From the NCBI RefSeq assembly GCF_003319125.1, contig NZ_QOHG01000001.1, positions 186,001 through 250,000 on the forward strand: a stretch of 64,000 nt of DNA. The letters run 5' to 3'. Both the position numbers and the translations under genes were made by a program. Of this stretch, positions 1 to 64,000 are shown piece after piece. The notes under the pieces were generated by a model. That model was given only the letters and a program-made list of their open reading frames with translations. It did no database searches and was not told the origin of the DNA. Source of the DNA: Blastococcus sp. TF02A-26 (GTDB taxonomy: Bacteria; Actinomycetota; Actinomycetes; Mycobacteriales; Geodermatophilaceae). Position 1 is the first letter of the stretch. The number at the start of each line of letters is the position of its first letter.

Positions 1-1
1 C

Positions 2-376
2 GACGCCGTCCTGGCCTGGGAGGAGCGGCGGATGCGCCGCGAGGTCCGGGCCACCGCCAACCGGCTGGCCAACTTCGACGACGCCAACCTGCGCCGCTCG
101 GCCCGCGCCGCGGTGGCCGCCAGCGCGCGGGTGGAGCGGGCCCTGGAGATCCTCGGCCAGGACGCGCCCGAGCACCTGCTGGTCGCCGGCCGGCTCCGGC
201 TGGAGCACGGTCAGGCCTCGCTGGAGGAGCTCGGCCAGCGGGCCGACCCGCCGATGACCAAGGACGCCGTCGCCGGCCGCATACGGCGTCTCCTCGCCAT
301 GGCCGACAAGCGGGCCAAGGACCTCGGCATCCCGGACACCGAGTCCGTCGTCACCGACGACATGCTCGCCCAGTAG
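2..376 (+). CDS. whiA: Sporulation/cell-division regulator WhiA, C-terminal part
   Basis: This is the last 124 codons of WhiA; the 5' part lies outside the window. The stretch [15 protein letters not shown] followed by a long helical region and the helix [19 protein letters not shown] is the characteristic C-terminal helix-turn-helix DNA-binding domain of WhiA. The N-terminal LAGLIDADG-like domain is not visible because of the window edge. In Streptomyces WhiA works with WhiB to activate division genes during sporulation, and it is kept in non-sporulating actinobacteria. whiA normally sits just upstream of the gap-pgk-tpiA operon, and that order is seen here except that a GGDEF gene stands in between. 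A strong hairpin follows the stop codon. I am confident of the identity. Confidence 0.93.
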
Positions 377-383
377 CCGGCCT

Positions 384-409
384 CCGCCTCCCCCCTCGGG
401 GGGAGGCGG
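384..409 (+). terminator. Intrinsic terminator-like hairpin after whiA
   Basis: A perfect inverted repeat (CCGCCTCCCCCC paired with GGGGGGAGGCGG) starts eight bases after the whiA stop. There is no U-tract, as usual for actinobacterial terminators. It should separate whiA from the GGDEF gene. Confidence 0.75.
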
Positions 410-487
410 GTCCAGCAGACCCCCGATCCGACCGATCCCCCCGGGAGTGGCGGGCCGTCCAGCGCCCGCCGGCCGAGAGGACCCGGG

Positions 488-2101
488 ATGGCGCTGCAGA
501 CGTGGTGGCCGGTCTTCGCGTGCGCGGCGCTGGTCGCCGTGCTCACCGCGACACTGGCCTGGCGCCGTCGCGCCCGGACCCCGGCCGCGACCGCGCTGGC
601 GGCCGCGATGGCCGGGACCGCCGTCTGGTCGACCGCCGACGCCGTCGTGTACGGGATCGACGCCGAGGTGGTCCGCACCGTCTACCCGTCCGTGCTCATG
701 GCCGGGGCGGGGCTGGTGGTGGCGTCCGTCTGGGTGCTCACCCGCGTCGTCTCCGACCCCTCGTGGCGGCTCACCCGCCGCACCGCCGCCCTCCTGGCCG
801 TCGTGCCGGTGCTGGTGGTCACGACGGCCACCGTCCCGGCCACCCACGAGCTCGTCCTGGACGGGGCCGACTCCGGGCCCGTCGTGGACGTCGCCTTCGG
901 CCCGGTGTTCCTGGCCAACGCCGCCTACAGCTACGTCGTGCTGGGCGTCGCCTACGCGCGCCTGGTCCGCCGGTGGCGGGCGACGGCCGGGATCTTCCGC
1001 CGTCAGGTCCGGGTCCTGCTGCTCACCTCGCTGCTGGCGACCGTGGGCAACGTCGTCACGATCGCGGCGCAGGGCGAGGACGGTCGGATCGACGTCACCC
1101 CGCTGTTCTTCCTGCTCACCGGGCTCGTCGACTGCTGGGCGATCTTCCGCCTGGGGCTGCTCCAGGTGGTCCCGGTGGCGCGCGACCGGGTCGTCGACAC
1201 CCTCCCGGACGCCGTCCTCGTCGTCGACCCGGAGGGCCGGGTGCTCGACCTCAACCCGGCGGCCGTGCGGCTGCTGGAGCGGACCCGCCCCGGCGGCTCC
1301 GACGGCATCCTCGGCCGGGTCCTGCACGAGATCGCCGGCCCGGAGGCCGTGGCCCTCGGCCGGGTGACCGACGAGGACGGTCACCGGGTCGCCGAGGTCG
1401 CACCCGGCGTGTGGCTCGACGTCCGCGCCTCCGCGATCAGCGATCCGCGCGGCCGGGCCCTCGGCCGGATCGTCGTCGTCCGCGACGTCAGCGAGGAGCA
1501 GGGCCGCAGGCTCGCCGTCGAGGAGCTCAACCGGCAGCTCGCCGAGCAGGTCGAGGAGATCGAGCGGCTGCGCGCGGCGCTCGCCGAGGAGGCGGTGCGG
1601 GATCCGCTCACCGGCCTGCACAACCGCCGGCACCTCGACCGGGTCCTCGACCGGGCGCCCCTGGCCCCCCTCGATCCCGCGCCGGTGAGCGTCCTGGTGG
1701 TCGACGTGGACCACTTCAAGACGGTCAACGACCGGTTCGGGCACGCCACGGGCGACCAGGTGCTCCAGGCGATCGCCGGGGTGCTGACCGGGGCGGCGCG
1801 GGCGGGGGACACGGTGGCCCGCTTCGGCGGCGAGGAGTTCGTCGTCGTCCTGCCGGGTGTGGGTCGCCACGAGGCGGCCGAGCGGGCCGAGCTGATCCGC
1901 GGCCGGTGCGCGGCGCTGCGGCACGACGGCCCCGACGGCGCGCTGGGCGTGACGGTCAGCGTCGGCGTCGCCACGGCCCCGGACGACGGGACCGGTCCGG
2001 CCGCCCTGCTCTCCGCCGCGGACCGCGCCGTGTACGCGGCCAAGGCGGCGGGGCGCGACCGCGTCGTCCAGTCCCCGGGTCTGGCCGCCCCGGTCGGGTG
2101 A
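488..2101 (+). CDS. Membrane-bound diguanylate cyclase (7TM sensor, PAS, GGDEF)
   Basis: The 537-residue protein has about seven hydrophobic segments in residues 1-225, resembling the 7TM sensory module of some histidine kinases, then a PAS-like domain (about 230-345), a short coiled coil (RQLAEQVEEIERLRAALAEE), and a GGDEF domain that begins at DPLTGLHNRRHL (about residue 372). The active-site loop is GGEEF (about 447-451), an active form, and RAGD lies exactly five residues before it, a good match to the RxxD inhibitory site for c-di-GMP. It should therefore make c-di-GMP from GTP and be product-inhibited. No EAL domain is present. The ATG is preceded by a GAGAGGA ribosome site. It stands alone between whiA and gap. 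The signal sensed by the membrane part is not known. Confidence 0.85.
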   Translation: MALQTWWPVFACAALVAVLTATLAWRRRARTPAATALAAAMAGTAVWSTADAVVYGIDAEVVRTVYPSVLMAGAGLVVASVWVLTRVVSDPSWRLTRRTAALLAVVPVLVVTTATVPATHELVLDGADSGPVVDVAFGPVFLANAAYSYVVLGVAYARLVRRWRATAGIFRRQVRVLLLTSLLATVGNVVTIAAQGEDGRIDVTPLFFLLTGLVDCWAIFRLGLLQVVPVARDRVVDTLPDAVLVVDPEGRVLDLNPAAVRLLERTRPGGSDGILGRVLHEIAGPEAVALGRVTDEDGHRVAEVAPGVWLDVRASAISDPRGRALGRIVVVRDVSEEQGRRLAVEELNRQLAEQVEEIERLRAALAEEAVRDPLTGLHNRRHLDRVLDRAPLAPLDPAPVSVLVVDVDHFKTVNDRFGHATGDQVLQAIAGVLTGAARAGDTVARFGGEEFVVVLPGVGRHEAAERAELIRGRCAALRHDGPDGALGVTVSVGVATAPDDGTGPAALLSAADRAVYAAKAAGRDRVVQSPGLAAPVG

Positions 2102-2140
2102 CCGGGCAGCACCGCGGAGGAGACCTCGCCGCGGTGCCGA

Positions 2141-3223
<1,083 letters not shown>

Positions 3224-3231
3224 CGCTGACG

Positions 3232-4437
3232 ATGCGTTCTCTCGACGACCTCCTCGCCGAGGGCGTCTCGGGTCGGCGCGTGCTCGTGCGCGCCGACCTG
3301 AACGTCCCGCTCGACAAGCAGACCCGCGAGATCACCGACGACGGCCGGATCCGGGCGAGCCTGCCCAGCATCCAGGCCCTGCGCGACGGCGGCGCCCGCG
3401 TCGTCGTCGCCGCGCACCTCGGCCGGCCCAAGGGCACGCCGGACCCGCAGTTCTCCCTGGCCCCGGTCGCCGCCCGCCTGGGCGAGCTGCTCGGCACCGA
3501 CGTCGAACTCGCCGCGGACGTGGCCGGGGACGACGCCCGTGCGAAGGCCGCCGCCCTGGGCGACGGCGACGTCCTCCTGCTGGAGAACGTCCGCTTCGAG
3601 GCCGCGGAGACGTCGAAGGACGACGCCGAGCGCGGGGAGCTGGCCGACCGGCTCGCGGCCCTGGCCGACGTGTACGTCGACGACGCCTTCGGCGCGGTCC
3701 ACCGCAAGCACGCGTCGGTGTACGACGTCGCGCTGCGGCTGCCGCACGTCGCCGGCCGGCTCGTCGCCACCGAGCTCGACGTCCTCACGCGGCTGACCAG
3801 CGACCCGGCGCGGCCCTACGTGGTCGTCCTCGGCGGGTCCAAGGTCAGCGACAAGCTCGCGGTCATCGAGGCGCTGCTGCCGAAGGTCGACCGGCTGCTG
3901 GTCGGCGGCGGGATGTGCTTCACCTTCCTCGCCGCGCAGGGCCACGGCGTGGGCACCTCGCTGCTCGAGGCCGACCAGGTCGACACCTGCCGCCGGCTGC
4001 TCGCCGAGGCCGGCGACCGGATCGTGCTCCCCGTCGACGTCGTCGCCGCCTCGGCGTTCAGCGCCGACGCGGAGACCGCCGTCGTCGACGTCGACGCCAT
4101 CCCCGACGACCGCATGGGCCTGGACGTCGGCCCGCGGACCGTCGAGGTCTTCGGCCGCGAGCTCGGCGGTGCCCGGACCGTCTTCTGGAACGGACCGATG
4201 GGCGTGTTCGAGATGGCCCCCTTCCAGGCCGGGACCCGCGGGGTCGCACAGGCGGTCGCCGCGGTCGACGGGCTCTCCGTCGTCGGCGGTGGGGACTCCG
4301 CCGCCGCTGTCCGCACGCTGGGGCTGGACGAGGCCGCCTACGGCCACATCAGCACCGGTGGCGGCGCGTCGCTCGAGTACCTCGAGGGCCGGGAGCTCCC
4401 CGGCCTCGCGGTCCTGACCGAGGGTGGGGCCGCCTGA
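3232..4437 (+). CDS. pgk: Phosphoglycerate kinase
   Basis: The 401-residue protein transfers phosphate from 1,3-bisphosphoglycerate to ADP. Family landmarks are present in order: the substrate-binding RADLNVPLD near the N-terminus, [16 protein letters not shown], the hinge motif WNGPMGVFE and the C-terminal nucleotide loop [10 protein letters not shown] chose the ATG nine bases after the gap stop because it gives the usual N-terminus (MRSLDDL); an in-frame upstream start would run back into gap. Its stop codon overlaps the tpiA start by one base (TGATG), so translation is coupled. Confidence 0.96.
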
Positions 4438-5246
4438 TGGCCCGCACCCCGGCACCGGCGAAGCGCGAGGGGCGCCGGCCGCTCATCGCCGGCAACTGGA
4501 AGATGCACATGACGCACCTCGAGGCCATCGGCCTGGTGCAGAAGCTGGCGTTCTCCCTCAAGGAGCCGCAGCTGCAGGCCGCCGAGGTCGTCGTCGTGCC
4601 GCCGTTCACCGCGCTGCGCAGCGTCCAGACCCTGGTCGCCGGCGACAAGCTGGAGATCGGCTACGGCGCCCAGGACCTGTCGCTGCACGACTCCGGCGCC
4701 TACACCGGCGAGGTCAGCGGCGCGATGCTCGCCGCGCTGGCCTGCACCTACGTGGTGGTCGGCCACTCCGAGCGGCGCGCGCTGCACGGGGAGGACGACG
4801 CCGTCGTCGCCGGCAAGGTGCAGGCCGCGCAGCGGCACGGACTGGTGCCGATCCTCTGCGTCGGGGAGGGCCTGGAGGTCCGCCGCGCCGGTGAGCACGT
4901 CGCGCACTGCACCGCCCAGCTCGACGCCGCGCTGGAGGGCCTGACCGCCGAGCAGGTGCAGCAGGTGGTGATCGCCTACGAGCCGGTCTGGGCGATCGGC
5001 ACCGGCGAGGTGGCGACCCCGGAGGACGCGCAGGAGGTGTGCGGGGCACTCCGGTCCCGGCTCGCCGAGCGTTTCGGCCCGGAGACCGCCGCGGTCGTCC
5101 GTATCCTCTACGGCGGGTCGGTGAAGGCCGCGAACACGGCCGGGATCCTGGCCGGGCCGGACGTCGACGGTGCGCTCGTCGGCGGTGCCAGCCTGGACGG
5201 CGACGAGTTCGCGCAGATCTGTCGGGTCGCCGCCGACGGGAGCTGA
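4437..5246 (+). CDS. tpiA: Triosephosphate isomerase
   Basis: This enzyme interconverts dihydroxyacetone phosphate and glyceraldehyde 3-phosphate. The 269-residue protein carries Lys22 in GNWKM, His110 in GHSERR, the catalytic Glu182 in [12 protein letters not shown] and the phosphate loop GGSVKAAN. It is the third gene of the glycolytic operon and overlaps pgk by one base. Family length is about 250-260, so the short N-terminal extension of basic residues (about ten) is the only small difference. Confidence 0.96.
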
Positions 5247-5281
5247 CCGCTCCCGGCCGCGGCGGAGCGGAAGCGGGGGAC

Positions 5282-7087
5282 GTGGGGATCAGCAGCACGC
5301 TGGAGCGGGTGGCCGATGGGCGACCCGCCTGGCTGCGCGGGACCCCCGGCCGCCTCGTCGGCCTCGCCCTCGTCGTGGCGCTCGTCGTGGCCGTCGTCGT
5401 CAGCTGCAGCGGCGGGCGGGACGCCGGAGCCACCGTGCCGGTCCTCGGTGACGGCCCGGACGCCGGACTCACCGGCGTCCGGGCCTCGTCGGACGCCGAC
5501 GGCGGCACCCTGCGCGTCGTCGCCGGCGAGGTCGACAGCCTCGACCCGCAGCGCTCCTACGCGCCCGGCGTGTGGAACCTCATGCGGCTGTACACCCGCA
5601 CGCTGGTGACCTACTCCCCGACGCCGGGGGAGACCGACACCCTCGTGCCGGACCTGGCCACCGACCTCGGGATCACCGAGGACAACGGGCTGACCTGGAC
5701 CTTCACCCTCCGTGAGGGGATCCGGTTCGAGAACGAGCAGCCGATCACCTCACGGGACGTGAAGTACGGCATCGAGCGCTCCTTCGCCTCCGACGTGATC
5801 GTGGGCGGCCCGACCCGCGCCGTCGAACTCCTCGACGACCCGGCCAACCCGTACCCGGGGCCGTACCAGGACGAGGCCCCGGACCGGCTGGGCCTGCCGT
5901 CGATCGAGACGCCGGACGACCGGACCATCGTCTTCCGGCTGCGCGCCGCCACCCCCGACTTCCCGTACGTGCTCGCGCTGCCCTCCAGCAGCCCGGTGCC
6001 GATCGCCGCCGACACCGGCGCGGCCTACGGCGCGGACCCGGTGAGCTCCGGGCCGTACGCCATCACCTCGGTCGACCCGCAGACCGGGATCGTGCTCGAC
6101 CGCAACCCGCAGTGGGACCCGGCCACCGACGAGGTCCGCACCGCGCTGCCGGACCAGGTCGTCGTCCGCACGGGCCTGTCCGGCCTGGAGCGCGACCAGG
6201 CGCTGCTCGCCGGGTCCGCCGACGTCGACATCTCCGCCACCGGCATCCAGCGGGCCACCGAGGCCCGGCTGGCCGACGGCGCCGGCGGTGACGTGCCGCT
6301 GGAGGACCGGGTCGACGAGGTGCCCACCGGGGCGGTCCGCGTGCTGGCACTGCCCACCGACGTCGCGCCGATGGACGACGCCAACTGCCGGGCCGCGGTC
6401 GCCGCCGCGGTCGACCGCGGGGGAGTGCAGGAGGCGCTCGGCGGCAGCGCCGACGCCCGCGCCACCGCCCGGCTCTGGCCGGCCGGCCTGGAGGGCGGCC
6501 CGGAGGAGCCCGACGCGGGGCCGGACCTCGACGCGGCGCGGGAGTCCCTCGCGGCCTGCGGGGTGCCCGACGGGTTCAGCACCGTGCTCGCCGTCGTGGA
6601 CGCCCCGGCCAGCATCGCCGTGGCCGAGGTGCTGGCCGACCAGCTCGCCGAGGTCGGGATCACCGCGGAGGTCCGCCCCCTGCCGGCCGCGAGCTTCTAC
6701 GCCCGCGACGTCGGCGACCCGGAGAACGTGCGGGCGCAGGGCTTCGGGATGGTGCTCGCCAGCTGGACGGCGGTCGTCCCCACCCCGTCGGCCTTCCTGG
6801 TCCCGCTGGTCGACGGCCGGTCGGTGAGCCGGGTCGGGAACACCAACTACGCCCGCCTGGCCGACCCCGCGATCGACGCCCTGGTCGACACCGCCGTGGC
6901 CGCCGGTACCGATGCCGGTGCCGCCCGGGGTGCGTGGCGCGAGGTCGCCGCCGCGGCCGGGGCCACCAACGCCTACGTCCCGCTGGCCGAGGCGCACCTG
7001 CAGGTGCTGTCGGGGCAACGGCTGCGCAACGGGCTCGTGATGGCGCCCTACGGCAGCTACGACCTCGCCACCGCCGGGGTGCGCTGA
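5282..7087 (+). CDS. ABC transporter substrate-binding lipoprotein, family 5
   Basis: The 601-residue protein begins with one hydrophobic segment ending in the lipobox VVSC (Cys42), so it should be an exported lipoprotein. The mature part matches extracellular solute-binding protein family 5 (peptide/nickel type): LRVVAGEVDSLDPQRSY near the N-terminus and the conserved block LTWTFTLREGIRFENEQPITSRDVKYGIER. I chose the GTG after a GGAAGCGGGGGA purine run; an upstream in-frame start would overlap tpiA. No permease or ATPase genes are next to it, so it is an orphan binding protein and the substrate is not predictable. Oligopeptides are the commonest ligand in the family. Confidence 0.85.
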   Translation: MGISSTLERVADGRPAWLRGTPGRLVGLALVVALVVAVVVSCSGGRDAGATVPVLGDGPDAGLTGVRASSDADGGTLRVVAGEVDSLDPQRSYAPGVWNLMRLYTRTLVTYSPTPGETDTLVPDLATDLGITEDNGLTWTFTLREGIRFENEQPITSRDVKYGIERSFASDVIVGGPTRAVELLDDPANPYPGPYQDEAPDRLGLPSIETPDDRTIVFRLRAATPDFPYVLALPSSSPVPIAADTGAAYGADPVSSGPYAITSVDPQTGIVLDRNPQWDPATDEVRTALPDQVVVRTGLSGLERDQALLAGSADVDISATGIQRATEARLADGAGGDVPLEDRVDEVPTGAVRVLALPTDVAPMDDANCRAAVAAAVDRGGVQEALGGSADARATARLWPAGLEGGPEEPDAGPDLDAARESLAACGVPDGFSTVLAVVDAPASIAVAEVLADQLAEVGITAEVRPLPAASFYARDVGDPENVRAQGFGMVLASWTAVVPTPSAFLVPLVDGRSVSRVGNTNYARLADPAIDALVDTAVAAGTDAGAARGAWREVAAAAGATNAYVPLAEAHLQVLSGQRLRNGLVMAPYGSYDLATAGVR

Positions 7088-7118
7088 GTCGGTGCGCTGG
7101 AGCGGCCCGCCGCTCGGC

Positions 7119-7124
7119 TACGCT
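7119..7124 (+). promoter_or_regulatory. -10 element for leaderless secG mRNA
   Basis: TACGCT ends six bases before the secG ATG, so transcription should begin at the A of the start codon. There is no ribosome-binding site, which fits a leaderless message. Confidence 0.6.
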
Positions 7125-7130
7125 GGACCC

Positions 7131-7364
7131 ATGGTCGAGCTCGGTCTCAACGTGCTGCTGGTGCTCACCAGCGTGCTGCTCGTGGTGCTGATCCTGCTGC
7201 ACCGGGGCAAGGGCGGCGGCCTCTCCTCGATGTTCGGCGGTGCGGCGTCCTCGTCGCTGTCGGGCTCCTCGGTGGTCGAGAAGAACCTCAACCGGCTGAC
7301 CGTCATCACCGGCCTGATCTGGGCGGTCTGCGTCGTCGGCCTGGGCATCCTGATCAAGGTCTGA
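7131..7364 (+). CDS. secG: Preprotein translocase subunit SecG
   Basis: The 77-residue membrane protein has two transmembrane segments (residues about 3-22 and 55-75) joined by the conserved SecG loop with RGKGGGLSSMFG. It is the accessory subunit of the SecYEG channel. The length and its place just downstream of gap-pgk-tpiA are typical of actinobacteria. The ATG was chosen because it begins the first helix and sits just after a -10 hexamer; an upstream GTG would add 13 non-conserved residues. Confidence 0.93.
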   Translation: MVELGLNVLLVLTSVLLVVLILLHRGKGGGLSSMFGGAASSSLSGSSVVEKNLNRLTVITGLIWAVCVVGLGILIKV

Positions 7365-7421
7365 GCGCCGAGCGCCCGGATCCGGGGCGAAAACGTGACC
7401 AAGAACCCCTTTCCGACGCCC

Positions 7422-7427
7422 TAGACT
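7422..7427 (+). promoter_or_regulatory. Possible -10 element for rbpA
   Basis: TAGACT lies 47 bases before the rbpA GTG, giving a leader that contains GAGTGGGGG. No confident -35 or sigma-R type motif was recognised. Confidence 0.4.
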
Positions 7428-7474
7428 CCCGTCGGCGGCGCGTCCGGCGCCGCCGGGTCTGAGTGGGGGCGCTC

Positions 7475-7816
7475 GTGGCTGGTGGGAACGCGATCCGGGG
7501 CACGCGGGTCGGTGCGGGTCCGATGGGTGAGGCCGAGCGGGGCGAGGTCGCGCCGCGCAACCGGGTGGCCTTCTGGTGCGCCCAGGCGCACGAGACCCGG
7601 GTGTCGTTCGCCTCGGACGCGGACGTGCCGGAGCTGTGGGACTGCCCGCGCTGCGGCCTCCCGGCCGGCCAGGACCAGTCGGCCCCGCCGCCGGCCCCGC
7701 GCAACGAGCCCTACAAGACGCACCTGGCCTACGTGCGCGAGCGGCGCACCGACGCCGACGGCGACGCGCTCCTCGAGGAGGCGCTCGCCAAGCTCCGGGC
7801 CCGCCGCGGGGCCTGA
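7475..7816 (+). CDS. rbpA: RNA polymerase-binding protein RbpA
   Basis: RbpA binds sigma factor and the RNA polymerase beta subunit and helps open-complex formation at group 1 and 2 sigma promoters. The 113-residue protein begins GNAIRGTRVGAGPMGEAERGE and ends with EPYKTHLAYVRERR and a helical basic tail, matching Streptomyces RbpA almost throughout. Cys35, His39, Cys57 and Cys60 are positioned to bind zinc as in the streptomycete form; mycobacterial RbpA lacks these. GTG was chosen because it gives the standard N-terminus. It follows secG in the same direction and is convergent with pgl. Confidence 0.95.
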   Translation: MAGGNAIRGTRVGAGPMGEAERGEVAPRNRVAFWCAQAHETRVSFASDADVPELWDCPRCGLPAGQDQSAPPPAPRNEPYKTHLAYVRERRTDADGDALLEEALAKLRARRGA

Positions 7817-7848
7817 GCCACCGCCCCGGGCGTGCTGATCCGGAAGAC

Positions 7849-8661
7849 CTAGCGCCCGGGTAGCCGGCTCGCCGCGGCCGCGTCGAGCAGCCAGCGGGTG
7901 GCGCGCCGCCCGTGCGCGCCGGCCGCCGGTAGCTCCTCGCGCGCAGCGCCGTCCAGCGCCCGCGCGACGGCCTCGGCCTTGCCGTCGCCGGACACGACCA
8001 GCCACACCTCCTCGGCGGCGGTGATCGCCGCGAAACCGAGGCTCACCCGGGTCGGCGGCGGCTTGGGGCAGTCGCGTACCGCCACCACCGGCCGCTCGTC
8101 CCGCACGGCCGGCGAGTCGGGGAAGATCGACGCCACGTGGCCCTCGGGTCCCATGCCCAGCAGCAGCACGTCGAAGCGCGGCAGGGACGAGCCCTCGGGA
8201 GCCGCCGCGGCCAGCTGCCCGGCGTACCAGTCGGCGGCCTCCTCCGGGGTGCCGAACCCCGCGTCGGAGGCCGGCATGGCGTGCACCCGCTCGGCCGGGA
8301 CGCCGACCGGGTCGAGCAGCGCCTCGCGCGCTCCGCGCTCGTTGCGCTCCGCGTCGTCGGCCGGCACGAAGCGCTCGTCGCCCCACCAGACGTCGACGGC
8401 GGACCAGTCGACGTCCTGACCGGGCCCGGGCTCGGCGGCCAGCCCGGCCACGTGCCGCAGGACCGCCGTCCCGACCCCGCCGCCGGTGAGGACCACCGAG
8501 GCGGTGCCGTGCACGGCCTGCGCGGCGGCCAGCCGGGCGACCAGCGCCGAGGCGACCGCCCGGGCGAGCACGTCGGCGTCGGGCTGGACGACCACGTCGG
8601 CGACCGGCCGGCCGTCGGCGGCGAGCTCGGCGGCGACGCGGTCGCCGGGGGAGAGGCTCAC
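7849..8661 (-). CDS. pgl: 6-phosphogluconolactonase
   Basis: Pgl hydrolyses 6-phosphogluconolactone to 6-phosphogluconate in the oxidative pentose phosphate pathway. The 270-residue protein has the family motifs VVLTGGGVGTAVLRH near residue 60, WWGDERFVP and LLLGMGPEGHVASIFP, the last holding the catalytic His. The start is a GTG that overlaps the opcA stop (GTGA), so it is the last, translationally coupled gene of tkt-tal-zwf-opcA-pgl. It converges with rbpA across a 32-base gap. Confidence 0.95.
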   Translation of the reverse strand: MSLSPGDRVAAELAADGRPVADVVVQPDADVLARAVASALVARLAAAQAVHGTASVVLTGGGVGTAVLRHVAGLAAEPGPGQDVDWSAVDVWWGDERFVPADDAERNERGAREALLDPVGVPAERVHAMPASDAGFGTPEEAADWYAGQLAAAAPEGSSLPRFDVLLLGMGPEGHVASIFPDSPAVRDERPVVAVRDCPKPPPTRVSLGFAAITAAEEVWLVVSGDGKAEAVARALDGAAREELPAAGAHGRRATRWLLDAAAASRLPGR

Positions 8662-9803
8662 GCGACCGGTGCGGAGGGGTCCGCGGGCTCGTCCGCGTTG
8701 CGCTCCCCGTTCAGCGCGACGTCGTCGGTGCCGACGGAGTCACCCGGCACGGTGGGCGCATCGGCCGCCGCGCCGTCGCCCTCGGTCCGGCGGCGGTCGT
8801 CCCCGTCGTCCGGGCGGGCGGGGTCGAACCACACGTGCTCGCGCTCGGCGGAGCGGGCGGCCAGCCCCTGCACGCCGGTGGCCGCCTCGAGCGCCTCGGC
8901 ATAGGGCTCGTCGGGGTCCAGCCGCCGCAGCTCCTCGCCCAGCAGGTCGCCCAGCGGCCGGTCGGGAAGGGCCACCTTGGTGTCGGGCCGGTACGGCTGA
9001 GTGAGCAGGGCGCCACCGTGGCGGTCGGCGCGCACCGTCACCTCCTCGTCCTGGTCCAGCTGCAGGAGGACGGCGCCCACACCGCTGGGCCCGGGGCGGC
9101 GGTCGCCCTCGACGACCTCGACCTCGCACCCGCACCGCGAGGTGAGCCACCCGGCCAGCAGGCGGGCCGAGGCGTTGCCGGGATCGCCCTCGACCCGGCC
9201 GCCCTGCACCCGCACGGAGTCGCCCCGCCGTCCGGAGACGGCGTCGAGCGTGGAGGCCAGGGCCGACCGCCAGGCGGTGGTGCGGGTCCACGCGAGGTCG
9301 GTGTCGCCGGGGGCGTAGTCGTTGGCCCGGGTGCGCAGCGCGGCCAGGTGGTCCTCGGCGATCGAGCTGTCGGTGATCCGGCGGTCGGCGATCACGGCCA
9401 GCGCATCGGTCTGCAGTCGCTCCGGCGCCGGCGCGTGCCACCAGGCGACGACGGGCGCGTCGGCGGCCAGCAGCGGCAGGACGACGGACTCGGCGTGCAG
9501 CGCGAGGCGGCCGTACATCCGCATGACGACCGCCTCGCCCGGGCCCAGCCTGCCGCCGATCAGCACCTCGGCGTCCAGCCGCGGCACCGGCGCCTCGATC
9601 TGCCGACGGACGACGAGCAGGATCCGGCAGGGGTGCTGCTCCGCGGCTGCGGTCGCCGCCTCCTCGGCCTCGGCGACGCGGTCCTCGTCGGCGACGACGA
9701 CCAGGGTCAGGGCGACTCCGGAGAGCACCGCACCGCCGGTGCGCCGCTGGGCGGCCAGCTCCTTGACGACGGCCGAGCCGGTGGTGTCCCAGAGGGTGGT
9801 CAT
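8658..9803 (-). CDS. opcA: Glucose-6-phosphate dehydrogenase assembly protein OpcA
   Basis: OpcA is an actinobacterial and cyanobacterial protein needed for assembly and activity of glucose-6-phosphate dehydrogenase; its position directly after zwf is diagnostic. The 381-residue product has the conserved start TTLWDTTGSAVVKELAAQR and the central block EAVVMRMYGRLALHAESVVLPLLAADAPV (given here in part). The C-terminal 70 residues are acidic and low-complexity (many Asp, Glu, Ala, Pro), a lineage-specific tail. It is separated from zwf by 34 bases and overlaps pgl by four. Confidence 0.94.
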   Translation of the reverse strand: MTTLWDTTGSAVVKELAAQRRTGGAVLSGVALTLVVVADEDRVAEAEEAATAAAEQHPCRILLVVRRQIEAPVPRLDAEVLIGGRLGPGEAVVMRMYGRLALHAESVVLPLLAADAPVVAWWHAPAPERLQTDALAVIADRRITDSSIAEDHLAALRTRANDYAPGDTDLAWTRTTAWRSALASTLDAVSGRRGDSVRVQGGRVEGDPGNASARLLAGWLTSRCGCEVEVVEGDRRPGPSGVGAVLLQLDQDEEVTVRADRHGGALLTQPYRPDTKVALPDRPLGDLLGEELRRLDPDEPYAEALEAATGVQGLAARSAEREHVWFDPARPDDGDDRRRTEGDGAAADAPTVPGDSVGTDDVALNGERNADEPADPSAPVA

Positions 9804-9837
9804 GCGATCTCCTCGGCGGGGGTCGGGCGGTCGGCGG

Positions 9838-11355
9838 TCACGGTCGACGCCACCGCCGGCCCTCGGCGGCCAGCATCTCGTCGGCGGCGCGGGGTCCCCA
9901 CTCCCCGGCCCGGTACGGGTGCGGACTGCTCCCGGCCCAGAACTGCTCGAGCGGGTCGATCACCGCCCAGGAGGCCTCGACCTCGGCGTTGCGGGGGAAC
10001 AGCGTCGCGTCGCCCAGCAGGACGTCGAGGAGCAGCCGCTCGTAGGCCTCGGGGCTGGCCTCGGTGAACTGCTCGCCGTAGAGGAAGTCCATGGAGACGT
10101 CCCGGACCTCCATCACGCTGCCCGGCACCTTCGACCCGAACTTGAGGGTGACCCCCTCGTCGGGCTGCACCCGCACGACGAGCTGGTTGTTGCCCAGCTC
10201 CTCGGTGTCGGTGTCGGCGAAGGGCAGGTGCGGCGCCCGCTTGAAGACCAGCGCGATCTCGGTGACCCGGCGGGGGAGCCGCTTGCCGGTGCGCAGGTAG
10301 AACGGCACCCCGGCCCAGCGGCGGGTCTCCACGCCGAGGCGGACGGCGGCGTAGGTCTCGGTCGTGGACTCCGGGTCGACGCCCTCCTCCTGGCGGTAGC
10401 CCTGTGCCCGCTGGCCGGCCAGCCAGCCCTGCTCGTACTGCCCGCGGATGGCGGCGGTCGGCAGGTCCTCGGGCAGCGAGATGGCCCGCAGCACCTTGAG
10501 CTTCTCGGTACGGATCTCCTCGGCGGAGAACTCGACCGGCTCCTCCATGGCGGTCAGGGCGAGCAGCTGCAGCAGGTGGTTCTGGAGCACGTCGCGGGCC
10601 GCGCCGGTCTTCTCGTAGAAGCCGGCCCGCCCGCCGATCCCGACGTCCTCGGCCATGGTGATCTGCACGGAGTCCACGTGGTGGCCGTTCCAGATCGGCT
10701 CGAACAGGCTGTTGGCGAACCGCAGCGCCATCAGGTTCTGGACGGTCTCCTTGCCCAGGTAGTGGTCGATGCGGAAGACGTCCTCGGCGCTGAAGACCGA
10801 GTCCACCAGCTCGTTGAGCTCCCGGCTGGACGCCAGGTCGGTGCCGAACGGCTTCTCGACGACGACCCGCCGCCAGCGGTCCGGCGTGCTCTCGGCCATG
10901 CCGGTGCGCTGCATCTGCTTCAGCACCACCGGGAACATGGCCGGCGGGATCGACAGGTAGAACGCCGCGTTGCCGCCGATGCCGTGGCTGCTCTCCAGGT
11001 CGGCGAGCGCGGCGGCCAGCTCGTCGAAGGCGTTGTCGTCGTCGAAGGACCCCTGCACGAAGTGGACGCTGCCGGCCAGCCGCTCCCAGACCTCCTCGCG
11101 CCACGGGGTGCGGGCGGCCTTGCGGGCCGCGTCGCGGGCGAGCTCGGCGAAGTCCTGGTCACCCCAGTCCCGGCGGGCGAAGCCCAGCAGCGCGAAGTTG
11201 GTCGGCAGCAGCCCGCGGTTGGCCAGGTCGTACACCGCGGGCAGCAGCTTCTTGCGGGCGAGGTCGCCGGTGATGCCGAAGACGACCAGCGCGCACGGGT
11301 CCGGAACGCGGGGCAGCCGCCGATCCCGAGGGTCGCGCAGCGGGTTGACGATCAA
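9838..11355 (-). CDS. zwf: Glucose-6-phosphate 1-dehydrogenase
   Basis: Zwf oxidises glucose 6-phosphate to 6-phosphogluconolactone with NADP. The 505-residue protein has the nucleotide-binding motif GITGDLARKKLLPA close to the N-terminus and the catalytic motif RIDHYLGKE near residue 195. The start is a TTG with GAGGA nine bases upstream, giving MIVNPLRDPRDRRLP, an N-terminus common in actinobacteria. It lies between tal and opcA. Glucose-6-phosphate isomerase, often between tal and zwf in other actinobacteria, is absent from this cluster. Confidence 0.96.
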   Translation of the reverse strand: MIVNPLRDPRDRRLPRVPDPCALVVFGITGDLARKKLLPAVYDLANRGLLPTNFALLGFARRDWGDQDFAELARDAARKAARTPWREEVWERLAGSVHFVQGSFDDDNAFDELAAALADLESSHGIGGNAAFYLSIPPAMFPVVLKQMQRTGMAESTPDRWRRVVVEKPFGTDLASSRELNELVDSVFSAEDVFRIDHYLGKETVQNLMALRFANSLFEPIWNGHHVDSVQITMAEDVGIGGRAGFYEKTGAARDVLQNHLLQLLALTAMEEPVEFSAEEIRTEKLKVLRAISLPEDLPTAAIRGQYEQGWLAGQRAQGYRQEEGVDPESTTETYAAVRLGVETRRWAGVPFYLRTGKRLPRRVTEIALVFKRAPHLPFADTDTEELGNNQLVVRVQPDEGVTLKFGSKVPGSVMEVRDVSMDFLYGEQFTEASPEAYERLLLDVLLGDATLFPRNAEVEASWAVIDPLEQFWAGSSPHPYRAGEWGPRAADEMLAAEGRRWRRP

Positions 11356-11398
11356 GGGTTCCGTCCTCGGGGGCTGGAGGGACGCGGGGGAGCTGCGG

Positions 11399-12505
11399 CT
11401 ACTTCTTGTCCTCGAGCTCGCTCTTCACCGACGCGGTCAGCTCGTCCCAGGAGTCGACGAACTTCTGCACGCCCTCGTCCTCGAGCACGCGGAAGACGTC
11501 GTCCAGGTCGACCCCGGCGTCGCGGACCGACTGCATGACCGCGGCCGCGTCGTCGTAGGCCTTCTGCACCGGGGTGCCGGGCGTGCCGTGGTCGGCGTAG
11601 GCCTTGAGGGTCTTCTCCGGCATCGTGTTCACGGTGCCGGGCGCGATGAGCTCGCTGATGTAGAGCGTGTCCGGGAGCTCCGGGTTCTTGACGCCGGTCG
11701 AGGCCCACAGCGGCCGCTGCGGGCGGGCGCCCTTGGCCTCCAGCGCCTTCCAGCGGTCGGAGGAGAACACCTCCTCGTAGGCTTGGTAGGCCAGCTGGGC
11801 GTTGGCGACGCCGGCCCTGTTCTTGAGCGAGGCGTCGGCGCCTGCCTTGTCGAGCCGCTTGTCGATCTCGGTGTCGACGCGGGACACGAAGAACGACGCG
11901 ACGGAGGCGATGCCGGAGAGGTCGGCGTCGGGCTCCTCGGCCAGGCGGTCCTCGAGCCCGCCCAGGTAGGCGTCCATGACCGCGCGGTAGCGCTCGGGGC
12001 TGAAGATCAAGGTGACGTTGACACTGATGCCGCGCGAGATCGACGTCCGGATGGCCGGCAGGCCCTCCTCCGTCGCCGGGATCTTGATGTAGAGGTTCGG
12101 CCGGTCGACCAGCCACCACAGGTGCGCGGCCTCGGCCGCGGTGGCGTCGGTGTGGTGGGCCAGGCCGGGCGCGACCTCCAGCGACACCCGCCCGTCACCG
12201 GGCCGGTTGGCGGCGACGGGGGCCAGCAGGTCGCAGGCGTCGCGGACGTCCGCGGCGGTGATGGTCCGCAGCGCCTCCTCGACGCTCACGCTGCGCACCG
12301 CGAGGGCGTGCAGCTGGTCGTCGTAGGACTCCGACCCGCTGATCGCCGCAGCGAAGATGGTCGGGTTCGTGGTGACGCCCACGACGCTGTGCTCGTCGAC
12401 CAGCGCCTGCAGGTTCCCGCTCCGGATGCGGTCTCGCGACAGGTCGTCGAGCCACACGGCGACCCCGGCCTCCGACAGCTCGGCGAGGTTCTCGTTCTGT
12501 GCCAT
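11399..12505 (-). CDS. tal: Transaldolase
   Basis: Transaldolase moves a dihydroxyacetone unit between sugar phosphates in the non-oxidative pentose phosphate pathway. The 368-residue product has the N-terminal motif [14 protein letters not shown] and the Schiff-base Lys141 in [10 protein letters not shown]; length fits the actinobacterial class (about 370). It follows tkt by 33 bases and precedes zwf by 43, in one operon read on the minus strand. Confidence 0.96.
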
Positions 12506-12538
12506 GACAGATGCCTTCCGATCGGTGGTGGCGGCCGC

Positions 12539-14758
<2,220 letters not shown>

Positions 14759-15087
14759 CGTGGCGGTGCTCCCTCGGTCGGCCGGTTACTCGCGCCGGGT
14801 CGGGAGGACCGAGCCCGGGCGGCGGGCGGTGTGCGGTGCGGGTGCGCGGCGGCCGGCCGAACCGGGCCGCGGCCCCGACGCCGGACCGACGACAGCGCCG
14901 TCGTCGACTCCCTCGTCGCGACCCGGCCCTACCCGCTGCGCGCGCAGCACCAACCTGTCCGACCCTAGTCATCGGTGCCCGGGCCCCGGACGGGCGCGGG
15001 CTACAGTGGCTGCGTTCGACCACCGGCCGGAAGGGACGCCGTGCTGTCTCGGTCCCCGGTGCACCCCACCGTTCGGGAGGTCCTCCG
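14759..15087. promoter_or_regulatory. Divergent promoter region tkt / ctaB
   Basis: This 329-base gap holds no gene. On the minus strand TAGGGT (14967-14962) could be the -10 of the pentose-phosphate operon, which would give tkt a leader of about 190 bases. On the plus strand TACAGT (15002-15007) could be the -10 of ctaB. Neither has an obvious -35. No riboswitch motif was recognised in the long tkt leader. Confidence 0.45.
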
Positions 15088-16002
15088 GTGACGGCCGTCT
15101 CCGAGCGTCCCGCCGTCGCGGCCCGCCGGCTCTCCGCCGTCGTCGGCGCCTACGTCGCGCTGACCAAGCCCAAGCTCGTGGAGCTTCTGCTCGTCACGAC
15201 GCTGCCGGCGATGATGCTCGCCGCCGACGGCTGGCCGTCCTGGCGGCTGGTGATCGCCACCATGGTGGGCGGGATGCTCGCCGCCGGCGCCGCGAACACC
15301 TTCAACTGCTGGTACGACCGCGACATCGACCGGCTGATGTCCCGCACGGTGAACCGGCCGATCCCCTCGGGTGCGGTCTCGCCGACCGCCGCGCTGGTCT
15401 TCGGGCTCGTGCTGGCGGCGGCGTCCCTGGCCATCCTGTGGATCGAGACCACGCCGCTGGCCACCTGGCTGGCCGCGGTGGCGATCCTCGCCTACTCCGT
15501 CGTCTACACGATGGTGCTGAAGCGGCGGACCCGGCACAACACCGTCTTCGGCGCCTTCCCCGGCGCCGCGCCGGTGCTCATCGGCTGGGCCGCGGTGACC
15601 GGGTCGCTGGACTGGCCGGCGGTCCTCTTCTTCGCGATCGTCTTCTGCTGGCAGATGCCGCACTTCTGGGCGCTGGCCAGCCGCTTCCGCGAGGACTACG
15701 CCCGCGCCGGCGTCCCGATGCTCTCGGTGGTCGCCGGACCGGAGAGCGTCGGCCGGCAGTCGGTCGCCTGGGCCTGGGCCACGCTCGGCGCCACCCTGCT
15801 CATGGGGTCGATCACCCCGGTGCTCGGCTGGGCGTTCGCCATCGGCGGGGGCGCGCTGGGCGCCTGGTACGTCGTGGAGTCCCACCAGTGGCTGGACCGG
15901 ATCCGCAGCGCCGTCCCCGACCGGCCGATGCGGCTGTTCACGGTCTCGATCACGCACATGACGCTGCTCTCGATCGCGATCGCGATCGACGTGCTGCTCT
16001 GA
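15088..16002 (+). CDS. ctaB: Protoheme IX farnesyltransferase (heme O synthase)
   Basis: CtaB adds a farnesyl group to heme B to make heme O for cytochrome oxidase. The 304-residue UbiA-family membrane protein has about eight to nine hydrophobic segments and the prenyl-diphosphate motif NCWYDRDIDRLMSRT, with the second conserved segment FREDYARAGVPML. GTG was chosen because GGGAGG lies seven bases upstream and it gives the usual short N-terminus. It converges with ctaA, which acts next in the pathway. Confidence 0.95.
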   Translation: MTAVSERPAVAARRLSAVVGAYVALTKPKLVELLLVTTLPAMMLAADGWPSWRLVIATMVGGMLAAGAANTFNCWYDRDIDRLMSRTVNRPIPSGAVSPTAALVFGLVLAAASLAILWIETTPLATWLAAVAILAYSVVYTMVLKRRTRHNTVFGAFPGAAPVLIGWAAVTGSLDWPAVLFFAIVFCWQMPHFWALASRFREDYARAGVPMLSVVAGPESVGRQSVAWAWATLGATLLMGSITPVLGWAFAIGGGALGAWYVVESHQWLDRIRSAVPDRPMRLFTVSITHMTLLSIAIAIDVLL

Positions 16003-16003
16003 C

Positions 16004-16022
16004 TGCGGTCCTCCGGACCGCA
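16004..16022. terminator. Hairpin after ctaB
   Basis: TGCGGTCC and GGACCGCA form a perfect eight-base-pair stem with a three-base loop, starting immediately after the ctaB stop. Confidence 0.7.
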
Positions 16023-16170
16023 CCGCGACCACGTGCCGTGCCCCTGGTGCGCTGAGCCGTTGCCCGTGTCCCGGTCGGGGACCCTCCGGACCCCGCGACC
16101 GCGCCACCCCGGCTGACTGCCGTCCCCGGCTCGGCTCGACCGTCCCGACCACGGGCAGTGTGCCGGGAGG

Positions 16171-16194
16171 GCCCGTTCCGCCTCGGGAACGGGC
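16171..16194. terminator. Hairpin between ctaB and ctaA
   Basis: GCCCGTTCC and GGAACGGGC form a perfect nine-base-pair stem in the convergent gap. It can serve either strand. Confidence 0.6.
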
Positions 16195-16197
16195 ACT

Positions 16198-16225
16198 GGG
16201 CGCACGGTGCTCGTGCCGTGCGCCC
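16198..16225. terminator. Hairpin adjacent to the ctaA stop
   Basis: GGGCGCACGG and CCGTGCGCCC form a perfect ten-base-pair stem two bases beyond the ctaA stop codon. With the two hairpins nearer ctaB it makes a tandem barrier between the convergent heme genes. Confidence 0.7.
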
Positions 16226-16227
16226 GA

Positions 16228-17199
16228 TCAGCGGGAGGCGGGGACCTCGTCGCGGGCGGGCTGCTGCTCGAGGGGCAGCTCCGAGGCCGGGCCGCGGACC
16301 GACCACACCAGCCGCGCGGTGTAGGCGGTGACCAGCACCGCGCCCAGCATGTGCACCAGCACGAGGACGGCGGGCAGGTGCAGGAAGTACTGCACGTAGC
16401 CGACCACGCCCTGCAGCAGGACGACGACGAGCAGGTCCCGCGCGGCCCGGCGGGTGCGGCCGGCGGTGTCCGTCGCGTACAGCGCCACGAGCAGCGCCAC
16501 CGTCAGCCCGACGAGCAGGAACACCACGTCGGCGTGCAGCTGGCTCACCAGCTCCGGGTCGAAGCCCATCCGGTCGACACGCAGCTCGCCGTCGGCGTCC
16601 TCCTGCAGGTCACCGCTGTGCGGCCCGCTGCCGGTCACGATCGTGCCGAGGACCAGGACGGCGGCCGTGGTCGCGGCGATGCCGGTGACCAGCAGCGCGA
16701 ACGGCCGGCGGACCAGGAGCTGGCCCACGCCGGGCTCGCGGCTGCGCAGCCACAGCACGGTCATCAGCGCCACGAGGACCGCCGACAGCAGGAAGTGCGC
16801 CGCGACGGTCCACGGGTTCAGGCCGGTCAGGACGGTGACGCCGCCCAGCGCCGCCTGCACCGGGATGCCCAGGAAGCCGAGGACGGCGAGCGGGCGCAGG
16901 TCCCGCCGCGGGGAGCGGAACACCACGACCAGGGTGGCGAGGGCGATCAGGGCGAGGACGCCGGTGAGCGTGCGGTTGCCGAACTCGATCAGCCCGTGCC
17001 CGGCGAGCTCCTCGGTGGGCACGAAGCTCGCGTCGGTGCAGTTGGGCCACGTCGGGCAGCCGAGGCCCGAGCCGGTGAGGCGGACCGCGCCACCGGTGAC
17101 GACGATGAGCCCGTTGGCCACGGCGTTGGCCAGGGCCACCCGGGAGATCGTCCGGGCGCTGAACGAGCGGGAGGCGAGCGAGGCGGGCAGGACCGGCAC
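16228..17199 (-). CDS. ctaA: Heme A synthase (COX15/CtaA family)
   Basis: CtaA oxidises the methyl group of heme O to make heme A. The 323-residue protein has about eight transmembrane helices in two repeats, the signature GGAVRLTGSGLGCPTWPNC with the extracytoplasmic cysteine pair (CPTWPNC) of the Cys-containing class, and the following LIEFGNRTLTGVL. The GTG start lies six bases after a TAGCAT hexamer. Cytochrome oxidase subunit genes are not in the window. Confidence 0.94.
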   Translation of the reverse strand: MPVLPASLASRSFSARTISRVALANAVANGLIVVTGGAVRLTGSGLGCPTWPNCTDASFVPTEELAGHGLIEFGNRTLTGVLALIALATLVVVFRSPRRDLRPLAVLGFLGIPVQAALGGVTVLTGLNPWTVAAHFLLSAVLVALMTVLWLRSREPGVGQLLVRRPFALLVTGIAATTAAVLVLGTIVTGSGPHSGDLQEDADGELRVDRMGFDPELVSQLHADVVFLLVGLTVALLVALYATDTAGRTRRAARDLLVVVLLQGVVGYVQYFLHLPAVLVLVHMLGAVLVTAYTARLVWSVRGPASELPLEQQPARDEVPASR

Positions 17200-17205
17200 G
17201 CTCCG

Positions 17206-17211
17206 ATGCTA
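17206..17211 (-). promoter_or_regulatory. -10 element for leaderless ctaA mRNA
   Basis: On the minus strand TAGCAT ends six bases before the ctaA GTG, placing the transcript start at the start codon. No ribosome site is present. Confidence 0.55.
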
Positions 17212-17305
17212 GGCGGTGCACCGGCGCGTGAGGTCCGTCACGAGCAGGACGGACGTCACGCTGCGGGTTAGGCCGACCTTGGTTGCGGGGTCCCCGAAAT
17301 AGGTC

Positions 17306-17320
17306 ACACTCGTGTTGTGG
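17306..17320 (+). promoter_or_regulatory. Candidate SufR operator overlapping the sufR start codon
   Basis: ACACT-N5-TGTGG is an interrupted palindrome that matches nine of ten positions of the form ACACT-N5-TGTGA, which I recall as the mycobacterial SufR recognition sequence. It overlaps CACACT (17305-17310), a -10-like hexamer six bases before the sufR GTG, and the GTG itself lies inside the right half. Binding here would block RNA polymerase, so SufR should repress its own operon. Confidence 0.65.
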
Positions 17321-18126
17321 AAAGCGAGGACCGGAGCACGCGGCACCGCGTGACGGCCCTGCTGCTCGAGCACGGCCCGCAGACGGCCAGCGAGCTGGCA
17401 GGGCGTCTCGGCGTCTCGCCCGCCGCCGTCCGCCGGCACCTGGACGCCCTGCTCGGCACCGGCCGGGTCGAGGAGCGGCAGGCTCCGGGGACCCGGCGTG
17501 GCCGCGGTCGCCCCGCGCGGCAGTACCACCTGACCGACGTCGGCCGCTCGACGTTCCCGCACGCCTACGACGACCTCGCCCTCACCGCGCTGCGGCACAT
17601 CGCCAGCTCGCAGGGGCCCGAGGCCGTGCGCGTCGTCGCCGAGGCGCAGCTGTCGGGCCTGGAGCAGCGCTGCTCGACGGCGGTGGAGCAGGCGACCGCC
17701 GGCAGCGGTGACGCCCCGGTGGACCGCGCCCAGGCGCTCGCCACCGCCCTGACCGCCGAGGGCTACGCTGCCGCGGCCTCGACCATCGCCGGCGGGGGCC
17801 AGCTCTGCCAGCACCACTGCCCGGTGGCGCACGTGGCGGCGGAGTTCCCCCAGCTGTGCGAGGCCGAGACCGCCGTCATCGGCCGGCTCGTCGGCACCCA
17901 CGTGCAGCGGCTGGCCACGATCGCCCACGGCGACGGGGTGTGCACCACGCACATCCCGGGTCCCCGCCCCGCGGCCGCCCTCCGGGGCGTCGCGGGCCAC
18001 ACCCGCGCGGGGAACAGAACGACCTCCGCACGCCCTGTACCTGGTGAGTCGAGAGCGCCGCGCGCAGCGATCGCCGCACCGTCCACCAGCCCCACCCAGA
18101 CCCACCGGGAGAGGACGCCCGCATGA
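17317..18126 (+). CDS. sufR: Iron-sulfur cluster-sensing repressor SufR
   Basis: The 269-residue regulator begins with a winged helix ([20 protein letters not shown] and the following recognition helix, residues about 12-70) and ends with a cluster-binding region containing [15 protein letters not shown] and PQLC, whose cysteines are spaced C-x3-C-x12-C, plus a later GVCTTH. This is the arrangement of SufR, which represses suf when its own cluster is intact. The start is a GTG with no ribosome site, six bases after a hexamer, so the mRNA is probably leaderless. The last 60 residues are a Ser/Thr/Arg/Pro-rich tail that runs into sufB (four-base overlap); length is close to the mycobacterial protein. 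Confidence 0.93.
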
Positions 18127-19556
18127 CCAGCACCCAGCAGCCCGTGCCGCTGACCCAGGACGAGCAGATCGACCAGCTCGGCCGTTACCAGTACGGCTGG
18201 GCCGACGCCGACGTCGCCGGGTCCTCGGCCAAGCGCGGCCTGAACGAGGACGTCGTCCGCGACATCTCGCGGCGCAAGAACGAGCCCGAGTGGATGCTCG
18301 AGCGCCGCCTCAAGGCCCTGAAGCTGTTCGGCCGCAAGCCCATGCCCGACTGGGGTTCGGACCTCTCCGGCATCGACTTCCAGAACATCAAGTACTTCGT
18401 GCGCTCCACCGAGGCCCAGGCGGCCTCGTGGGAGGAGCTGCCCGAGGACATCAAGAACACCTACGACAAGCTGGGCATCCCGGAGGCCGAGAAGCAGCGG
18501 CTGATCGCCGGTGTCGCGGCCCAGTACGAGTCCGAGGTCGTCTACCACAAGATCCGCGAGGACCTCGAGGAGCAGGGCGTCCTGTTCCTCGACACCGACA
18601 CCGCGCTCAAGGAGCACGAGGACCTCTTCAAGGAGTACTTCGGCTCGGTGATCCCGGCCGGCGACAACAAGTTCGCCGCGCTGAACACCGCGGTGTGGTC
18701 CGGCGGCTCGTTCATCTACGTGCCCAAGGGCGTCCACGTCGAGATCCCGCTGCAGGCCTACTTCCGGATCAACACCGAGAACATGGGCCAGTTCGAGCGG
18801 ACCCTCATGATCATCGACGAGGGCGCGTACGTGCACTACGTCGAGGGCTGCACCGCGCCGATCTACAAGTCGGACTCGCTGCACTCCGCGGTCGTCGAGA
18901 TCATCGTCAAGAAGAACGCCCGCTGCCGGTACACGACCATCCAGAACTGGTCGAACAACGTCTACAACCTGGTCACCAAGCGGGCGATCGCCCACGAGGG
19001 CGCGACCATGGAGTGGGTCGACGGCAACATCGGCTCCAAGGTGACGATGAAGTACCCGGCCGTCTGGATGACCGGCGAGCACGCCAAGGGCGAGGTCCTC
19101 TCCATCGCCTTCGCCGGCGAGGGCCAGCACCAGGACGCCGGCGCCAAGATGGTCCACGCCGCGCCGCACACGTCGTCGAACATCATCAGCAAGTCGGTGG
19201 CCCGCGGCGGTGGCCGCACCTCCTACCGCGGCCTGGTGCAGATCGACGAGGGCGCGTACGGCTCGAAGTCGACCGTCAAGTGCGACGCCCTGCTGGTCGA
19301 CACGATCAGCCGCTCGGACACCTACCCCTACGTCGACGTCCGCGAGGACGACGTCTCCATGGGGCACGAGGCGACGGTCTCCCGCGTCAGCGAGGACCAG
19401 CTCTTCTACCTGATGAGCCGCGGCATGACCGAGGACGAGGCCATGGCCATGGTGGTCCGCGGCTTCGTCGAGCCGATCGCCCGTGAGCTGCCGATGGAGT
19501 ACGCCCTCGAGCTCAACCGCCTCATCGAGCTGCAGATGGAAGGTGCCGTCGGCTGA
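18123..19556 (+). CDS. sufB: Fe-S cluster assembly scaffold protein SufB
   Basis: SufB forms the scaffold of the SufBC2D complex on which iron-sulfur clusters are built. The 477-residue protein has the family landmarks [37 protein letters not shown] (quoted in part of its length in the family) and the C-terminal core [11 protein letters not shown] with Cys387, equivalent to the functional cysteine of E. coli SufB. No intein is present, unlike the mycobacterial homologue. It overlaps sufR by four bases and sufD by one (TGATG). Confidence 0.97.
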
Positions 19557-20881
19557 TGTCGGTTCCACACGACACGGGTACGGACGACCAGACCACCCTC
19601 ACGACCGACTCCGCGGCGCTCGCCGGCGAGCTGTTCGCTCCCGGCGTCGGGGCCCAGGCCGGCCCGCCGACCACCCCGGCGGCCGGCACCGGCACCGCCG
19701 GTGAGGCGGCGCCCGGCGCGCACAGCCACGGCGGGCCCGCCCCGACCGGCTCCCCGGCCGAGCGGTTCACCTCGCTCGACCCCGAGGCGTTCGGCGAGCC
19801 GACCGGCCGCGAGGAGGACTGGCGCTTCACCCCGATGCGCCGGATCCGCCCGCTGCTGGCCGGCACCGACACCGGCGTGCACCCGCAGTGGGAGACCGAC
19901 CTGCCCGACGGCGTCGAGCTGACGACCGTCGAGGCCGGCGACCCGCTGCTCAAGGGCCTGCCCGAGCCGGTCGACCGGCTGGCCGCCCTCACCCGGCAGC
20001 GCAGCGGGGGAGCGGCCGTCGTCCGCATCCCGGCCGAGGCGCAGCTGGACCGCCCGGTCACGCTGCGGCTCACCGGCACCGGCTCCGAGGACGTCGTCTG
20101 GGGCCAGCTCGTCGTCGAGGTCGGCCGGTTCGCGAAGGCGACCGTCGTCCTCGACCACACCGGCTCCGGCCGCTACTCCGGTGGCGTCTCGGTGCTCGCC
20201 GGGGACGGCGCCCAGGTGACGCTCGTGTCGGTGCAGGACTGGGCGCCGGGCAGCGTGCACGCCGGCCAGCACGACACCGTCGTCGGCCGCGACGCCTCTG
20301 TCAGCCAGGTCGTGGTGACCCTCGGCGGTGACCTCGTCCGGCTGGTGAGCAACGTGCAGTACGCCGGTCCGGGCGGCTCCGCGGAGCTCTCGGGCGTGTA
20401 CTTCGCCGACGAGACCCAGCACCAGGAGCACCGGCTCTGGGTCGACCACGCGGTGCCGAACTGCCGCAGCGACGTCCTCTACAAGGGCGCGCTGCAGGGC
20501 GAGGAGGCGCACACGGTGTGGGTCGGCGACGTCCGCATCCGCCCGGCCGCCACGGGCACCGAGACCTACGAGCTGAACCGCAACCTGGTGCTCACCGACG
20601 GCGCCCGCGCCGACTCGGTGCCCAACCTGGAGATCGAGACCGGCGAGATCGTCGGCGCCGGCCACGCCAGCGCCACCGGCCGGTTCGACGACGAGCAGCT
20701 GTTCTACCTGTGCTCGCGGGGCATCGACGCCGAGACCGCGCGCCGCCTGGTCGTCCGCGGCTTCTTCGCCGACGTCGTCCAGCGGATCGGGATCCCGGAG
20801 CTGCAGGACCGGCTCATGGGGTCGGTCGAGACCCGCCTCGGCGCGCTCCCGGGGCTCGCCGAGCAGCCCGTGGAGGCCTGA
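19556..20881 (+). CDS. sufD: Fe-S cluster assembly protein SufD
   Basis: SufD pairs with SufB in the SufBC2D scaffold. The 441-residue protein has an N-terminal low-complexity region of about 60 residues (Gly, Thr, Ala, Pro), then EDWRFTPMRRIRPLL, and the C-terminal beta-helix core ending with GHASATGRFDDEQLFYLCSR, where the conserved His is used in cluster assembly. It is translationally coupled at both ends by one-base overlaps. Confidence 0.96.
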   Translation: MSVPHDTGTDDQTTLTTDSAALAGELFAPGVGAQAGPPTTPAAGTGTAGEAAPGAHSHGGPAPTGSPAERFTSLDPEAFGEPTGREEDWRFTPMRRIRPLLAGTDTGVHPQWETDLPDGVELTTVEAGDPLLKGLPEPVDRLAALTRQRSGGAAVVRIPAEAQLDRPVTLRLTGTGSEDVVWGQLVVEVGRFAKATVVLDHTGSGRYSGGVSVLAGDGAQVTLVSVQDWAPGSVHAGQHDTVVGRDASVSQVVVTLGGDLVRLVSNVQYAGPGGSAELSGVYFADETQHQEHRLWVDHAVPNCRSDVLYKGALQGEEAHTVWVGDVRIRPAATGTETYELNRNLVLTDGARADSVPNLEIETGEIVGAGHASATGRFDDEQLFYLCSRGIDAETARRLVVRGFFADVVQRIGIPELQDRLMGSVETRLGALPGLAEQPVEA

Positions 20882-21219
20882 TGGCCTTCACCCGCCTCTG
20901 CTCGCTGGCCGACGTGAAGGAGCCCGGCGCGCTGCGCGTGGAGCTCGACGGTCGCGAGGCCGTCGCGGTCGTCCGCTTCGAGGGCGAGGTGTTCGCCATC
21001 GAGGACCTCTGCTCGCACGCCGAGGTCCCGCTGTCGGAGGGCGACGTCGAGGAGTACAAGGGCGCGCCCACCATCGAGTGCTGGCTGCACGGGTCGTGCT
21101 TCGACCTGACCAGCGGCCGCCCCACCAACCTGCCGGCCACCGAGCCGGTCCCCGTCTACCCGGTCCGCGTGGACGGCGACGACGTGTTCGTCGACGTCGA
21201 CACCCCGATCGGCAACTGA
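20881..21219 (+). CDS. Rieske-type [2Fe-2S] ferredoxin in the suf operon
   Basis: The 112-residue protein has the Rieske ligand set Cys44-x-His46 (LCSHAEVPL) and Cys67-x2-His70 (ECWLHGSCFD). It resembles the ferredoxin component of non-heme iron dioxygenases, but no oxygenase is nearby and the gene is embedded between sufD and sufC, an arrangement that recurs in actinobacterial suf operons. Its job there is not established; electron supply during cluster assembly or acting as a client protein are the obvious options. It overlaps sufD by one base. Confidence 0.92.
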   Translation: MAFTRLCSLADVKEPGALRVELDGREAVAVVRFEGEVFAIEDLCSHAEVPLSEGDVEEYKGAPTIECWLHGSCFDLTSGRPTNLPATEPVPVYPVRVDGDDVFVDVDTPIGN

Positions 21220-21233
21220 GGAGCGAGAGAACA

Positions 21234-23362
<2,129 letters not shown>

Positions 23363-23369
23363 TCCCACG

Positions 23370-23822
23370 ATGCAGCTCGAGGCGATGTACCAGGAGATCA
23401 TCCTGGACCACTACCGGAACCCGCACGGCCGCGGACTGCGCGAGCCGTTCGAGGCCGAGGTGCACCACGTCAACCCCACCTGCGGTGACGAGGTGACCCT
23501 GCGCGTCCACCTGGACGGCGACACCATCGCCGACGTCTCGTACGAGGGCATGGGCTGCTCGATCAGCCAGGCGTCGGTCTCGGCGATGTACGACCTGGTC
23601 ATCGGCAAGTCCGTGCCGCAGGCGCTGGAGACCGGTGACCACTTCATGACCCTGATGCAGGCCAAGGGCGACCCGTCCGTGGCCGAGAAGCTCGAGGACG
23701 AGCTGGAGGACGCCGTCGCGTTCGCCGGCGTCTCGAAGTACCCCGCGCGCATCAAGTGCGCCCTGATGAGCTGGATGGCTCTCAAGGACGCCAGCGCCCG
23801 AGCCCTGGGAGCCCAGTCGTGA
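23370..23822 (+). CDS. sufU: Zinc-dependent sulfurtransferase SufU
   Basis: SufU accepts the persulfide sulfur of SufS through a zinc ligand swap. The 150-residue protein keeps the four zinc-site residues: Cys38 and Asp40 in NPTCGD, Cys63 in GMGCSISQAS and Cys130 in RIKCALMSW. The ATG was chosen because it gives the conserved start MQLEAMYQEIILDHYRNP; an upstream in-frame start would run into sufS. The stop overlaps the GTG of sufT. Confidence 0.95.
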   Translation: MQLEAMYQEIILDHYRNPHGRGLREPFEAEVHHVNPTCGDEVTLRVHLDGDTIADVSYEGMGCSISQASVSAMYDLVIGKSVPQALETGDHFMTLMQAKGDPSVAEKLEDELEDAVAFAGVSKYPARIKCALMSWMALKDASARALGAQS

Positions 23823-24196
23823 GCGAGACCACCGAGACCCCCGGCACCTCGGCCGAGCTGCCCGCCTACAAGTCGGCGCTGATCGAGGACGTCGAGGAGG
23901 CGATGCGCGACGTCGTCGACCCCGAGCTCGGGGTGAACGTCGTCGACCTGGGCCTGGTCTACGGCCTGGACGTCGACGAGAACAACGTCGCCGTCATCGA
24001 CATGACGCTGACCTCGGCGGCGTGCCCGCTGACCGACGTCATCGAGGACCAGGCGCGGACCGCGCTCACCGGTGGCCCCGGCCCCGGGCTGGTCGACGAC
24101 ATCCGGATCAACTGGGTCTGGATGCCGCCGTGGGGCCCGGACAAGATCACCGACGACGGCCGCGAGCAGCTGCGCGCCCTCGGTTTCCGCGTGTAA
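23819..24196 (+). CDS. sufT: Metal-sulfur cluster biosynthesis protein SufT (DUF59/MIP18)
   Basis: The 125-residue DUF59 protein has the family core MRDVVDPELGVNVVDLGLVY and the conserved cysteine in LTSAACPLTDVIEDQ, followed by INWVWMPPWGPDKI. SufT-type proteins help mature iron-sulfur proteins as carriers or maturation factors. The GTG start overlaps the sufU stop (GTGA), making it the last gene of the operon, and a strong hairpin follows. Confidence 0.94.
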   Translation: MSETTETPGTSAELPAYKSALIEDVEEAMRDVVDPELGVNVVDLGLVYGLDVDENNVAVIDMTLTSAACPLTDVIEDQARTALTGGPGPGLVDDIRINWVWMPPWGPDKITDDGREQLRALGFRV

Positions 24197-24214
24197 CCAG
24201 CACCCCCAGCCGTC

Positions 24215-24249
24215 GAGAGCCGGTCCGCCATCACGGCGGGCCGGCTCTC
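24215..24249. terminator. Terminator of the suf operon
   Basis: A 15-base-pair stem (GAGAGCCGGTCCGCC with GGCGGGCCGGCTCTC, one G-T pair, five-base loop) lies between sufT and the convergent membrane gene, whose stop codon is inside the right arm. It should work for both strands. Confidence 0.8.
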
Positions 24250-25975
24250 AGCGCATGTCGGCCAGTCTGTCGGCGAACCCACCGACCGGGCGGAGCTCGC
24301 GGCGGGCGCCGAGGACCAGCAGCGCCGTGCCTGCGACGAGAGCGCCGGCCAGGGTCAGCGGCAGCGCCGTGACCGCCAGGCCGATTGCCAGTGCCACCGC
24401 CGTGCCGGCCCCGACGAGCAGGGGCGTCCGCACTCCGGCTGCCGCGCCGGCGACCATCGCGGCCGCGGCCCCGGCCAGCACGAGCAGCGGCCGCTCGGCC
24501 CCCGCTTCGACCACGGCCAGCACCGTCGACGGGACGGCGGCCACGAGCAGCCCCGGACCCCAGGCCGGTTCGGACGGGCCGGTGGCCAGCCGGGGGCCCG
24601 CGGCCAGCAGCAACCCGAGCGCGGCGGGCAGCGTGTAGGCCTCCACCGCGCCGGCCCCGGCCGACGCGACGGCCACCCACGCCGCCACCACGAGTTGCGC
24701 CGCCCCGACCGCCCGCGTCGTCCCCCCGCTGCGCCGCCCGTCCCGGTGGCCCCAGAGCCAGGTCAGCCCGCCCTGCACCGCCAGGTGCCCCACCAGCGGC
24801 CCGAGGCCGTCGGCGGCAACGGCGAACCCGATCGCGGCCGCGGCGGCACCCGCACCGACTCCCAGCGTGTGCCGACGCGTCTCCGCCGTCAGGCCGGTGG
24901 CGGCGGCGAGCGTGCCGGCGTACAGCGCGGTGAGCGCGACGGCGGCGCCCGCCGGCCGGACCAGGTGAGCGGGGACGGCCAGCGCCGCGGCGACCGCGAA
25001 GCAGGCCACCGCGGCCGGCACGGCGGCCGGCCGGTCCTCGCGCCGCAGCCGGCCCACCACGGCGGCCGGGAGGGCCGTCAGCACCAGCAGCAGCGCCAGC
25101 TCCCGCCACGCCGCGGCGGCGACCAGGTGCGCCAGCGCGGAGGCCAGCAGCACGACCCCGGCGGCGAGGGCGGACGGCAGGAACAGCCCCCGTCGCCACC
25201 CGTCCAGCACCGCAGCGGCGCCCGCGGCCAGGACCACACCCGCCAGGCCCGCGACGACCGCGCCGGCCGGACCGCCGGACAGAGCTCCGGCGACGGCTGC
25301 TCCGCCGACCGCTCCCGCGAGCACCGGAACGGCGCGCGGCGGGCCCAGCAGCGGCGAGACGTCGGGCTCGAGACGCATGACCAGCAGCCCGGCGGCGGCG
25401 ACGACGGTCAGGGCGGCGGAGGCCCACGCGGCGTCGTCGGCCGACCAGGCTGTCCCCATCCCACCCACCACCCCGGCGACCCACCAGGGCACCGTGGTGA
25501 GCAGGGCGATGCGGGCGAGGGTCCGCCGGGCGCCGAGCACGACAGCGAGACCGGCCAGCGCCACGGCGAGCAGCGCACAGGTGCGCACCACGCCCGCCGG
25601 GGCGTCCGCGACGGCGCGCACCGCGGCGATCTGGAAGACCGCCCAGGCCCCGAGCGGCCACGCCCGCGTCGCCGGCTGCACGCGGCTCGCCAGCACGAGC
25701 ACGGATGTCAGCAGGAGGGGCGCCACCGGGCCGCTGGACAGCAGCCGACCCCCGTCGGCGAGGCCGGCCACCGCCAGGACGACGGCGGTCGCGGCGAGCG
25801 TCTCCCGGGTGACCGGCAGCCTCGCCGCGGCGGCCGAGATGACTGCGGCGGCGAGGGCACCGACCAGGAGGCCGGCGCGACCGCCGGCCGGGGCGACGGC
25901 GCCGACGACCAGCAGCACCGCGCCGACCGCGAGCAGGACGTGCGGCGGCCGCACGCGGGAGTCGAGGGCCGGCAC
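24248..25975 (-). CDS. Large hydrophobic membrane protein, SCO7613-like C-terminal type (copy 2)
   Basis: The protein (about 575 residues) is made almost entirely of transmembrane segments, roughly 18 or more, rich in Ala, Val, Leu and Gly. Its C-terminal part (VEAYTLPAALGLLLA and the segments after it) is clearly homologous to the neighbouring upstream gene, which has VEAYTLPAALGLLLV at the same place, so the two are paralogues. It lacks the zinc-ribbon N-terminus of its partner. I chose a GTG seven bases after TAGCGT; another GTG nine bases upstream is possible. The function of this family is unknown. It converges with sufT. Confidence 0.75.
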   Translation of the reverse strand: MPALDSRVRPPHVLLAVGAVLLVVGAVAPAGGRAGLLVGALAAAVISAAAARLPVTRETLAATAVVLAVAGLADGGRLLSSGPVAPLLLTSVLVLASRVQPATRAWPLGAWAVFQIAAVRAVADAPAGVVRTCALLAVALAGLAVVLGARRTLARIALLTTVPWWVAGVVGGMGTAWSADDAAWASAALTVVAAAGLLVMRLEPDVSPLLGPPRAVPVLAGAVGGAAVAGALSGGPAGAVVAGLAGVVLAAGAAAVLDGWRRGLFLPSALAAGVVLLASALAHLVAAAAWRELALLLVLTALPAAVVGRLRREDRPAAVPAAVACFAVAAALAVPAHLVRPAGAAVALTALYAGTLAAATGLTAETRRHTLGVGAGAAAAAIGFAVAADGLGPLVGHLAVQGGLTWLWGHRDGRRSGGTTRAVGAAQLVVAAWVAVASAGAGAVEAYTLPAALGLLLAAGPRLATGPSEPAWGPGLLVAAVPSTVLAVVEAGAERPLLVLAGAAAAMVAGAAAGVRTPLLVGAGTAVALAIGLAVTALPLTLAGALVAGTALLVLGARRELRPVGGFADRLADMR

Positions 25976-25982
25976 GCCGTCC

Positions 25983-25988
25983 ACGCTA
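25983..25988 (-). promoter_or_regulatory. -10 element for the second membrane paralogue
   Basis: TAGCGT on the minus strand lies in the 43-base gap between the two membrane genes and ends seven bases before the chosen GTG. The downstream copy can therefore be transcribed on its own as a leaderless message. Confidence 0.5.
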
Positions 25989-26018
25989 GGGGCCCCGGGC
26001 CCGCCCGGCAGGCCGGCG

Positions 26019-28151
26019 TCAGCCCATCTGCGCCACCCAGGCGACGGCCTCGCGGGCCTGCTGCCGGCGGCGCTCGTAGGTGGCGCCGAGGACGAGCAGC
26101 AGCAGGCCGACGGTGCCGAGCGTGATCCAGCGGGGGAGCAGCGGCGCGTAGGGGGCCAGCCGGGCCAGCACGACCCAGGCGAGTGCCGCGGCGCCCAGCA
26201 CGAACGGGGCCTGCCGGTGGACGAACGCCCCGATCGCCGCGGCACCGCCGGCCGCGACGACGACGAGCACGAAGCGGACGGCGGAGGGGTCGGCGACGGC
26301 CGCGAGCGCGGACGGCAGCAGCGCGACGCCCAGTGCCGGGCCCTCGCCGGACCACGAGGGGGCGTTCCGGCGCAGGCCGGGGAGCGCGACGAGCAGGAGC
26401 CCGAGGGCGGCGGGCAGCGTGTAGGCCTCGACCGTCTCGATGCCGGCGCCGCCGACCGCGATCCAACTCGCCACCACGAGCTCGCCCACGGCCAGCGCCG
26501 CCACCGGACGGCGCCCGGCGACCAGCCCGTACGCGACCGCGGCGGCGCCGACGACCGTCAGCTGGACGGCGACCTGACCCCAGGCGCCCGTCGTCGACGT
26601 GGTCAGCCCCGCGAGGAGTCCGCCCACCGCGGCGGCGCCGGCGGCCACCGGCTCCTCGGGACGGTCCGCCCGCGTGGCGGCGATCCCGAACGCGACCGCC
26701 CCGACGACCGCGAGGACCAGCCCGGCGGCGCTGGGCCCGACCACCCCGCCCTCGGTCGCCAGCAGGGCGGCGGCCATCGGCGCGCCGAGCGCGACGCCCA
26801 CCGCGGCCGACCGCAGCTCCGGCAGCCGGACGGCGGCCAGCGCCGCCGGGACCGCCAGCGCCAGGACGAGCGGGGACAGGGCCGCGAACCGGTCGGCGTC
26901 CAGCAGCAGGGCCGTGCCGCCGAGGGTGAGCGTGCCGCCGGCGGCGAGCGTGCCGGCCAGGGGGACGGGGGAGCGGGCGAGCACCACCGCGGCGGTGAGG
27001 AGCACCAGCCCGGCCGCGGTCGCGACGACCGCACCGGCCGGGCCCGTCCCGTGCAGCGAACCGGTGAGCGCCACGGCCGGCACGGCGGCCGCGGTACCGG
27101 CCAGGGGGACGGCGCGCGGCAGGGCGGCCGCGAGCTCGGGACGCCACCTGGTCAGCAGCGGCACGAGCAGTGCGGCGGCGCCCGCGGCTGCGAGCAGGGC
27201 GGTCGCCGTCCAGGACTGCGCCGGCGGGCGGTCCCACGCCGCCGCGATCGCCACCACCGCGCCGGCACCGGCGGCGAGGAGGGCGAGCGTGCGGGCGACG
27301 GGCCGCAGCAGCGGCCGGACGGCCGGGAACGCCAGCAGGTCGGCCGCGGCCAGCGCGAGCAGGACCGCGGCGCCGGCCGGGTCGTCGAGCGCGCCTCCGG
27401 GCAGGAGCAGCAACGGCACCGGTTGGGCGGCGAGCAGCGCGACCAGCGGCCAGGTGACCGTGCTGCTGGTGACCCGGCCGAGCACCAGCGCCACGACGAC
27501 CACCACCGCGCACGACAGCGCCCACCACAGCCGCAGGGGCATCGCGTCGATCCCGGCCAGGCCCAGCGCGTGGGCGGCGCCGAGGTCGACGGCCAGCAAC
27601 GCCGCGCCGGCCGCGGCCAGGGCCTCCTCGGTGGCCCGCAACCCGCGCCGCGCCGTCCACGCGGAGGCGCTGCACAGGGCTGCCGTCACGGCGAGCAGCA
27701 CGGCGGCCTGCCCGGCGACACCGAGCCGGTTCCAGGCGACGGCGACGAACGCCAGCGCGCCGGCGACGAGCAGGACCGCGCCGAGCCCGACCAGCACCTG
27801 CTGCGGGCTCAGCCGCCGGACCGGCGGGACGTCCTCGGCGCGGGCCGTGTCGCCCGGCGACCACGGTGGTGGCGGCGGGACCACCACCGGGGGCGGGAGC
27901 GGGGCCGCCGGAGGCGGAGGCGCCGGCCACGTCACCGGCGCCGGGCCGGGAGCGGCGGCGCGCAGGGTCGCCAGCAGCCGTTCCCGGTCGCGGGTCAGCT
28001 CGCCGATCGTCGCGCCGATCCGGGCGACCACGAGGGCGGCCTCGCCGACGGCGGGGAGCCCGCAGGCGGGACACGGCGCCGGGCCGGCGCCGGCGGCGGG
28101 CAGGCCGCAGACGGGGCAGGGCAGGCCGGGTGGTCGGGTCATGGCGGGCAT
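26019..28151 (-). CDS. Zinc-ribbon plus polytopic membrane protein, SCO7613-like (copy 1)
   Basis: The 710-residue protein begins with two CxxC pairs (LPCPVCGLPAAG and PAPCPACGLPAVG), a zinc ribbon, then a short helix, a Pro-rich linker (residues about 70-110) and about 20 hydrophobic segments up to a basic C-terminus. This arrangement matches actinobacterial SCO7613 C-terminal domain membrane proteins, whose function is unknown. The C-terminal third is shared with the next gene downstream. The start could be this ATG or the ATG nine bases later (MTRPPGLPCPVCG). It is divergent from the ABC-F gene. Confidence 0.8.
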   Translation of the reverse strand: MPAMTRPPGLPCPVCGLPAAGAGPAPCPACGLPAVGEAALVVARIGATIGELTRDRERLLATLRAAAPGPAPVTWPAPPPPAAPLPPPVVVPPPPPWSPGDTARAEDVPPVRRLSPQQVLVGLGAVLLVAGALAFVAVAWNRLGVAGQAAVLLAVTAALCSASAWTARRGLRATEEALAAAGAALLAVDLGAAHALGLAGIDAMPLRLWWALSCAVVVVVALVLGRVTSSTVTWPLVALLAAQPVPLLLLPGGALDDPAGAAVLLALAAADLLAFPAVRPLLRPVARTLALLAAGAGAVVAIAAAWDRPPAQSWTATALLAAAGAAALLVPLLTRWRPELAAALPRAVPLAGTAAAVPAVALTGSLHGTGPAGAVVATAAGLVLLTAAVVLARSPVPLAGTLAAGGTLTLGGTALLLDADRFAALSPLVLALAVPAALAAVRLPELRSAAVGVALGAPMAAALLATEGGVVGPSAAGLVLAVVGAVAFGIAATRADRPEEPVAAGAAAVGGLLAGLTTSTTGAWGQVAVQLTVVGAAAVAYGLVAGRRPVAALAVGELVVASWIAVGGAGIETVEAYTLPAALGLLLVALPGLRRNAPSWSGEGPALGVALLPSALAAVADPSAVRFVLVVVAAGGAAAIGAFVHRQAPFVLGAAALAWVVLARLAPYAPLLPRWITLGTVGLLLLVLGATYERRRQQAREAVAWVAQMG

Positions 28152-28256
28152 GGTGACCGCTGAGCGGGCGTCCCGGTACCGGATCGGTCGTCCTGTGGAC
28201 GACGACTGCAGTCGATGTCACCCGCGATGTGGTCGAGAGAACACCCGGGGAGCGCC

Positions 28257-28262
28257 TACCCT
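28257..28262 (+). promoter_or_regulatory. -10 element for leaderless ABC-F mRNA
   Basis: TACCCT ends seven bases before the ABC-F GTG and no ribosome site is present. No leader peptide or attenuator of the kind found before antibiotic-inducible ABC-F genes is visible. Confidence 0.5.
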
Positions 28263-28269
28263 GGGATCA

Positions 28270-29871
<1,602 letters not shown>

Positions 29872-29874
29872 CGC

Positions 29875-30249
29875 TCAGCGCTCGGACCAGACGCCGAGCT
29901 CGGTGCCGTCCGGGTCGGTGAAGTGGAACCGGCGACCGCCGGGGAACTCGTAGGGCCCGTCCACCACCCGGCCGCCGGCGCGGGTCACGGCCTCCAGCGT
30001 CGCGTCGAGATCGGTGGAGAAGAGCAGGACGAGCGGTCCGCCACCGGTCCGGACGGCGTCGGCCAGGGCCAGCCCGCCGGCCTCCGCGGCACCGCCCCGG
30101 GCGTCCCGGAAGCCGGCGTAGCCGGGGCCGTAGTCGGTGAACTCCCACCCGAAGGCCTCGGCGTAGAAGCGCTTGGACCGGTCGAGGTCGGTGACGGCGA
30201 GCTCGACGTAGTCGATGGCGTGGTGGCGCTGCGGCGTGGGGTCGGTCAT
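29875..30249 (-). CDS. VOC (glyoxalase/dioxygenase fold) family protein
   Basis: The 124-residue single-domain protein shows the VOC pattern: AIDYVELAVTDLDRSKRFYAEAFGWEF at its N-terminus and the C-terminal FHFTDPDGTELGVWSE with the metal-site Glu. It probably binds a divalent metal as a dimer; the substrate cannot be told. I used the ATG that gives MTDPTPQRHHAIDY; an in-frame start 36 bases upstream would add a non-conserved extension. Confidence 0.85.
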   Translation of the reverse strand: MTDPTPQRHHAIDYVELAVTDLDRSKRFYAEAFGWEFTDYGPGYAGFRDARGGAAEAGGLALADAVRTGGGPLVLLFSTDLDATLEAVTRAGGRVVDGPYEFPGGRRFHFTDPDGTELGVWSER

Positions 30250-30437
30250 GCCCGGATCGTGCCGGGCGGGTACGACGAACGGCACCGGCCGGGCTCGCCG
30301 CGCGCGCGGGTGGCCGCTGGGTGATCATGTGACGCGGGATGCCGTGGTCAGCGGGACGGCGGCGCCAGGGCGACGAGCGGCCGTCCGGACCGGGCCCGTG
30401 GGCACCGGTCGCGGAGGGCTGCTGACGGAGGGGAGTC

Positions 30438-30683
30438 ATGGCCGACTCGAGCACGGACCTGGGCAAGGGCAAGCGCATCACCGGCGGGGACCGCACGTCC
30501 CTCGCCGACGACCTGCGCAAGCGGTACGACGGCGGCGAGAGCATCCGGTCGCTGGCGGCGTCGACCAACCGGTCCTACGGGTTCGTGCACCGGCTCCTGT
30601 CGGAGTCGGGTGCCAGCCTGCGCAGTCGTGGGGGAGCCAACCGCAACGCCACCAAGAACGCCGCCGCCGAGAAGAAGGCGTGA
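30438..30683 (+). CDS. Small helix-turn-helix protein
   Basis: The 81-residue basic protein has a helix-turn-helix centred on YDGGESIRSLAASTNRSYGFVHRLLSESG, resembling resolvase- or Lsr2-like recognition helices, followed by a Gly/Arg-rich LRSRGGANRN and a Lys-rich tail. It is highly conserved in actinobacteria next to enoyl-CoA hydratase and ABC-F genes, but its target is not known to me. The ATG has a GGAGGGGAG ribosome site. It overlaps the next gene by four bases. Confidence 0.85.
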   Translation: MADSSTDLGKGKRITGGDRTSLADDLRKRYDGGESIRSLAASTNRSYGFVHRLLSESGASLRSRGGANRNATKNAAAEKKA

Positions 30684-31450
30684 CCTCCGCCGACCAGGGG
30701 TGGGTCCGGACGGCGCGCGAGGGCGCCGTCCTCACCGTCACGCTCGACCGGGCCGACCAGCTGAACGCCCAGACGCCGGCCACCTGGGCGGCGCTGGCGG
30801 CGGTCGGCGCCTCGCTGGACGACGACGTCCGCGTCGTCGTGGTCCGTGGCGAGGGCCGGTCGTTCTCGGCCGGCCTGGACCGCAGCCTGTTCAGCGCCGA
30901 CCCGTCCACGACCGGCGGGCTCGGCGAGCTCGGGCGGATGCCCGCCGAGCTGGCCCAGGAGCGGATCCGCGAGTACCAGGGCGGCTTCCGCTGGCTGCGC
31001 TCGCCGGGGATCGTCTCGATCGCCGCGGTGCAGGGGCACGCGATCGGCGCGGGTGCGCAGCTCGCCCTGGCCTGCGACCTCCGGGTGCTGACCGACGACG
31101 CCAGCCTGCGGCTCCCCGAGACCACGCTGGGCCTCGTGCCCGACCTGACCGGCACGAGCACGCTGGCGGAGCTGGTGGGCTACTCGCGGGCGCTGGAGAT
31201 CTGCCTGACCGGGCGGCCGGTGGGTGCCTCCGAGGCGCTGGCGCTGGGCATGGCCAACGCGGTCGTGCCCCGGGACGGCCTGGACGCCGCGGTGGCGCAG
31301 TTCGTGGCGGCCGTGACCGGCCCGCCGGTCGGGGCGGTGCGCGAGACCGCGGCGCTGGTGCGCTCCGCCGTCCGCAACGACCCGGCGACCCAGGACGCCG
31401 CGGAGCGGGCCGCCCAGGCCCGCCGGCTGGCGGAGCTGGTGGGGGGCTGA
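30680..31450 (+). CDS. Enoyl-CoA hydratase/isomerase family protein
   Basis: The 256-residue crotonase-fold protein has the oxyanion-hole segments VVVRGEGRSFSAGLDRSLF and IAAVQGHAIGAGAQLALACD, and RLPETTLGLVPDLTGTSTLAELVG in the region of the second catalytic glutamate. It would hydrate or isomerise a CoA thioester; the exact substrate is unknown. The GTG overlaps the stop of the HTH gene (GTGA). It corresponds in position to the EchA-type gene next to the ABC-F gene in mycobacteria. Confidence 0.9.
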   Translation: MTSADQGWVRTAREGAVLTVTLDRADQLNAQTPATWAALAAVGASLDDDVRVVVVRGEGRSFSAGLDRSLFSADPSTTGGLGELGRMPAELAQERIREYQGGFRWLRSPGIVSIAAVQGHAIGAGAQLALACDLRVLTDDASLRLPETTLGLVPDLTGTSTLAELVGYSRALEICLTGRPVGASEALALGMANAVVPRDGLDAAVAQFVAAVTGPPVGAVRETAALVRSAVRNDPATQDAAERAAQARRLAELVGG

Positions 31451-31517
31451 CCGCGGCAGCGGAATCCCCGGCGGCCGGGCGGAGTTGCCCGGTAGCGAGA
31501 GAGAAGGAGGTCGGTGC

Positions 31518-33407
31518 GTGAACAACATGACCTCCATGGCGGCGATGCGGTCGTTCAAGCGCGATCCGTCGGTCACCGAGCGGCAGCTGCCGAAGGGGAC
31601 GGTCCGCCGGATCCTGGGCATCGCGCGGCCCTACCGCCGCGAGCTGAGCTGGTTCCTGCTGCTCGTCGTGGGCTCGTCGCTGATCGGCGTCGTCACCCCG
31701 CTGCTGGCCGGCCGGATCATCAACCGGATCGCGTCGCTGGAGGGGACCTCCGGCGACATCGTCCGCATCGCGCTGCTCATCGCCGGGCTGGCCGTGGTCG
31801 ACGCCGGGATCTCCCTGGCCACCCGCTGGTACTCCTCGCGGATCGGCGAGGGCGTCATCTACGACCTGCGTTCGCGGGTGTTCGAGCACGTCCAGCGGAT
31901 GCCGGTCGCCTTCTTCACCCGGACGCAGACCGGTGCGCTGGTCAGCCGGCTGAACAACGACGTCATCGGGGCGCAGCAGGCCTTCACCTCGACGTTGTCC
32001 GGCGTGGTCTCCAACGTCATCGGCCTGGTCCTGACCGCCGGCGTGATGCTCACGCTGTCGTGGCAGATCACCCTGCTGTCGCTGGTGATGGTCCCGCTGT
32101 TCGTGCTGCCCGCCCGCCGGATCGGCCGGCGGCTGCAGGAGATCACCCGGGAGTCCTACGCGCTCAACGCGTCGATGAACGCCACGATGACCGAGCGGTT
32201 CAACGTGGCCGGCGCCCTGCTCGTCAAGCTCTTCGGCCGGCCCGCGGTGGAGGCCGAGGGCTTCCGCGGCCGGGCCGCGCGCGTCCGCGACATCGGCGTG
32301 CTGTCGGCGATGTACGGCCGCACCTTCTTCACGGCGCTGACGCTGGTCGCGGCCCTCGCCACGGCGCTGGTCTACGGCCTCGGCGGCACGCTGGCCTTCG
32401 ACGGCTCGCTGAGCCCGGGCGACGTCGTCGCCCTGGCCCTGCTCCTCTCGCGCCTCTACGGGCCGCTGACGGCGCTGTCGAACGTCCGGGTCGACGTCAT
32501 GAGCGCGATGGTGAGCTTCGACCGCGTCTTCGAGGTGCTCGATCTGCCGCCGATGATCCGCGAGGCCCCCGACGCCGTCCCGGTGCCCGCGGACGACCGG
32601 TCCATCGAGTTCGACGCCGTGTCCTTCAGCTACCCCGCCGCCAGCGATGTCTCCCTGCCGTCGCTGGAGGAGGTGTCCCTGCCCGAGCACGGCGGGCCGA
32701 CGGCGGTGCTGCACGACGTCTCCTTCCGGGTCGAGCCCGGCCAGCTGGTCGCGCTGGTGGGGCACTCGGGCGCCGGCAAGTCGACGATCGCCAACCTCGT
32801 GCCGCGGCTGTACGACGTCACCGACGGGGCGATCCGCGTCGGCGGGGTCGACGTCCGGCAGGCGACCCTGGAGTCGCTGCGCGACACGATCGGCGTCGTC
32901 AGCCAGGACGCGCACCTGTTCCACGACACGATCCGGGCCAACCTGCTCTACGCCCGCCCCGACGCGACCGAGCAGCAGATCTGGGACGCCCTGACCGGGG
33001 CGCGCATCGCCGCGCTGATCGGATCCCTCCCCGACGGGCTGGACACCGTGGTCGGCGACCGCGGCTACCGGCTCTCCGGCGGGGAGAAGCAGCGCCTGGC
33101 CATCGCCCGCGTGCTGCTCAAGGCGCCGGGCATCGTGATCCTCGACGAGGCGACCGCCCACTTGGACAGCGAGTCGGAGGTGGCCGTGCAGCACGCACTG
33201 GACACCGCGCTGGCGGGGCGGACCTCCCTGGTGATCGCCCACCGGCTGTCGACCATCCGCAGTGCAGACCAGATCCTGGTGGTCGACGGCGGTCGCATCG
33301 TGGAGTCGGGCACTCACGAGGAGTTGCTGGCACTCGGACACCGGTACGCCGAGCTCTACCGGACCCAGTTCGCCGACGGCGAGCGTCGGACGGTCGGCGC
33401 CGCCTGA
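31518..33407 (+). CDS. ABC-type exporter, fused membrane and ATPase domains
   Basis: The 629-residue protein has six transmembrane helices (residues about 40-310) and a C-terminal ATPase with Walker A GHSGAGKST, signature LSGGEKQRLAIARV and Walker B IVILDEATAHLD. It is a half-transporter of the MsbA/multidrug exporter kind and should work as a homodimer because no partner gene is adjacent. A short insertion (SLPSLEEVSLPEHGG) interrupts the start of the ATPase domain. The GTG was chosen because GAAGGAGG lies seven bases upstream. The cargo is unknown. Confidence 0.93.
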   Translation: MNNMTSMAAMRSFKRDPSVTERQLPKGTVRRILGIARPYRRELSWFLLLVVGSSLIGVVTPLLAGRIINRIASLEGTSGDIVRIALLIAGLAVVDAGISLATRWYSSRIGEGVIYDLRSRVFEHVQRMPVAFFTRTQTGALVSRLNNDVIGAQQAFTSTLSGVVSNVIGLVLTAGVMLTLSWQITLLSLVMVPLFVLPARRIGRRLQEITRESYALNASMNATMTERFNVAGALLVKLFGRPAVEAEGFRGRAARVRDIGVLSAMYGRTFFTALTLVAALATALVYGLGGTLAFDGSLSPGDVVALALLLSRLYGPLTALSNVRVDVMSAMVSFDRVFEVLDLPPMIREAPDAVPVPADDRSIEFDAVSFSYPAASDVSLPSLEEVSLPEHGGPTAVLHDVSFRVEPGQLVALVGHSGAGKSTIANLVPRLYDVTDGAIRVGGVDVRQATLESLRDTIGVVSQDAHLFHDTIRANLLYARPDATEQQIWDALTGARIAALIGSLPDGLDTVVGDRGYRLSGGEKQRLAIARVLLKAPGIVILDEATAHLDSESEVAVQHALDTALAGRTSLVIAHRLSTIRSADQILVVDGGRIVESGTHEELLALGHRYAELYRTQFADGERRTVGAA

Positions 33408-33451
33408 CCACTACCGTTCCTCCTGTCCCAACAGCACCACAGGGGGAATCG

Positions 33452-33916
33452 TTGACTTCAGCCCATCCGCAGGACGCCCAGATCCGTGCCCTGTACGCCG
33501 CGTTCCTCGAGGCCTGGAACCGGCGCAGCGGCGCGGCGGTGGCGTCCACCTTCGCCGACGACGGGGACATCGTCGGCTACGACGGCACGCACACCAGCGG
33601 GCGCCTGTCGATCGCCTCGGAGCTGCGCCGCGTCTTCAGCAGCCACCCGACCGCGACCTACGTCGGCCTGGTCCGTTCGGTCCGCCAGATCGCGCCCGGC
33701 GCGGCCGTGCTGCACGCGCACGCCGGCGTCATCCCGCCCGGCGAGGAGGACCTGGACCCGGTGCTGCACTGCCAGCAGACGGTCGTCGCCGTGGAGGAGG
33801 CCACCGGCCGCTGGAAGATCTCGCTCTTCCAGATCACCCCGGTGGCCTTCGCGGGCAAGCCGGCGGCGCGCGAGGCGCTGACCACGGAGCTGCGCGGCCT
33901 GCTCGCCGTCCGGTGA
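33452..33916 (+). CDS. SnoaL/SgcJ-EcaC-like NTF2-fold protein
   Basis: The 154-residue protein has an NTF2-like alpha-plus-beta pattern, starting IRALYAAFLEAWNRRSGAAVASTFADDGD and ending with VEEATGRWKISLFQITPV, as in the SgcJ/EcaC (DUF4440-like) family. The function is not known for this branch. Start is a TTG with AGGGGGA upstream; TACCGT (33412-33417) could be its -10. It overlaps the sulfurtransferase gene by four bases, suggesting one mRNA. Confidence 0.8.
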   Translation: MTSAHPQDAQIRALYAAFLEAWNRRSGAAVASTFADDGDIVGYDGTHTSGRLSIASELRRVFSSHPTATYVGLVRSVRQIAPGAAVLHAHAGVIPPGEEDLDPVLHCQQTVVAVEEATGRWKISLFQITPVAFAGKPAAREALTTELRGLLAVR

Positions 33917-34764
33917 GCAGGGACGCCGTCCTCGTCCCCGCGGCGGGGCTCCTCGCCGAGCCCCGCCGCGTGGTGCTGCTCGACGTCCGCTGGGCGCTGG
34001 GTGAAGACCGCGGGCGCGAGCGGTACCTCGAGGGACACCTGCCCGGTGCGGTCTTCGTCGACCTCGACACCGAGCTGGCCGATCCGCCGTCGGCCGAGGC
34101 GGGCCGGCACCCGCTGCCGTCGCTACAGCGACTGGAGGCAGCGGCCCGCCGGTGGGGGATCTCCGCCGGCGACCGGGTCGTGGCCTACGACGACAGCGGC
34201 GGCCTGGCCGCGGCGCGGGCCTGGTGGCTGCTGCGCTGGGGCGGCCTGGCCGACGTCCGGCTGCTGGACGGCGGGCTCGCCGCCTGGCGTTCCGCCGGCG
34301 GTCCGGTCGAGTCCGGCGACGTCGTCCCGGCGTCGGGGGACGTGACGCTGACCGGCGGCGGGATGCCCATCCTCACCGCGGACCAGGCGGCCGCGCTGCC
34401 CGGGCGCGGTGGCGTGCTGCTCGACGCCCGCGCGGCCGAGCGGTACCGCGGCGAGGTGGAGCCGGTCGACCCGCGGGCCGGCCACGTGCCCGGCGCCCGG
34501 AGCGCTCCGACGACGGCGAACCTCGGGCCGGACGGCACCTTCGCTCCAGTCGCTGTACTGGGTGAGCGGTTCGCGGCGCTGGGGGCGGTCCCGGGAGCGA
34601 ACGTGGGCGTCTACTGCGGCTCCGGCGTGACCGCCGCCCACGAGGTCGCGGCGCTCGCCGCGGCCGGTGTGGAGGCCGCGCTGTGGCCCGGGTCGTGGTC
34701 CCAGTGGTCCGCGGACCCGCAGCGGCCGGTCGCGGTCGGCGACGACGTCAGTGCAGCGCCTTGA
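33913..34764 (+). CDS. Two-domain rhodanese-type sulfurtransferase
   Basis: The 283-residue protein has two rhodanese domains: an inactive N-terminal one (LLDVRWALGEDRGRERYLEGHLPGAVFVDLD, shown only in its landmarks) and a C-terminal one with the active Cys235 in the loop VYCGSGVTA. Such enzymes move sulfur from thiosulfate or 3-mercaptopyruvate to acceptors. The CGSGVT loop is closer to the 3-mercaptopyruvate (SseA) type, but substrate cannot be fixed by reading. The GTG start overlaps the previous stop. Its 3' end overlaps the convergent SMR gene by 17 bases. A 14-base inverted repeat lies inside the gene (34124-34137 and 34544-34557). Confidence 0.9.
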   Translation: MSRDAVLVPAAGLLAEPRRVVLLDVRWALGEDRGRERYLEGHLPGAVFVDLDTELADPPSAEAGRHPLPSLQRLEAAARRWGISAGDRVVAYDDSGGLAAARAWWLLRWGGLADVRLLDGGLAAWRSAGGPVESGDVVPASGDVTLTGGGMPILTADQAAALPGRGGVLLDARAAERYRGEVEPVDPRAGHVPGARSAPTTANLGPDGTFAPVAVLGERFAALGAVPGANVGVYCGSGVTAAHEVAALAAAGVEAALWPGSWSQWSADPQRPVAVGDDVSAAP

Positions 34765-35062
34765 GCCCGATCACGCAGCCGACGATCCCGGCGACTAGCA
34801 GCAGCCGCAGTGCGCTGACCGGCTCGGCGCCGGTGACCATGCCGATCAGGACGGTGAGGGCGGCGCCGATGCCGACCCAGACGGCGTAGGCGGTCCCGGT
34901 CGGCAGCTCGCGCAGCGCGTAGGCCAGCCCGGCCATGCTCAGCACCAGCGCGACGGCGAAGACCACCGAGGGCCACAGCCGGGTGAAGCCCTCCGAGCGG
35001 CCGAGCGCGGTGGCCCACACCGACTCCAGGACTCCGGACACCACGAGCACGAGCCAGGACAC
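34748..35062 (-). CDS. SMR-family guanidinium exporter (Gdx/SugE type)
   Basis: The 104-residue protein has four transmembrane helices and the small-multidrug-resistance proton site Glu13 in SGVLESVWATALGRSEGFT; the Trp-Ala spacing and GFT after it are those of the Gdx (guanidinium exporter) subtype rather than the EmrE drug exporters. A guanidine-III riboswitch aptamer lies just upstream, which is strong support for guanidinium export as the function. The GTG start has GGAGG five bases upstream. It follows the DUF427 gene on the same strand. Confidence 0.95.
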   Translation of the reverse strand: MSWLVLVVSGVLESVWATALGRSEGFTRLWPSVVFAVALVLSMAGLAYALRELPTGTAYAVWVGIGAALTVLIGMVTGAEPVSALRLLLVAGIVGCVIGLKALH

Positions 35063-35080
35063 GACGACCTCCAGGAAGGT

Positions 35081-35121
35081 CGCCGTCTTGTCGCTGTCCG
35101 GGTACGGCGCCGCTCGTCCGG
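35081..35121 (-). promoter_or_regulatory. Guanidine-III (ykkC-III) riboswitch aptamer
   Basis: Read on the minus strand, this 41-base segment holds all the conserved blocks of the guanidine-III aptamer in order: CCGGACGAG, then CGCCGUACCCGG, then ACAAGACGGCG, with short variable spacers. The GCCGU and ACGGC blocks form the pseudoknot and the CCGG blocks the first helix. The aptamer ends eight bases before the GGAGG of the SMR gene, and ACCUUCC just after it can pair with the GGAGGU, so control is likely at translation initiation: guanidine should expose the ribosome site. The similarity to the crystallised Thermobifida fusca aptamer is close, as recalled. Confidence 0.92.
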
Positions 35122-35165
35122 GGGACCGGGTGGTCCTCCCTCCAGGGTCGCACGGACGGCGGCCG

Positions 35166-35915
35166 TCAGCGGGAGAAGTGGGTCACCGGACGCTCCTGCC
35201 GGACGCCGTCCAGCACGACGTCCACCTCCTCGTCGAGGAAGGCCACGAGCCCGGCGATCGGCAGCACCGCGGCGGCGGGGGAGTCGTAGCTCCAGGCCAC
35301 GTCCGCCGGGCCGCCGGGGACGGACCAGTAGCCGCTCGTGCGTCCCTTGTAGGGGCACCGGGTGCGGGTGTCGCTGGGGGCGAGCTGCTCGAACCGGACG
35401 TCGGTGCGCGGCAGGTAGTACCGGGTGGGCAGCCCGGTCTCGAACAGCAGCACGGGGGACGACGACTCCGCGAGGACGGCGCCGCCCAGCTCGATCCGCA
35501 CCCGCCGCTGGGACCGGAGTGCGTCGACGCGGGCGTAGGGGCTGCGCGGGTGGACGACGACCTCCTCGTCCTCCTCGAACCAGGCGTCCAGCGCCGACCA
35601 CTCGAACCGCAGGTAGCCGGCCAGCGGCCCGTCGGTGTAGCGCCATCCCGCGGCCGGCCGGACGGTGCCGCCGTCGCGCAGCCCGTACCGGCGGGCCCGC
35701 CCCAACGGGCGGTCCTCGTCGACCCCGTCGTCGACGAGGACGGCGGGGTCGACGTCCGCCGGCGGGACGTGGAACTGCGGGTACGGCGGCCACTCCCACC
35801 CGTAGCGAGCCCGGGTGGTGTCGAGGACGAACCGGCCGCCCAGGAGCGCCCGGACCCGCCGCGGCACGGGCTCGACGTGCCCGACGGGGACGATCGCCCG
35901 CGGATACCCGCTCAT
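35166..35915 (-). CDS. Tandem DUF427 domain protein
   Basis: The 249-residue protein contains two copies of the DUF427 (beta-tent) fold: one around RRVRALLGGRFVLDTTRARYG and a more typical second one around RRVRIELGGAVLAESSSPVLLFE to CPYKGRTSGYWSV. The family is widespread in actinobacteria and has no firmly known reaction. I used the ATG that starts MSGYPRAIVPVG; a start 42 bases upstream would overlap the lipoprotein gene. It lies upstream of the guanidine exporter, but the riboswitch suggests separate control. Confidence 0.82.
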   Translation of the reverse strand: MSGYPRAIVPVGHVEPVPRRVRALLGGRFVLDTTRARYGWEWPPYPQFHVPPADVDPAVLVDDGVDEDRPLGRARRYGLRDGGTVRPAAGWRYTDGPLAGYLRFEWSALDAWFEEDEEVVVHPRSPYARVDALRSQRRVRIELGGAVLAESSSPVLLFETGLPTRYYLPRTDVRFEQLAPSDTRTRCPYKGRTSGYWSVPGGPADVAWSYDSPAAAVLPIAGLVAFLDEEVDVVLDGVRQERPVTHFSR

Positions 35916-35932
35916 GCCGGTGCCGGAGGCGG

Positions 35933-36424
35933 TCAGGGGCAGTTCTCGTCGATCCACTCGTTGACCCGTTGGAAGGCCGGGCCGACGGTCGTCTCCCCGG
36001 CGGAGATGATGTCCACCGCCTGTTGCTCGGCGTCCGGTGCCGCGGGGTCGATCGCCGCCACGGTGTCACGCAGCCCGGCGAAGCCGTCGCGGGACTCCTC
36101 CCAGTCGTCGGCGATCTCCTCCGGCGGCTCGAGCGCGTCGAACGCGTCGACGGCCTGCTGGAGCACCTCGGCGTAGGCCGCGCTGCCCGTGCCCTCGGCG
36201 GCGTCGAACGCCTCGTCGACCTCGTCGAACAGCGCCTCCCCGTCGGTGCAGAACTCCTCGTACTCCTCGTTGCCGGTGGTCGGCGCGCTCGACGACGAGG
36301 AGCTCCCGGAGGTGGAGGGCGTCGTGGCCGGGGCGGCGGTTCCCCTCACCTCGTCGCTGCAGCCGCTCAGCAGCAGGCCGGCGGCGAGGACGACGGGCAC
36401 GAGGACGCGAGGCAGACGGCGCAC
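35933..36424 (-). CDS. Small acidic lipoprotein of unknown function
   Basis: The 163-residue product has a signal peptide ending in the lipobox LSGC (Cys22), a Ser/Thr/Pro linker (TPSTSGSSSSSSAPTTG) and a helical acidic domain with cysteines in EEFCTDGE and at the C-terminus (IDENCP) that could form a disulfide. I do not recognise a named family. GTG is the start, six bases after TAGCGT, so the mRNA should be leaderless. Confidence 0.8.
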   Translation of the reverse strand: MRRLPRVLVPVVLAAGLLLSGCSDEVRGTAAPATTPSTSGSSSSSSAPTTGNEEYEEFCTDGEALFDEVDEAFDAAEGTGSAAYAEVLQQAVDAFDALEPPEEIADDWEESRDGFAGLRDTVAAIDPAAPDAEQQAVDIISAGETTVGPAFQRVNEWIDENCP

Positions 36425-36430
36425 CGCCCC

Positions 36431-36436
36431 ACGCTA
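36431..36436 (-). promoter_or_regulatory. -10 element for leaderless lipoprotein mRNA
   Basis: TAGCGT on the minus strand ends six bases before the lipoprotein GTG; no ribosome site is present. Confidence 0.55.
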
Positions 36437-36460
36437 TCCACCGGGCTCTCCGGGTGCAGG

Positions 36461-37153
36461 TCAGCGCCGCGCGGCGTCGTACCGGTCGAGCAGGACCGCG
36501 GCGATCCGCGGGTCGGGCAGCAGGGGAGCGGTGACCAGGTCGGCGCCGGCGCCGGCGAGCTTGCCGGCGAAGTGGCCGGGGGCCAGCAGGTAGGCGGCGA
36601 CGACCACGCGTTGGGCACCGGCTCGCCGTGCGGCGGAGACGGCCTCGGGCACCGGCGGCTGTGCGGCCGACCCGTACCCGGTGGTGACCGGTCCGGCCCA
36701 GGAGCGCTGCAGCAGGGCGGCCGTCTCCTCGACGTCGGCCACCGCGCGCGGGTCACTGGACCCGGCGCCGGCCAGCACGACGGCGGTCCGGGCGTCCCCC
36801 GGGTCGGCGCCGGCCTGCCGGAGCCGGTCGTCGAGCACCTCCGCCAGCCGGGGGTCCGGCCCCAGCGGCCGCGCGGCCACGACGCCGTCCGACCCGGCGA
36901 CGGCGGAGGCGATGTCGACGTGCACGTGGTAGCCGCCGGACAGCAGCAGCGGGACGACGACCGCGCGCCGTCCCTCGGCGGCCAGCCCGGCGACGACGTC
37001 GGCCACGGTCGGCGGCTGGACGTCGACGAACGCGGCGGTGGTGTCGAGGCCCGGGCGCTGCTCGCGGGCGGCGAGGGCGAGCTCGGCGATCAGCCGCCGT
37101 CCGGTCGGGTTGCGGGTGCCGTGCGCGCAGGCGACGAGGACGGGGTCCTTCAT
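36461..37153 (-). CDS. Sirohydrochlorin chelatase (CbiX family)
   Basis: The protein (about 230 residues) has the CbiX/SirB pattern twice: VLVACAHGTRNPTGRRL with the metal-site His near the N-terminus and VVVPLLLSGGYHVHVDI with a second metal-binding region; the second half repeats the fold (TAVVLAGAGSSDP). It would insert iron or cobalt into sirohydrochlorin for siroheme or B12. No other tetrapyrrole or sulfite/nitrite reductase gene is beside it. Start is ambiguous: GTGATG gives either a GTG overlapping the SDR stop or the ATG used here. Confidence 0.85.
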   Translation of the reverse strand: MKDPVLVACAHGTRNPTGRRLIAELALAAREQRPGLDTTAAFVDVQPPTVADVVAGLAAEGRRAVVVPLLLSGGYHVHVDIASAVAGSDGVVAARPLGPDPRLAEVLDDRLRQAGADPGDARTAVVLAGAGSSDPRAVADVEETAALLQRSWAGPVTTGYGSAAQPPVPEAVSAARRAGAQRVVVAAYLLAPGHFAGKLAGAGADLVTAPLLPDPRIAAVLLDRYDAARR

Positions 37154-37908
37154 CACAGGGCGCGGGTGACGCCGCCGTCGACGGCGACCATCGTGCCGGT
37201 GACGAACGAGGCGGCGGGGGAGAGCAGGAAGGCGGCGACCCGGCCGAACTCCTCCGGCCGGCCGACGCGGCGCAGTGGGATCCCGGCCTCGGTGGCGGCC
37301 CGCATCGCGGCCGGGTCGCCGGAGGCGCGCTCGATGTCGGTGATCCGGTCGGTGGCGATGGTCCCCGGCATCAGGCCCACCACGCGGATGCCGCGGGGGC
37401 CGAGCTCGTCGGCGAGGGCCTTGGCGGTCATGGCCAGCCCGGGACGCAGCCCGTTGGAGATGGCCAGGTGGGGGATCGGCTGACGCACGGAGGTGGAGAG
37501 GACGAACCCGATGGCCGAGCCCTCGCCGAGGTGGGGGACCAGCGCCCTGACCAGTCGGAGCGGGCCGAGCAGGACGCTGTCGACCGCGGCCCGCCAGGCG
37601 TCCTCGGGCGCCTCCAGCGCGGTGCCGGGTGCCGGGCCGCCCACCGAGATCAGCGCGCCGTCCACCCGGCCCAGCCGCTCGAGCGCCTCGGCGACCAGGC
37701 GCTCGGCGGCGTCCGGGTCGGCCAGGTCGGCCGCCGTCCCGGAGGCGGCGTCGCCCAGCTCCGCCGCCGCGCGGGCGACCGAGCCGGCGTCCCGGGAGCT
37801 GACGAGCACCCGGGCCCCGTCGTCGACGAGGGCCCGGGCGGCCGCGTACCCCAGTCCCCGGCTCGCGCCGGTGAGGAGGTAGCCGCGGCCGCCCAGGCCC
37901 AGGTCCAT
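37153..37908 (-). CDS. Short-chain dehydrogenase/reductase (SDR)
   Basis: The 251-residue Rossmann protein has the cofactor motif LTGASRGLGYAAARAL and the C-terminal FVTGTMVAVDGG typical of classical SDRs. The usual catalytic YxxxK is not clear: the segment where it is expected reads ISNGLRPGLAMTAKALADEL, with no Tyr, so catalysis by the standard mechanism is doubtful. An Arg in the cofactor loop (VSSRDAGS) suggests NADP. It begins seven bases after the aconitase stop and overlaps the chelatase gene. Confidence 0.85.
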   Translation of the reverse strand: MDLGLGGRGYLLTGASRGLGYAAARALVDDGARVLVSSRDAGSVARAAAELGDAASGTAADLADPDAAERLVAEALERLGRVDGALISVGGPAPGTALEAPEDAWRAAVDSVLLGPLRLVRALVPHLGEGSAIGFVLSTSVRQPIPHLAISNGLRPGLAMTAKALADELGPRGIRVVGLMPGTIATDRITDIERASGDPAAMRAATEAGIPLRRVGRPEEFGRVAAFLLSPAASFVTGTMVAVDGGVTRAL

Positions 37909-37915
37909 GCGGGGA

Positions 37916-40798
<2,883 letters not shown>

Positions 40799-40939
40799 CC
40801 CCGATCATCCCAGTTCCCGCAGCGCGGCGTGCAGGTGAGGCGACCCTTCCCTCACCCGTGACGTGCGTTACGGCAGGTGCGGGACTGCCGCCGGGTGTGG
40901 CTCGCGCGAGCCGTCCGTCACCGGCGGGCCACCTGCCGT

Positions 40940-40945
40940 TAACGT
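40940..40945 (+). promoter_or_regulatory. -10 element for PAP2 gene
   Basis: TAACGT ends eight bases before the PAP2 ATG, with no ribosome site between. Confidence 0.45.
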
Positions 40946-40953
40946 CCCCCGCC

Positions 40954-41961
40954 ATGACCGCGGTGGACCTGCCGTTCCCGGCTGCCGCCGCCCCGGCCCT
41001 CGTCGTCCCCGGGACGGCGGACGCGCCCTTCCCGGCCCGGGCGCGCGTGCGCGTCCTGACCGTGGTGCTCTGGACGGCGCTCGCGGGAGCGTTCGCGGCG
41101 ACCTGCGCCACGGCCGGGCTGCCGACCGACCGGGTGGTCCTGCTCGGCTGGGTGCTGGCCGCGCTCGGCGTGCACGCGGCCGGCGCCGGCCTGCGACGGA
41201 TGGGCCGCCTGCTCGCCGACTGGCTCCCGCTCGCCGCCGTCCTGCTGGCCTACGACGCGAGCCGGGGACTGGCCGACGGGCTGGGCATGCCGGTGCACGT
41301 CGCCGAGCTGGCCGACGCCGACCGGTGGTTCACCGGCGGCGTGCTGCCCACCGTGTGGCTGCAGGAGCACGTGCAGGCGGAGTGGTGGCTGGCACTGGCC
41401 TCGCTGGTCTACAGCAGCCACTTCGTGGTCACGCCGCTGGTCCTCGGGGTGCTGTGGGTGCGCGACCGCCGACGCTGGGGGCGCTGCGCCCGCGCGGTGG
41501 TGGCCCTGTCGGTCGCCGGGCTGGCCACCTACGTGCTCTATCCCGCCGCGCCGCCGTGGCTGGCCGCCCGCGAGGGGGTCATCCCGCCCGTGGAGCGGCT
41601 GAGCAGCGCCGGCTGGGAGGTGCTGGGCCTGCCGCGCGCCGGTGCGCTGCTGGACTCGGGACAGGGGCAGGTCAACCTGGTGGCCGCCGTGCCGTCGCTG
41701 CACACCGCCTTCGCCGTCCTGATGTGCGGTGTCCTGTTCCCCCTGGCACGCCGGTGGTGGCAGCGCACCGCCCTGGTCGCCTACGCGGTGCTGATGCCGG
41801 TCGTGCTCGTCTGGGGCGGCGAGCACTACGTCGTCGACACCCTGCTCGGCGGGGCCTACGCGGCCGGTGTGCTGCTCGTCCTGCCGTCGCTGGAACGTGC
41901 CGGCCGGGCCGGGCTGCGCCGGGCGGCGGCCGCCCGACCCGCCCTACCGTGGCGGTCGTGA
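40954..41961 (+). CDS. PAP2-superfamily membrane protein (AUR1-like phosphatase/transferase)
   Basis: The 335-residue protein has about six to seven transmembrane segments and the PAP2 active-site halves AAVPSLHTAFAVL and WGGEHYVVDTLLGG with both catalytic His. The PSLHTA form and the upstream AAPPWLAAREG are those of the inositol-phosphorylceramide-synthase-like (AUR1-type) branch, common in actinobacteria, where the substrate is probably a phospholipid or polyprenyl phosphate. I chose the ATG eight bases after TAACGT; translation from further upstream would add a Pro-rich non-conserved stretch. Its end overlaps the sirtuin start. Confidence 0.87.
   Translation: MTAVDLPFPAAAAPALVVPGTADAPFPARARVRVLTVVLWTALAGAFAATCATAGLPTDRVVLLGWVLAALGVHAAGAGLRRMGRLLADWLPLAAVLLAYDASRGLADGLGMPVHVAELADADRWFTGGVLPTVWLQEHVQAEWWLALASLVYSSHFVVTPLVLGVLWVRDRRRWGRCARAVVALSVAGLATYVLYPAAPPWLAAREGVIPPVERLSSAGWEVLGLPRAGALLDSGQGQVNLVAAVPSLHTAFAVLMCGVLFPLARRWWQRTALVAYAVLMPVVLVWGGEHYVVDTLLGGAYAAGVLLVLPSLERAGRAGLRRAAAARPALPWRS
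41945..41950 (+). promoter_or_regulatory. -10 element for the sirtuin gene
   Basis: TACCGT lies inside the end of the PAP2 gene and ends seven bases before the sirtuin GTG, so the sirtuin may also have its own leaderless transcript. Confidence 0.4.
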
Positions 41962-42707
41962 GCGATCGGATCGACGTCCCCGAATGGCTGACCGGGGCCG
42001 GCCGGATCACCGTCCTGACCGGCGCGGGGATCTCCACCGACAGCGGCATCCCCGACTACCGCGGCCCGAACGGCGTGTGGACGCGCGATCCGGACGCCGA
42101 GAAGCTGGTGACGCTGTCCTACTACGTCTCCGACCCCGGCATCCGTCGTCGCGCCTGGCTGATGCGCCGCGACCTCGGCGTGGGTGAGGTGCGGCCGAAC
42201 GCCGGTCACCGCGCGCTGGTCGAGCTGGAGCGGCAGGGCCGGCTGCGGGCGCTGGTCACGCAGAACGTCGACGGGCTGCACCAGGCGGCCGGCTCGTCCC
42301 CGGGGACGGTGCTGGAGCTCCACGGCACCGTGCACGAGGTCGAGTGCCTCTCCTGCGGCGACCGGACGACGACGGCGGAGGCGTTGGCCAGGGTCGACGC
42401 CGGCGACCCCGACCCGGCGTGCCTGGTCTGCGGCGGCATCCTCAAGACCGCGACGATCAGCTTCGGCCAGGCCCTCGACGCCGCCGTGCTCGACGCGGCG
42501 GTCGTTGCGGCCGGCGACTGCGACGTCTTCCTGGCGGTCGGCACCTCGCTCGGCGTGCACCCCGCGGCCGGGCTGACCGACGTCGCCGCCTCGGCGGGGG
42601 CGAAGGTGGTCGTCGTCAACGCCGAGCCCACGCCCTACGACTGGATGGCTGCGCTCGTCGTCCGCGAGCCGATCGGCACCGCCCTGCCCGGGCTGCTGGC
42701 CTCGTGA
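41958..42707 (+). CDS. SIR2-family NAD-dependent protein deacylase
   Basis: The 249-residue protein has the complete sirtuin set: GAGISTDSGIPDYRGPNGVW, VTQNVDGLHQAAG, the catalytic His in LELHGTVHEVECLSC, and four zinc cysteines (CLSCGD and CLVCGG). The segment ISFGQAL and VGTSLGVHPAAG close the NAD site. It removes acyl groups from lysines and makes nicotinamide. The GTG overlaps the PAP2 stop and the next gene's GTG overlaps its own stop, so the three are an operon. Confidence 0.94.
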   Translation: MSDRIDVPEWLTGAGRITVLTGAGISTDSGIPDYRGPNGVWTRDPDAEKLVTLSYYVSDPGIRRRAWLMRRDLGVGEVRPNAGHRALVELERQGRLRALVTQNVDGLHQAAGSSPGTVLELHGTVHEVECLSCGDRTTTAEALARVDAGDPDPACLVCGGILKTATISFGQALDAAVLDAAVVAAGDCDVFLAVGTSLGVHPAAGLTDVAASAGAKVVVVNAEPTPYDWMAALVVREPIGTALPGLLAS

Positions 42708-43132
42708 CCCTGCTCGCCGTCCACCTCGGACTGGTGGCCGCCTACGCCGGGTTCCAGTGGACCGTGCGGGCGCTGGTCTACCCGCAGATGTCGATGGTGC
42801 CGCCGAAGGCGTTCCCCTCCTACGAGCACCGCCACCAGCGGCTGGTGACCCGCGTGGCTGGCCCGCTGTTCCTCGGGCAGGCGGTCACCACGCTGTGGCT
42901 GCTGGCCGACCGGCCGCCGGGCGTGCCGCTGCTCGCCGTCCTCGCCTCGGCGGCCTGCCTCGCCGTCGTCCTGCAGCTCACCGCGCTGGGCGCGGTGCCC
43001 CAGCACCGGGTGCTGGACCGGGGCTGGGACGAGGCGGTGCACCACCGCCTGGTACGCGTGGACACGCTGCGGGCCGTCACCGCGACCGCCGGTGTCGCCG
43101 CGGCCCTGTGGCTGCTCCTGTCCGCGACCTGA
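42704..43132 (+). CDS. Small four-helix membrane protein, unknown function
   Basis: The 142-residue protein has four hydrophobic segments, an N-terminal AYAGFQWTVRALVYPQM and a basic YEHRHQRLVTR loop. I do not recognise a characterised family. The GTG overlaps the sirtuin stop (GTGA), and a strong terminator follows, so it ends the PAP2-sirtuin operon. Confidence 0.75.
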   Translation: MTLLAVHLGLVAAYAGFQWTVRALVYPQMSMVPPKAFPSYEHRHQRLVTRVAGPLFLGQAVTTLWLLADRPPGVPLLAVLASAACLAVVLQLTALGAVPQHRVLDRGWDEAVHHRLVRVDTLRAVTATAGVAAALWLLLSAT

Positions 43133-43138
43133 GCACGC

Positions 43139-43171
43139 CGCGGCCCGCCCCCGGGGAGGGAGCGGGCCGCG
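43139..43171. terminator. Terminator after the PAP2-sirtuin operon
   Basis: CGCGGCCCGC and GCGGGCCGCG form a perfect ten-base-pair stem with a 13-base loop in the convergent gap between the small membrane protein and the FAD oxidase genes. Confidence 0.8.
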
Positions 43172-43181
43172 CCGCCTGCGG

Positions 43182-44555
43182 TCACCCGACGACGTGCCCG
43201 TGGGTGAACAGGCCGGCGGGGTCGACCCGCCGCTTGACGGCGAGCAGGCGCCGGCGGTCCGTCTCGTCCCACAGCGCCGCCACCTGCGCACCGGTGACCG
43301 CGCCCGCGAAGTTGAGCAGCGAGTGCCCGGTCGACCAGGGGGCCAGCGACGCCACCACGGCGTCCACGACCGCGGGCACCACCGCGGCGACGGGCGGGAA
43401 CATCGGCCCGAGCACCCAGAAGGAGAAGGCGGCGTCCCGTCCGACGACGGCGTTCGGGACGGCCGGCGCCCGGCCCACGGCCCCGCCCAGGTGCCGCAGC
43501 TCCGCGAGGACCAGGGGCACCTCCACCTCGGGGCCCGCCGCGGACAGCAACGCGTCCACGGTCTCGGCGGTGAGCTCCCGCAGCAGCGTCCCCCGGTCGT
43601 ACGTCGGCATGGGGTCCGTCGGGTCCATGTGGATGGCGTCGACCGCGCCGAACGGCATCTCGCCGAGCGCGTCGAGCAGCGCCGGCGCCACCGCGCGCAT
43701 CGGTGCGACGAGCGCGGCGCCCTCCGCCGCGTCGCCCAGGTGGGCCACGCGCAGGTGCACCACGGTCTGCCCGCGCAGCGGCTCGGGCAGCGCCGGGTCG
43801 GGCGGGAGCCGGAGGACGGCGATCGAGGTCGTCGTCTCCTCCGGGAGGGTCGGCGCCCACTCCCGGTAGGCGTGCAGGAGGTCGCGGGTGGCGGACCCGG
43901 GGAAGAAGACGCCGCCGCCGTAGAGCCGGGCCACCGGCACCAGGTCGAACTCCAGCGCGGTGACGACGCCGAAGCTGCCCTTGCCGCCGCGGAGCGCCCA
44001 GAACAGCTCGGGGTCGCTGACCGCGTCGACCGTGCGGATCTCGCCGTCGCCGGTGACGATCTCGGCGCTGCGCACGTGGTCGGCGGCGAAGCCGTGGCGG
44101 CGGGCCAGCGGGCCGAGGCCGCCGCCCAGGGTGTAGCCGACCGCGCCGACGTGCGACGACGACCCCGACAGCGGGGCCAGGCCGTGCGGGGCGGCGGCGT
44201 CGATGACCGCGCGCCAGCGGACGCCGGCGCCGACGCGGGCGGTGCGGGCCACCGGGTCGACCGTGACCTCGTCGAGGCGGGACGTCGTGACGAGGACGGC
44301 GCCGGTCAGAGCCGAGGTCAGCCCGTGACCGGTGGCCTGCACGGCGACCGACAGGCCTCGCTCGGCGGCCCAGCGGACCGTGGCGGCGACGTCGGCGGGG
44401 CAGGTGGCGCCGACGACGACGGCGGGGGCAGGGGTGTGGGTCGTGGTGAACGGTGCGACCTCGGTGTCGAGGCCGGGGTCGCCGGCGCAGAACACGGGGC
44501 CGGTCACGGCGAGCTCGAGCTCGGCGCTGGACAGGTCGGGGACGGTGCTGGTCAT
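43182..44555 (-). CDS. FAD-linked oxidoreductase, PCMH/berberine-bridge type
   Basis: The 457-residue flavoprotein has an N-terminal FAD domain with SVAVQATGHGL, where the His can carry the covalent flavin, and PLSGSSSHVGAVGYTLGGGLG; the position often occupied by a second, cysteinyl link is Tyr here, so a single histidyl link is expected. The C-terminal NDPAGLF-like block is present as VDPAGLFTHGH. The family oxidises alcohols, sugars or alkaloid-like compounds with oxygen. Start ATG has GAGGAG nine bases upstream. A RidA gene lies just upstream and a LuxR regulator is divergent. Confidence 0.9.
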   Translation of the reverse strand: MTSTVPDLSSAELELAVTGPVFCAGDPGLDTEVAPFTTTHTPAPAVVVGATCPADVAATVRWAAERGLSVAVQATGHGLTSALTGAVLVTTSRLDEVTVDPVARTARVGAGVRWRAVIDAAAPHGLAPLSGSSSHVGAVGYTLGGGLGPLARRHGFAADHVRSAEIVTGDGEIRTVDAVSDPELFWALRGGKGSFGVVTALEFDLVPVARLYGGGVFFPGSATRDLLHAYREWAPTLPEETTTSIAVLRLPPDPALPEPLRGQTVVHLRVAHLGDAAEGAALVAPMRAVAPALLDALGEMPFGAVDAIHMDPTDPMPTYDRGTLLRELTAETVDALLSAAGPEVEVPLVLAELRHLGGAVGRAPAVPNAVVGRDAAFSFWVLGPMFPPVAAVVPAVVDAVVASLAPWSTGHSLLNFAGAVTGAQVAALWDETDRRRLLAVKRRVDPAGLFTHGHVVG

Positions 44556-44599
44556 GGCGGGACTCCTCAGGTGGGTGGGGGAAGGGGTGGTGTGGGCGC

Positions 44600-45010
44600 T
44601 CAGCGCCCGGCGGAGACCTCGACCTCGACGGCCATGCCGGGGATGGCGAGCCGGGAGACGCCGAGGAGGGTCGTGGGCGGGGTGGCTCCGGCGGCGGCCA
44701 GCCGCTCGCCGAGCACGTCCCAGGCGGCGAGGACGGCGTCCAGGTCGACGGCGTAGACGGTGAGCCGCAGGACGTCGGCCCAGTCCATGCCGGCCGCCGC
44801 GAGGACCGACTCGACGTTGGCCACGGTCAGCGCGAGCTGGGCGGCCGGGTCGTCCTCGTGCAGGAGGGCACCGGCGGCGTCGACCGGCCCCTGGCCGGCC
44901 ACGGTGAGCAGCTGCGCGGGGGCGGGGCGCAGCTGGCCGTGGTCGAATCCGAAGGCCGCGCTCCACGGCGTGGGGTTGATCCGCTCGACGTGAGCGGTGG
45001 TGGCTGTCAT
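44600..45010 (-). CDS. RidA-family enamine/imine deaminase
   Basis: The 136-residue protein has the RidA/YjgF pattern: INPTPWSAAFGFDHG at the N-terminus, LALTVANVESVLAAAGMDWADVLRLTVYAVD in the middle and a C-terminal GMAVEVEVSAG. The arginine that binds the substrate carboxylate in active RidA (usually in a segment PAR near residue 105) is not obvious, so it may belong to a specialised subgroup. It lies upstream of the FAD oxidase on the same strand; together they may process one metabolite under the divergent LuxR regulator. Confidence 0.87.
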   Translation of the reverse strand: MTATTAHVERINPTPWSAAFGFDHGQLRPAPAQLLTVAGQGPVDAAGALLHEDDPAAQLALTVANVESVLAAAGMDWADVLRLTVYAVDLDAVLAAWDVLGERLAAAGATPPTTLLGVSRLAIPGMAVEVEVSAGR

Positions 45011-45069
45011 GGCGACCAACCTGGGCCGCCGCGGTCCCGGCGCCCATCCCAGCGACTTGGGGACTTCGC

Positions 45070-45087
45070 CCCCCAGGACTCTGGGGG
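45070..45087. promoter_or_regulatory. Palindrome between ridA-like and LuxR genes
   Basis: CCCCCAG-GACT-CTGGGGG is a perfect interrupted palindrome in the 114-base divergent gap. A related half (TTGGGGACTT) lies 20 bases to the left. It is a candidate operator for the LuxR-type regulator, though it could instead form a hairpin in the RNA. Confidence 0.5.
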
Positions 45088-45124
45088 TTCCCGGCGGCGG
45101 CCGACAGGGCCACACTGCTGCGCC

Positions 45125-46270
45125 GTGACGACGATGCTGGCCGAGCGCGTGCGGGCGCAGGTCGACGGGCTGGCCGCGAGCGGGCTGGACGTCGACACGT
45201 TCACCGCGACCGCCTTCGACGTGCTGCGCCGGGCCGTGCCCTTCGTCGCGGGGTGCGTCGGCAGCGCCGACCCGGCGACCGGGCTGATCACCGGGACGGT
45301 CAAGTACGGCGTGCTCACCCACGAGACCGACGACGAGTGGGCGCACTACGAGTACGAGGTCGACGACCCGACGGCCTTCCTGCGTGTGGCGCGGCTCCCG
45401 GGCGGGGTGCTGGCGCTCGGTGAGGCGGGCAGCGGCCTGGTCGGCCGGTCCCCGCGGTTCCAGGACTTCCTCCGCCCGGTCTGGGGTTTCGACGACGAGG
45501 TCCGGCTGGCCCTGCGCGCCGAGGACAGCACGTGGGGGTTCATGGCCCTGTTCCGCGAGGGCAACGGGGGGTTCACGGCCGCCGACCAGGCGTTCCTCAG
45601 CAGCGTCGCGCCGTCCCTGGCCACGGGCCTGCGCGCCGGGCTGCTGGTGACGGCGGCCGGCCGCGCCACGGAGGTCGACGGGCCGGCCGTGGTGGTCGTG
45701 GACGCCGCCGGAGAGGTCGTGTCGGCCAGCCTGGGCGCCGAGGCGCGGGTGGCCGACCTCGGCGGCGGGCCGCTGGGCCGCTCCGCGCTGCCGATGGCGC
45801 TGCTGACCCTCGTGCGGGCGGCGCGGCGGGCCACGGTCGAGGGGCGTCCGGCGCTGCCGCGGATGCGCCTGCGGACCGCGTCCGGCTCGTGGGTCGTCGC
45901 GCACGCCTCGCCGCTGCTCGGCCGGGACGGCACCGGCACCGACGTCGTCGTCACCATCGAGGACGCGCGGCCGCCGGAGATCATCCCGCTCGTCGTGGCC
46001 GCCTTCGGCCTCACGCCACGGGAGCGGGACGTCGTCGCGCTGGTGCTGCAGGGCGTCGACACCACCGCGATCGGCCGTGCCCTGCACCTGTCGGCCTACA
46101 CCGTCCAGGACCACCTGAAGTCGGTCTTCGACAAGGCCGGGGTCCGCAGCCGCCGGGAGCTGACCGCCCGCGTCTACCACGACCAGTACGCGCCGCGGCT
46201 CGCCGCGGGCAGCGACGTCGCCGCGTCCGGGTGGTTCGCGACGGCTGCCGGAACGGCCGTCGCGCACTAA
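45125..46270 (+). CDS. LuxR-type transcriptional regulator with GAF-like sensor
   Basis: The 381-residue protein has an N-terminal GAF-like region (about residues 5-185, with WGFMALFREGNGGFTAADQAFL), a middle PAS-like region, and a C-terminal LuxR helix-turn-helix: LTPRERDVVALVLQGVDTTAIG and LHLSAYTVQDHLKSVFDKAGV. No signal ligand can be named. It is divergent from the ridA/FAD-oxidase pair and probably controls it. GTG is used; an ATG nine bases downstream is possible. The stop codon forms part of the -10 of the next gene. Confidence 0.87.
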   Translation: MTTMLAERVRAQVDGLAASGLDVDTFTATAFDVLRRAVPFVAGCVGSADPATGLITGTVKYGVLTHETDDEWAHYEYEVDDPTAFLRVARLPGGVLALGEAGSGLVGRSPRFQDFLRPVWGFDDEVRLALRAEDSTWGFMALFREGNGGFTAADQAFLSSVAPSLATGLRAGLLVTAAGRATEVDGPAVVVVDAAGEVVSASLGAEARVADLGGGPLGRSALPMALLTLVRAARRATVEGRPALPRMRLRTASGSWVVAHASPLLGRDGTGTDVVVTIEDARPPEIIPLVVAAFGLTPRERDVVALVLQGVDTTAIGRALHLSAYTVQDHLKSVFDKAGVRSRRELTARVYHDQYAPRLAAGSDVAASGWFATAAGTAVAH

Positions 46271-46273
46271 CGT
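46268..46273 (+). promoter_or_regulatory. -10 element for acyl-CoA ligase
   Basis: TAACGT ends seven bases before the ligase ATG. Its first three bases are the TAA stop codon of the LuxR gene. Confidence 0.5.
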
Positions 46274-46280
46274 CCGCCCC

Positions 46281-47816
46281 ATGCGCGTGCCCCTGACGAC
46301 CCGCGACTTCCTCGACCGCGCCGAGCTGGTCTACGGCGACCGCATCGGCATCGTGGACGAGCCGGCCCAGCCGGCGCCCTCGCTCGGCGAGGTGACCTGG
46401 CGGGAGGTCGCCCGCCGCGGCCGCGCCCTCCAGGCCGGCCTCGACGCCCTCGGGGTGGGGGCGGGGGAGCGGATCGCGGTGGTGAGCCACAACGCCGCGC
46501 GGCTGCTGGAGGTGCTGCTCGCCGTCCCGTCCTCCGGCCGGGTGGCGGTGCCGGTGAACTTCCGGCTGTCGCAGGAGGAGGTCCGCTACATCGTGGGCCA
46601 CTCCGGTGCGCGGGTGCTGATGGTCGACCCGGAGCTGGAGCCGGCGCTCGGCGGGGTGTCGGCCGAGCACCGGCTGGTGATCGGCGAGGAGTACGAGCAG
46701 CTGCTGCGCTTCGACGCGGAGCCGGTGCCGTGGGCCGAGCCCGACGAGGACGCGACCGCGACGATCAACTACACGAGCGGGACGACGGCGCGGCCCAAGG
46801 GCGTGCAGATGACCCACCGCAACCTGTGGGTCAACGCGGTCACCTTCGGCATGCACATGCAGGTCAGCGACCGCGACGTCTACCTGCACACGCTGCCGAT
46901 GTTCCACTGCAACGGCTGGGGGCTGCCGTACACGATGGCCGGGCTGGGTGCCCGCCAGATCGTGCTGCGCAAGGTGGACGGCGCGGAGATCCTGCGCCGC
47001 GTCGAGCAGCACGGCGTCACGATGATGTCCGGGGCGCCGGCGGTGTGGAACGCCGTCCTGGAGGCGGCCGAGCAGTGGGACGGCGAGATCCCCGGCCGCG
47101 ACCGCGTGCGGGTCGTGGTGGCCGGAGCGCCGCCGCCCTCGCGGACCATCGCCCGCATCGAGGCCGAGCTCGGCTGGGAGTTCAACCAGATCTACGGCCT
47201 GACCGAGACCGCGCCCCTGCTGACCATCAACCGTCCGCGCGCCGAGTACGACGACCTCGAGCCGGAGGAGCGGGCCAAGCGGCTGTCGCGGGCCGGGGTG
47301 CCGGCGCTGGGCACCCGCATCGCGATCAGCGAGTCGGGCGAGGTCCTCGCGCAGGGCAACACCGTGCTGGCGGGCTACTGGGAGAACCCGGACGCCTCCG
47401 GCGAGGCCCTGGAGGGCGGCTGGTTCCACACCGGTGACGGCGGCACGGTCGACGACGGCGGCTACGTCACGATCTCCGATCGCAAGAAGGACGTGATCAT
47501 CACCGGTGGCGAGAACGTGTCCTCCATCGAGGTGGAGGACGTGCTCTTCAGCCACCCCGCCGTCGCCGAGGTGGCCGTGATCGGCGTGCCCGACGACAAG
47601 TGGGGGGAGATGGTCACCGCGCTCGTCGTCCTCGCGGAGGGCGAGGAGGTCGGCGAGGCCGAGCTGGTCGCCCACTGCCGCGCCAGCCTCGCCGGCTACA
47701 AGGTGCCCAAGCGGGTGGAGTTCCGCGACGAGCTCGCGCGTACCGCCACCGGCAAGATCCAGAAGTTCAAGCTGCGCGAGAGCTTCTGGGCCGACTCGGA
47801 GCGCCAGGTCAACTAG
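46281..47816 (+). CDS. AMP-forming acyl-CoA ligase (FadD-like)
   Basis: The 511-residue ANL-superfamily enzyme activates a carboxylic acid with ATP and joins it to CoA. Motifs in order: YTSGTTARPKGVQMTHRN (P-loop), YGLTETAPLL, GDGGTVDDGGYVTISDRKKD and the C-terminal catalytic lysine in RTATGKIQKFKL. The length and the motif set fit medium/long-chain fatty acyl ligases. It begins just after the LuxR gene and is followed directly by a damaged gene. Confidence 0.92.
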   Translation: MRVPLTTRDFLDRAELVYGDRIGIVDEPAQPAPSLGEVTWREVARRGRALQAGLDALGVGAGERIAVVSHNAARLLEVLLAVPSSGRVAVPVNFRLSQEEVRYIVGHSGARVLMVDPELEPALGGVSAEHRLVIGEEYEQLLRFDAEPVPWAEPDEDATATINYTSGTTARPKGVQMTHRNLWVNAVTFGMHMQVSDRDVYLHTLPMFHCNGWGLPYTMAGLGARQIVLRKVDGAEILRRVEQHGVTMMSGAPAVWNAVLEAAEQWDGEIPGRDRVRVVVAGAPPPSRTIARIEAELGWEFNQIYGLTETAPLLTINRPRAEYDDLEPEERAKRLSRAGVPALGTRIAISESGEVLAQGNTVLAGYWENPDASGEALEGGWFHTGDGGTVDDGGYVTISDRKKDVIITGGENVSSIEVEDVLFSHPAVAEVAVIGVPDDKWGEMVTALVVLAEGEEVGEAELVAHCRASLAGYKVPKRVEFRDELARTATGKIQKFKLRESFWADSERQVN

Positions 47817-48262
47817 GTGGCCGCGGGGCCGGCCCGCCCTCGGCGGCCGCTGACGAGTGACGAGGCGGCGCTCCACGATGCGTTCCTCCGCCTCGAGTTC
47901 ACGGGGTCGGAGCGCTGCGCGGGCAGGCCCCGCAGGTCAGCGCGGCGCCCGGCTGCACCTGCGGGTGCGGGACCCTCGACCTCCACGTCCCCCTCGACCC
48001 GCCGCGCTCGCCGGCACCGAGCCCGCTGCCGGTCGAGGGCCTGGTGGTCGATGCGGACGGCGAGCCGCGCGGGGGCCTGATCGTCTTCCTCGACGGTGGC
48101 CTGCTCTCCTCACTCGAGGTCTACTCCTGGGCCGATGCCCCGTTGCCTCTGCCACTGGTGGACCGGGTGCGGTGGAACGGGCCTTCAGGCGCTGTCAAGG
48201 GCCGCCGCTCATGTGTGAATAGGCGTCTGAGCTGGGGAAACGCCTCGCCGGACCACCGCTGA
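47817..48262 (+). pseudogene. Frameshifted small conserved gene
   Basis: Reading from the GTG right after the ligase stop gives LTSDEAALHDAFLRLEFTGSE, then the frame fails near 47913-47915; in the next frame the protein continues as LRGQAPQVSAAPGCTCGCGTLD, then VPVEGLVVDADGEPRGGLIVFLDGG and LLSSLEVYSWAD. The joined sequence looks like one coherent small protein with a CTCGCG metal-like motif. One base seems to be missing (GAGCG-CTG where a codon should be complete). After RVRW the frame runs on without family-like sequence to a stop. It may be a pseudogene or a sequencing error. Confidence 0.6.
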
Positions 48263-48272
48263 CCCGCTAGAA

Positions 48273-48288
48273 TCGAACACACATTCGA
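48273..48288 (+). promoter_or_regulatory. LexA (SOS) box before the DUF222 gene
   Basis: TCGAACACACATTCGA matches the actinobacterial LexA consensus TCGAAC-N4-GTTCGA at 11 of 12 fixed positions. TAGAAT (48268-48273), a good -10, abuts it, so LexA would block this promoter. Mycobacterial 13E12-family genes are also known LexA targets. Confidence 0.75.
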
Positions 48289-48306
48289 AGGGGTGAGGAG
48301 GCGGTC

Positions 48307-49629
48307 GTGGGCGAGCTGCGGTCGGCACTGGACGAGCTCGCCGGCCTGGACCTCGACGAGCTCACCGACGGGCCGCTGCTCGATCACGTGCGTGAGCTGG
48401 TCATGACGTCCCACCGTCTGTCGGCGGCGCTGACCCGGGCGGTCCGCCGGGCCGACGTGCGGCTGGCGTGCGAGCACGACGGCGCCAAGACGATGCAGTC
48501 CTGGCTGCGCGGGCACCTGCGGGTCTCCGGTGCGCTGGCCAAGGACCTGGTGGTTCACGCGCGCGTCCTCGACCAGCTGCCGGCCACCGAGGCCGCGTTC
48601 GCCGCCGGACTGATCGGGGTCGATCAGGTCGAGGTGATCGCCGAGATCGCCAAGCCGGCCAATGCTGAGCTGGCCGCCGAGCAGGGCATCGACATCGCCG
48701 CGGTGGAGGCCGCGCTGGTGGAGCTGGCCTGCCGCGGCACCCACCGCGATCTCCAGCTGGCCGTCGGGGAGTACCTGGCCAAGCTCGACCCCGACGGGAA
48801 GGAGCCCGACCCCACCGAGGAGCGGGCGTTCACGATGGTCCAGCACCCCGACGGCACGTGGACCGCGGGCGGCAGCTTCGACGCCGTCGGCGGGCAGAAG
48901 ATCGCCACCGCGCTGGAATCGATCTCCGCCGCGGGTCGCTGCGCCGGCGACACCCGCAGCCGCGCCCAACGCGGCGGCGACGCCCTCGTCCAGCTCGCTG
49001 ACCTCGCGCTGGCCTCCGGGCAGCTGCCGGTGCTACGCACCGTCAAGCCGCACGTGATCGTCACGATCGGCATCGACGACCTCGTTGACCCGACCACCGG
49101 CCCCGCCGCCGCCGACACCGGCCTCGGCGCCACCATCTCCGCCGCCCGCGCCCGCTGGATGGCCTGCGACTCCACCGTCAGCCGCATCGTGCTCGAACCT
49201 GACAGCCTCCCCACCGACCTGGGCCGCGACCACCGCGTCGTCCCACCCCACATCCGCGGAGCCGTCGAGCTCCGCGACCAGACGTGCGTCTTCGCCGGCT
49301 GCGAGGCCCCGAAGTGGTTCTGCGACAGGAAGGACCCCCGTGCCCCCCGCCCCTCGCAGGCTCGCGGCGGGCCCCTGCACGGGGGCCATCGCAGGAAGAT
49401 GCGAACGCCACCACACCAAGGTCCACCACGGCTACCGCGTCGAACGCGACGACACCGCACCACCCGGAGCCCGATGGCGCACCTACCGCCCCGACGGCAC
49501 CGAGATCGTCATCCACCCACCGCTGCGCACCTGACGCCCTCCAGCCCCGACCACCCCGCGGCCGAACCCGGCCGCGGGGCACCAGCGCGTGCCCTGCCGG
49601 GTGCCGTCGGGACTCACCCCGACGGGTGA
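48307..49629 (+). CDS. DUF222/HNH endonuclease-like (13E12 family) protein with destroyed HNH core
   Basis: The open frame encodes 440 residues. Residues 1-340 are a normal DUF222 domain (LVMTSHRLSAALTRAVRRADVRL, SWLRGHLRVSGALAKDLVVHA) ending in AVELRDQTCVFAGCEAPKWFCD, where an HNH core (VHH...LL) should follow. Instead the next 73 bases are a GC-rich palindromic element, after which the true C-terminus (CERHHTKVHHGYRVERDD to the stop at 49534) resumes in another frame. The annotated frame therefore ends in an unrelated Pro/Arg/His-rich tail. The HNH histidines and Asn are missing, so nuclease activity should be lost. The GTG start has GAGGAGG upstream. An SOS box precedes it. Confidence 0.8.
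   Translation: MGELRSALDELAGLDLDELTDGPLLDHVRELVMTSHRLSAALTRAVRRADVRLACEHDGAKTMQSWLRGHLRVSGALAKDLVVHARVLDQLPATEAAFAAGLIGVDQVEVIAEIAKPANAELAAEQGIDIAAVEAALVELACRGTHRDLQLAVGEYLAKLDPDGKEPDPTEERAFTMVQHPDGTWTAGGSFDAVGGQKIATALESISAAGRCAGDTRSRAQRGGDALVQLADLALASGQLPVLRTVKPHVIVTIGIDDLVDPTTGPAAADTGLGATISAARARWMACDSTVSRIVLEPDSLPTDLGRDHRVVPPHIRGAVELRDQTCVFAGCEAPKWFCDRKDPRAPRPSQARGGPLHGGHRRKMRTPPHQGPPRLPRRTRRHRTTRSPMAHLPPRRHRDRHPPTAAHLTPSSPDHPAAEPGRGAPARALPGAVGTHPDG
49326..49398 (+). repeat. GC-rich palindromic element replacing the HNH core
   Basis: A 59-base nested imperfect palindrome (CCCCCGTGC at 49335-49343 pairs with GCACGGGGG at 49377-49385; CCCGCC with GGCGGG inside) is bounded by two copies of CAGGAAG (49326-49332 and 49392-49398). 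It stands where about 63 bases of HNH coding sequence are expected. It looks like a small mobile or REP-like element, but no other copy was noticed in this window. Confidence 0.65.
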
Positions 49630-49671
49630 GGGGCGGTCAAGGGTGAGGTCGGGGGCGCCGTTCCCGAAAGG

Positions 49672-51036
49672 GTGAACAGCGCTGCGCGGACGAGGCGACG
49701 ACCAGCACGGATGTCCCGATGGGCCGTCCGGGGAGCAGGCACCGGCATCACCGCACTGGTCCTCCTCGGGATCGCCCCGGGCGTGGCCTCGGCCGCGCCG
49801 AGCGCCTCGGAGGTCGCCGCGGCACAGGCCGAGCGCGACGCCGCTGCCGCCCAGGTGGGTCAGCTGAGCGCGGAGCTCGCCGCCGCCGAGGCCGCCGCCG
49901 CGCAGGCGAGCCAGAACGCGCAGATCGCGCTGCAGGACTACGAGGAGACCCAGGCCGCCCTCGAGGCCGCCCGCGCCGCCGAGGCCGCCGCCCAGGCCGC
50001 CGTCGACCAGGCCCAGGCCGAGCTCGCCCAGGGTCAGGCGGAGGTCGCCGACTTCGCGCGCACCAGCTACATGCAGGGCACCACGGCGCCGGGCATCACC
50101 GCGCTGCTCACCTCCGGCAGCCCCACCGAGCTGATGGAGCGCGCCGCCCTGCTCGAGGCGGCCGGCACCCACCGGGTCGACGTCGTCGGGCAGCTCACCG
50201 TGCTGGAGGAGCAGGCCACCGCCGCCGAGCAGGAGGCCACCGCCTCCGCCCAGCAGGCAGTCGAGCTGGAGGCCCAGGCATCGGTGCAGCTGGATGCCGC
50301 CGTCGCCCAGGAGACCGCCGCCCGCGAGCAGACCGCCGCCCTCACCGAGCAGCGTGCGGTCGTCGAGCAGCAGCTGCAGGTCGCCGAGTCAGAGGTCGGC
50401 CGGCTGACCGCGGAGCAGCAGGCTGCCGCCCGCCAGGCCGCCGCGCAGCAGGCCGCCCGGCCCGCGCCGAGCGCGCCGTCGTCCGGTGGCTCCGCGCCGC
50501 AGGGCTCGTCCGGTGGCGGCGCGCCGCAGAGCCAGGGTGGCGGTGGCAGCAGCGCGCCCGCGCCGGCGCCGCCGAGCAGCAACCCCGCACCGGTGAGCAC
50601 CACCGCGGGCACGCCGTCCGGCTCGGTCGTCGACCGGGCGATCGCCGCCGCGCGCAGCCAGCGCGGTGTGGTCTACAGCTGGGGCGGCGGCAACGCCAGC
50701 GGCCCGACGTACGGCATCCCGCCGGACACCGACGTCTACGGCTTCGACTGCTCGGGTCTGATGCAGTACGCCTACGCGCAGGCCGGCGTCCAGGTCGGCG
50801 GGACCAGCCGCGACCAGTACTACCGCTTCCGCGACCGCACGGTGGCCCGCAGCGACCTGCAGCCCGGCGACCTCGTGTTCTGGGGGAGCGGCGCGTCCTA
50901 CACGACGATCTACCACGTCGCGCTGTATCTCGGCGGCGGCCGGATCATCGCCGCGCCGCAGAGCGGGGACGTCGTGCGCGAGATGAACATGTACTACGGC
51001 AACGACTACTACGGCGCCGTCCGCCCCACGGGCTGA
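49672..51036 (+). CDS. NlpC/P60 peptidoglycan endopeptidase (RipA/RipC-like)
   Basis: The 454-residue secreted protein has a signal peptide (hydrophobic segment ending GVASAAPSA), a long coiled-coil domain (residues about 45-270), a Ser/Gly/Pro linker and a C-terminal NlpC/P60 domain with catalytic Cys360 in GFDCSGLMQY and His415 in YHVALYLGGG. It should cut peptidoglycan stem peptides. The coiled-coil region with FARTSYMQGTTAPGITALLTSGSP is shared with the Rpf-type protein at 62 kb. It precedes moxR, as ripA does in mycobacteria. GTG is used; an in-frame ATG 39 bases on would give a shorter signal peptide. Confidence 0.92.
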   Translation: MNSAARTRRRPARMSRWAVRGAGTGITALVLLGIAPGVASAAPSASEVAAAQAERDAAAAQVGQLSAELAAAEAAAAQASQNAQIALQDYEETQAALEAARAAEAAAQAAVDQAQAELAQGQAEVADFARTSYMQGTTAPGITALLTSGSPTELMERAALLEAAGTHRVDVVGQLTVLEEQATAAEQEATASAQQAVELEAQASVQLDAAVAQETAAREQTAALTEQRAVVEQQLQVAESEVGRLTAEQQAAARQAAAQQAARPAPSAPSSGGSAPQGSSGGGAPQSQGGGGSSAPAPAPPSSNPAPVSTTAGTPSGSVVDRAIAAARSQRGVVYSWGGGNASGPTYGIPPDTDVYGFDCSGLMQYAYAQAGVQVGGTSRDQYYRFRDRTVARSDLQPGDLVFWGSGASYTTIYHVALYLGGGRIIAAPQSGDVVREMNMYYGNDYYGAVRPTG

Positions 51037-51070
51037 CGCCGCAGGGCCCACCGGCCCCGGAGACGGATCA

Positions 51071-51095
51071 GGGCCTCGCGCGGTGCGCGAGGCCC
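51071..51095. terminator. Terminator after the NlpC/P60 gene
   Basis: GGGCCTCGCGC and GCGCGAGGCCC form a perfect 11-base-pair stem with a three-base loop. It separates the endopeptidase from moxR. The rest of the 275-base gap holds no gene. Confidence 0.85.
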
Positions 51096-51311
51096 TGGAC
51101 GTCAGGGCGTCGGGCAGCCACGGGGGGAGCTGCCCGACGCACCGGCGAGGTTAGCAGCCTCCTGGCCCGCGGGGCAGGGGGACGGCGTGTCGCGTCGCGT
51201 CGCGGCCGTCCTGACCGGCTCGGGCCGCAGGTGTAGGACACTGGGCCGGGGACGGGTACGCCGTCCCCCGCCGGCCTGCCCAGGCCGGACCCGGCACGAG
51301 CAGGGAGCGCA

Positions 51312-52556
51312 GTGACCCAGGCCGCCAGCACCTCCGCCGACAGCCCCCAGGGCGCCACCGCTGCGAGCGGTCAGCCCGTTCCGCCGGCGGCCGACGCGGC
51401 CCGCATCGAGCGGGCCCTGTTCGAGATCAAGCGGGTCATCGTCGGCCAGGACCGCCTGGTCGAGCGGATGCTCGTCTCGCTCCTGGCCCGCGGCCACGTG
51501 CTGCTGGAGGGCGTGCCCGGCGTGGCCAAGACCCTCGCCGTCGAGACGCTGGCGACCGTGGTCGGCGGCAAGTTCGCCCGCCTGCAGTTCACCCCCGACC
51601 TGGTGCCGGCCGACATCGTGGGCACGCGCATCTACAAGGCCGGGCTGGACACCTTCGACACCGAACTGGGCCCGGTGTTCGCCAACTTCGTCCTCACCGA
51701 CGAGATCAACCGCGCGCCGGCCAAGGTGCAGTCGGCGCTCCTCGAGGTCATGGCCGAGCGCCAGGTCTCGATCGGCGGGGTCACCCACCCGCTGCCCGAC
51801 CCGTTCCTCGTGCTGGCCACCCAGAACCCGATCGAGTCCGAGGGCGTCTACCCGCTGCCCGAGGCGCAGCGCGACCGGTTCCTCATGAAGGTGCTCGTGG
51901 ACTACCCGAGCCCGGAGGAGGAGCGCGAGATCATCTACCGGATGGGCTCCACGCCCCCGGTGGCCGAGACGGTCCTCGGCCTGGACGACCTGCGCCGCAT
52001 GCAGCGCACCGCCTCGCAGGTGTTCGTCCACCACGCGCTGGTCGACTACGTCGTCCGCCTGGTGGTCGCCACCCGCGCCCCGCGCGAGCACGGCATGGAC
52101 GACGTCGCCTCGTGGGTGACCTACGGCGCGAGTCCGCGTGCCTCACTGGGTCTGATCTCCGCCAGCCGGGCGCTGGCGCTGGTCCGCGGGCGGGACTACG
52201 TGCTGCCCCAGGACGTCCTCGACATCACCGCCGACGTGCTGCGCCACCGGCTGGTGCTCTCCTACGACGCGCTGGCCGACGGGGTGCCGGCCGACCACGT
52301 GGTCAAGCGGATCCTGCAGACGGTGCCGCTGCCGCAGGTCACCCCGCGCCAGCGCTCGGGCGGCTTCGGGCCGTCGGTGCCCGGCGGGCCCACCGTGCCC
52401 GGCTTCGGCGGGCCCGGGCCGCAGTTCGGCCCGCCCGGGCCGGCGCCGCAGTTCGCCCCGCCCGTGCCCGGCCAGGCTCCGCACGCACCCGCCGCTCCGG
52501 CCGGCCCGCAGGGTCCCGGCAGCAACGGCTACGGGCACGGGCCGCAGTCGGCGTGA
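51312..52556 (+). CDS. moxR: MoxR-family AAA+ ATPase
   Basis: The 414-residue ATPase has Walker A in LLEGVPGVAKTLAVE, Walker B in FVLTDEINRAPAKVQ and the sensor ATQNPIESEGVYPLPEAQRDRF. Residues 1-30 are a flexible Ala/Ser tail and the last 70 a Pro/Gly-rich tail. MoxR proteins act as chaperones for cofactor or complex insertion and are nearly always encoded with DUF58 and VWA proteins, as here. The GTG start has GGGAGCG upstream. It overlaps the DUF58 gene by four bases. Confidence 0.94.
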   Translation: MTQAASTSADSPQGATAASGQPVPPAADAARIERALFEIKRVIVGQDRLVERMLVSLLARGHVLLEGVPGVAKTLAVETLATVVGGKFARLQFTPDLVPADIVGTRIYKAGLDTFDTELGPVFANFVLTDEINRAPAKVQSALLEVMAERQVSIGGVTHPLPDPFLVLATQNPIESEGVYPLPEAQRDRFLMKVLVDYPSPEEEREIIYRMGSTPPVAETVLGLDDLRRMQRTASQVFVHHALVDYVVRLVVATRAPREHGMDDVASWVTYGASPRASLGLISASRALALVRGRDYVLPQDVLDITADVLRHRLVLSYDALADGVPADHVVKRILQTVPLPQVTPRQRSGGFGPSVPGGPTVPGFGGPGPQFGPPGPAPQFAPPVPGQAPHAPAAPAGPQGPGSNGYGHGPQSA

Positions 52557-53653
52557 GACTCCGGCGCAGGGCGGCCGCCGAGGCGGCCCCGCCCGAGCAG
52601 GACGCCGCCGAGGCGCCGCGTGACGAGCAGCCGGCCGAGGACGGCGACGCCGAGCAGCCGGACGGCGGTGCGGAGGCGACTCCCGACGCGCCTCCGGCCG
52701 AGGAGACGCCCACCTGGGTGACCGACCGGGGGAACGGCGCACCGCCGAACTTCGCCGAGGGGCCGGCCGACGTGCTGCTCCAGCGGTTGGAGCTGACCGT
52801 CCGCCGGCGGCTGGACGGCCTGCTGCAGGGCGACCACCTCGGTCTCGTCCCCGGCTCCGGCACCGAGGCCGGCGACTCCCGGACCTACCACCCCGGCGAC
52901 GACGTCCGTCGGATGGACTGGCCCGTGACGGCGCGCACCCAGGTCCCGCACGTCCGCGAGACGGTCGCCGACCGCGAGCTGGAGACCTGGGCGGTGGTCG
53001 ACCTCTCGGCGAGCCTGGACTTCGGCACCGCCAACTGCCAGAAGCGCGACCTCGCCATCGCGGGGCTCTCGGCGGTCAGCCACCTCACGGTGCGCGGCGG
53101 CAACCGGCTGGGTGCCGTGGTCACCACCGGAGAGCGGGTCGACCGCTACCCGGCGGCCGGTGGACGGCTGGCCGCCGACAGGCTGCTGCGCTCGGTCGTC
53201 GCGACGCCCCGCGCCGCGGGCGGACGCCGCGGTGACCTGGCCGCGGCGCTGGAGAGCCTGCGCCGGCCACCGCGCCGCCGCGGGCTCGTCGTCGTCATCT
53301 CCGACTTCCTGGGCGACAGCGACTGGGAACGGCCGTTCCGGCTGCTGTCGGCCCGCCACGAGCTGCTGGCCATCGAGGTCGTCGACCCGCGCGAGCTGGA
53401 GCTGCCCGACGTCGGGCTGCTGACCGTCGTCGACCCGGAGACGGGCCAGACCCTCGAGGTGCCGACCGGCGACGCGGAGTTCCGTGCCCGGTTCGCCGCC
53501 GGGGCCGCCGCCCAACGCCAGCAGATCGCGCGGGCGCTGCGTCGGGCGGGCGCGGGTCACCTGCAGCTGCGCACCGACCGTGACTGGCTCATGGACGTCG
53601 TCCGTTTCGTCGCCGACCGCCGGCGCGCCGGTTCCGGAGGGGCCTCCCGATGA
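52553..53653 (+). CDS. DUF58 domain protein of the moxR operon
   Basis: The 366-residue protein starts with an acidic Glu/Asp/Pro-rich segment of about 60 residues, then the DUF58 domain with YHPGDDVRRMDWPVTARTQ and a VWA-like fold (TWAVVDLSASLDFG). Unlike many DUF58 proteins it has no clear transmembrane helices. It probably works with MoxR as substrate or adaptor. GTG overlaps the moxR stop; its end overlaps the VWA gene by four bases. Confidence 0.9.
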   Translation: MRLRRRAAAEAAPPEQDAAEAPRDEQPAEDGDAEQPDGGAEATPDAPPAEETPTWVTDRGNGAPPNFAEGPADVLLQRLELTVRRRLDGLLQGDHLGLVPGSGTEAGDSRTYHPGDDVRRMDWPVTARTQVPHVRETVADRELETWAVVDLSASLDFGTANCQKRDLAIAGLSAVSHLTVRGGNRLGAVVTTGERVDRYPAAGGRLAADRLLRSVVATPRAAGGRRGDLAAALESLRRPPRRRGLVVVISDFLGDSDWERPFRLLSARHELLAIEVVDPRELELPDVGLLTVVDPETGQTLEVPTGDAEFRARFAAGAAAQRQQIARALRRAGAGHLQLRTDRDWLMDVVRFVADRRRAGSGGASR

Positions 53654-54603
53654 CCTTCCAGACGCCACTCTGGCTGCTCGGCCTGGCGGCGGTCGCGGCC
53701 CTGGTGGCGCTGTACGTCGTCCTCCAGCTGCGCCGCAAGAAGTACGCCGCGCGCTTCACCAACGTGGCGCTGCTGGGCACGCTGGTGCCCAAGCGCCCGG
53801 GCTGGAAGCGGCACGTCGCCTTCGGCCTGGTGACGCTCGCGCTGGCCGTGCTGATCGTGTCGCTCGCCAAGCCCAGCACCGAGGTCCGGGTGCCGCGCGA
53901 GCGGGCGACGGTCGTCATGGCCGTCGACGTGTCGATGTCGATGGAGGCCACCGACATCGAGCCCACCCGGTTCGAGGCGATGCAGGTGGCGGCCAAGGAG
54001 TTCGTGGACGTCCTCCCCGAGGAGATCAACCTCGGTCTGGTGGCGTTCTCCGGCACGGCCACGACGCTGGTCACGCCCACCACCGACCGGGGCCAGGTCC
54101 GCGCGGCCATCGACAACCTGGAGCTGGCGGAGGCGACCGCGATCGGTGAGGCCGTGTTCGCCTCCCTGCAGGCGATCGCGAACTTCCAGTCGGCGCTGGG
54201 GGAGTCCGAGGAGGAGGTGCCGGCGCGGATCGTGCTGCTCTCCGACGGCTCCAACACGGTCGGCCGCAGCACCACCCAGGCGGTCGACTCGGCGCTGGAC
54301 GCCGGGGTGCCGGTGTCCACGATCGCCTTCGGCACCGACTACGGCAGCGTCGAGATCGAGGGCGACTCGGTCCCGGTGCCCGTCGACCGGGCGGCGCTGG
54401 AGGAGATCGCCGAGGAGACCGGCGGCAGCTACAGCGAGGCGGCCAGCGCCGCGGAGCTGGAGGAGGTCTACAGCGACCTCGGCAGCCAGATCGGCTACAC
54501 GACCGAGCCGCAGGACGTCAGCTACTGGTTCGTCCGCGGCGGCGTGCTGCTGGCGCTGCTCGGCTGCGTGATGAGCCTGCTGTTCACCAACCGCCTGCTG
54601 TAG
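53650..54603 (+). CDS. VWA-domain membrane protein (BatA-like)
   Basis: The 317-residue protein has two N-terminal transmembrane helices around a basic loop (QLRRKKYAARF), a von Willebrand A domain with the metal-ion site VMAVDVSMSMEATD (DxSxS) and a C-terminal transmembrane helix. It is the third member of the moxR-DUF58-VWA unit, equivalent to the mycobacterial genes after moxR1. The stop codon is the first base region of a long terminator. Confidence 0.92.
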   Translation: MTFQTPLWLLGLAAVAALVALYVVLQLRRKKYAARFTNVALLGTLVPKRPGWKRHVAFGLVTLALAVLIVSLAKPSTEVRVPRERATVVMAVDVSMSMEATDIEPTRFEAMQVAAKEFVDVLPEEINLGLVAFSGTATTLVTPTTDRGQVRAAIDNLELAEATAIGEAVFASLQAIANFQSALGESEEEVPARIVLLSDGSNTVGRSTTQAVDSALDAGVPVSTIAFGTDYGSVEIEGDSVPVPVDRAALEEIAEETGGSYSEAASAAELEEVYSDLGSQIGYTTEPQDVSYWFVRGGVLLALLGCVMSLLFTNRLL

Positions 54604-54645
54604 CGGAGTCGCTCGAGTGCGGTTTCCGCACTCGAGCGACTCCGC
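54603..54645. terminator. Long bidirectional terminator
   Basis: Two 20-base arms (54603-54622 and 54626-54645) are perfect inverted copies with the loop TTT, filling almost the whole 49-base gap between the convergent VWA and glycosyltransferase genes. A run of 20 perfect pairs is unusually long for an intrinsic terminator. Confidence 0.88.
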
Positions 54646-54652
54646 TCGTGCT

Positions 54653-56134
54653 TCAGACGGTGAAGCCCCGCTGGCGGCGCAGCAGCTTCTTGATCATGAA
54701 CAGCGTCTGCAGGACGGTCACCAGGTAGAGGACCGGCCAGCCGATGGACAGGATCGCCGACTGCACGCCGACGTCCTGCTGGCTCCACGCGTAGATCAGG
54801 ACCAGGAACGTGGCCAGCGCGCAGACCGCCGGCATCACGTACGCCGACCCCCGGCCCTTCTCGGCAGCCGCCTGCGCCGCCCAGTTGTCCTTCTCCGACC
54901 GCGAGAGGAACTGCACCCAGGCGCTCACGAAGTGCCCCATGCGGATCCACATGTAGAGCTCCGCCGGGGCGAAGAGGAACGCGTAGAGGATGTCCGAGGC
55001 GCTCTTGTCGTGCATCGACAGGGCGATCCGGAGGTTCAGCAGGGTGGCGACCGCCGGCGGGATGAGCCAGATCGGGTTGAACACGAACGCGTCGATCGAC
55101 AGCGCCGCGGCCAGCAGCAGCAGGAACGACATGCGGGTCCCGATGTTGAAGACCATCGAGATGTTCTCGTACCAGCGCAGCCGCAGGTTGGGGTGCAGGG
55201 GCTGGCCCTTGGTGTCCCCGCGCTGACCCGGCCACAGCAGGTCGAGCCCGCCGAAGTTCCACTTCACCTGCTGGCCGTGCAGCGCCCGCAGCGTCGTCAT
55301 CGGACCGACGAACGCCCGTGCGTGGGCGCTGATCTTGGTGCTGAAGCCGGCGTCCTTGATCTGCAGGGACAGCTTCGAGTCCTCGACCTCCGAGTCGCGC
55401 ACCCACGGGGCGGCCTGGTGGTTGCGGTACATCACGGCCTCGAGCGCCCGCATGCTGAAGAGGCTGCACTGCCCGCCCAGCACGGCCATGTTCCGGCCGC
55501 GGACGAGGTTGTCCATGTTGAAGCCGGCGAACTGGGCGCGCTGCCCGGCGACGAGGTACCTCGCCATGGCGCCCTTCACCTGCGACTTGTCGAAGGTGTA
55601 GATCGCCGACAGGCCGCCGATGCGGGGGTCGGTGACGATCTCCTTCTCGAGCCACTCGACGCAGCGGCGGTCGAGGGTCGTGTCGCCGTCGACGCCGAGG
55701 ATGTAGTCGTGGCCGCGGCTCACGTAGTAGCCGAAGTTGAGCGCGCCGACCTTCTTGTCCGGGTTCTCGCCGATGTCGTGGACGTGGACCACGGTGTGGT
55801 ACGCCTCGCCCTTGACCACCCGGAAGTGCTCGCCGGCGAACTGGCCGGCGATCTCCGGGGTGTCGTCGTCGGTGTTGTTGATGACGACGTGGATGGCGTC
55901 CGGCGGCCGGGTCTGCGACAGCAGCGAGGTGAGGACGTCGGCGATGGTCGACTCCTCGTTGTACGCCGGGATGACGCAGCTGATGGTGGCGGTGCGGCGC
56001 TGCTCCTCGTGGACCGCGCCACCGAACTCGGCGGGCACCAGCGAGGTGATGTCGGGGACGCCCTGCTCGGAGCGGGCGAGCAGGTGCACGCGGTCGGTGG
56101 CCCGACGCATGCCGTGGACGACGAGCTCGGTCAT
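54653..56134 (-). CDS. Processive family 2 glycosyltransferase, membrane-bound
   Basis: The 493-residue protein resembles cellulose/hyaluronan synthase-type GT2 enzymes: SCVIPAYNEESTIADVL, the UDP-sugar Asp-x-Asp at residues 149-151 (GVDGDTTLD), the catalytic-base region SEVEDSKLS (251-252) and QQVKW (288-292, the QxxRW motif with Lys for Arg). A C-terminal half with about four to five membrane helices would form the channel. The sugar polymerised is unknown. It overlaps an upstream lipoprotein gene by four bases, so the two probably form one export system. Confidence 0.9.
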   Translation of the reverse strand: MTELVVHGMRRATDRVHLLARSEQGVPDITSLVPAEFGGAVHEEQRRTATISCVIPAYNEESTIADVLTSLLSQTRPPDAIHVVINNTDDDTPEIAGQFAGEHFRVVKGEAYHTVVHVHDIGENPDKKVGALNFGYYVSRGHDYILGVDGDTTLDRRCVEWLEKEIVTDPRIGGLSAIYTFDKSQVKGAMARYLVAGQRAQFAGFNMDNLVRGRNMAVLGGQCSLFSMRALEAVMYRNHQAAPWVRDSEVEDSKLSLQIKDAGFSTKISAHARAFVGPMTTLRALHGQQVKWNFGGLDLLWPGQRGDTKGQPLHPNLRLRWYENISMVFNIGTRMSFLLLLAAALSIDAFVFNPIWLIPPAVATLLNLRIALSMHDKSASDILYAFLFAPAELYMWIRMGHFVSAWVQFLSRSEKDNWAAQAAAEKGRGSAYVMPAVCALATFLVLIYAWSQQDVGVQSAILSIGWPVLYLVTVLQTLFMIKKLLRRQRGFTV

Positions 56135-56814
56135 GCGGAGGCCTCCTGGAGGAGCGGCAGCTCGAGGGTGTCGAGCACCGTCTGGCGGTAGTAGCGCTGG
56201 GAACCCGGCTCGGTCTCGACGAGCAGGTCGAACTGGACGTAGAGCGTCACCGCGTCGGCGGTGGGCGCGGACTCGGGCACGGTGAACGCGGTGCTGTAGC
56301 TGAACGGCCGCATGAGCGCGAACTCGCCGCGGTCCTCGACGGCCACGGTGCGGCTGACGCCGTCGTCGGCGGTGACGACGAAGCGGGTCACGAGCACCTC
56401 GGTGTCCTCCTCCGAACCGCCCTCGACGTGGGCCGAGAGCTGGAGGTTCTTCTCGCCGGTCGTCGTCCAGGCGGTGGCCTGGTCGGCGGTCCAGTAGTCG
56501 ATGACGACGTCCTGGGCCCCGGCGGCGAGGACCCGGGTGAGCGAGCCGCTGTCCAGGTCGCCCGCAGGGCGGACCGGGGCGGTGGACGTGGCCGAGGCCA
56601 CGGCACTCGCGGCGTCGGTGGACCCGGCGTCGGTGGACCCGGCGTCGGTCGCCTCGGCCGGGCTGGACTCGGCGGCCGAGTCCGGCGTCAGGTCCGGGCT
56701 CATGCTGAGGTCGGGCAGCTCGCAGCCGGTGACCCCGGCGAGCAGAGCGAGTGACAGTCCGAGCGTTGCGGCACCTGGTCCGAGGCGCCCGGATCTGAGC
56801 GTGCGTCGTGACAC
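56131..56814 (-). CDS. Lipoprotein encoded with the GT2 synthase
   Basis: The 227-residue protein has a lipobox VTGC (Cys31), a Ser/Thr/Ala/Asp-rich linker with a GSTDAGSTDA repeat, and a beta-rich domain (LTRVLAAGAQDVVIDYWTADQATAW to the C-terminus) resembling no family I can name. Overlap with the GT2 gene and the coupling suggest that it helps assemble, anchor or hold the polysaccharide outside the membrane. The GTG start has GGGGGG a few bases upstream. Confidence 0.8.
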   Translation of the reverse strand: MSRRTLRSGRLGPGAATLGLSLALLAGVTGCELPDLSMSPDLTPDSAAESSPAEATDAGSTDAGSTDAASAVASATSTAPVRPAGDLDSGSLTRVLAAGAQDVVIDYWTADQATAWTTTGEKNLQLSAHVEGGSEEDTEVLVTRFVVTADDGVSRTVAVEDRGEFALMRPFSYSTAFTVPESAPTADAVTLYVQFDLLVETEPGSQRYYRQTVLDTLELPLLQEASA

Positions 56815-56988
56815 GAAATCCCCCCGTGTTCGATCGATGACGACCGCACGAGGAGAGAAACGGCGCTGTCCCCCAACTGCGGCCGTGACCGACCGTAGGG
56901 ACGGGCGGGGGAGCTGTGGGGCGTCTCCACCCGATCAGGCGAGGGCGTTCGTCCGAGTGGGTGAGACGCGCGCCACGGGGGTTTGGTC

Positions 56989-57011
56989 GCCGGTCACCCG
57001 CGGTGACCGGC
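56989..57011. terminator. Hairpin after the quinone oxidoreductase gene
   Basis: GCCGGTCACC and GGTGACCGGC form a perfect ten-base-pair stem with a three-base loop, eleven bases beyond the oxidoreductase stop. The remaining 170 bases up to the lipoprotein gene hold no gene. Confidence 0.75.
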
Positions 57012-57021
57012 GGCCCCCGGA

Positions 57022-57993
57022 TCAGCGACGAGGGTCGAGGACCAGCTTGCCGGTCGTGCGGCGGGCGCGGAGGTCCTGGTGGGCCTCGCGGACGGCCGAC
57101 AGCGGGTACTTCCCGCCGATGACGGGCTCCAGCGCGCCGTCGCCGACCAGCTGCAGGAGCTCGGTCATGGCGTCGTCCATCATCTGCGGCCGCGCCATGC
57201 AGTGGGCCAGCCAGAAACCGATGACGGCGCGGCTGCGCTGCATGAGCGCGCCCGGCGGCACCGCTGCGGTCTCCTGGCGGGCGGCCATGCCGTAGGTGAC
57301 CAGCCGGCCGAACGGCGCCAGCGCCGACAGCGACCCGGCGAAGACGTTGCCGCCGGTCATCTCGAGCACGATGTCGACCGGCTTGCCGCCGTTGGCCTCG
57401 CGCAGCGCGCCGGCGAAGGCCTTGGGGTCGTCGTCGGCCAGCGCCGGGTCGACGGAGGCGTCCGCGCCGAGCTCCTCGGTGAGCGCGCGCTTCTCCGGGC
57501 TGGAGGCGGTGGCGATGACCCGGCCGGCGCCCCAGCGCTTGGCCAGCTGGATGGCCAGCGAGCCGACCCCGCCGGCGCCGGCGATGACGACGACGGTCTC
57601 GCCCGCGGCCAGGTGAGCGCTGGTGCGCAGCAGGTGCCACGCGGTCGAGCCCTGGAGGACGACGGACAGCGCCTGCTCGTCGGAGACGGGGTCCGGGACC
57701 TGCCAGGTGAGCCGCGGGTGCGCCGACACCTTCTCCGCGTAGCCACCGCCGTCGAGCAGACCGACCACCCGCGGCCCGCCGCCCGCGAGCGAGCCGACGA
57801 ACTCCGCGCCCGGGATCAGCGGCAGCGTCTGCGGCGCGAGGTAGCTGTTCTCGGCCTGGTGGGTGTCGGCGTAGTTGATGCCCGCGGTGGAGACCTCGAA
57901 GAGCTGCTCACCGTCCCCGGGCGTCGGGTCGGGCAGGTCGACGACGTTCATGACCTCGGGTCCACCGAACTCGGTGATCTGGACTGCGCGCAT
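57022..57993 (-). CDS. Quinone oxidoreductase-like zinc-free medium-chain dehydrogenase
   Basis: The 323-residue protein begins MRAVQITEFGGPEVM, has the GroES-like domain with AGINYADTHQAEN, and the nucleotide-binding VVIAGAGGVGSLAIQLAKRWGA, as in NADPH:quinone reductases (QOR). Catalytic zinc ligands are absent, as expected for this branch. It would reduce quinones or enals with NADPH. Start ATG is seven bases after TAGCGT, so probably leaderless. Confidence 0.92.
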   Translation of the reverse strand: MRAVQITEFGGPEVMNVVDLPDPTPGDGEQLFEVSTAGINYADTHQAENSYLAPQTLPLIPGAEFVGSLAGGGPRVVGLLDGGGYAEKVSAHPRLTWQVPDPVSDEQALSVVLQGSTAWHLLRTSAHLAAGETVVVIAGAGGVGSLAIQLAKRWGAGRVIATASSPEKRALTEELGADASVDPALADDDPKAFAGALREANGGKPVDIVLEMTGGNVFAGSLSALAPFGRLVTYGMAARQETAAVPPGALMQRSRAVIGFWLAHCMARPQMMDDAMTELLQLVGDGALEPVIGGKYPLSAVREAHQDLRARRTTGKLVLDPRR

Positions 57994-58000
57994 GGAGAGG

Positions 58001-58006
58001 ACGCTA
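58001..58006 (-). promoter_or_regulatory. -10 element for leaderless quinone oxidoreductase mRNA
   Basis: TAGCGT on the minus strand ends seven bases before the ATG; no ribosome site is present. Confidence 0.55.
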
Positions 58007-58185
58007 GGGGACGACGTCGGCGGAGCGGTACGCGGCCGAGTGCCGCCCCAGACCGGCCGGACCGCCAGGTCGTGCACTCCGCTGGTAGCGACCACCTCCT
58101 CTCCTGCGTCGCTCCTCGCCGTGCTGAGCGGGACGGCCGCACGACGTGTGGCTCGCGCGCCGCGTCCACTGGCAACCGTCGTACG

Positions 58186-58201
58186 TCGAACGTATGTTCG
58201 A
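58186..58201 (+). promoter_or_regulatory. Perfect LexA (SOS) box
   Basis: TCGAACGTATGTTCGA matches TCGAAC-N4-GTTCGA exactly. TATGTT (58193-58198) inside it fits a -10 and ends six bases before an ATG, so LexA binding would cover the promoter of a leaderless transcript running to the right. No other gene is close enough on the left to be the target. Confidence 0.85.
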
Positions 58202-58204
58202 TAC

Positions 58205-58288
58205 ATGCCCCCGATGCCAGTACTGCTCCGCGGTTGCCTTCGGGGGAGCGCGCTCCAGGTGCCGGATCTCGCCGGAGGTGTGTCATGA
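58205..58288 (+). CDS. Short leader-like ORF downstream of the SOS box
   Basis: The 27-residue reading frame MPPMPVLLRGCLRGSALQVP... starts at the predicted leaderless transcript start and its TGA overlaps the ATG of the next gene (ATGA). It may be a leader peptide that couples translation, or only the 5' leader of the following gene. No homologue is known to me. Confidence 0.35.
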   Translation: MPPMPVLLRGCLRGSALQVPDLAGGVS

Positions 58289-58677
58289 CGATGTCGACGC
58301 TGAATCGACCCCAGGAAGTCGCCCGTTTCGTCCTCTACGACGCCGGGCGGCAGCACACGCCGCCCATCCCCGTGCCGATCGAGGTCGACGAGGACCTGCC
58401 GGCGGGCTGGCGGCGCGACCCGGCGAACCCCCGTCGCGTCCGCCTGCCGGACCCGGGCCGTTGTCCGCACGGCTCGTTCCTCCGGTACGCGGCGCGGAAC
58501 TGCTGTGCTCGCGGTCGGGGGACCGCCGACACCGGACCGGCGGTCGCTCGCCGGCCCCTTAGATCCGCGTGCCGGGCGGTCGGCGACGCCGTCGACGATC
58601 TGGGCTGGAGCCCACGGTCACGGACGTCGAGCGCGTCCGGTCCGAGGAGTGTGCTGGCCGAACGCCGTGCAGGGTGA
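58285..58677 (+). CDS. Unknown SOS-controlled protein
   Basis: The 130-residue frame has a good GGAGG six bases before its ATG. Residues 1-75 (with ARFVLYDAGRQHTPPIPVP, IEVDEDLPAGWRRDPANP and GRCPHGSFLRYAARNCC) look like real protein, while the rest is Arg/Ser/Ala-rich and resembles out-of-frame sequence, so the gene may be truncated or frameshifted near 58500. I do not recognise the family. The LexA box and the neighbouring GIY-YIG nuclease gene suggest a DNA-damage context. Confidence 0.5.
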   Translation: MTMSTLNRPQEVARFVLYDAGRQHTPPIPVPIEVDEDLPAGWRRDPANPRRVRLPDPGRCPHGSFLRYAARNCCARGRGTADTGPAVARRPLRSACRAVGDAVDDLGWSPRSRTSSASGPRSVLAERRAG

Positions 58678-58705
58678 CGACGACCGGCAGACGTGCAGCC
58701 GCTCG

Positions 58706-59623
58706 TCAGATCACGGGCAACGCGGCGAGCCGGGCCGCCAGGTCCGCGTTACGACGTAGGAAGGGCGCCCACCCGTCGGGCGCCCTGCTGCCCGGCCGCG
58801 ACCGTGTGCAGGTCTCCTGCTCCCAGGCGCGGAGCCGGCCGTCCCGGATGCGCAGCCGCACCACGACGTCGTCCGCCCAGGCGGTGACGGTCCGGTCGCC
58901 CTCCTCGGCGGGCACGGTGACCCGCTGCGGCGCCACCACCCACTCCAGGGCCTCGATCTCCTCCTGGAGACGGGCGGCGGCCTCGTAGGCCTGCGCCTCG
59001 GCCGCGGCGTCGCGCCGGGCGGCCAGTGCCGCGAGTGCGTCGGCGACCGCCGTCGGCTCGCGGTCCAGCACGGACTCCACGGCCCTCGCCAGGTGCGCCA
59101 CGGGCCGGTCCTGCCCACCGCGCAGCCGGGCGAGCTCCCGCGCGCCGGCGCTGCGCGTGGGGCCGGCATGTGCGATCGGGTACAGCCGGTTCAGTCCGGA
59201 CACGGCCAGCTTCACCTTGCGGGCCCCGAGGTAGGGCCCGAAGCAGCGGGCGCCGGGTGCGGGATCGGAAGCGGGGGCGAGGCCCAGTCGGGGCGCCTCC
59301 GGGAACGGGTCCAGCCGTATGCTGACCGGCACCTCCAGGCCGCCGACGATCCGGTTCCACGGTGGCATCGACCGCTCGAGCAGGTTGCGTTCGGCCCAGG
59401 CGGCCTCGTGCGGGGAGTCGCAGACCAGCGCCTCGATCCGGGCGACCCGCACCACCATCCGCCGCAGGTGGCGGCGGTCGCGAAGCTCGCCCCAGTACGA
59501 GCTGACGCGGGAGCGCAGCTGTCCGGCCCGCCCGACGTAGAGCACGCGGCCGCCGTCGTCCCGGAATCGGTACACGCCCGGAGCGGCCGGCAGCACGGCG
59601 ACGGCGTCCGGTCGGGCGGGCAT
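58706..59623 (-). CDS. GIY-YIG nuclease, UvrC N-terminal-like
   Basis: The 305-residue protein begins with the GIY-YIG domain (PAAPGVYRFRDDGGRVLYVGRAGQLRSRVSSYW in landmarks: GVYRF and LYVGR with the catalytic Arg) and has a UvrB/UvrC interaction-like helix (QAYEAAARLQEEIEALE, about residues 205-225). It matches the N-terminal half of UvrC but lacks the C-terminal RNase H-like nuclease half, similar to Cho. It probably makes a single incision in DNA repair. The ATG giving MPARPDAVAVLPAAPG was preferred over a start 42 bases upstream. Confidence 0.88.
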   Translation of the reverse strand: MPARPDAVAVLPAAPGVYRFRDDGGRVLYVGRAGQLRSRVSSYWGELRDRRHLRRMVVRVARIEALVCDSPHEAAWAERNLLERSMPPWNRIVGGLEVPVSIRLDPFPEAPRLGLAPASDPAPGARCFGPYLGARKVKLAVSGLNRLYPIAHAGPTRSAGARELARLRGGQDRPVAHLARAVESVLDREPTAVADALAALAARRDAAAEAQAYEAAARLQEEIEALEWVVAPQRVTVPAEEGDRTVTAWADDVVVRLRIRDGRLRAWEQETCTRSRPGSRAPDGWAPFLRRNADLAARLAALPVI

Positions 59624-59683
59624 GCCCCATCGTGCGCACGGGACGGGCGCCGGTGGGGGCGCCACGCCCCACGGCTCCCCGGT

Positions 59684-59715
59684 GCCCCACCGGTCACATC
59701 CGGGACCGGTGGGGC
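59684..59715. terminator. Terminator between msrA and the GIY-YIG gene
   Basis: GCCCCACCGGTC and GACCGGTGGGGC form a perfect 12-base-pair stem with an eight-base loop, nine bases beyond the msrA stop codon. Confidence 0.8.
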
Positions 59716-59724
59716 CTCAGGTCG

Positions 59725-60237
59725 TCAGGCGGTCTGCGCCTCGCGACGCGGGAGCACCCAGTCGGGTCGCACGTAGTGGCAGGTGTAGCCGAAGGGGATC
59801 TTCTGGAGGTAGTCCTGGTGCTCCTCCTCGGCCTGCCAGAACGGGCCCGCCGGCTCGACCTCGGTGACGACCTTCCCCGGCCACAGGCCCGAGGCGTCGA
59901 CGTCGGCGATCGTGTCCAGGGCGACGAGCCGCTGTTGCTCGCTGGTGTAGAAGATCGCCGAGCGGTAGCTGCGGCCCACGTCGTTGCCCTGCCGGTCCTT
60001 CGTCGACGGGTCGTGGATCTGGAAGAAGAACTCCAGCAGCTCCCGGAACGAGATCACCTCGGGGTCGAAGACGATCTCGACCGCCTCGGCGTGGTCGCCG
60101 TGGTTGCGGTAGGTGGCGTTCGGGGTGTCGCCGCCGGAGTAGCCGACCCGGGTGGTGAGGACGCCGGGGCGCTTGCGCAGCAGGTCCTGGGCGCCCCAGA
60201 AGCAGCCGCCGGCGAGGATCGCGGTCTCAGTGGTCAC
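59725..60237 (-). CDS. msrA: Peptide-methionine (S)-S-oxide reductase
   Basis: MsrA repairs methionine S-sulfoxide in proteins. The 170-residue protein has the active-site GGCFWG with Cys12, the conserved TRVGYSGG and [17 protein letters not shown], and a C-terminal [10 protein letters not shown] cysteine that can act as resolving residue. The GTG has GAAGGAGG seven bases upstream. It lies downstream of an SDR gene, with a weak hairpin between. Confidence 0.95.
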
Positions 60238-60269
60238 GTGTGCCTCCTTCTCGTCGAGCACACCCGGTG

Positions 60270-60293
60270 AACACCGCGACCGGGGCCGGTGTT
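60270..60293. terminator. Weak hairpin after the SDR gene
   Basis: AACACCG and CGGTGTT form a seven-base-pair stem in the 74-base gap between the SDR stop and msrA. Confidence 0.4.
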
Positions 60294-60311
60294 TCCACCC
60301 GGGCGCGACGC

Positions 60312-61046
60312 TCACCAGGGGACGACGCCGGCGTCCTCGAAGAACCCCCCGGTCGGGCCGCCGTCCGGCAGGGTGGCCAGGCGGATCGGGGTCCGCGCGC
60401 CCTCCTGCGGGGTGCGCACGCCGCGGAAGCCGTTGAGGTCGGTGGCGACGAAGCCGGGGCACGCGGCGTTGATCAGGATGTTCGTGCCGGCCAGTTCCCG
60501 CACGTACTGCAGCATCACGGCGTTGAGGAACGTCTTCGACGGCGAGTAGGCCACCGCCACGGGCCCGGTGGTCAGCGCGCCGTCCGGGCCGGACTGCCGC
60601 GTCAGCGACCCGACACCGCTGGACACGTTGACGATGCGCGGCGACGGCGCGCGGCGCAGCAGCGGGAGCATCGCGTTGGTGACCCGGATGACCCCGAGGA
60701 CGTTGGTGTCCACGACCGACCGGAGGACGTCGAGGTCGGCGGTGCTCGGGGTCTGCCCGTGGACGTCCCCGGTGATGCCGGCGTTGTTGACCAGGGCGTC
60801 CAGCCGGCCGGTGTGCCGCTCGATGAGTTCCGCCGCGGCGGCCACGCCGGCGTCGTCGGTCACGTCCAGCGGGACGCCGAACGCGTCGACGCCGGTGTCG
60901 CGCAGCCGGGCGACCGCTGCGTCGCGACGGTCGGCGTCCCGCGCGCCGACGCCGACGGTGTAGCCGAGCGCGCCCAGACCCGCTGCGATCTCGTAGCCGA
61001 TGCCCTTGTTCGCCCCGGTGACCAGGGCTGTCTTCTGCTCGCTCAT
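60312..61046 (-). CDS. Short-chain dehydrogenase/reductase
   Basis: The 244-residue classical SDR has the cofactor motif [23 protein letters not shown], the catalytic Ser in [10 protein letters not shown] and the catalytic Tyr and Lys in [14 protein letters not shown]. Arg in VGARDADR suggests NADP use. It resembles carbonyl-reductase-like SDRs. The LysR gene is divergent from it with a T-N11-A palindrome in the gap, so it is the probable target. Confidence 0.92.
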
Positions 61047-61103
61047 GATGTCGAGCCTGCGACCGGCCCGCTGCCGCGTCCACGACCGTCTCGTCCGCCG
61101 GCG

Positions 61104-61118
61104 ATACCCCAGGGGTAT
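61104..61118. promoter_or_regulatory. T-N11-A palindrome, candidate LysR operator
   Basis: ATACCCCAGGGGTAT is a perfect palindrome around a central A, in the 93-base gap between the SDR and LysR genes. It contains the T-N11-A core typical of LysR-family sites and sits just upstream of the LysR -10. Confidence 0.7.
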
Positions 61119-61127
61119 GGACGGGCC

Positions 61128-61133
61128 TACCCT
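61128..61133 (+). promoter_or_regulatory. -10 element for leaderless LysR mRNA
   Basis: TACCCT ends six bases before the LysR GTG; no ribosome site is present. Confidence 0.5.
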
Positions 61134-61139
61134 CGGGCG

Positions 61140-61979
61140 GTGGACACGCGCGAGCTGCGGTACTTCGTCGCCGTCGCCGAGGAGCTGCACTTCGGCCGGG
61201 CGGCGCAGCGGCTGAACATGGCGCAGCCGCCGCTGTCGCGGGCGATCAGCCAGCTCGAACGCCGCCTCGGGACGTCGCTGCTGGAGCGCAGCAGCCGCTC
61301 GGTCTCGCTGACCGACGCCGGTGCGGTGCTCCTGCGCGAGGGTCGGATCGCCCTCGACGCCCTGGAGGCGGCCGAGCAGCGGACCCGCCGCGCCGCGCTC
61401 GCCACGCCCGGGGTCGTGCTCGCCACCAAGGCCGGCGCCTCCGAGGAGCTGCTCGCCAAGCTGCTGCACGCCTACGCCGCCGAACCCGGAGCCGTGCCCG
61501 TCGACGTGGTGCTCTGCGGGCCGGGACAGCAGGAACGGCTGCTGCGGAGCGGCCGCGCGGACGTGGCCCTGCTGCACCGGCCCTTCGACGGGACGGCGGG
61601 ACTGGACACCGAGGAGCTGCTCACGGAGGGGCAGGTGGCGGTCCTGCCGTCCGGTCACCCGCTGGCCGGCCGCCGGCAGCTGCGCCTCGCCGACCTCGCG
61701 CACGTGCCGGACCTCCCGCACCCGCGCTGGCCCGACGCGGACGGCTCCTACGCGCCCGGACCCGGACCGGAGGTCCGCGACCACACCCAGCTCCTGCAGC
61801 TCGTCGCGCTCGGCCGGACGTCGGTGGTCCTCCCCGACTCGGTCCGGTCGATGCTGCGCGAGGGCGTCGTCGCCGTGCCCGTGGTGGACGCCCCGCAGGT
61901 CACGACCGTCATCGCGTGGCCGCCGCACAGCCGGTCCCTCGCCGTCGCCGGGCTGGTCCGGACCGCGCTCCGCCTCTGA
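61140..61979 (+). CDS. LysR-family transcriptional regulator
   Basis: The 279-residue regulator begins with the LysR helix-turn-helix ([31 protein letters not shown] in landmarks, residues 5-60) and has a periplasmic-binding-like effector domain. The first residues and the HFGRAAQRL form are typical of regulators of aromatic or reductase genes. It is divergent from an SDR gene and probably represses itself and activates the SDR. GTG start is six bases after TACCCT. Confidence 0.92.
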
Positions 61980-63168
<1,189 letters not shown>

Positions 63169-63179
63169 GCGCTGGGGGA

Positions 63180-63545
63180 TCAGGCGACGTCGGTGCGGGC
63201 GTCGGAGAGGTACTCGCGGACGGCGGTCTCCGGCACGCGGAACGACCGGCCGACCCGCACGGCCGCCATCTCGCCGCCGTGCACGAGGCGGTAGACGGTC
63301 ATCTTCGAGACCCGCATGATCGCCGCGACCTCGGCCACGGTCAGGAACGAGACGGCGGGACGCGGCGCCGGGGCCACCGGGCGCATGCCCTGCGGCTGGG
63401 CCATCGGGCGCATGCCGGCCGGGCGCTGGCCCTGGAGGCCCGCGACGGGCAGCCGGCCACCGGCGGGCGCGTAGCCGGCGGGGCGCTGGCCCGGGACGGC
63501 GGGGCGGGTCTGGGCGGGGGTGGCGTAGCGCTGGGGCAGGGACAC
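63180..63545 (-). CDS. Excisionase-type HTH protein (Rv0500A-like)
   Basis: The 121-residue protein has a Pro/Ala/Gly/Gln-rich N-terminal half with repeats of GQRPAG and GMRP, then a MerR/excisionase-type winged helix: FLTVAEVAAIMRVSKMTVYRLVHGGEMAAVRVGRSFR. The HTH is almost identical to the conserved actinobacterial Rv0500A type; the target is not known to me. The GTG has GAGGAG upstream. TACCGT (63628-63623) could be its -10. Confidence 0.9.
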   Translation of the reverse strand: MSLPQRYATPAQTRPAVPGQRPAGYAPAGGRLPVAGLQGQRPAGMRPMAQPQGMRPVAPAPRPAVSFLTVAEVAAIMRVSKMTVYRLVHGGEMAAVRVGRSFRVPETAVREYLSDARTDVA

Positions 63546-63622
63546 GGGGTTCTCCTCGGGGAAGTCCAGGGGGCGTCGGTCCGCGTTGCCGGTTGCAACG
63601 CTGAGCGCCTGTGCTGATACAG

Positions 63623-63628
63623 ACGGTA
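63623..63628 (-). promoter_or_regulatory. Possible -10 element for the HTH gene
   Basis: TACCGT on the minus strand would give a leader of about 70 bases that includes the GAGGAG ribosome site. It is bordered by CCCCC. Confidence 0.45.
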
Positions 63629-63685
63629 GGGGGACTTCCCGGGTCGCCGACAGTACGAGGAGGACGAGACGGACCGGTCCCATTC

Positions 63686-63698
63686 GTCAACTGTTGAC
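63686..63698. promoter_or_regulatory. Palindrome GTCAACTGTTGAC upstream of the HTH gene
   Basis: A perfect palindrome around a central T lies between the HTH gene and the zinc-ribbon gene, about 60 bases upstream of the presumed start of HTH transcription. It is a candidate operator. Confidence 0.5.
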
Positions 63699-63754
63699 CG
63701 TGCGCCGTGCGGGGGACGTGCGATGCGTGAGGTCGGCGGGACGACCGTCCGGCC

Positions 63755-63958
63755 TCAGACCTCGACGGCGGTGCCGCAGACCGTGCAGATCTCCAGCTCC
63801 CGTCGGCCCCACCGCGCCAGCGGCACGAAGAAGACCGTGAACTGCTTCGACTCGCGCACCCGCGCCCAGGCGGTGGTGTTGCCGCAGTTCGGGCAGGTCC
63901 GGACCGCGCCGGGGCCGAGCTCCCGCTGCTTCGTGCCGAACCCGAAGAGGAAGAACAT
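63755..63958 (-). CDS. Small zinc-ribbon protein
   Basis: The 67-residue protein starts MFFLFGFGTKQRELG and has two CxxC pairs, TCPNCGN and ICTVCGT, forming a zinc ribbon of the zinc_ribbon_15 type. The function is unknown; such proteins are common in actinobacteria. ATG is six bases after TACGCT. Confidence 0.88.
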   Translation of the reverse strand: MFFLFGFGTKQRELGPGAVRTCPNCGNTTAWARVRESKQFTVFFVPLARWGRRELEICTVCGTAVEV

Positions 63959-63964
63959 CGAGCG

Positions 63965-63970
63965 AGCGTA
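63965..63970 (-). promoter_or_regulatory. -10 element for leaderless zinc-ribbon mRNA
   Basis: TACGCT on the minus strand ends six bases before the ATG; no ribosome site is present. Confidence 0.5.
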
Positions 63971-64000
63971 GGTCCGGGCCGACCGCCCCGCCGGACGGCG

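Follow-up and report, generated by a model that had tools for sequence, protein, structure and literature searches.

The window analysed here, a 64,000-nt stretch of the genome of Blastococcus sp. TF02A-26, carries on its minus strand a guanidine-III riboswitch aptamer in the leader of a guanidine-related gene, with 14 nt between the end of the aptamer match and the start of the gene, which encodes a protein of the SMR family (Table 1). A DUF427 gene lies on the 5' side of the aptamer and may share a transcript with the SMR gene, in which case the riboswitch would stand between two cistrons. On the opposite strand, a convergent open reading frame (33262-34764, plus strand) runs at its 3' end into the SMR gene and shares the final 17 bases of that gene; residues 238-491 of the product of this frame matched 3-mercaptopyruvate sulfurtransferase at 124.8 bits, against a cut-off of 250. 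A scan of positions 34700-36600 for promoters and terminators found nothing, the sigma-70 consensus being a weak test in GC-rich sequence.

Table 1. Features of the aptamer-exporter locus, with positions numbered along the window.
Feature	Position	Strand	Basis or remark
DUF427 (PF04248) gene	35166-35957	-	Co-directional; stop 24 nt before the aptamer match
Guanidine-III riboswitch aptamer	35077-35141	-	cmscan, RF01763; single copy in the 4.68-Mb genome (RF01763 search)
5' hairpin GGACC (35136-35132) / GGUCC (35127-35123), part of the family model	35123-35136	-	cmscan alignment
Conserved block CCGGACGAG	35113-35121	-	Sequence and alignment
Conserved block CGCCGUACCCGG	35098-35109	-	Sequence
Conserved block ACAAGACGGCG	35081-35091	-	Sequence
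Main helix of the aptamer, CGCCGU (35109-35104) / ACGGCG (35086-35081), enclosing the conserved ACCCGG...GACAAG loop	35081-35109	-	cmscan structure line
Proposed OFF-state hairpin ACGGCGACCUU-CCUG-GAGGUCGUCGU, 11 bp, CCUG loop, 26 nt	35061-35086	-	RNAfold
Shine-Dalgarno site GGAGG, 5 nt before the start	35068-35072	-	Sequence
Gdx-type SMR exporter gene, 104 aa, GTG start (35062-35060)	34748-35062	-	PF00893; PDB match 6wk5

A cmscan search of the window against 4227 Rfam families returned only one match above any gathering score, that of the guanidine-III family RF01763, at 57.3 bits (gathering score 36, E = 3.2e-9) and over model positions 1-67 of 67. A search with this covariance model was the check proposed in the first-pass annotation, which had recognized the three guanidine-III blocks on the minus strand; all three are found where it placed them and in the same order. 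The interval it gave for the unit (34748-35121) holds the blocks, but the element extends another 20 nt to the 5' side, as far as 35141, the 5' hairpin being included in the model. One model pair (two v marks in the alignment) is non-standard, and the conserved blocks and the main helix are present. The CCGG within CCGGACGAG is presumably the pseudoknot partner of the CCGG at 35101-35098. Chance similarity of the three blocks is practically excluded because the E value was obtained over 64 kb against 4227 families; the full-length match, and its position as a single match directly 5' of the SMR gene, likewise rule it out. These data clearly demonstrate that the aptamer belongs to the guanidine-III family.

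The product of the SMR gene, the only PF00893 match in the whole genome, scored 81.6 bits with that family (cut-off 23.7). Its best match in the PDB was 6wk5 (84.5 bits), with residues 1-102 aligned to 1-102 without gaps, whereas EmrE entries reached at most 47.1 bits; passages of PMC7695847 identify 6WK5 as Gdx-Clo. The translation and its alignment with 6wk5 revealed E13, W16, S42, Y59, W62 and a GIG fulcrum at residues 64-66. The same passages assign substrate-site roles in Gdx-Clo to E13, S42, W62, Y59 and W16, and the GXG fulcrum is named in a section of PMC9574504. The Gdx pattern around Glu13 that had been read from the translation was thus borne out, both by E13 and W16 and by the proximity to Gdx-Clo. 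The NCBIfam SugE equivalog NF008512 scored 99.1 bits, below its curated cut-off of 126 though it was the top-scoring model of the library, and the protein was therefore filed as Gdx-type and not as SugE. Its family and key residues are established by these comparisons and, judging from the sequence, it most likely exports guanidine, although transport itself is something that we infer. The Pfam and NCBIfam names read multidrug or quaternary ammonium, as expected of a broad-range or Qac-type exporter rather than one for guanidinium, and Gdx-Clo also carries some substituted guanidiniums, as passages of PMC7695847 report. Such an assignment is nevertheless very improbable: the protein is nearer to Gdx-Clo than to EmrE, it retains W16, at a position occupied by Gly or Ala in Qac-type proteins according to these passages, and its gene stands behind a guanidine aptamer.

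The exporter gene had been described as lacking a guanidine carboxylase or hydrolase nearby, and this held genome-wide for the four degradation families searched, none of which gave a match above its cut-off. The urea/guanidine carboxylase model TIGR02712 gave only partial matches in the genome, the best with 539.7 bits over positions 1-441 of 1201 (cut-off 1303.85), and these probably stem from other enzymes that contain biotin-carboxylase and related portions. Allophanate hydrolase TIGR02713 gave only sub-cut-off matches (best 154.6 against 511.05 bits), and the genome contained no match to the ureohydrolase family PF00491 or to TIGR03425. No guanidine-I riboswitch was present in the genome. 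Since the four degradation families have no above-cut-off match in this draft assembly (53 contigs, 4.68 Mb, 99.98% listed completeness), export may be the genome's only dedicated guanidine response.

An 11-bp hairpin was predicted by RNAfold between the aptamer and the start of the exporter gene, in both the MFE and the centroid folds of the 102-nt leader. Its 5' arm opens with ACGGCG, the strand that closes the main aptamer helix with CGCCGU, and its 3' arm pairs all but one of the five Shine-Dalgarno bases, together with the G and U that open the GUG start. The aptamer helix and the OFF hairpin share the same six bases, and the two pairings are therefore mutually exclusive. The first-pass annotation had proposed that ACCUUCC, right after the pseudoknot, pairs with the ribosome site; this was right in kind and understated, the pairing being the inner part of a predicted hairpin that takes up the aptamer 3' strand and extends as far as the start codon. 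The eight bases that it counted between that strand and GGAGG agree with the sequence. The 39-nt segment folded at -17.1 kcal/mol (z -2.5), and the whole 102-nt leader was only moderately more stable than shuffles (z -1.51), with 17 of 200 shuffles at least as stable. When the sequence downstream of the aptamer strand was shuffled 5000 times, 129 shuffles were as stable as the native one, and 27 reached -15 kcal/mol or lower while pairing every one of the six aptamer bases with the Shine-Dalgarno-start region. A 76-nt fragment that lacks the 5' hairpin gave nested folds of -33.7 kcal/mol when free and -24.2 kcal/mol when the aptamer helix was imposed as a constraint, values that leave out the pseudoknot and the ligand. 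The predicted anti-ribosome hairpin fits a translational ON switch.

Taken together, we propose, with a probability of about 0.93, an ON switch by strand exchange, through which the guanidine-III riboswitch regulates the translation of a Gdx-type guanidinium/proton antiporter. Without guanidine, ACGGCG and the following ACCUU would fold onto the ribosome site and the start codon; with both masked, the exporter would not be made. Guanidinium binding would fix ACGGCG in the aptamer helix and pseudoknot and, with that strand engaged, the long hairpin would lose its partner, GGAGG and the GUG start would be exposed, and the exporter would be made and would pump guanidinium out. Hairpin formation in the cell, ligand binding and the direction of switching are the steps that we infer here. 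Passages of PMC12186494 state that guanidine-III, once it has bound its ligand, releases the Shine-Dalgarno sequence, and that it also stabilises the mRNA.

The class is found mainly in actinobacteria according to the same passages, and within the order RF01763 was detected at E of 0.001 or lower in 172 of the 298 genomes sampled, a count that includes the genome of the window; in 167 of the 298 it scored above the cut-off. Two genomes of the same genus in this order sample hold the element. Among relatives with a name, those closest in SMR sequence include Blastococcus sp. URHD0036 (89%) and two species of Geodermatophilus (81 and 75%). Relatives were compared over 171 loci, a biased sample of which 80 came via SMR similarity and 91 via RF01763, with a few genomes represented twice. 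The motif was located in 166 of them, the other five being dropped when the fuzzy pattern search gave no motif, and an SMR match followed within 1.2 kb downstream in 157 of the 166. The fuzzy fit was poor in a few rows, with three substitutions in L035 and L112 among the matches listed. A DUF427 match upstream of the aptamer was seen in four of the 166 loci, equal to three genomes of the genus (L121 repeats L033); 62 of the 166 loci have under 500 nt of upstream sequence, and a missing DUF427 gene says little in these. DUF427 was treated as a neighbour within the genus and rejected as a functional partner.

For the leader comparisons, loci were kept when the start lay 10 to 60 bases past the ACAAGAC of the aptamer, leaving 148 leaders (138 distinct) for fold stability and 146 (136 distinct) for complementarity and GTC, the latter set also requiring an ATG, GTG or TTG start; L121 and L131 were excluded as repeats of L033 and L050, their contigs being equal in length. 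Across the 138 distinct leaders, the segment of the OFF hairpin was no stabler than shuffles (mean z -0.09), and at least four of the six aptamer-strand bases were paired with the Shine-Dalgarno-start region in 37 leaders, against 1412 of 6900 shuffles (20%). The Shine-Dalgarno region was slightly less paired than in shuffles (0.509 vs 0.526, p 0.019; 138 leaders). Pairing of the aptamer strand with anything downstream (0.69 vs 0.60) was the sole measure to exceed the shuffles. In a congener (L122), the MFE fold was without the OFF hairpin. The exact hairpin is therefore not generally conserved across relatives.

This lack of conservation of the Shine-Dalgarno hairpin as such would suit a different role, in which the aptamer is real and acts mainly by shielding the mRNA from decay, its pseudoknot blocking RNase E scanning, and the hairpin is secondary or incidental. 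We consider this unlikely as the main mode of action, as the hairpin predicted in the TF02A-26 leader is strong, covers both the Shine-Dalgarno site and the start, and excludes the aptamer; moreover, mRNA protection and translational control can coexist.

The region around the start was compared with 404 other gene starts, which are heuristically called ORF starts and not curated genes. The distance from ACAAGAC to the start was 17-20 nt in 99 of the 136 distinct leaders. The aptamer strand and the start window had a complementarity of 10.5, vs 9.0 at the other gene starts and 10.0 in leaders swapped between species (p 0.21); the swap control being negative, there was no sign of lineage-specific covariation. 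GTC stood directly before the start in 68 of the 136 leaders, vs at most 16 of the 404 other starts, where it was outside the eight commonest trinucleotides, and within -6 to +2 in 76 of the 136 vs 39 of the 404. A GTC before the start fits a minimal partner for the aptamer GAC, and common descent explains it equally well, given the homology of the leaders and the negative outcome of the swap control. Only tentatively, and at less than even odds, do we suggest a direct strand exchange in which the aptamer 3' strand itself would be the anti-ribosome strand reaching the start codon, and in which a short GUC before actinobacterial gdx starts would have been retained as the minimal pairing partner of the GAC that is invariant in the aptamer.

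Several loci among the relatives departed from the usual arrangement. In eight of them (L002, L004, L006, L007, L008, L012, L022 and L151), the aptamer lay 17-20 nt before a gene for a ureohydrolase-like protein of 378-388 aa, with no SMR among the matches listed; the L004 protein was agmatinase-like by NCBIfam, below the cut-off. These proteins behind aptamers are plausibly guanidine hydrolases, judging from family resemblance; the residues specific to guanidine hydrolases are named in a portion of PMC11410670. At L171, the aptamer stood 19 nt before a gene for an 83-aa CBU_0592 membrane family protein (44.3 bits, cut-off 25), and no SMR match was found in the 1.2 kb downstream; it is possible that this gene, one case among 166 loci, is an unrecognised guanidine-linked gene. 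A third group, L161-L166 and L170 of a single family (f16), carries a variant aptamer with GCCAAGAC in place of GACAAGAC and a gdx start 60-68 nt away, among the matches listed. In the MFE folds of L163, L164 and L170, the block GGACGAGTCG pairs with a downstream CGACTCGTCC copy over 10 bp, and in L161 likewise with a bulge; this pairing was absent from the folds of L162, L165 and L166. If real, it would represent a different kind of switch, one that masks the 5' conserved block.

Our data confirm a further guanidine detoxification unit, and its host genome may depend on export alone for guanidine. A guanidine-III riboswitch before a Gdx-type exporter gene is an ordinary example of a well-known and widespread pairing, and the clear strand-exchange model of a translational switch that this leader offers follows a principle already described for the class; the additions here are a better-defined switching hairpin and the genome-wide absence of above-cut-off degradation-family matches. 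Compared with Gdx-Clo, the exporter retains the ungapped alignment and all the residues listed above, and differs in being an actinobacterial sequence, with a predicted transport role. Blastococcus sp. URHD0036 (L033) shares the aptamer and the SMR gene, at about 90% protein identity, whereas its predicted hairpin has a GACCUC/GAGGUU core and an interrupted outer part. Set against the guanidine-III class as a whole (ykkC-III, RF01763), the element agrees in all 67 model positions, in the SMR gene downstream and in its actinobacterial host, and differs solely in the sequence of the downstream switching hairpin, which is particular to the TF02A-26 leader.
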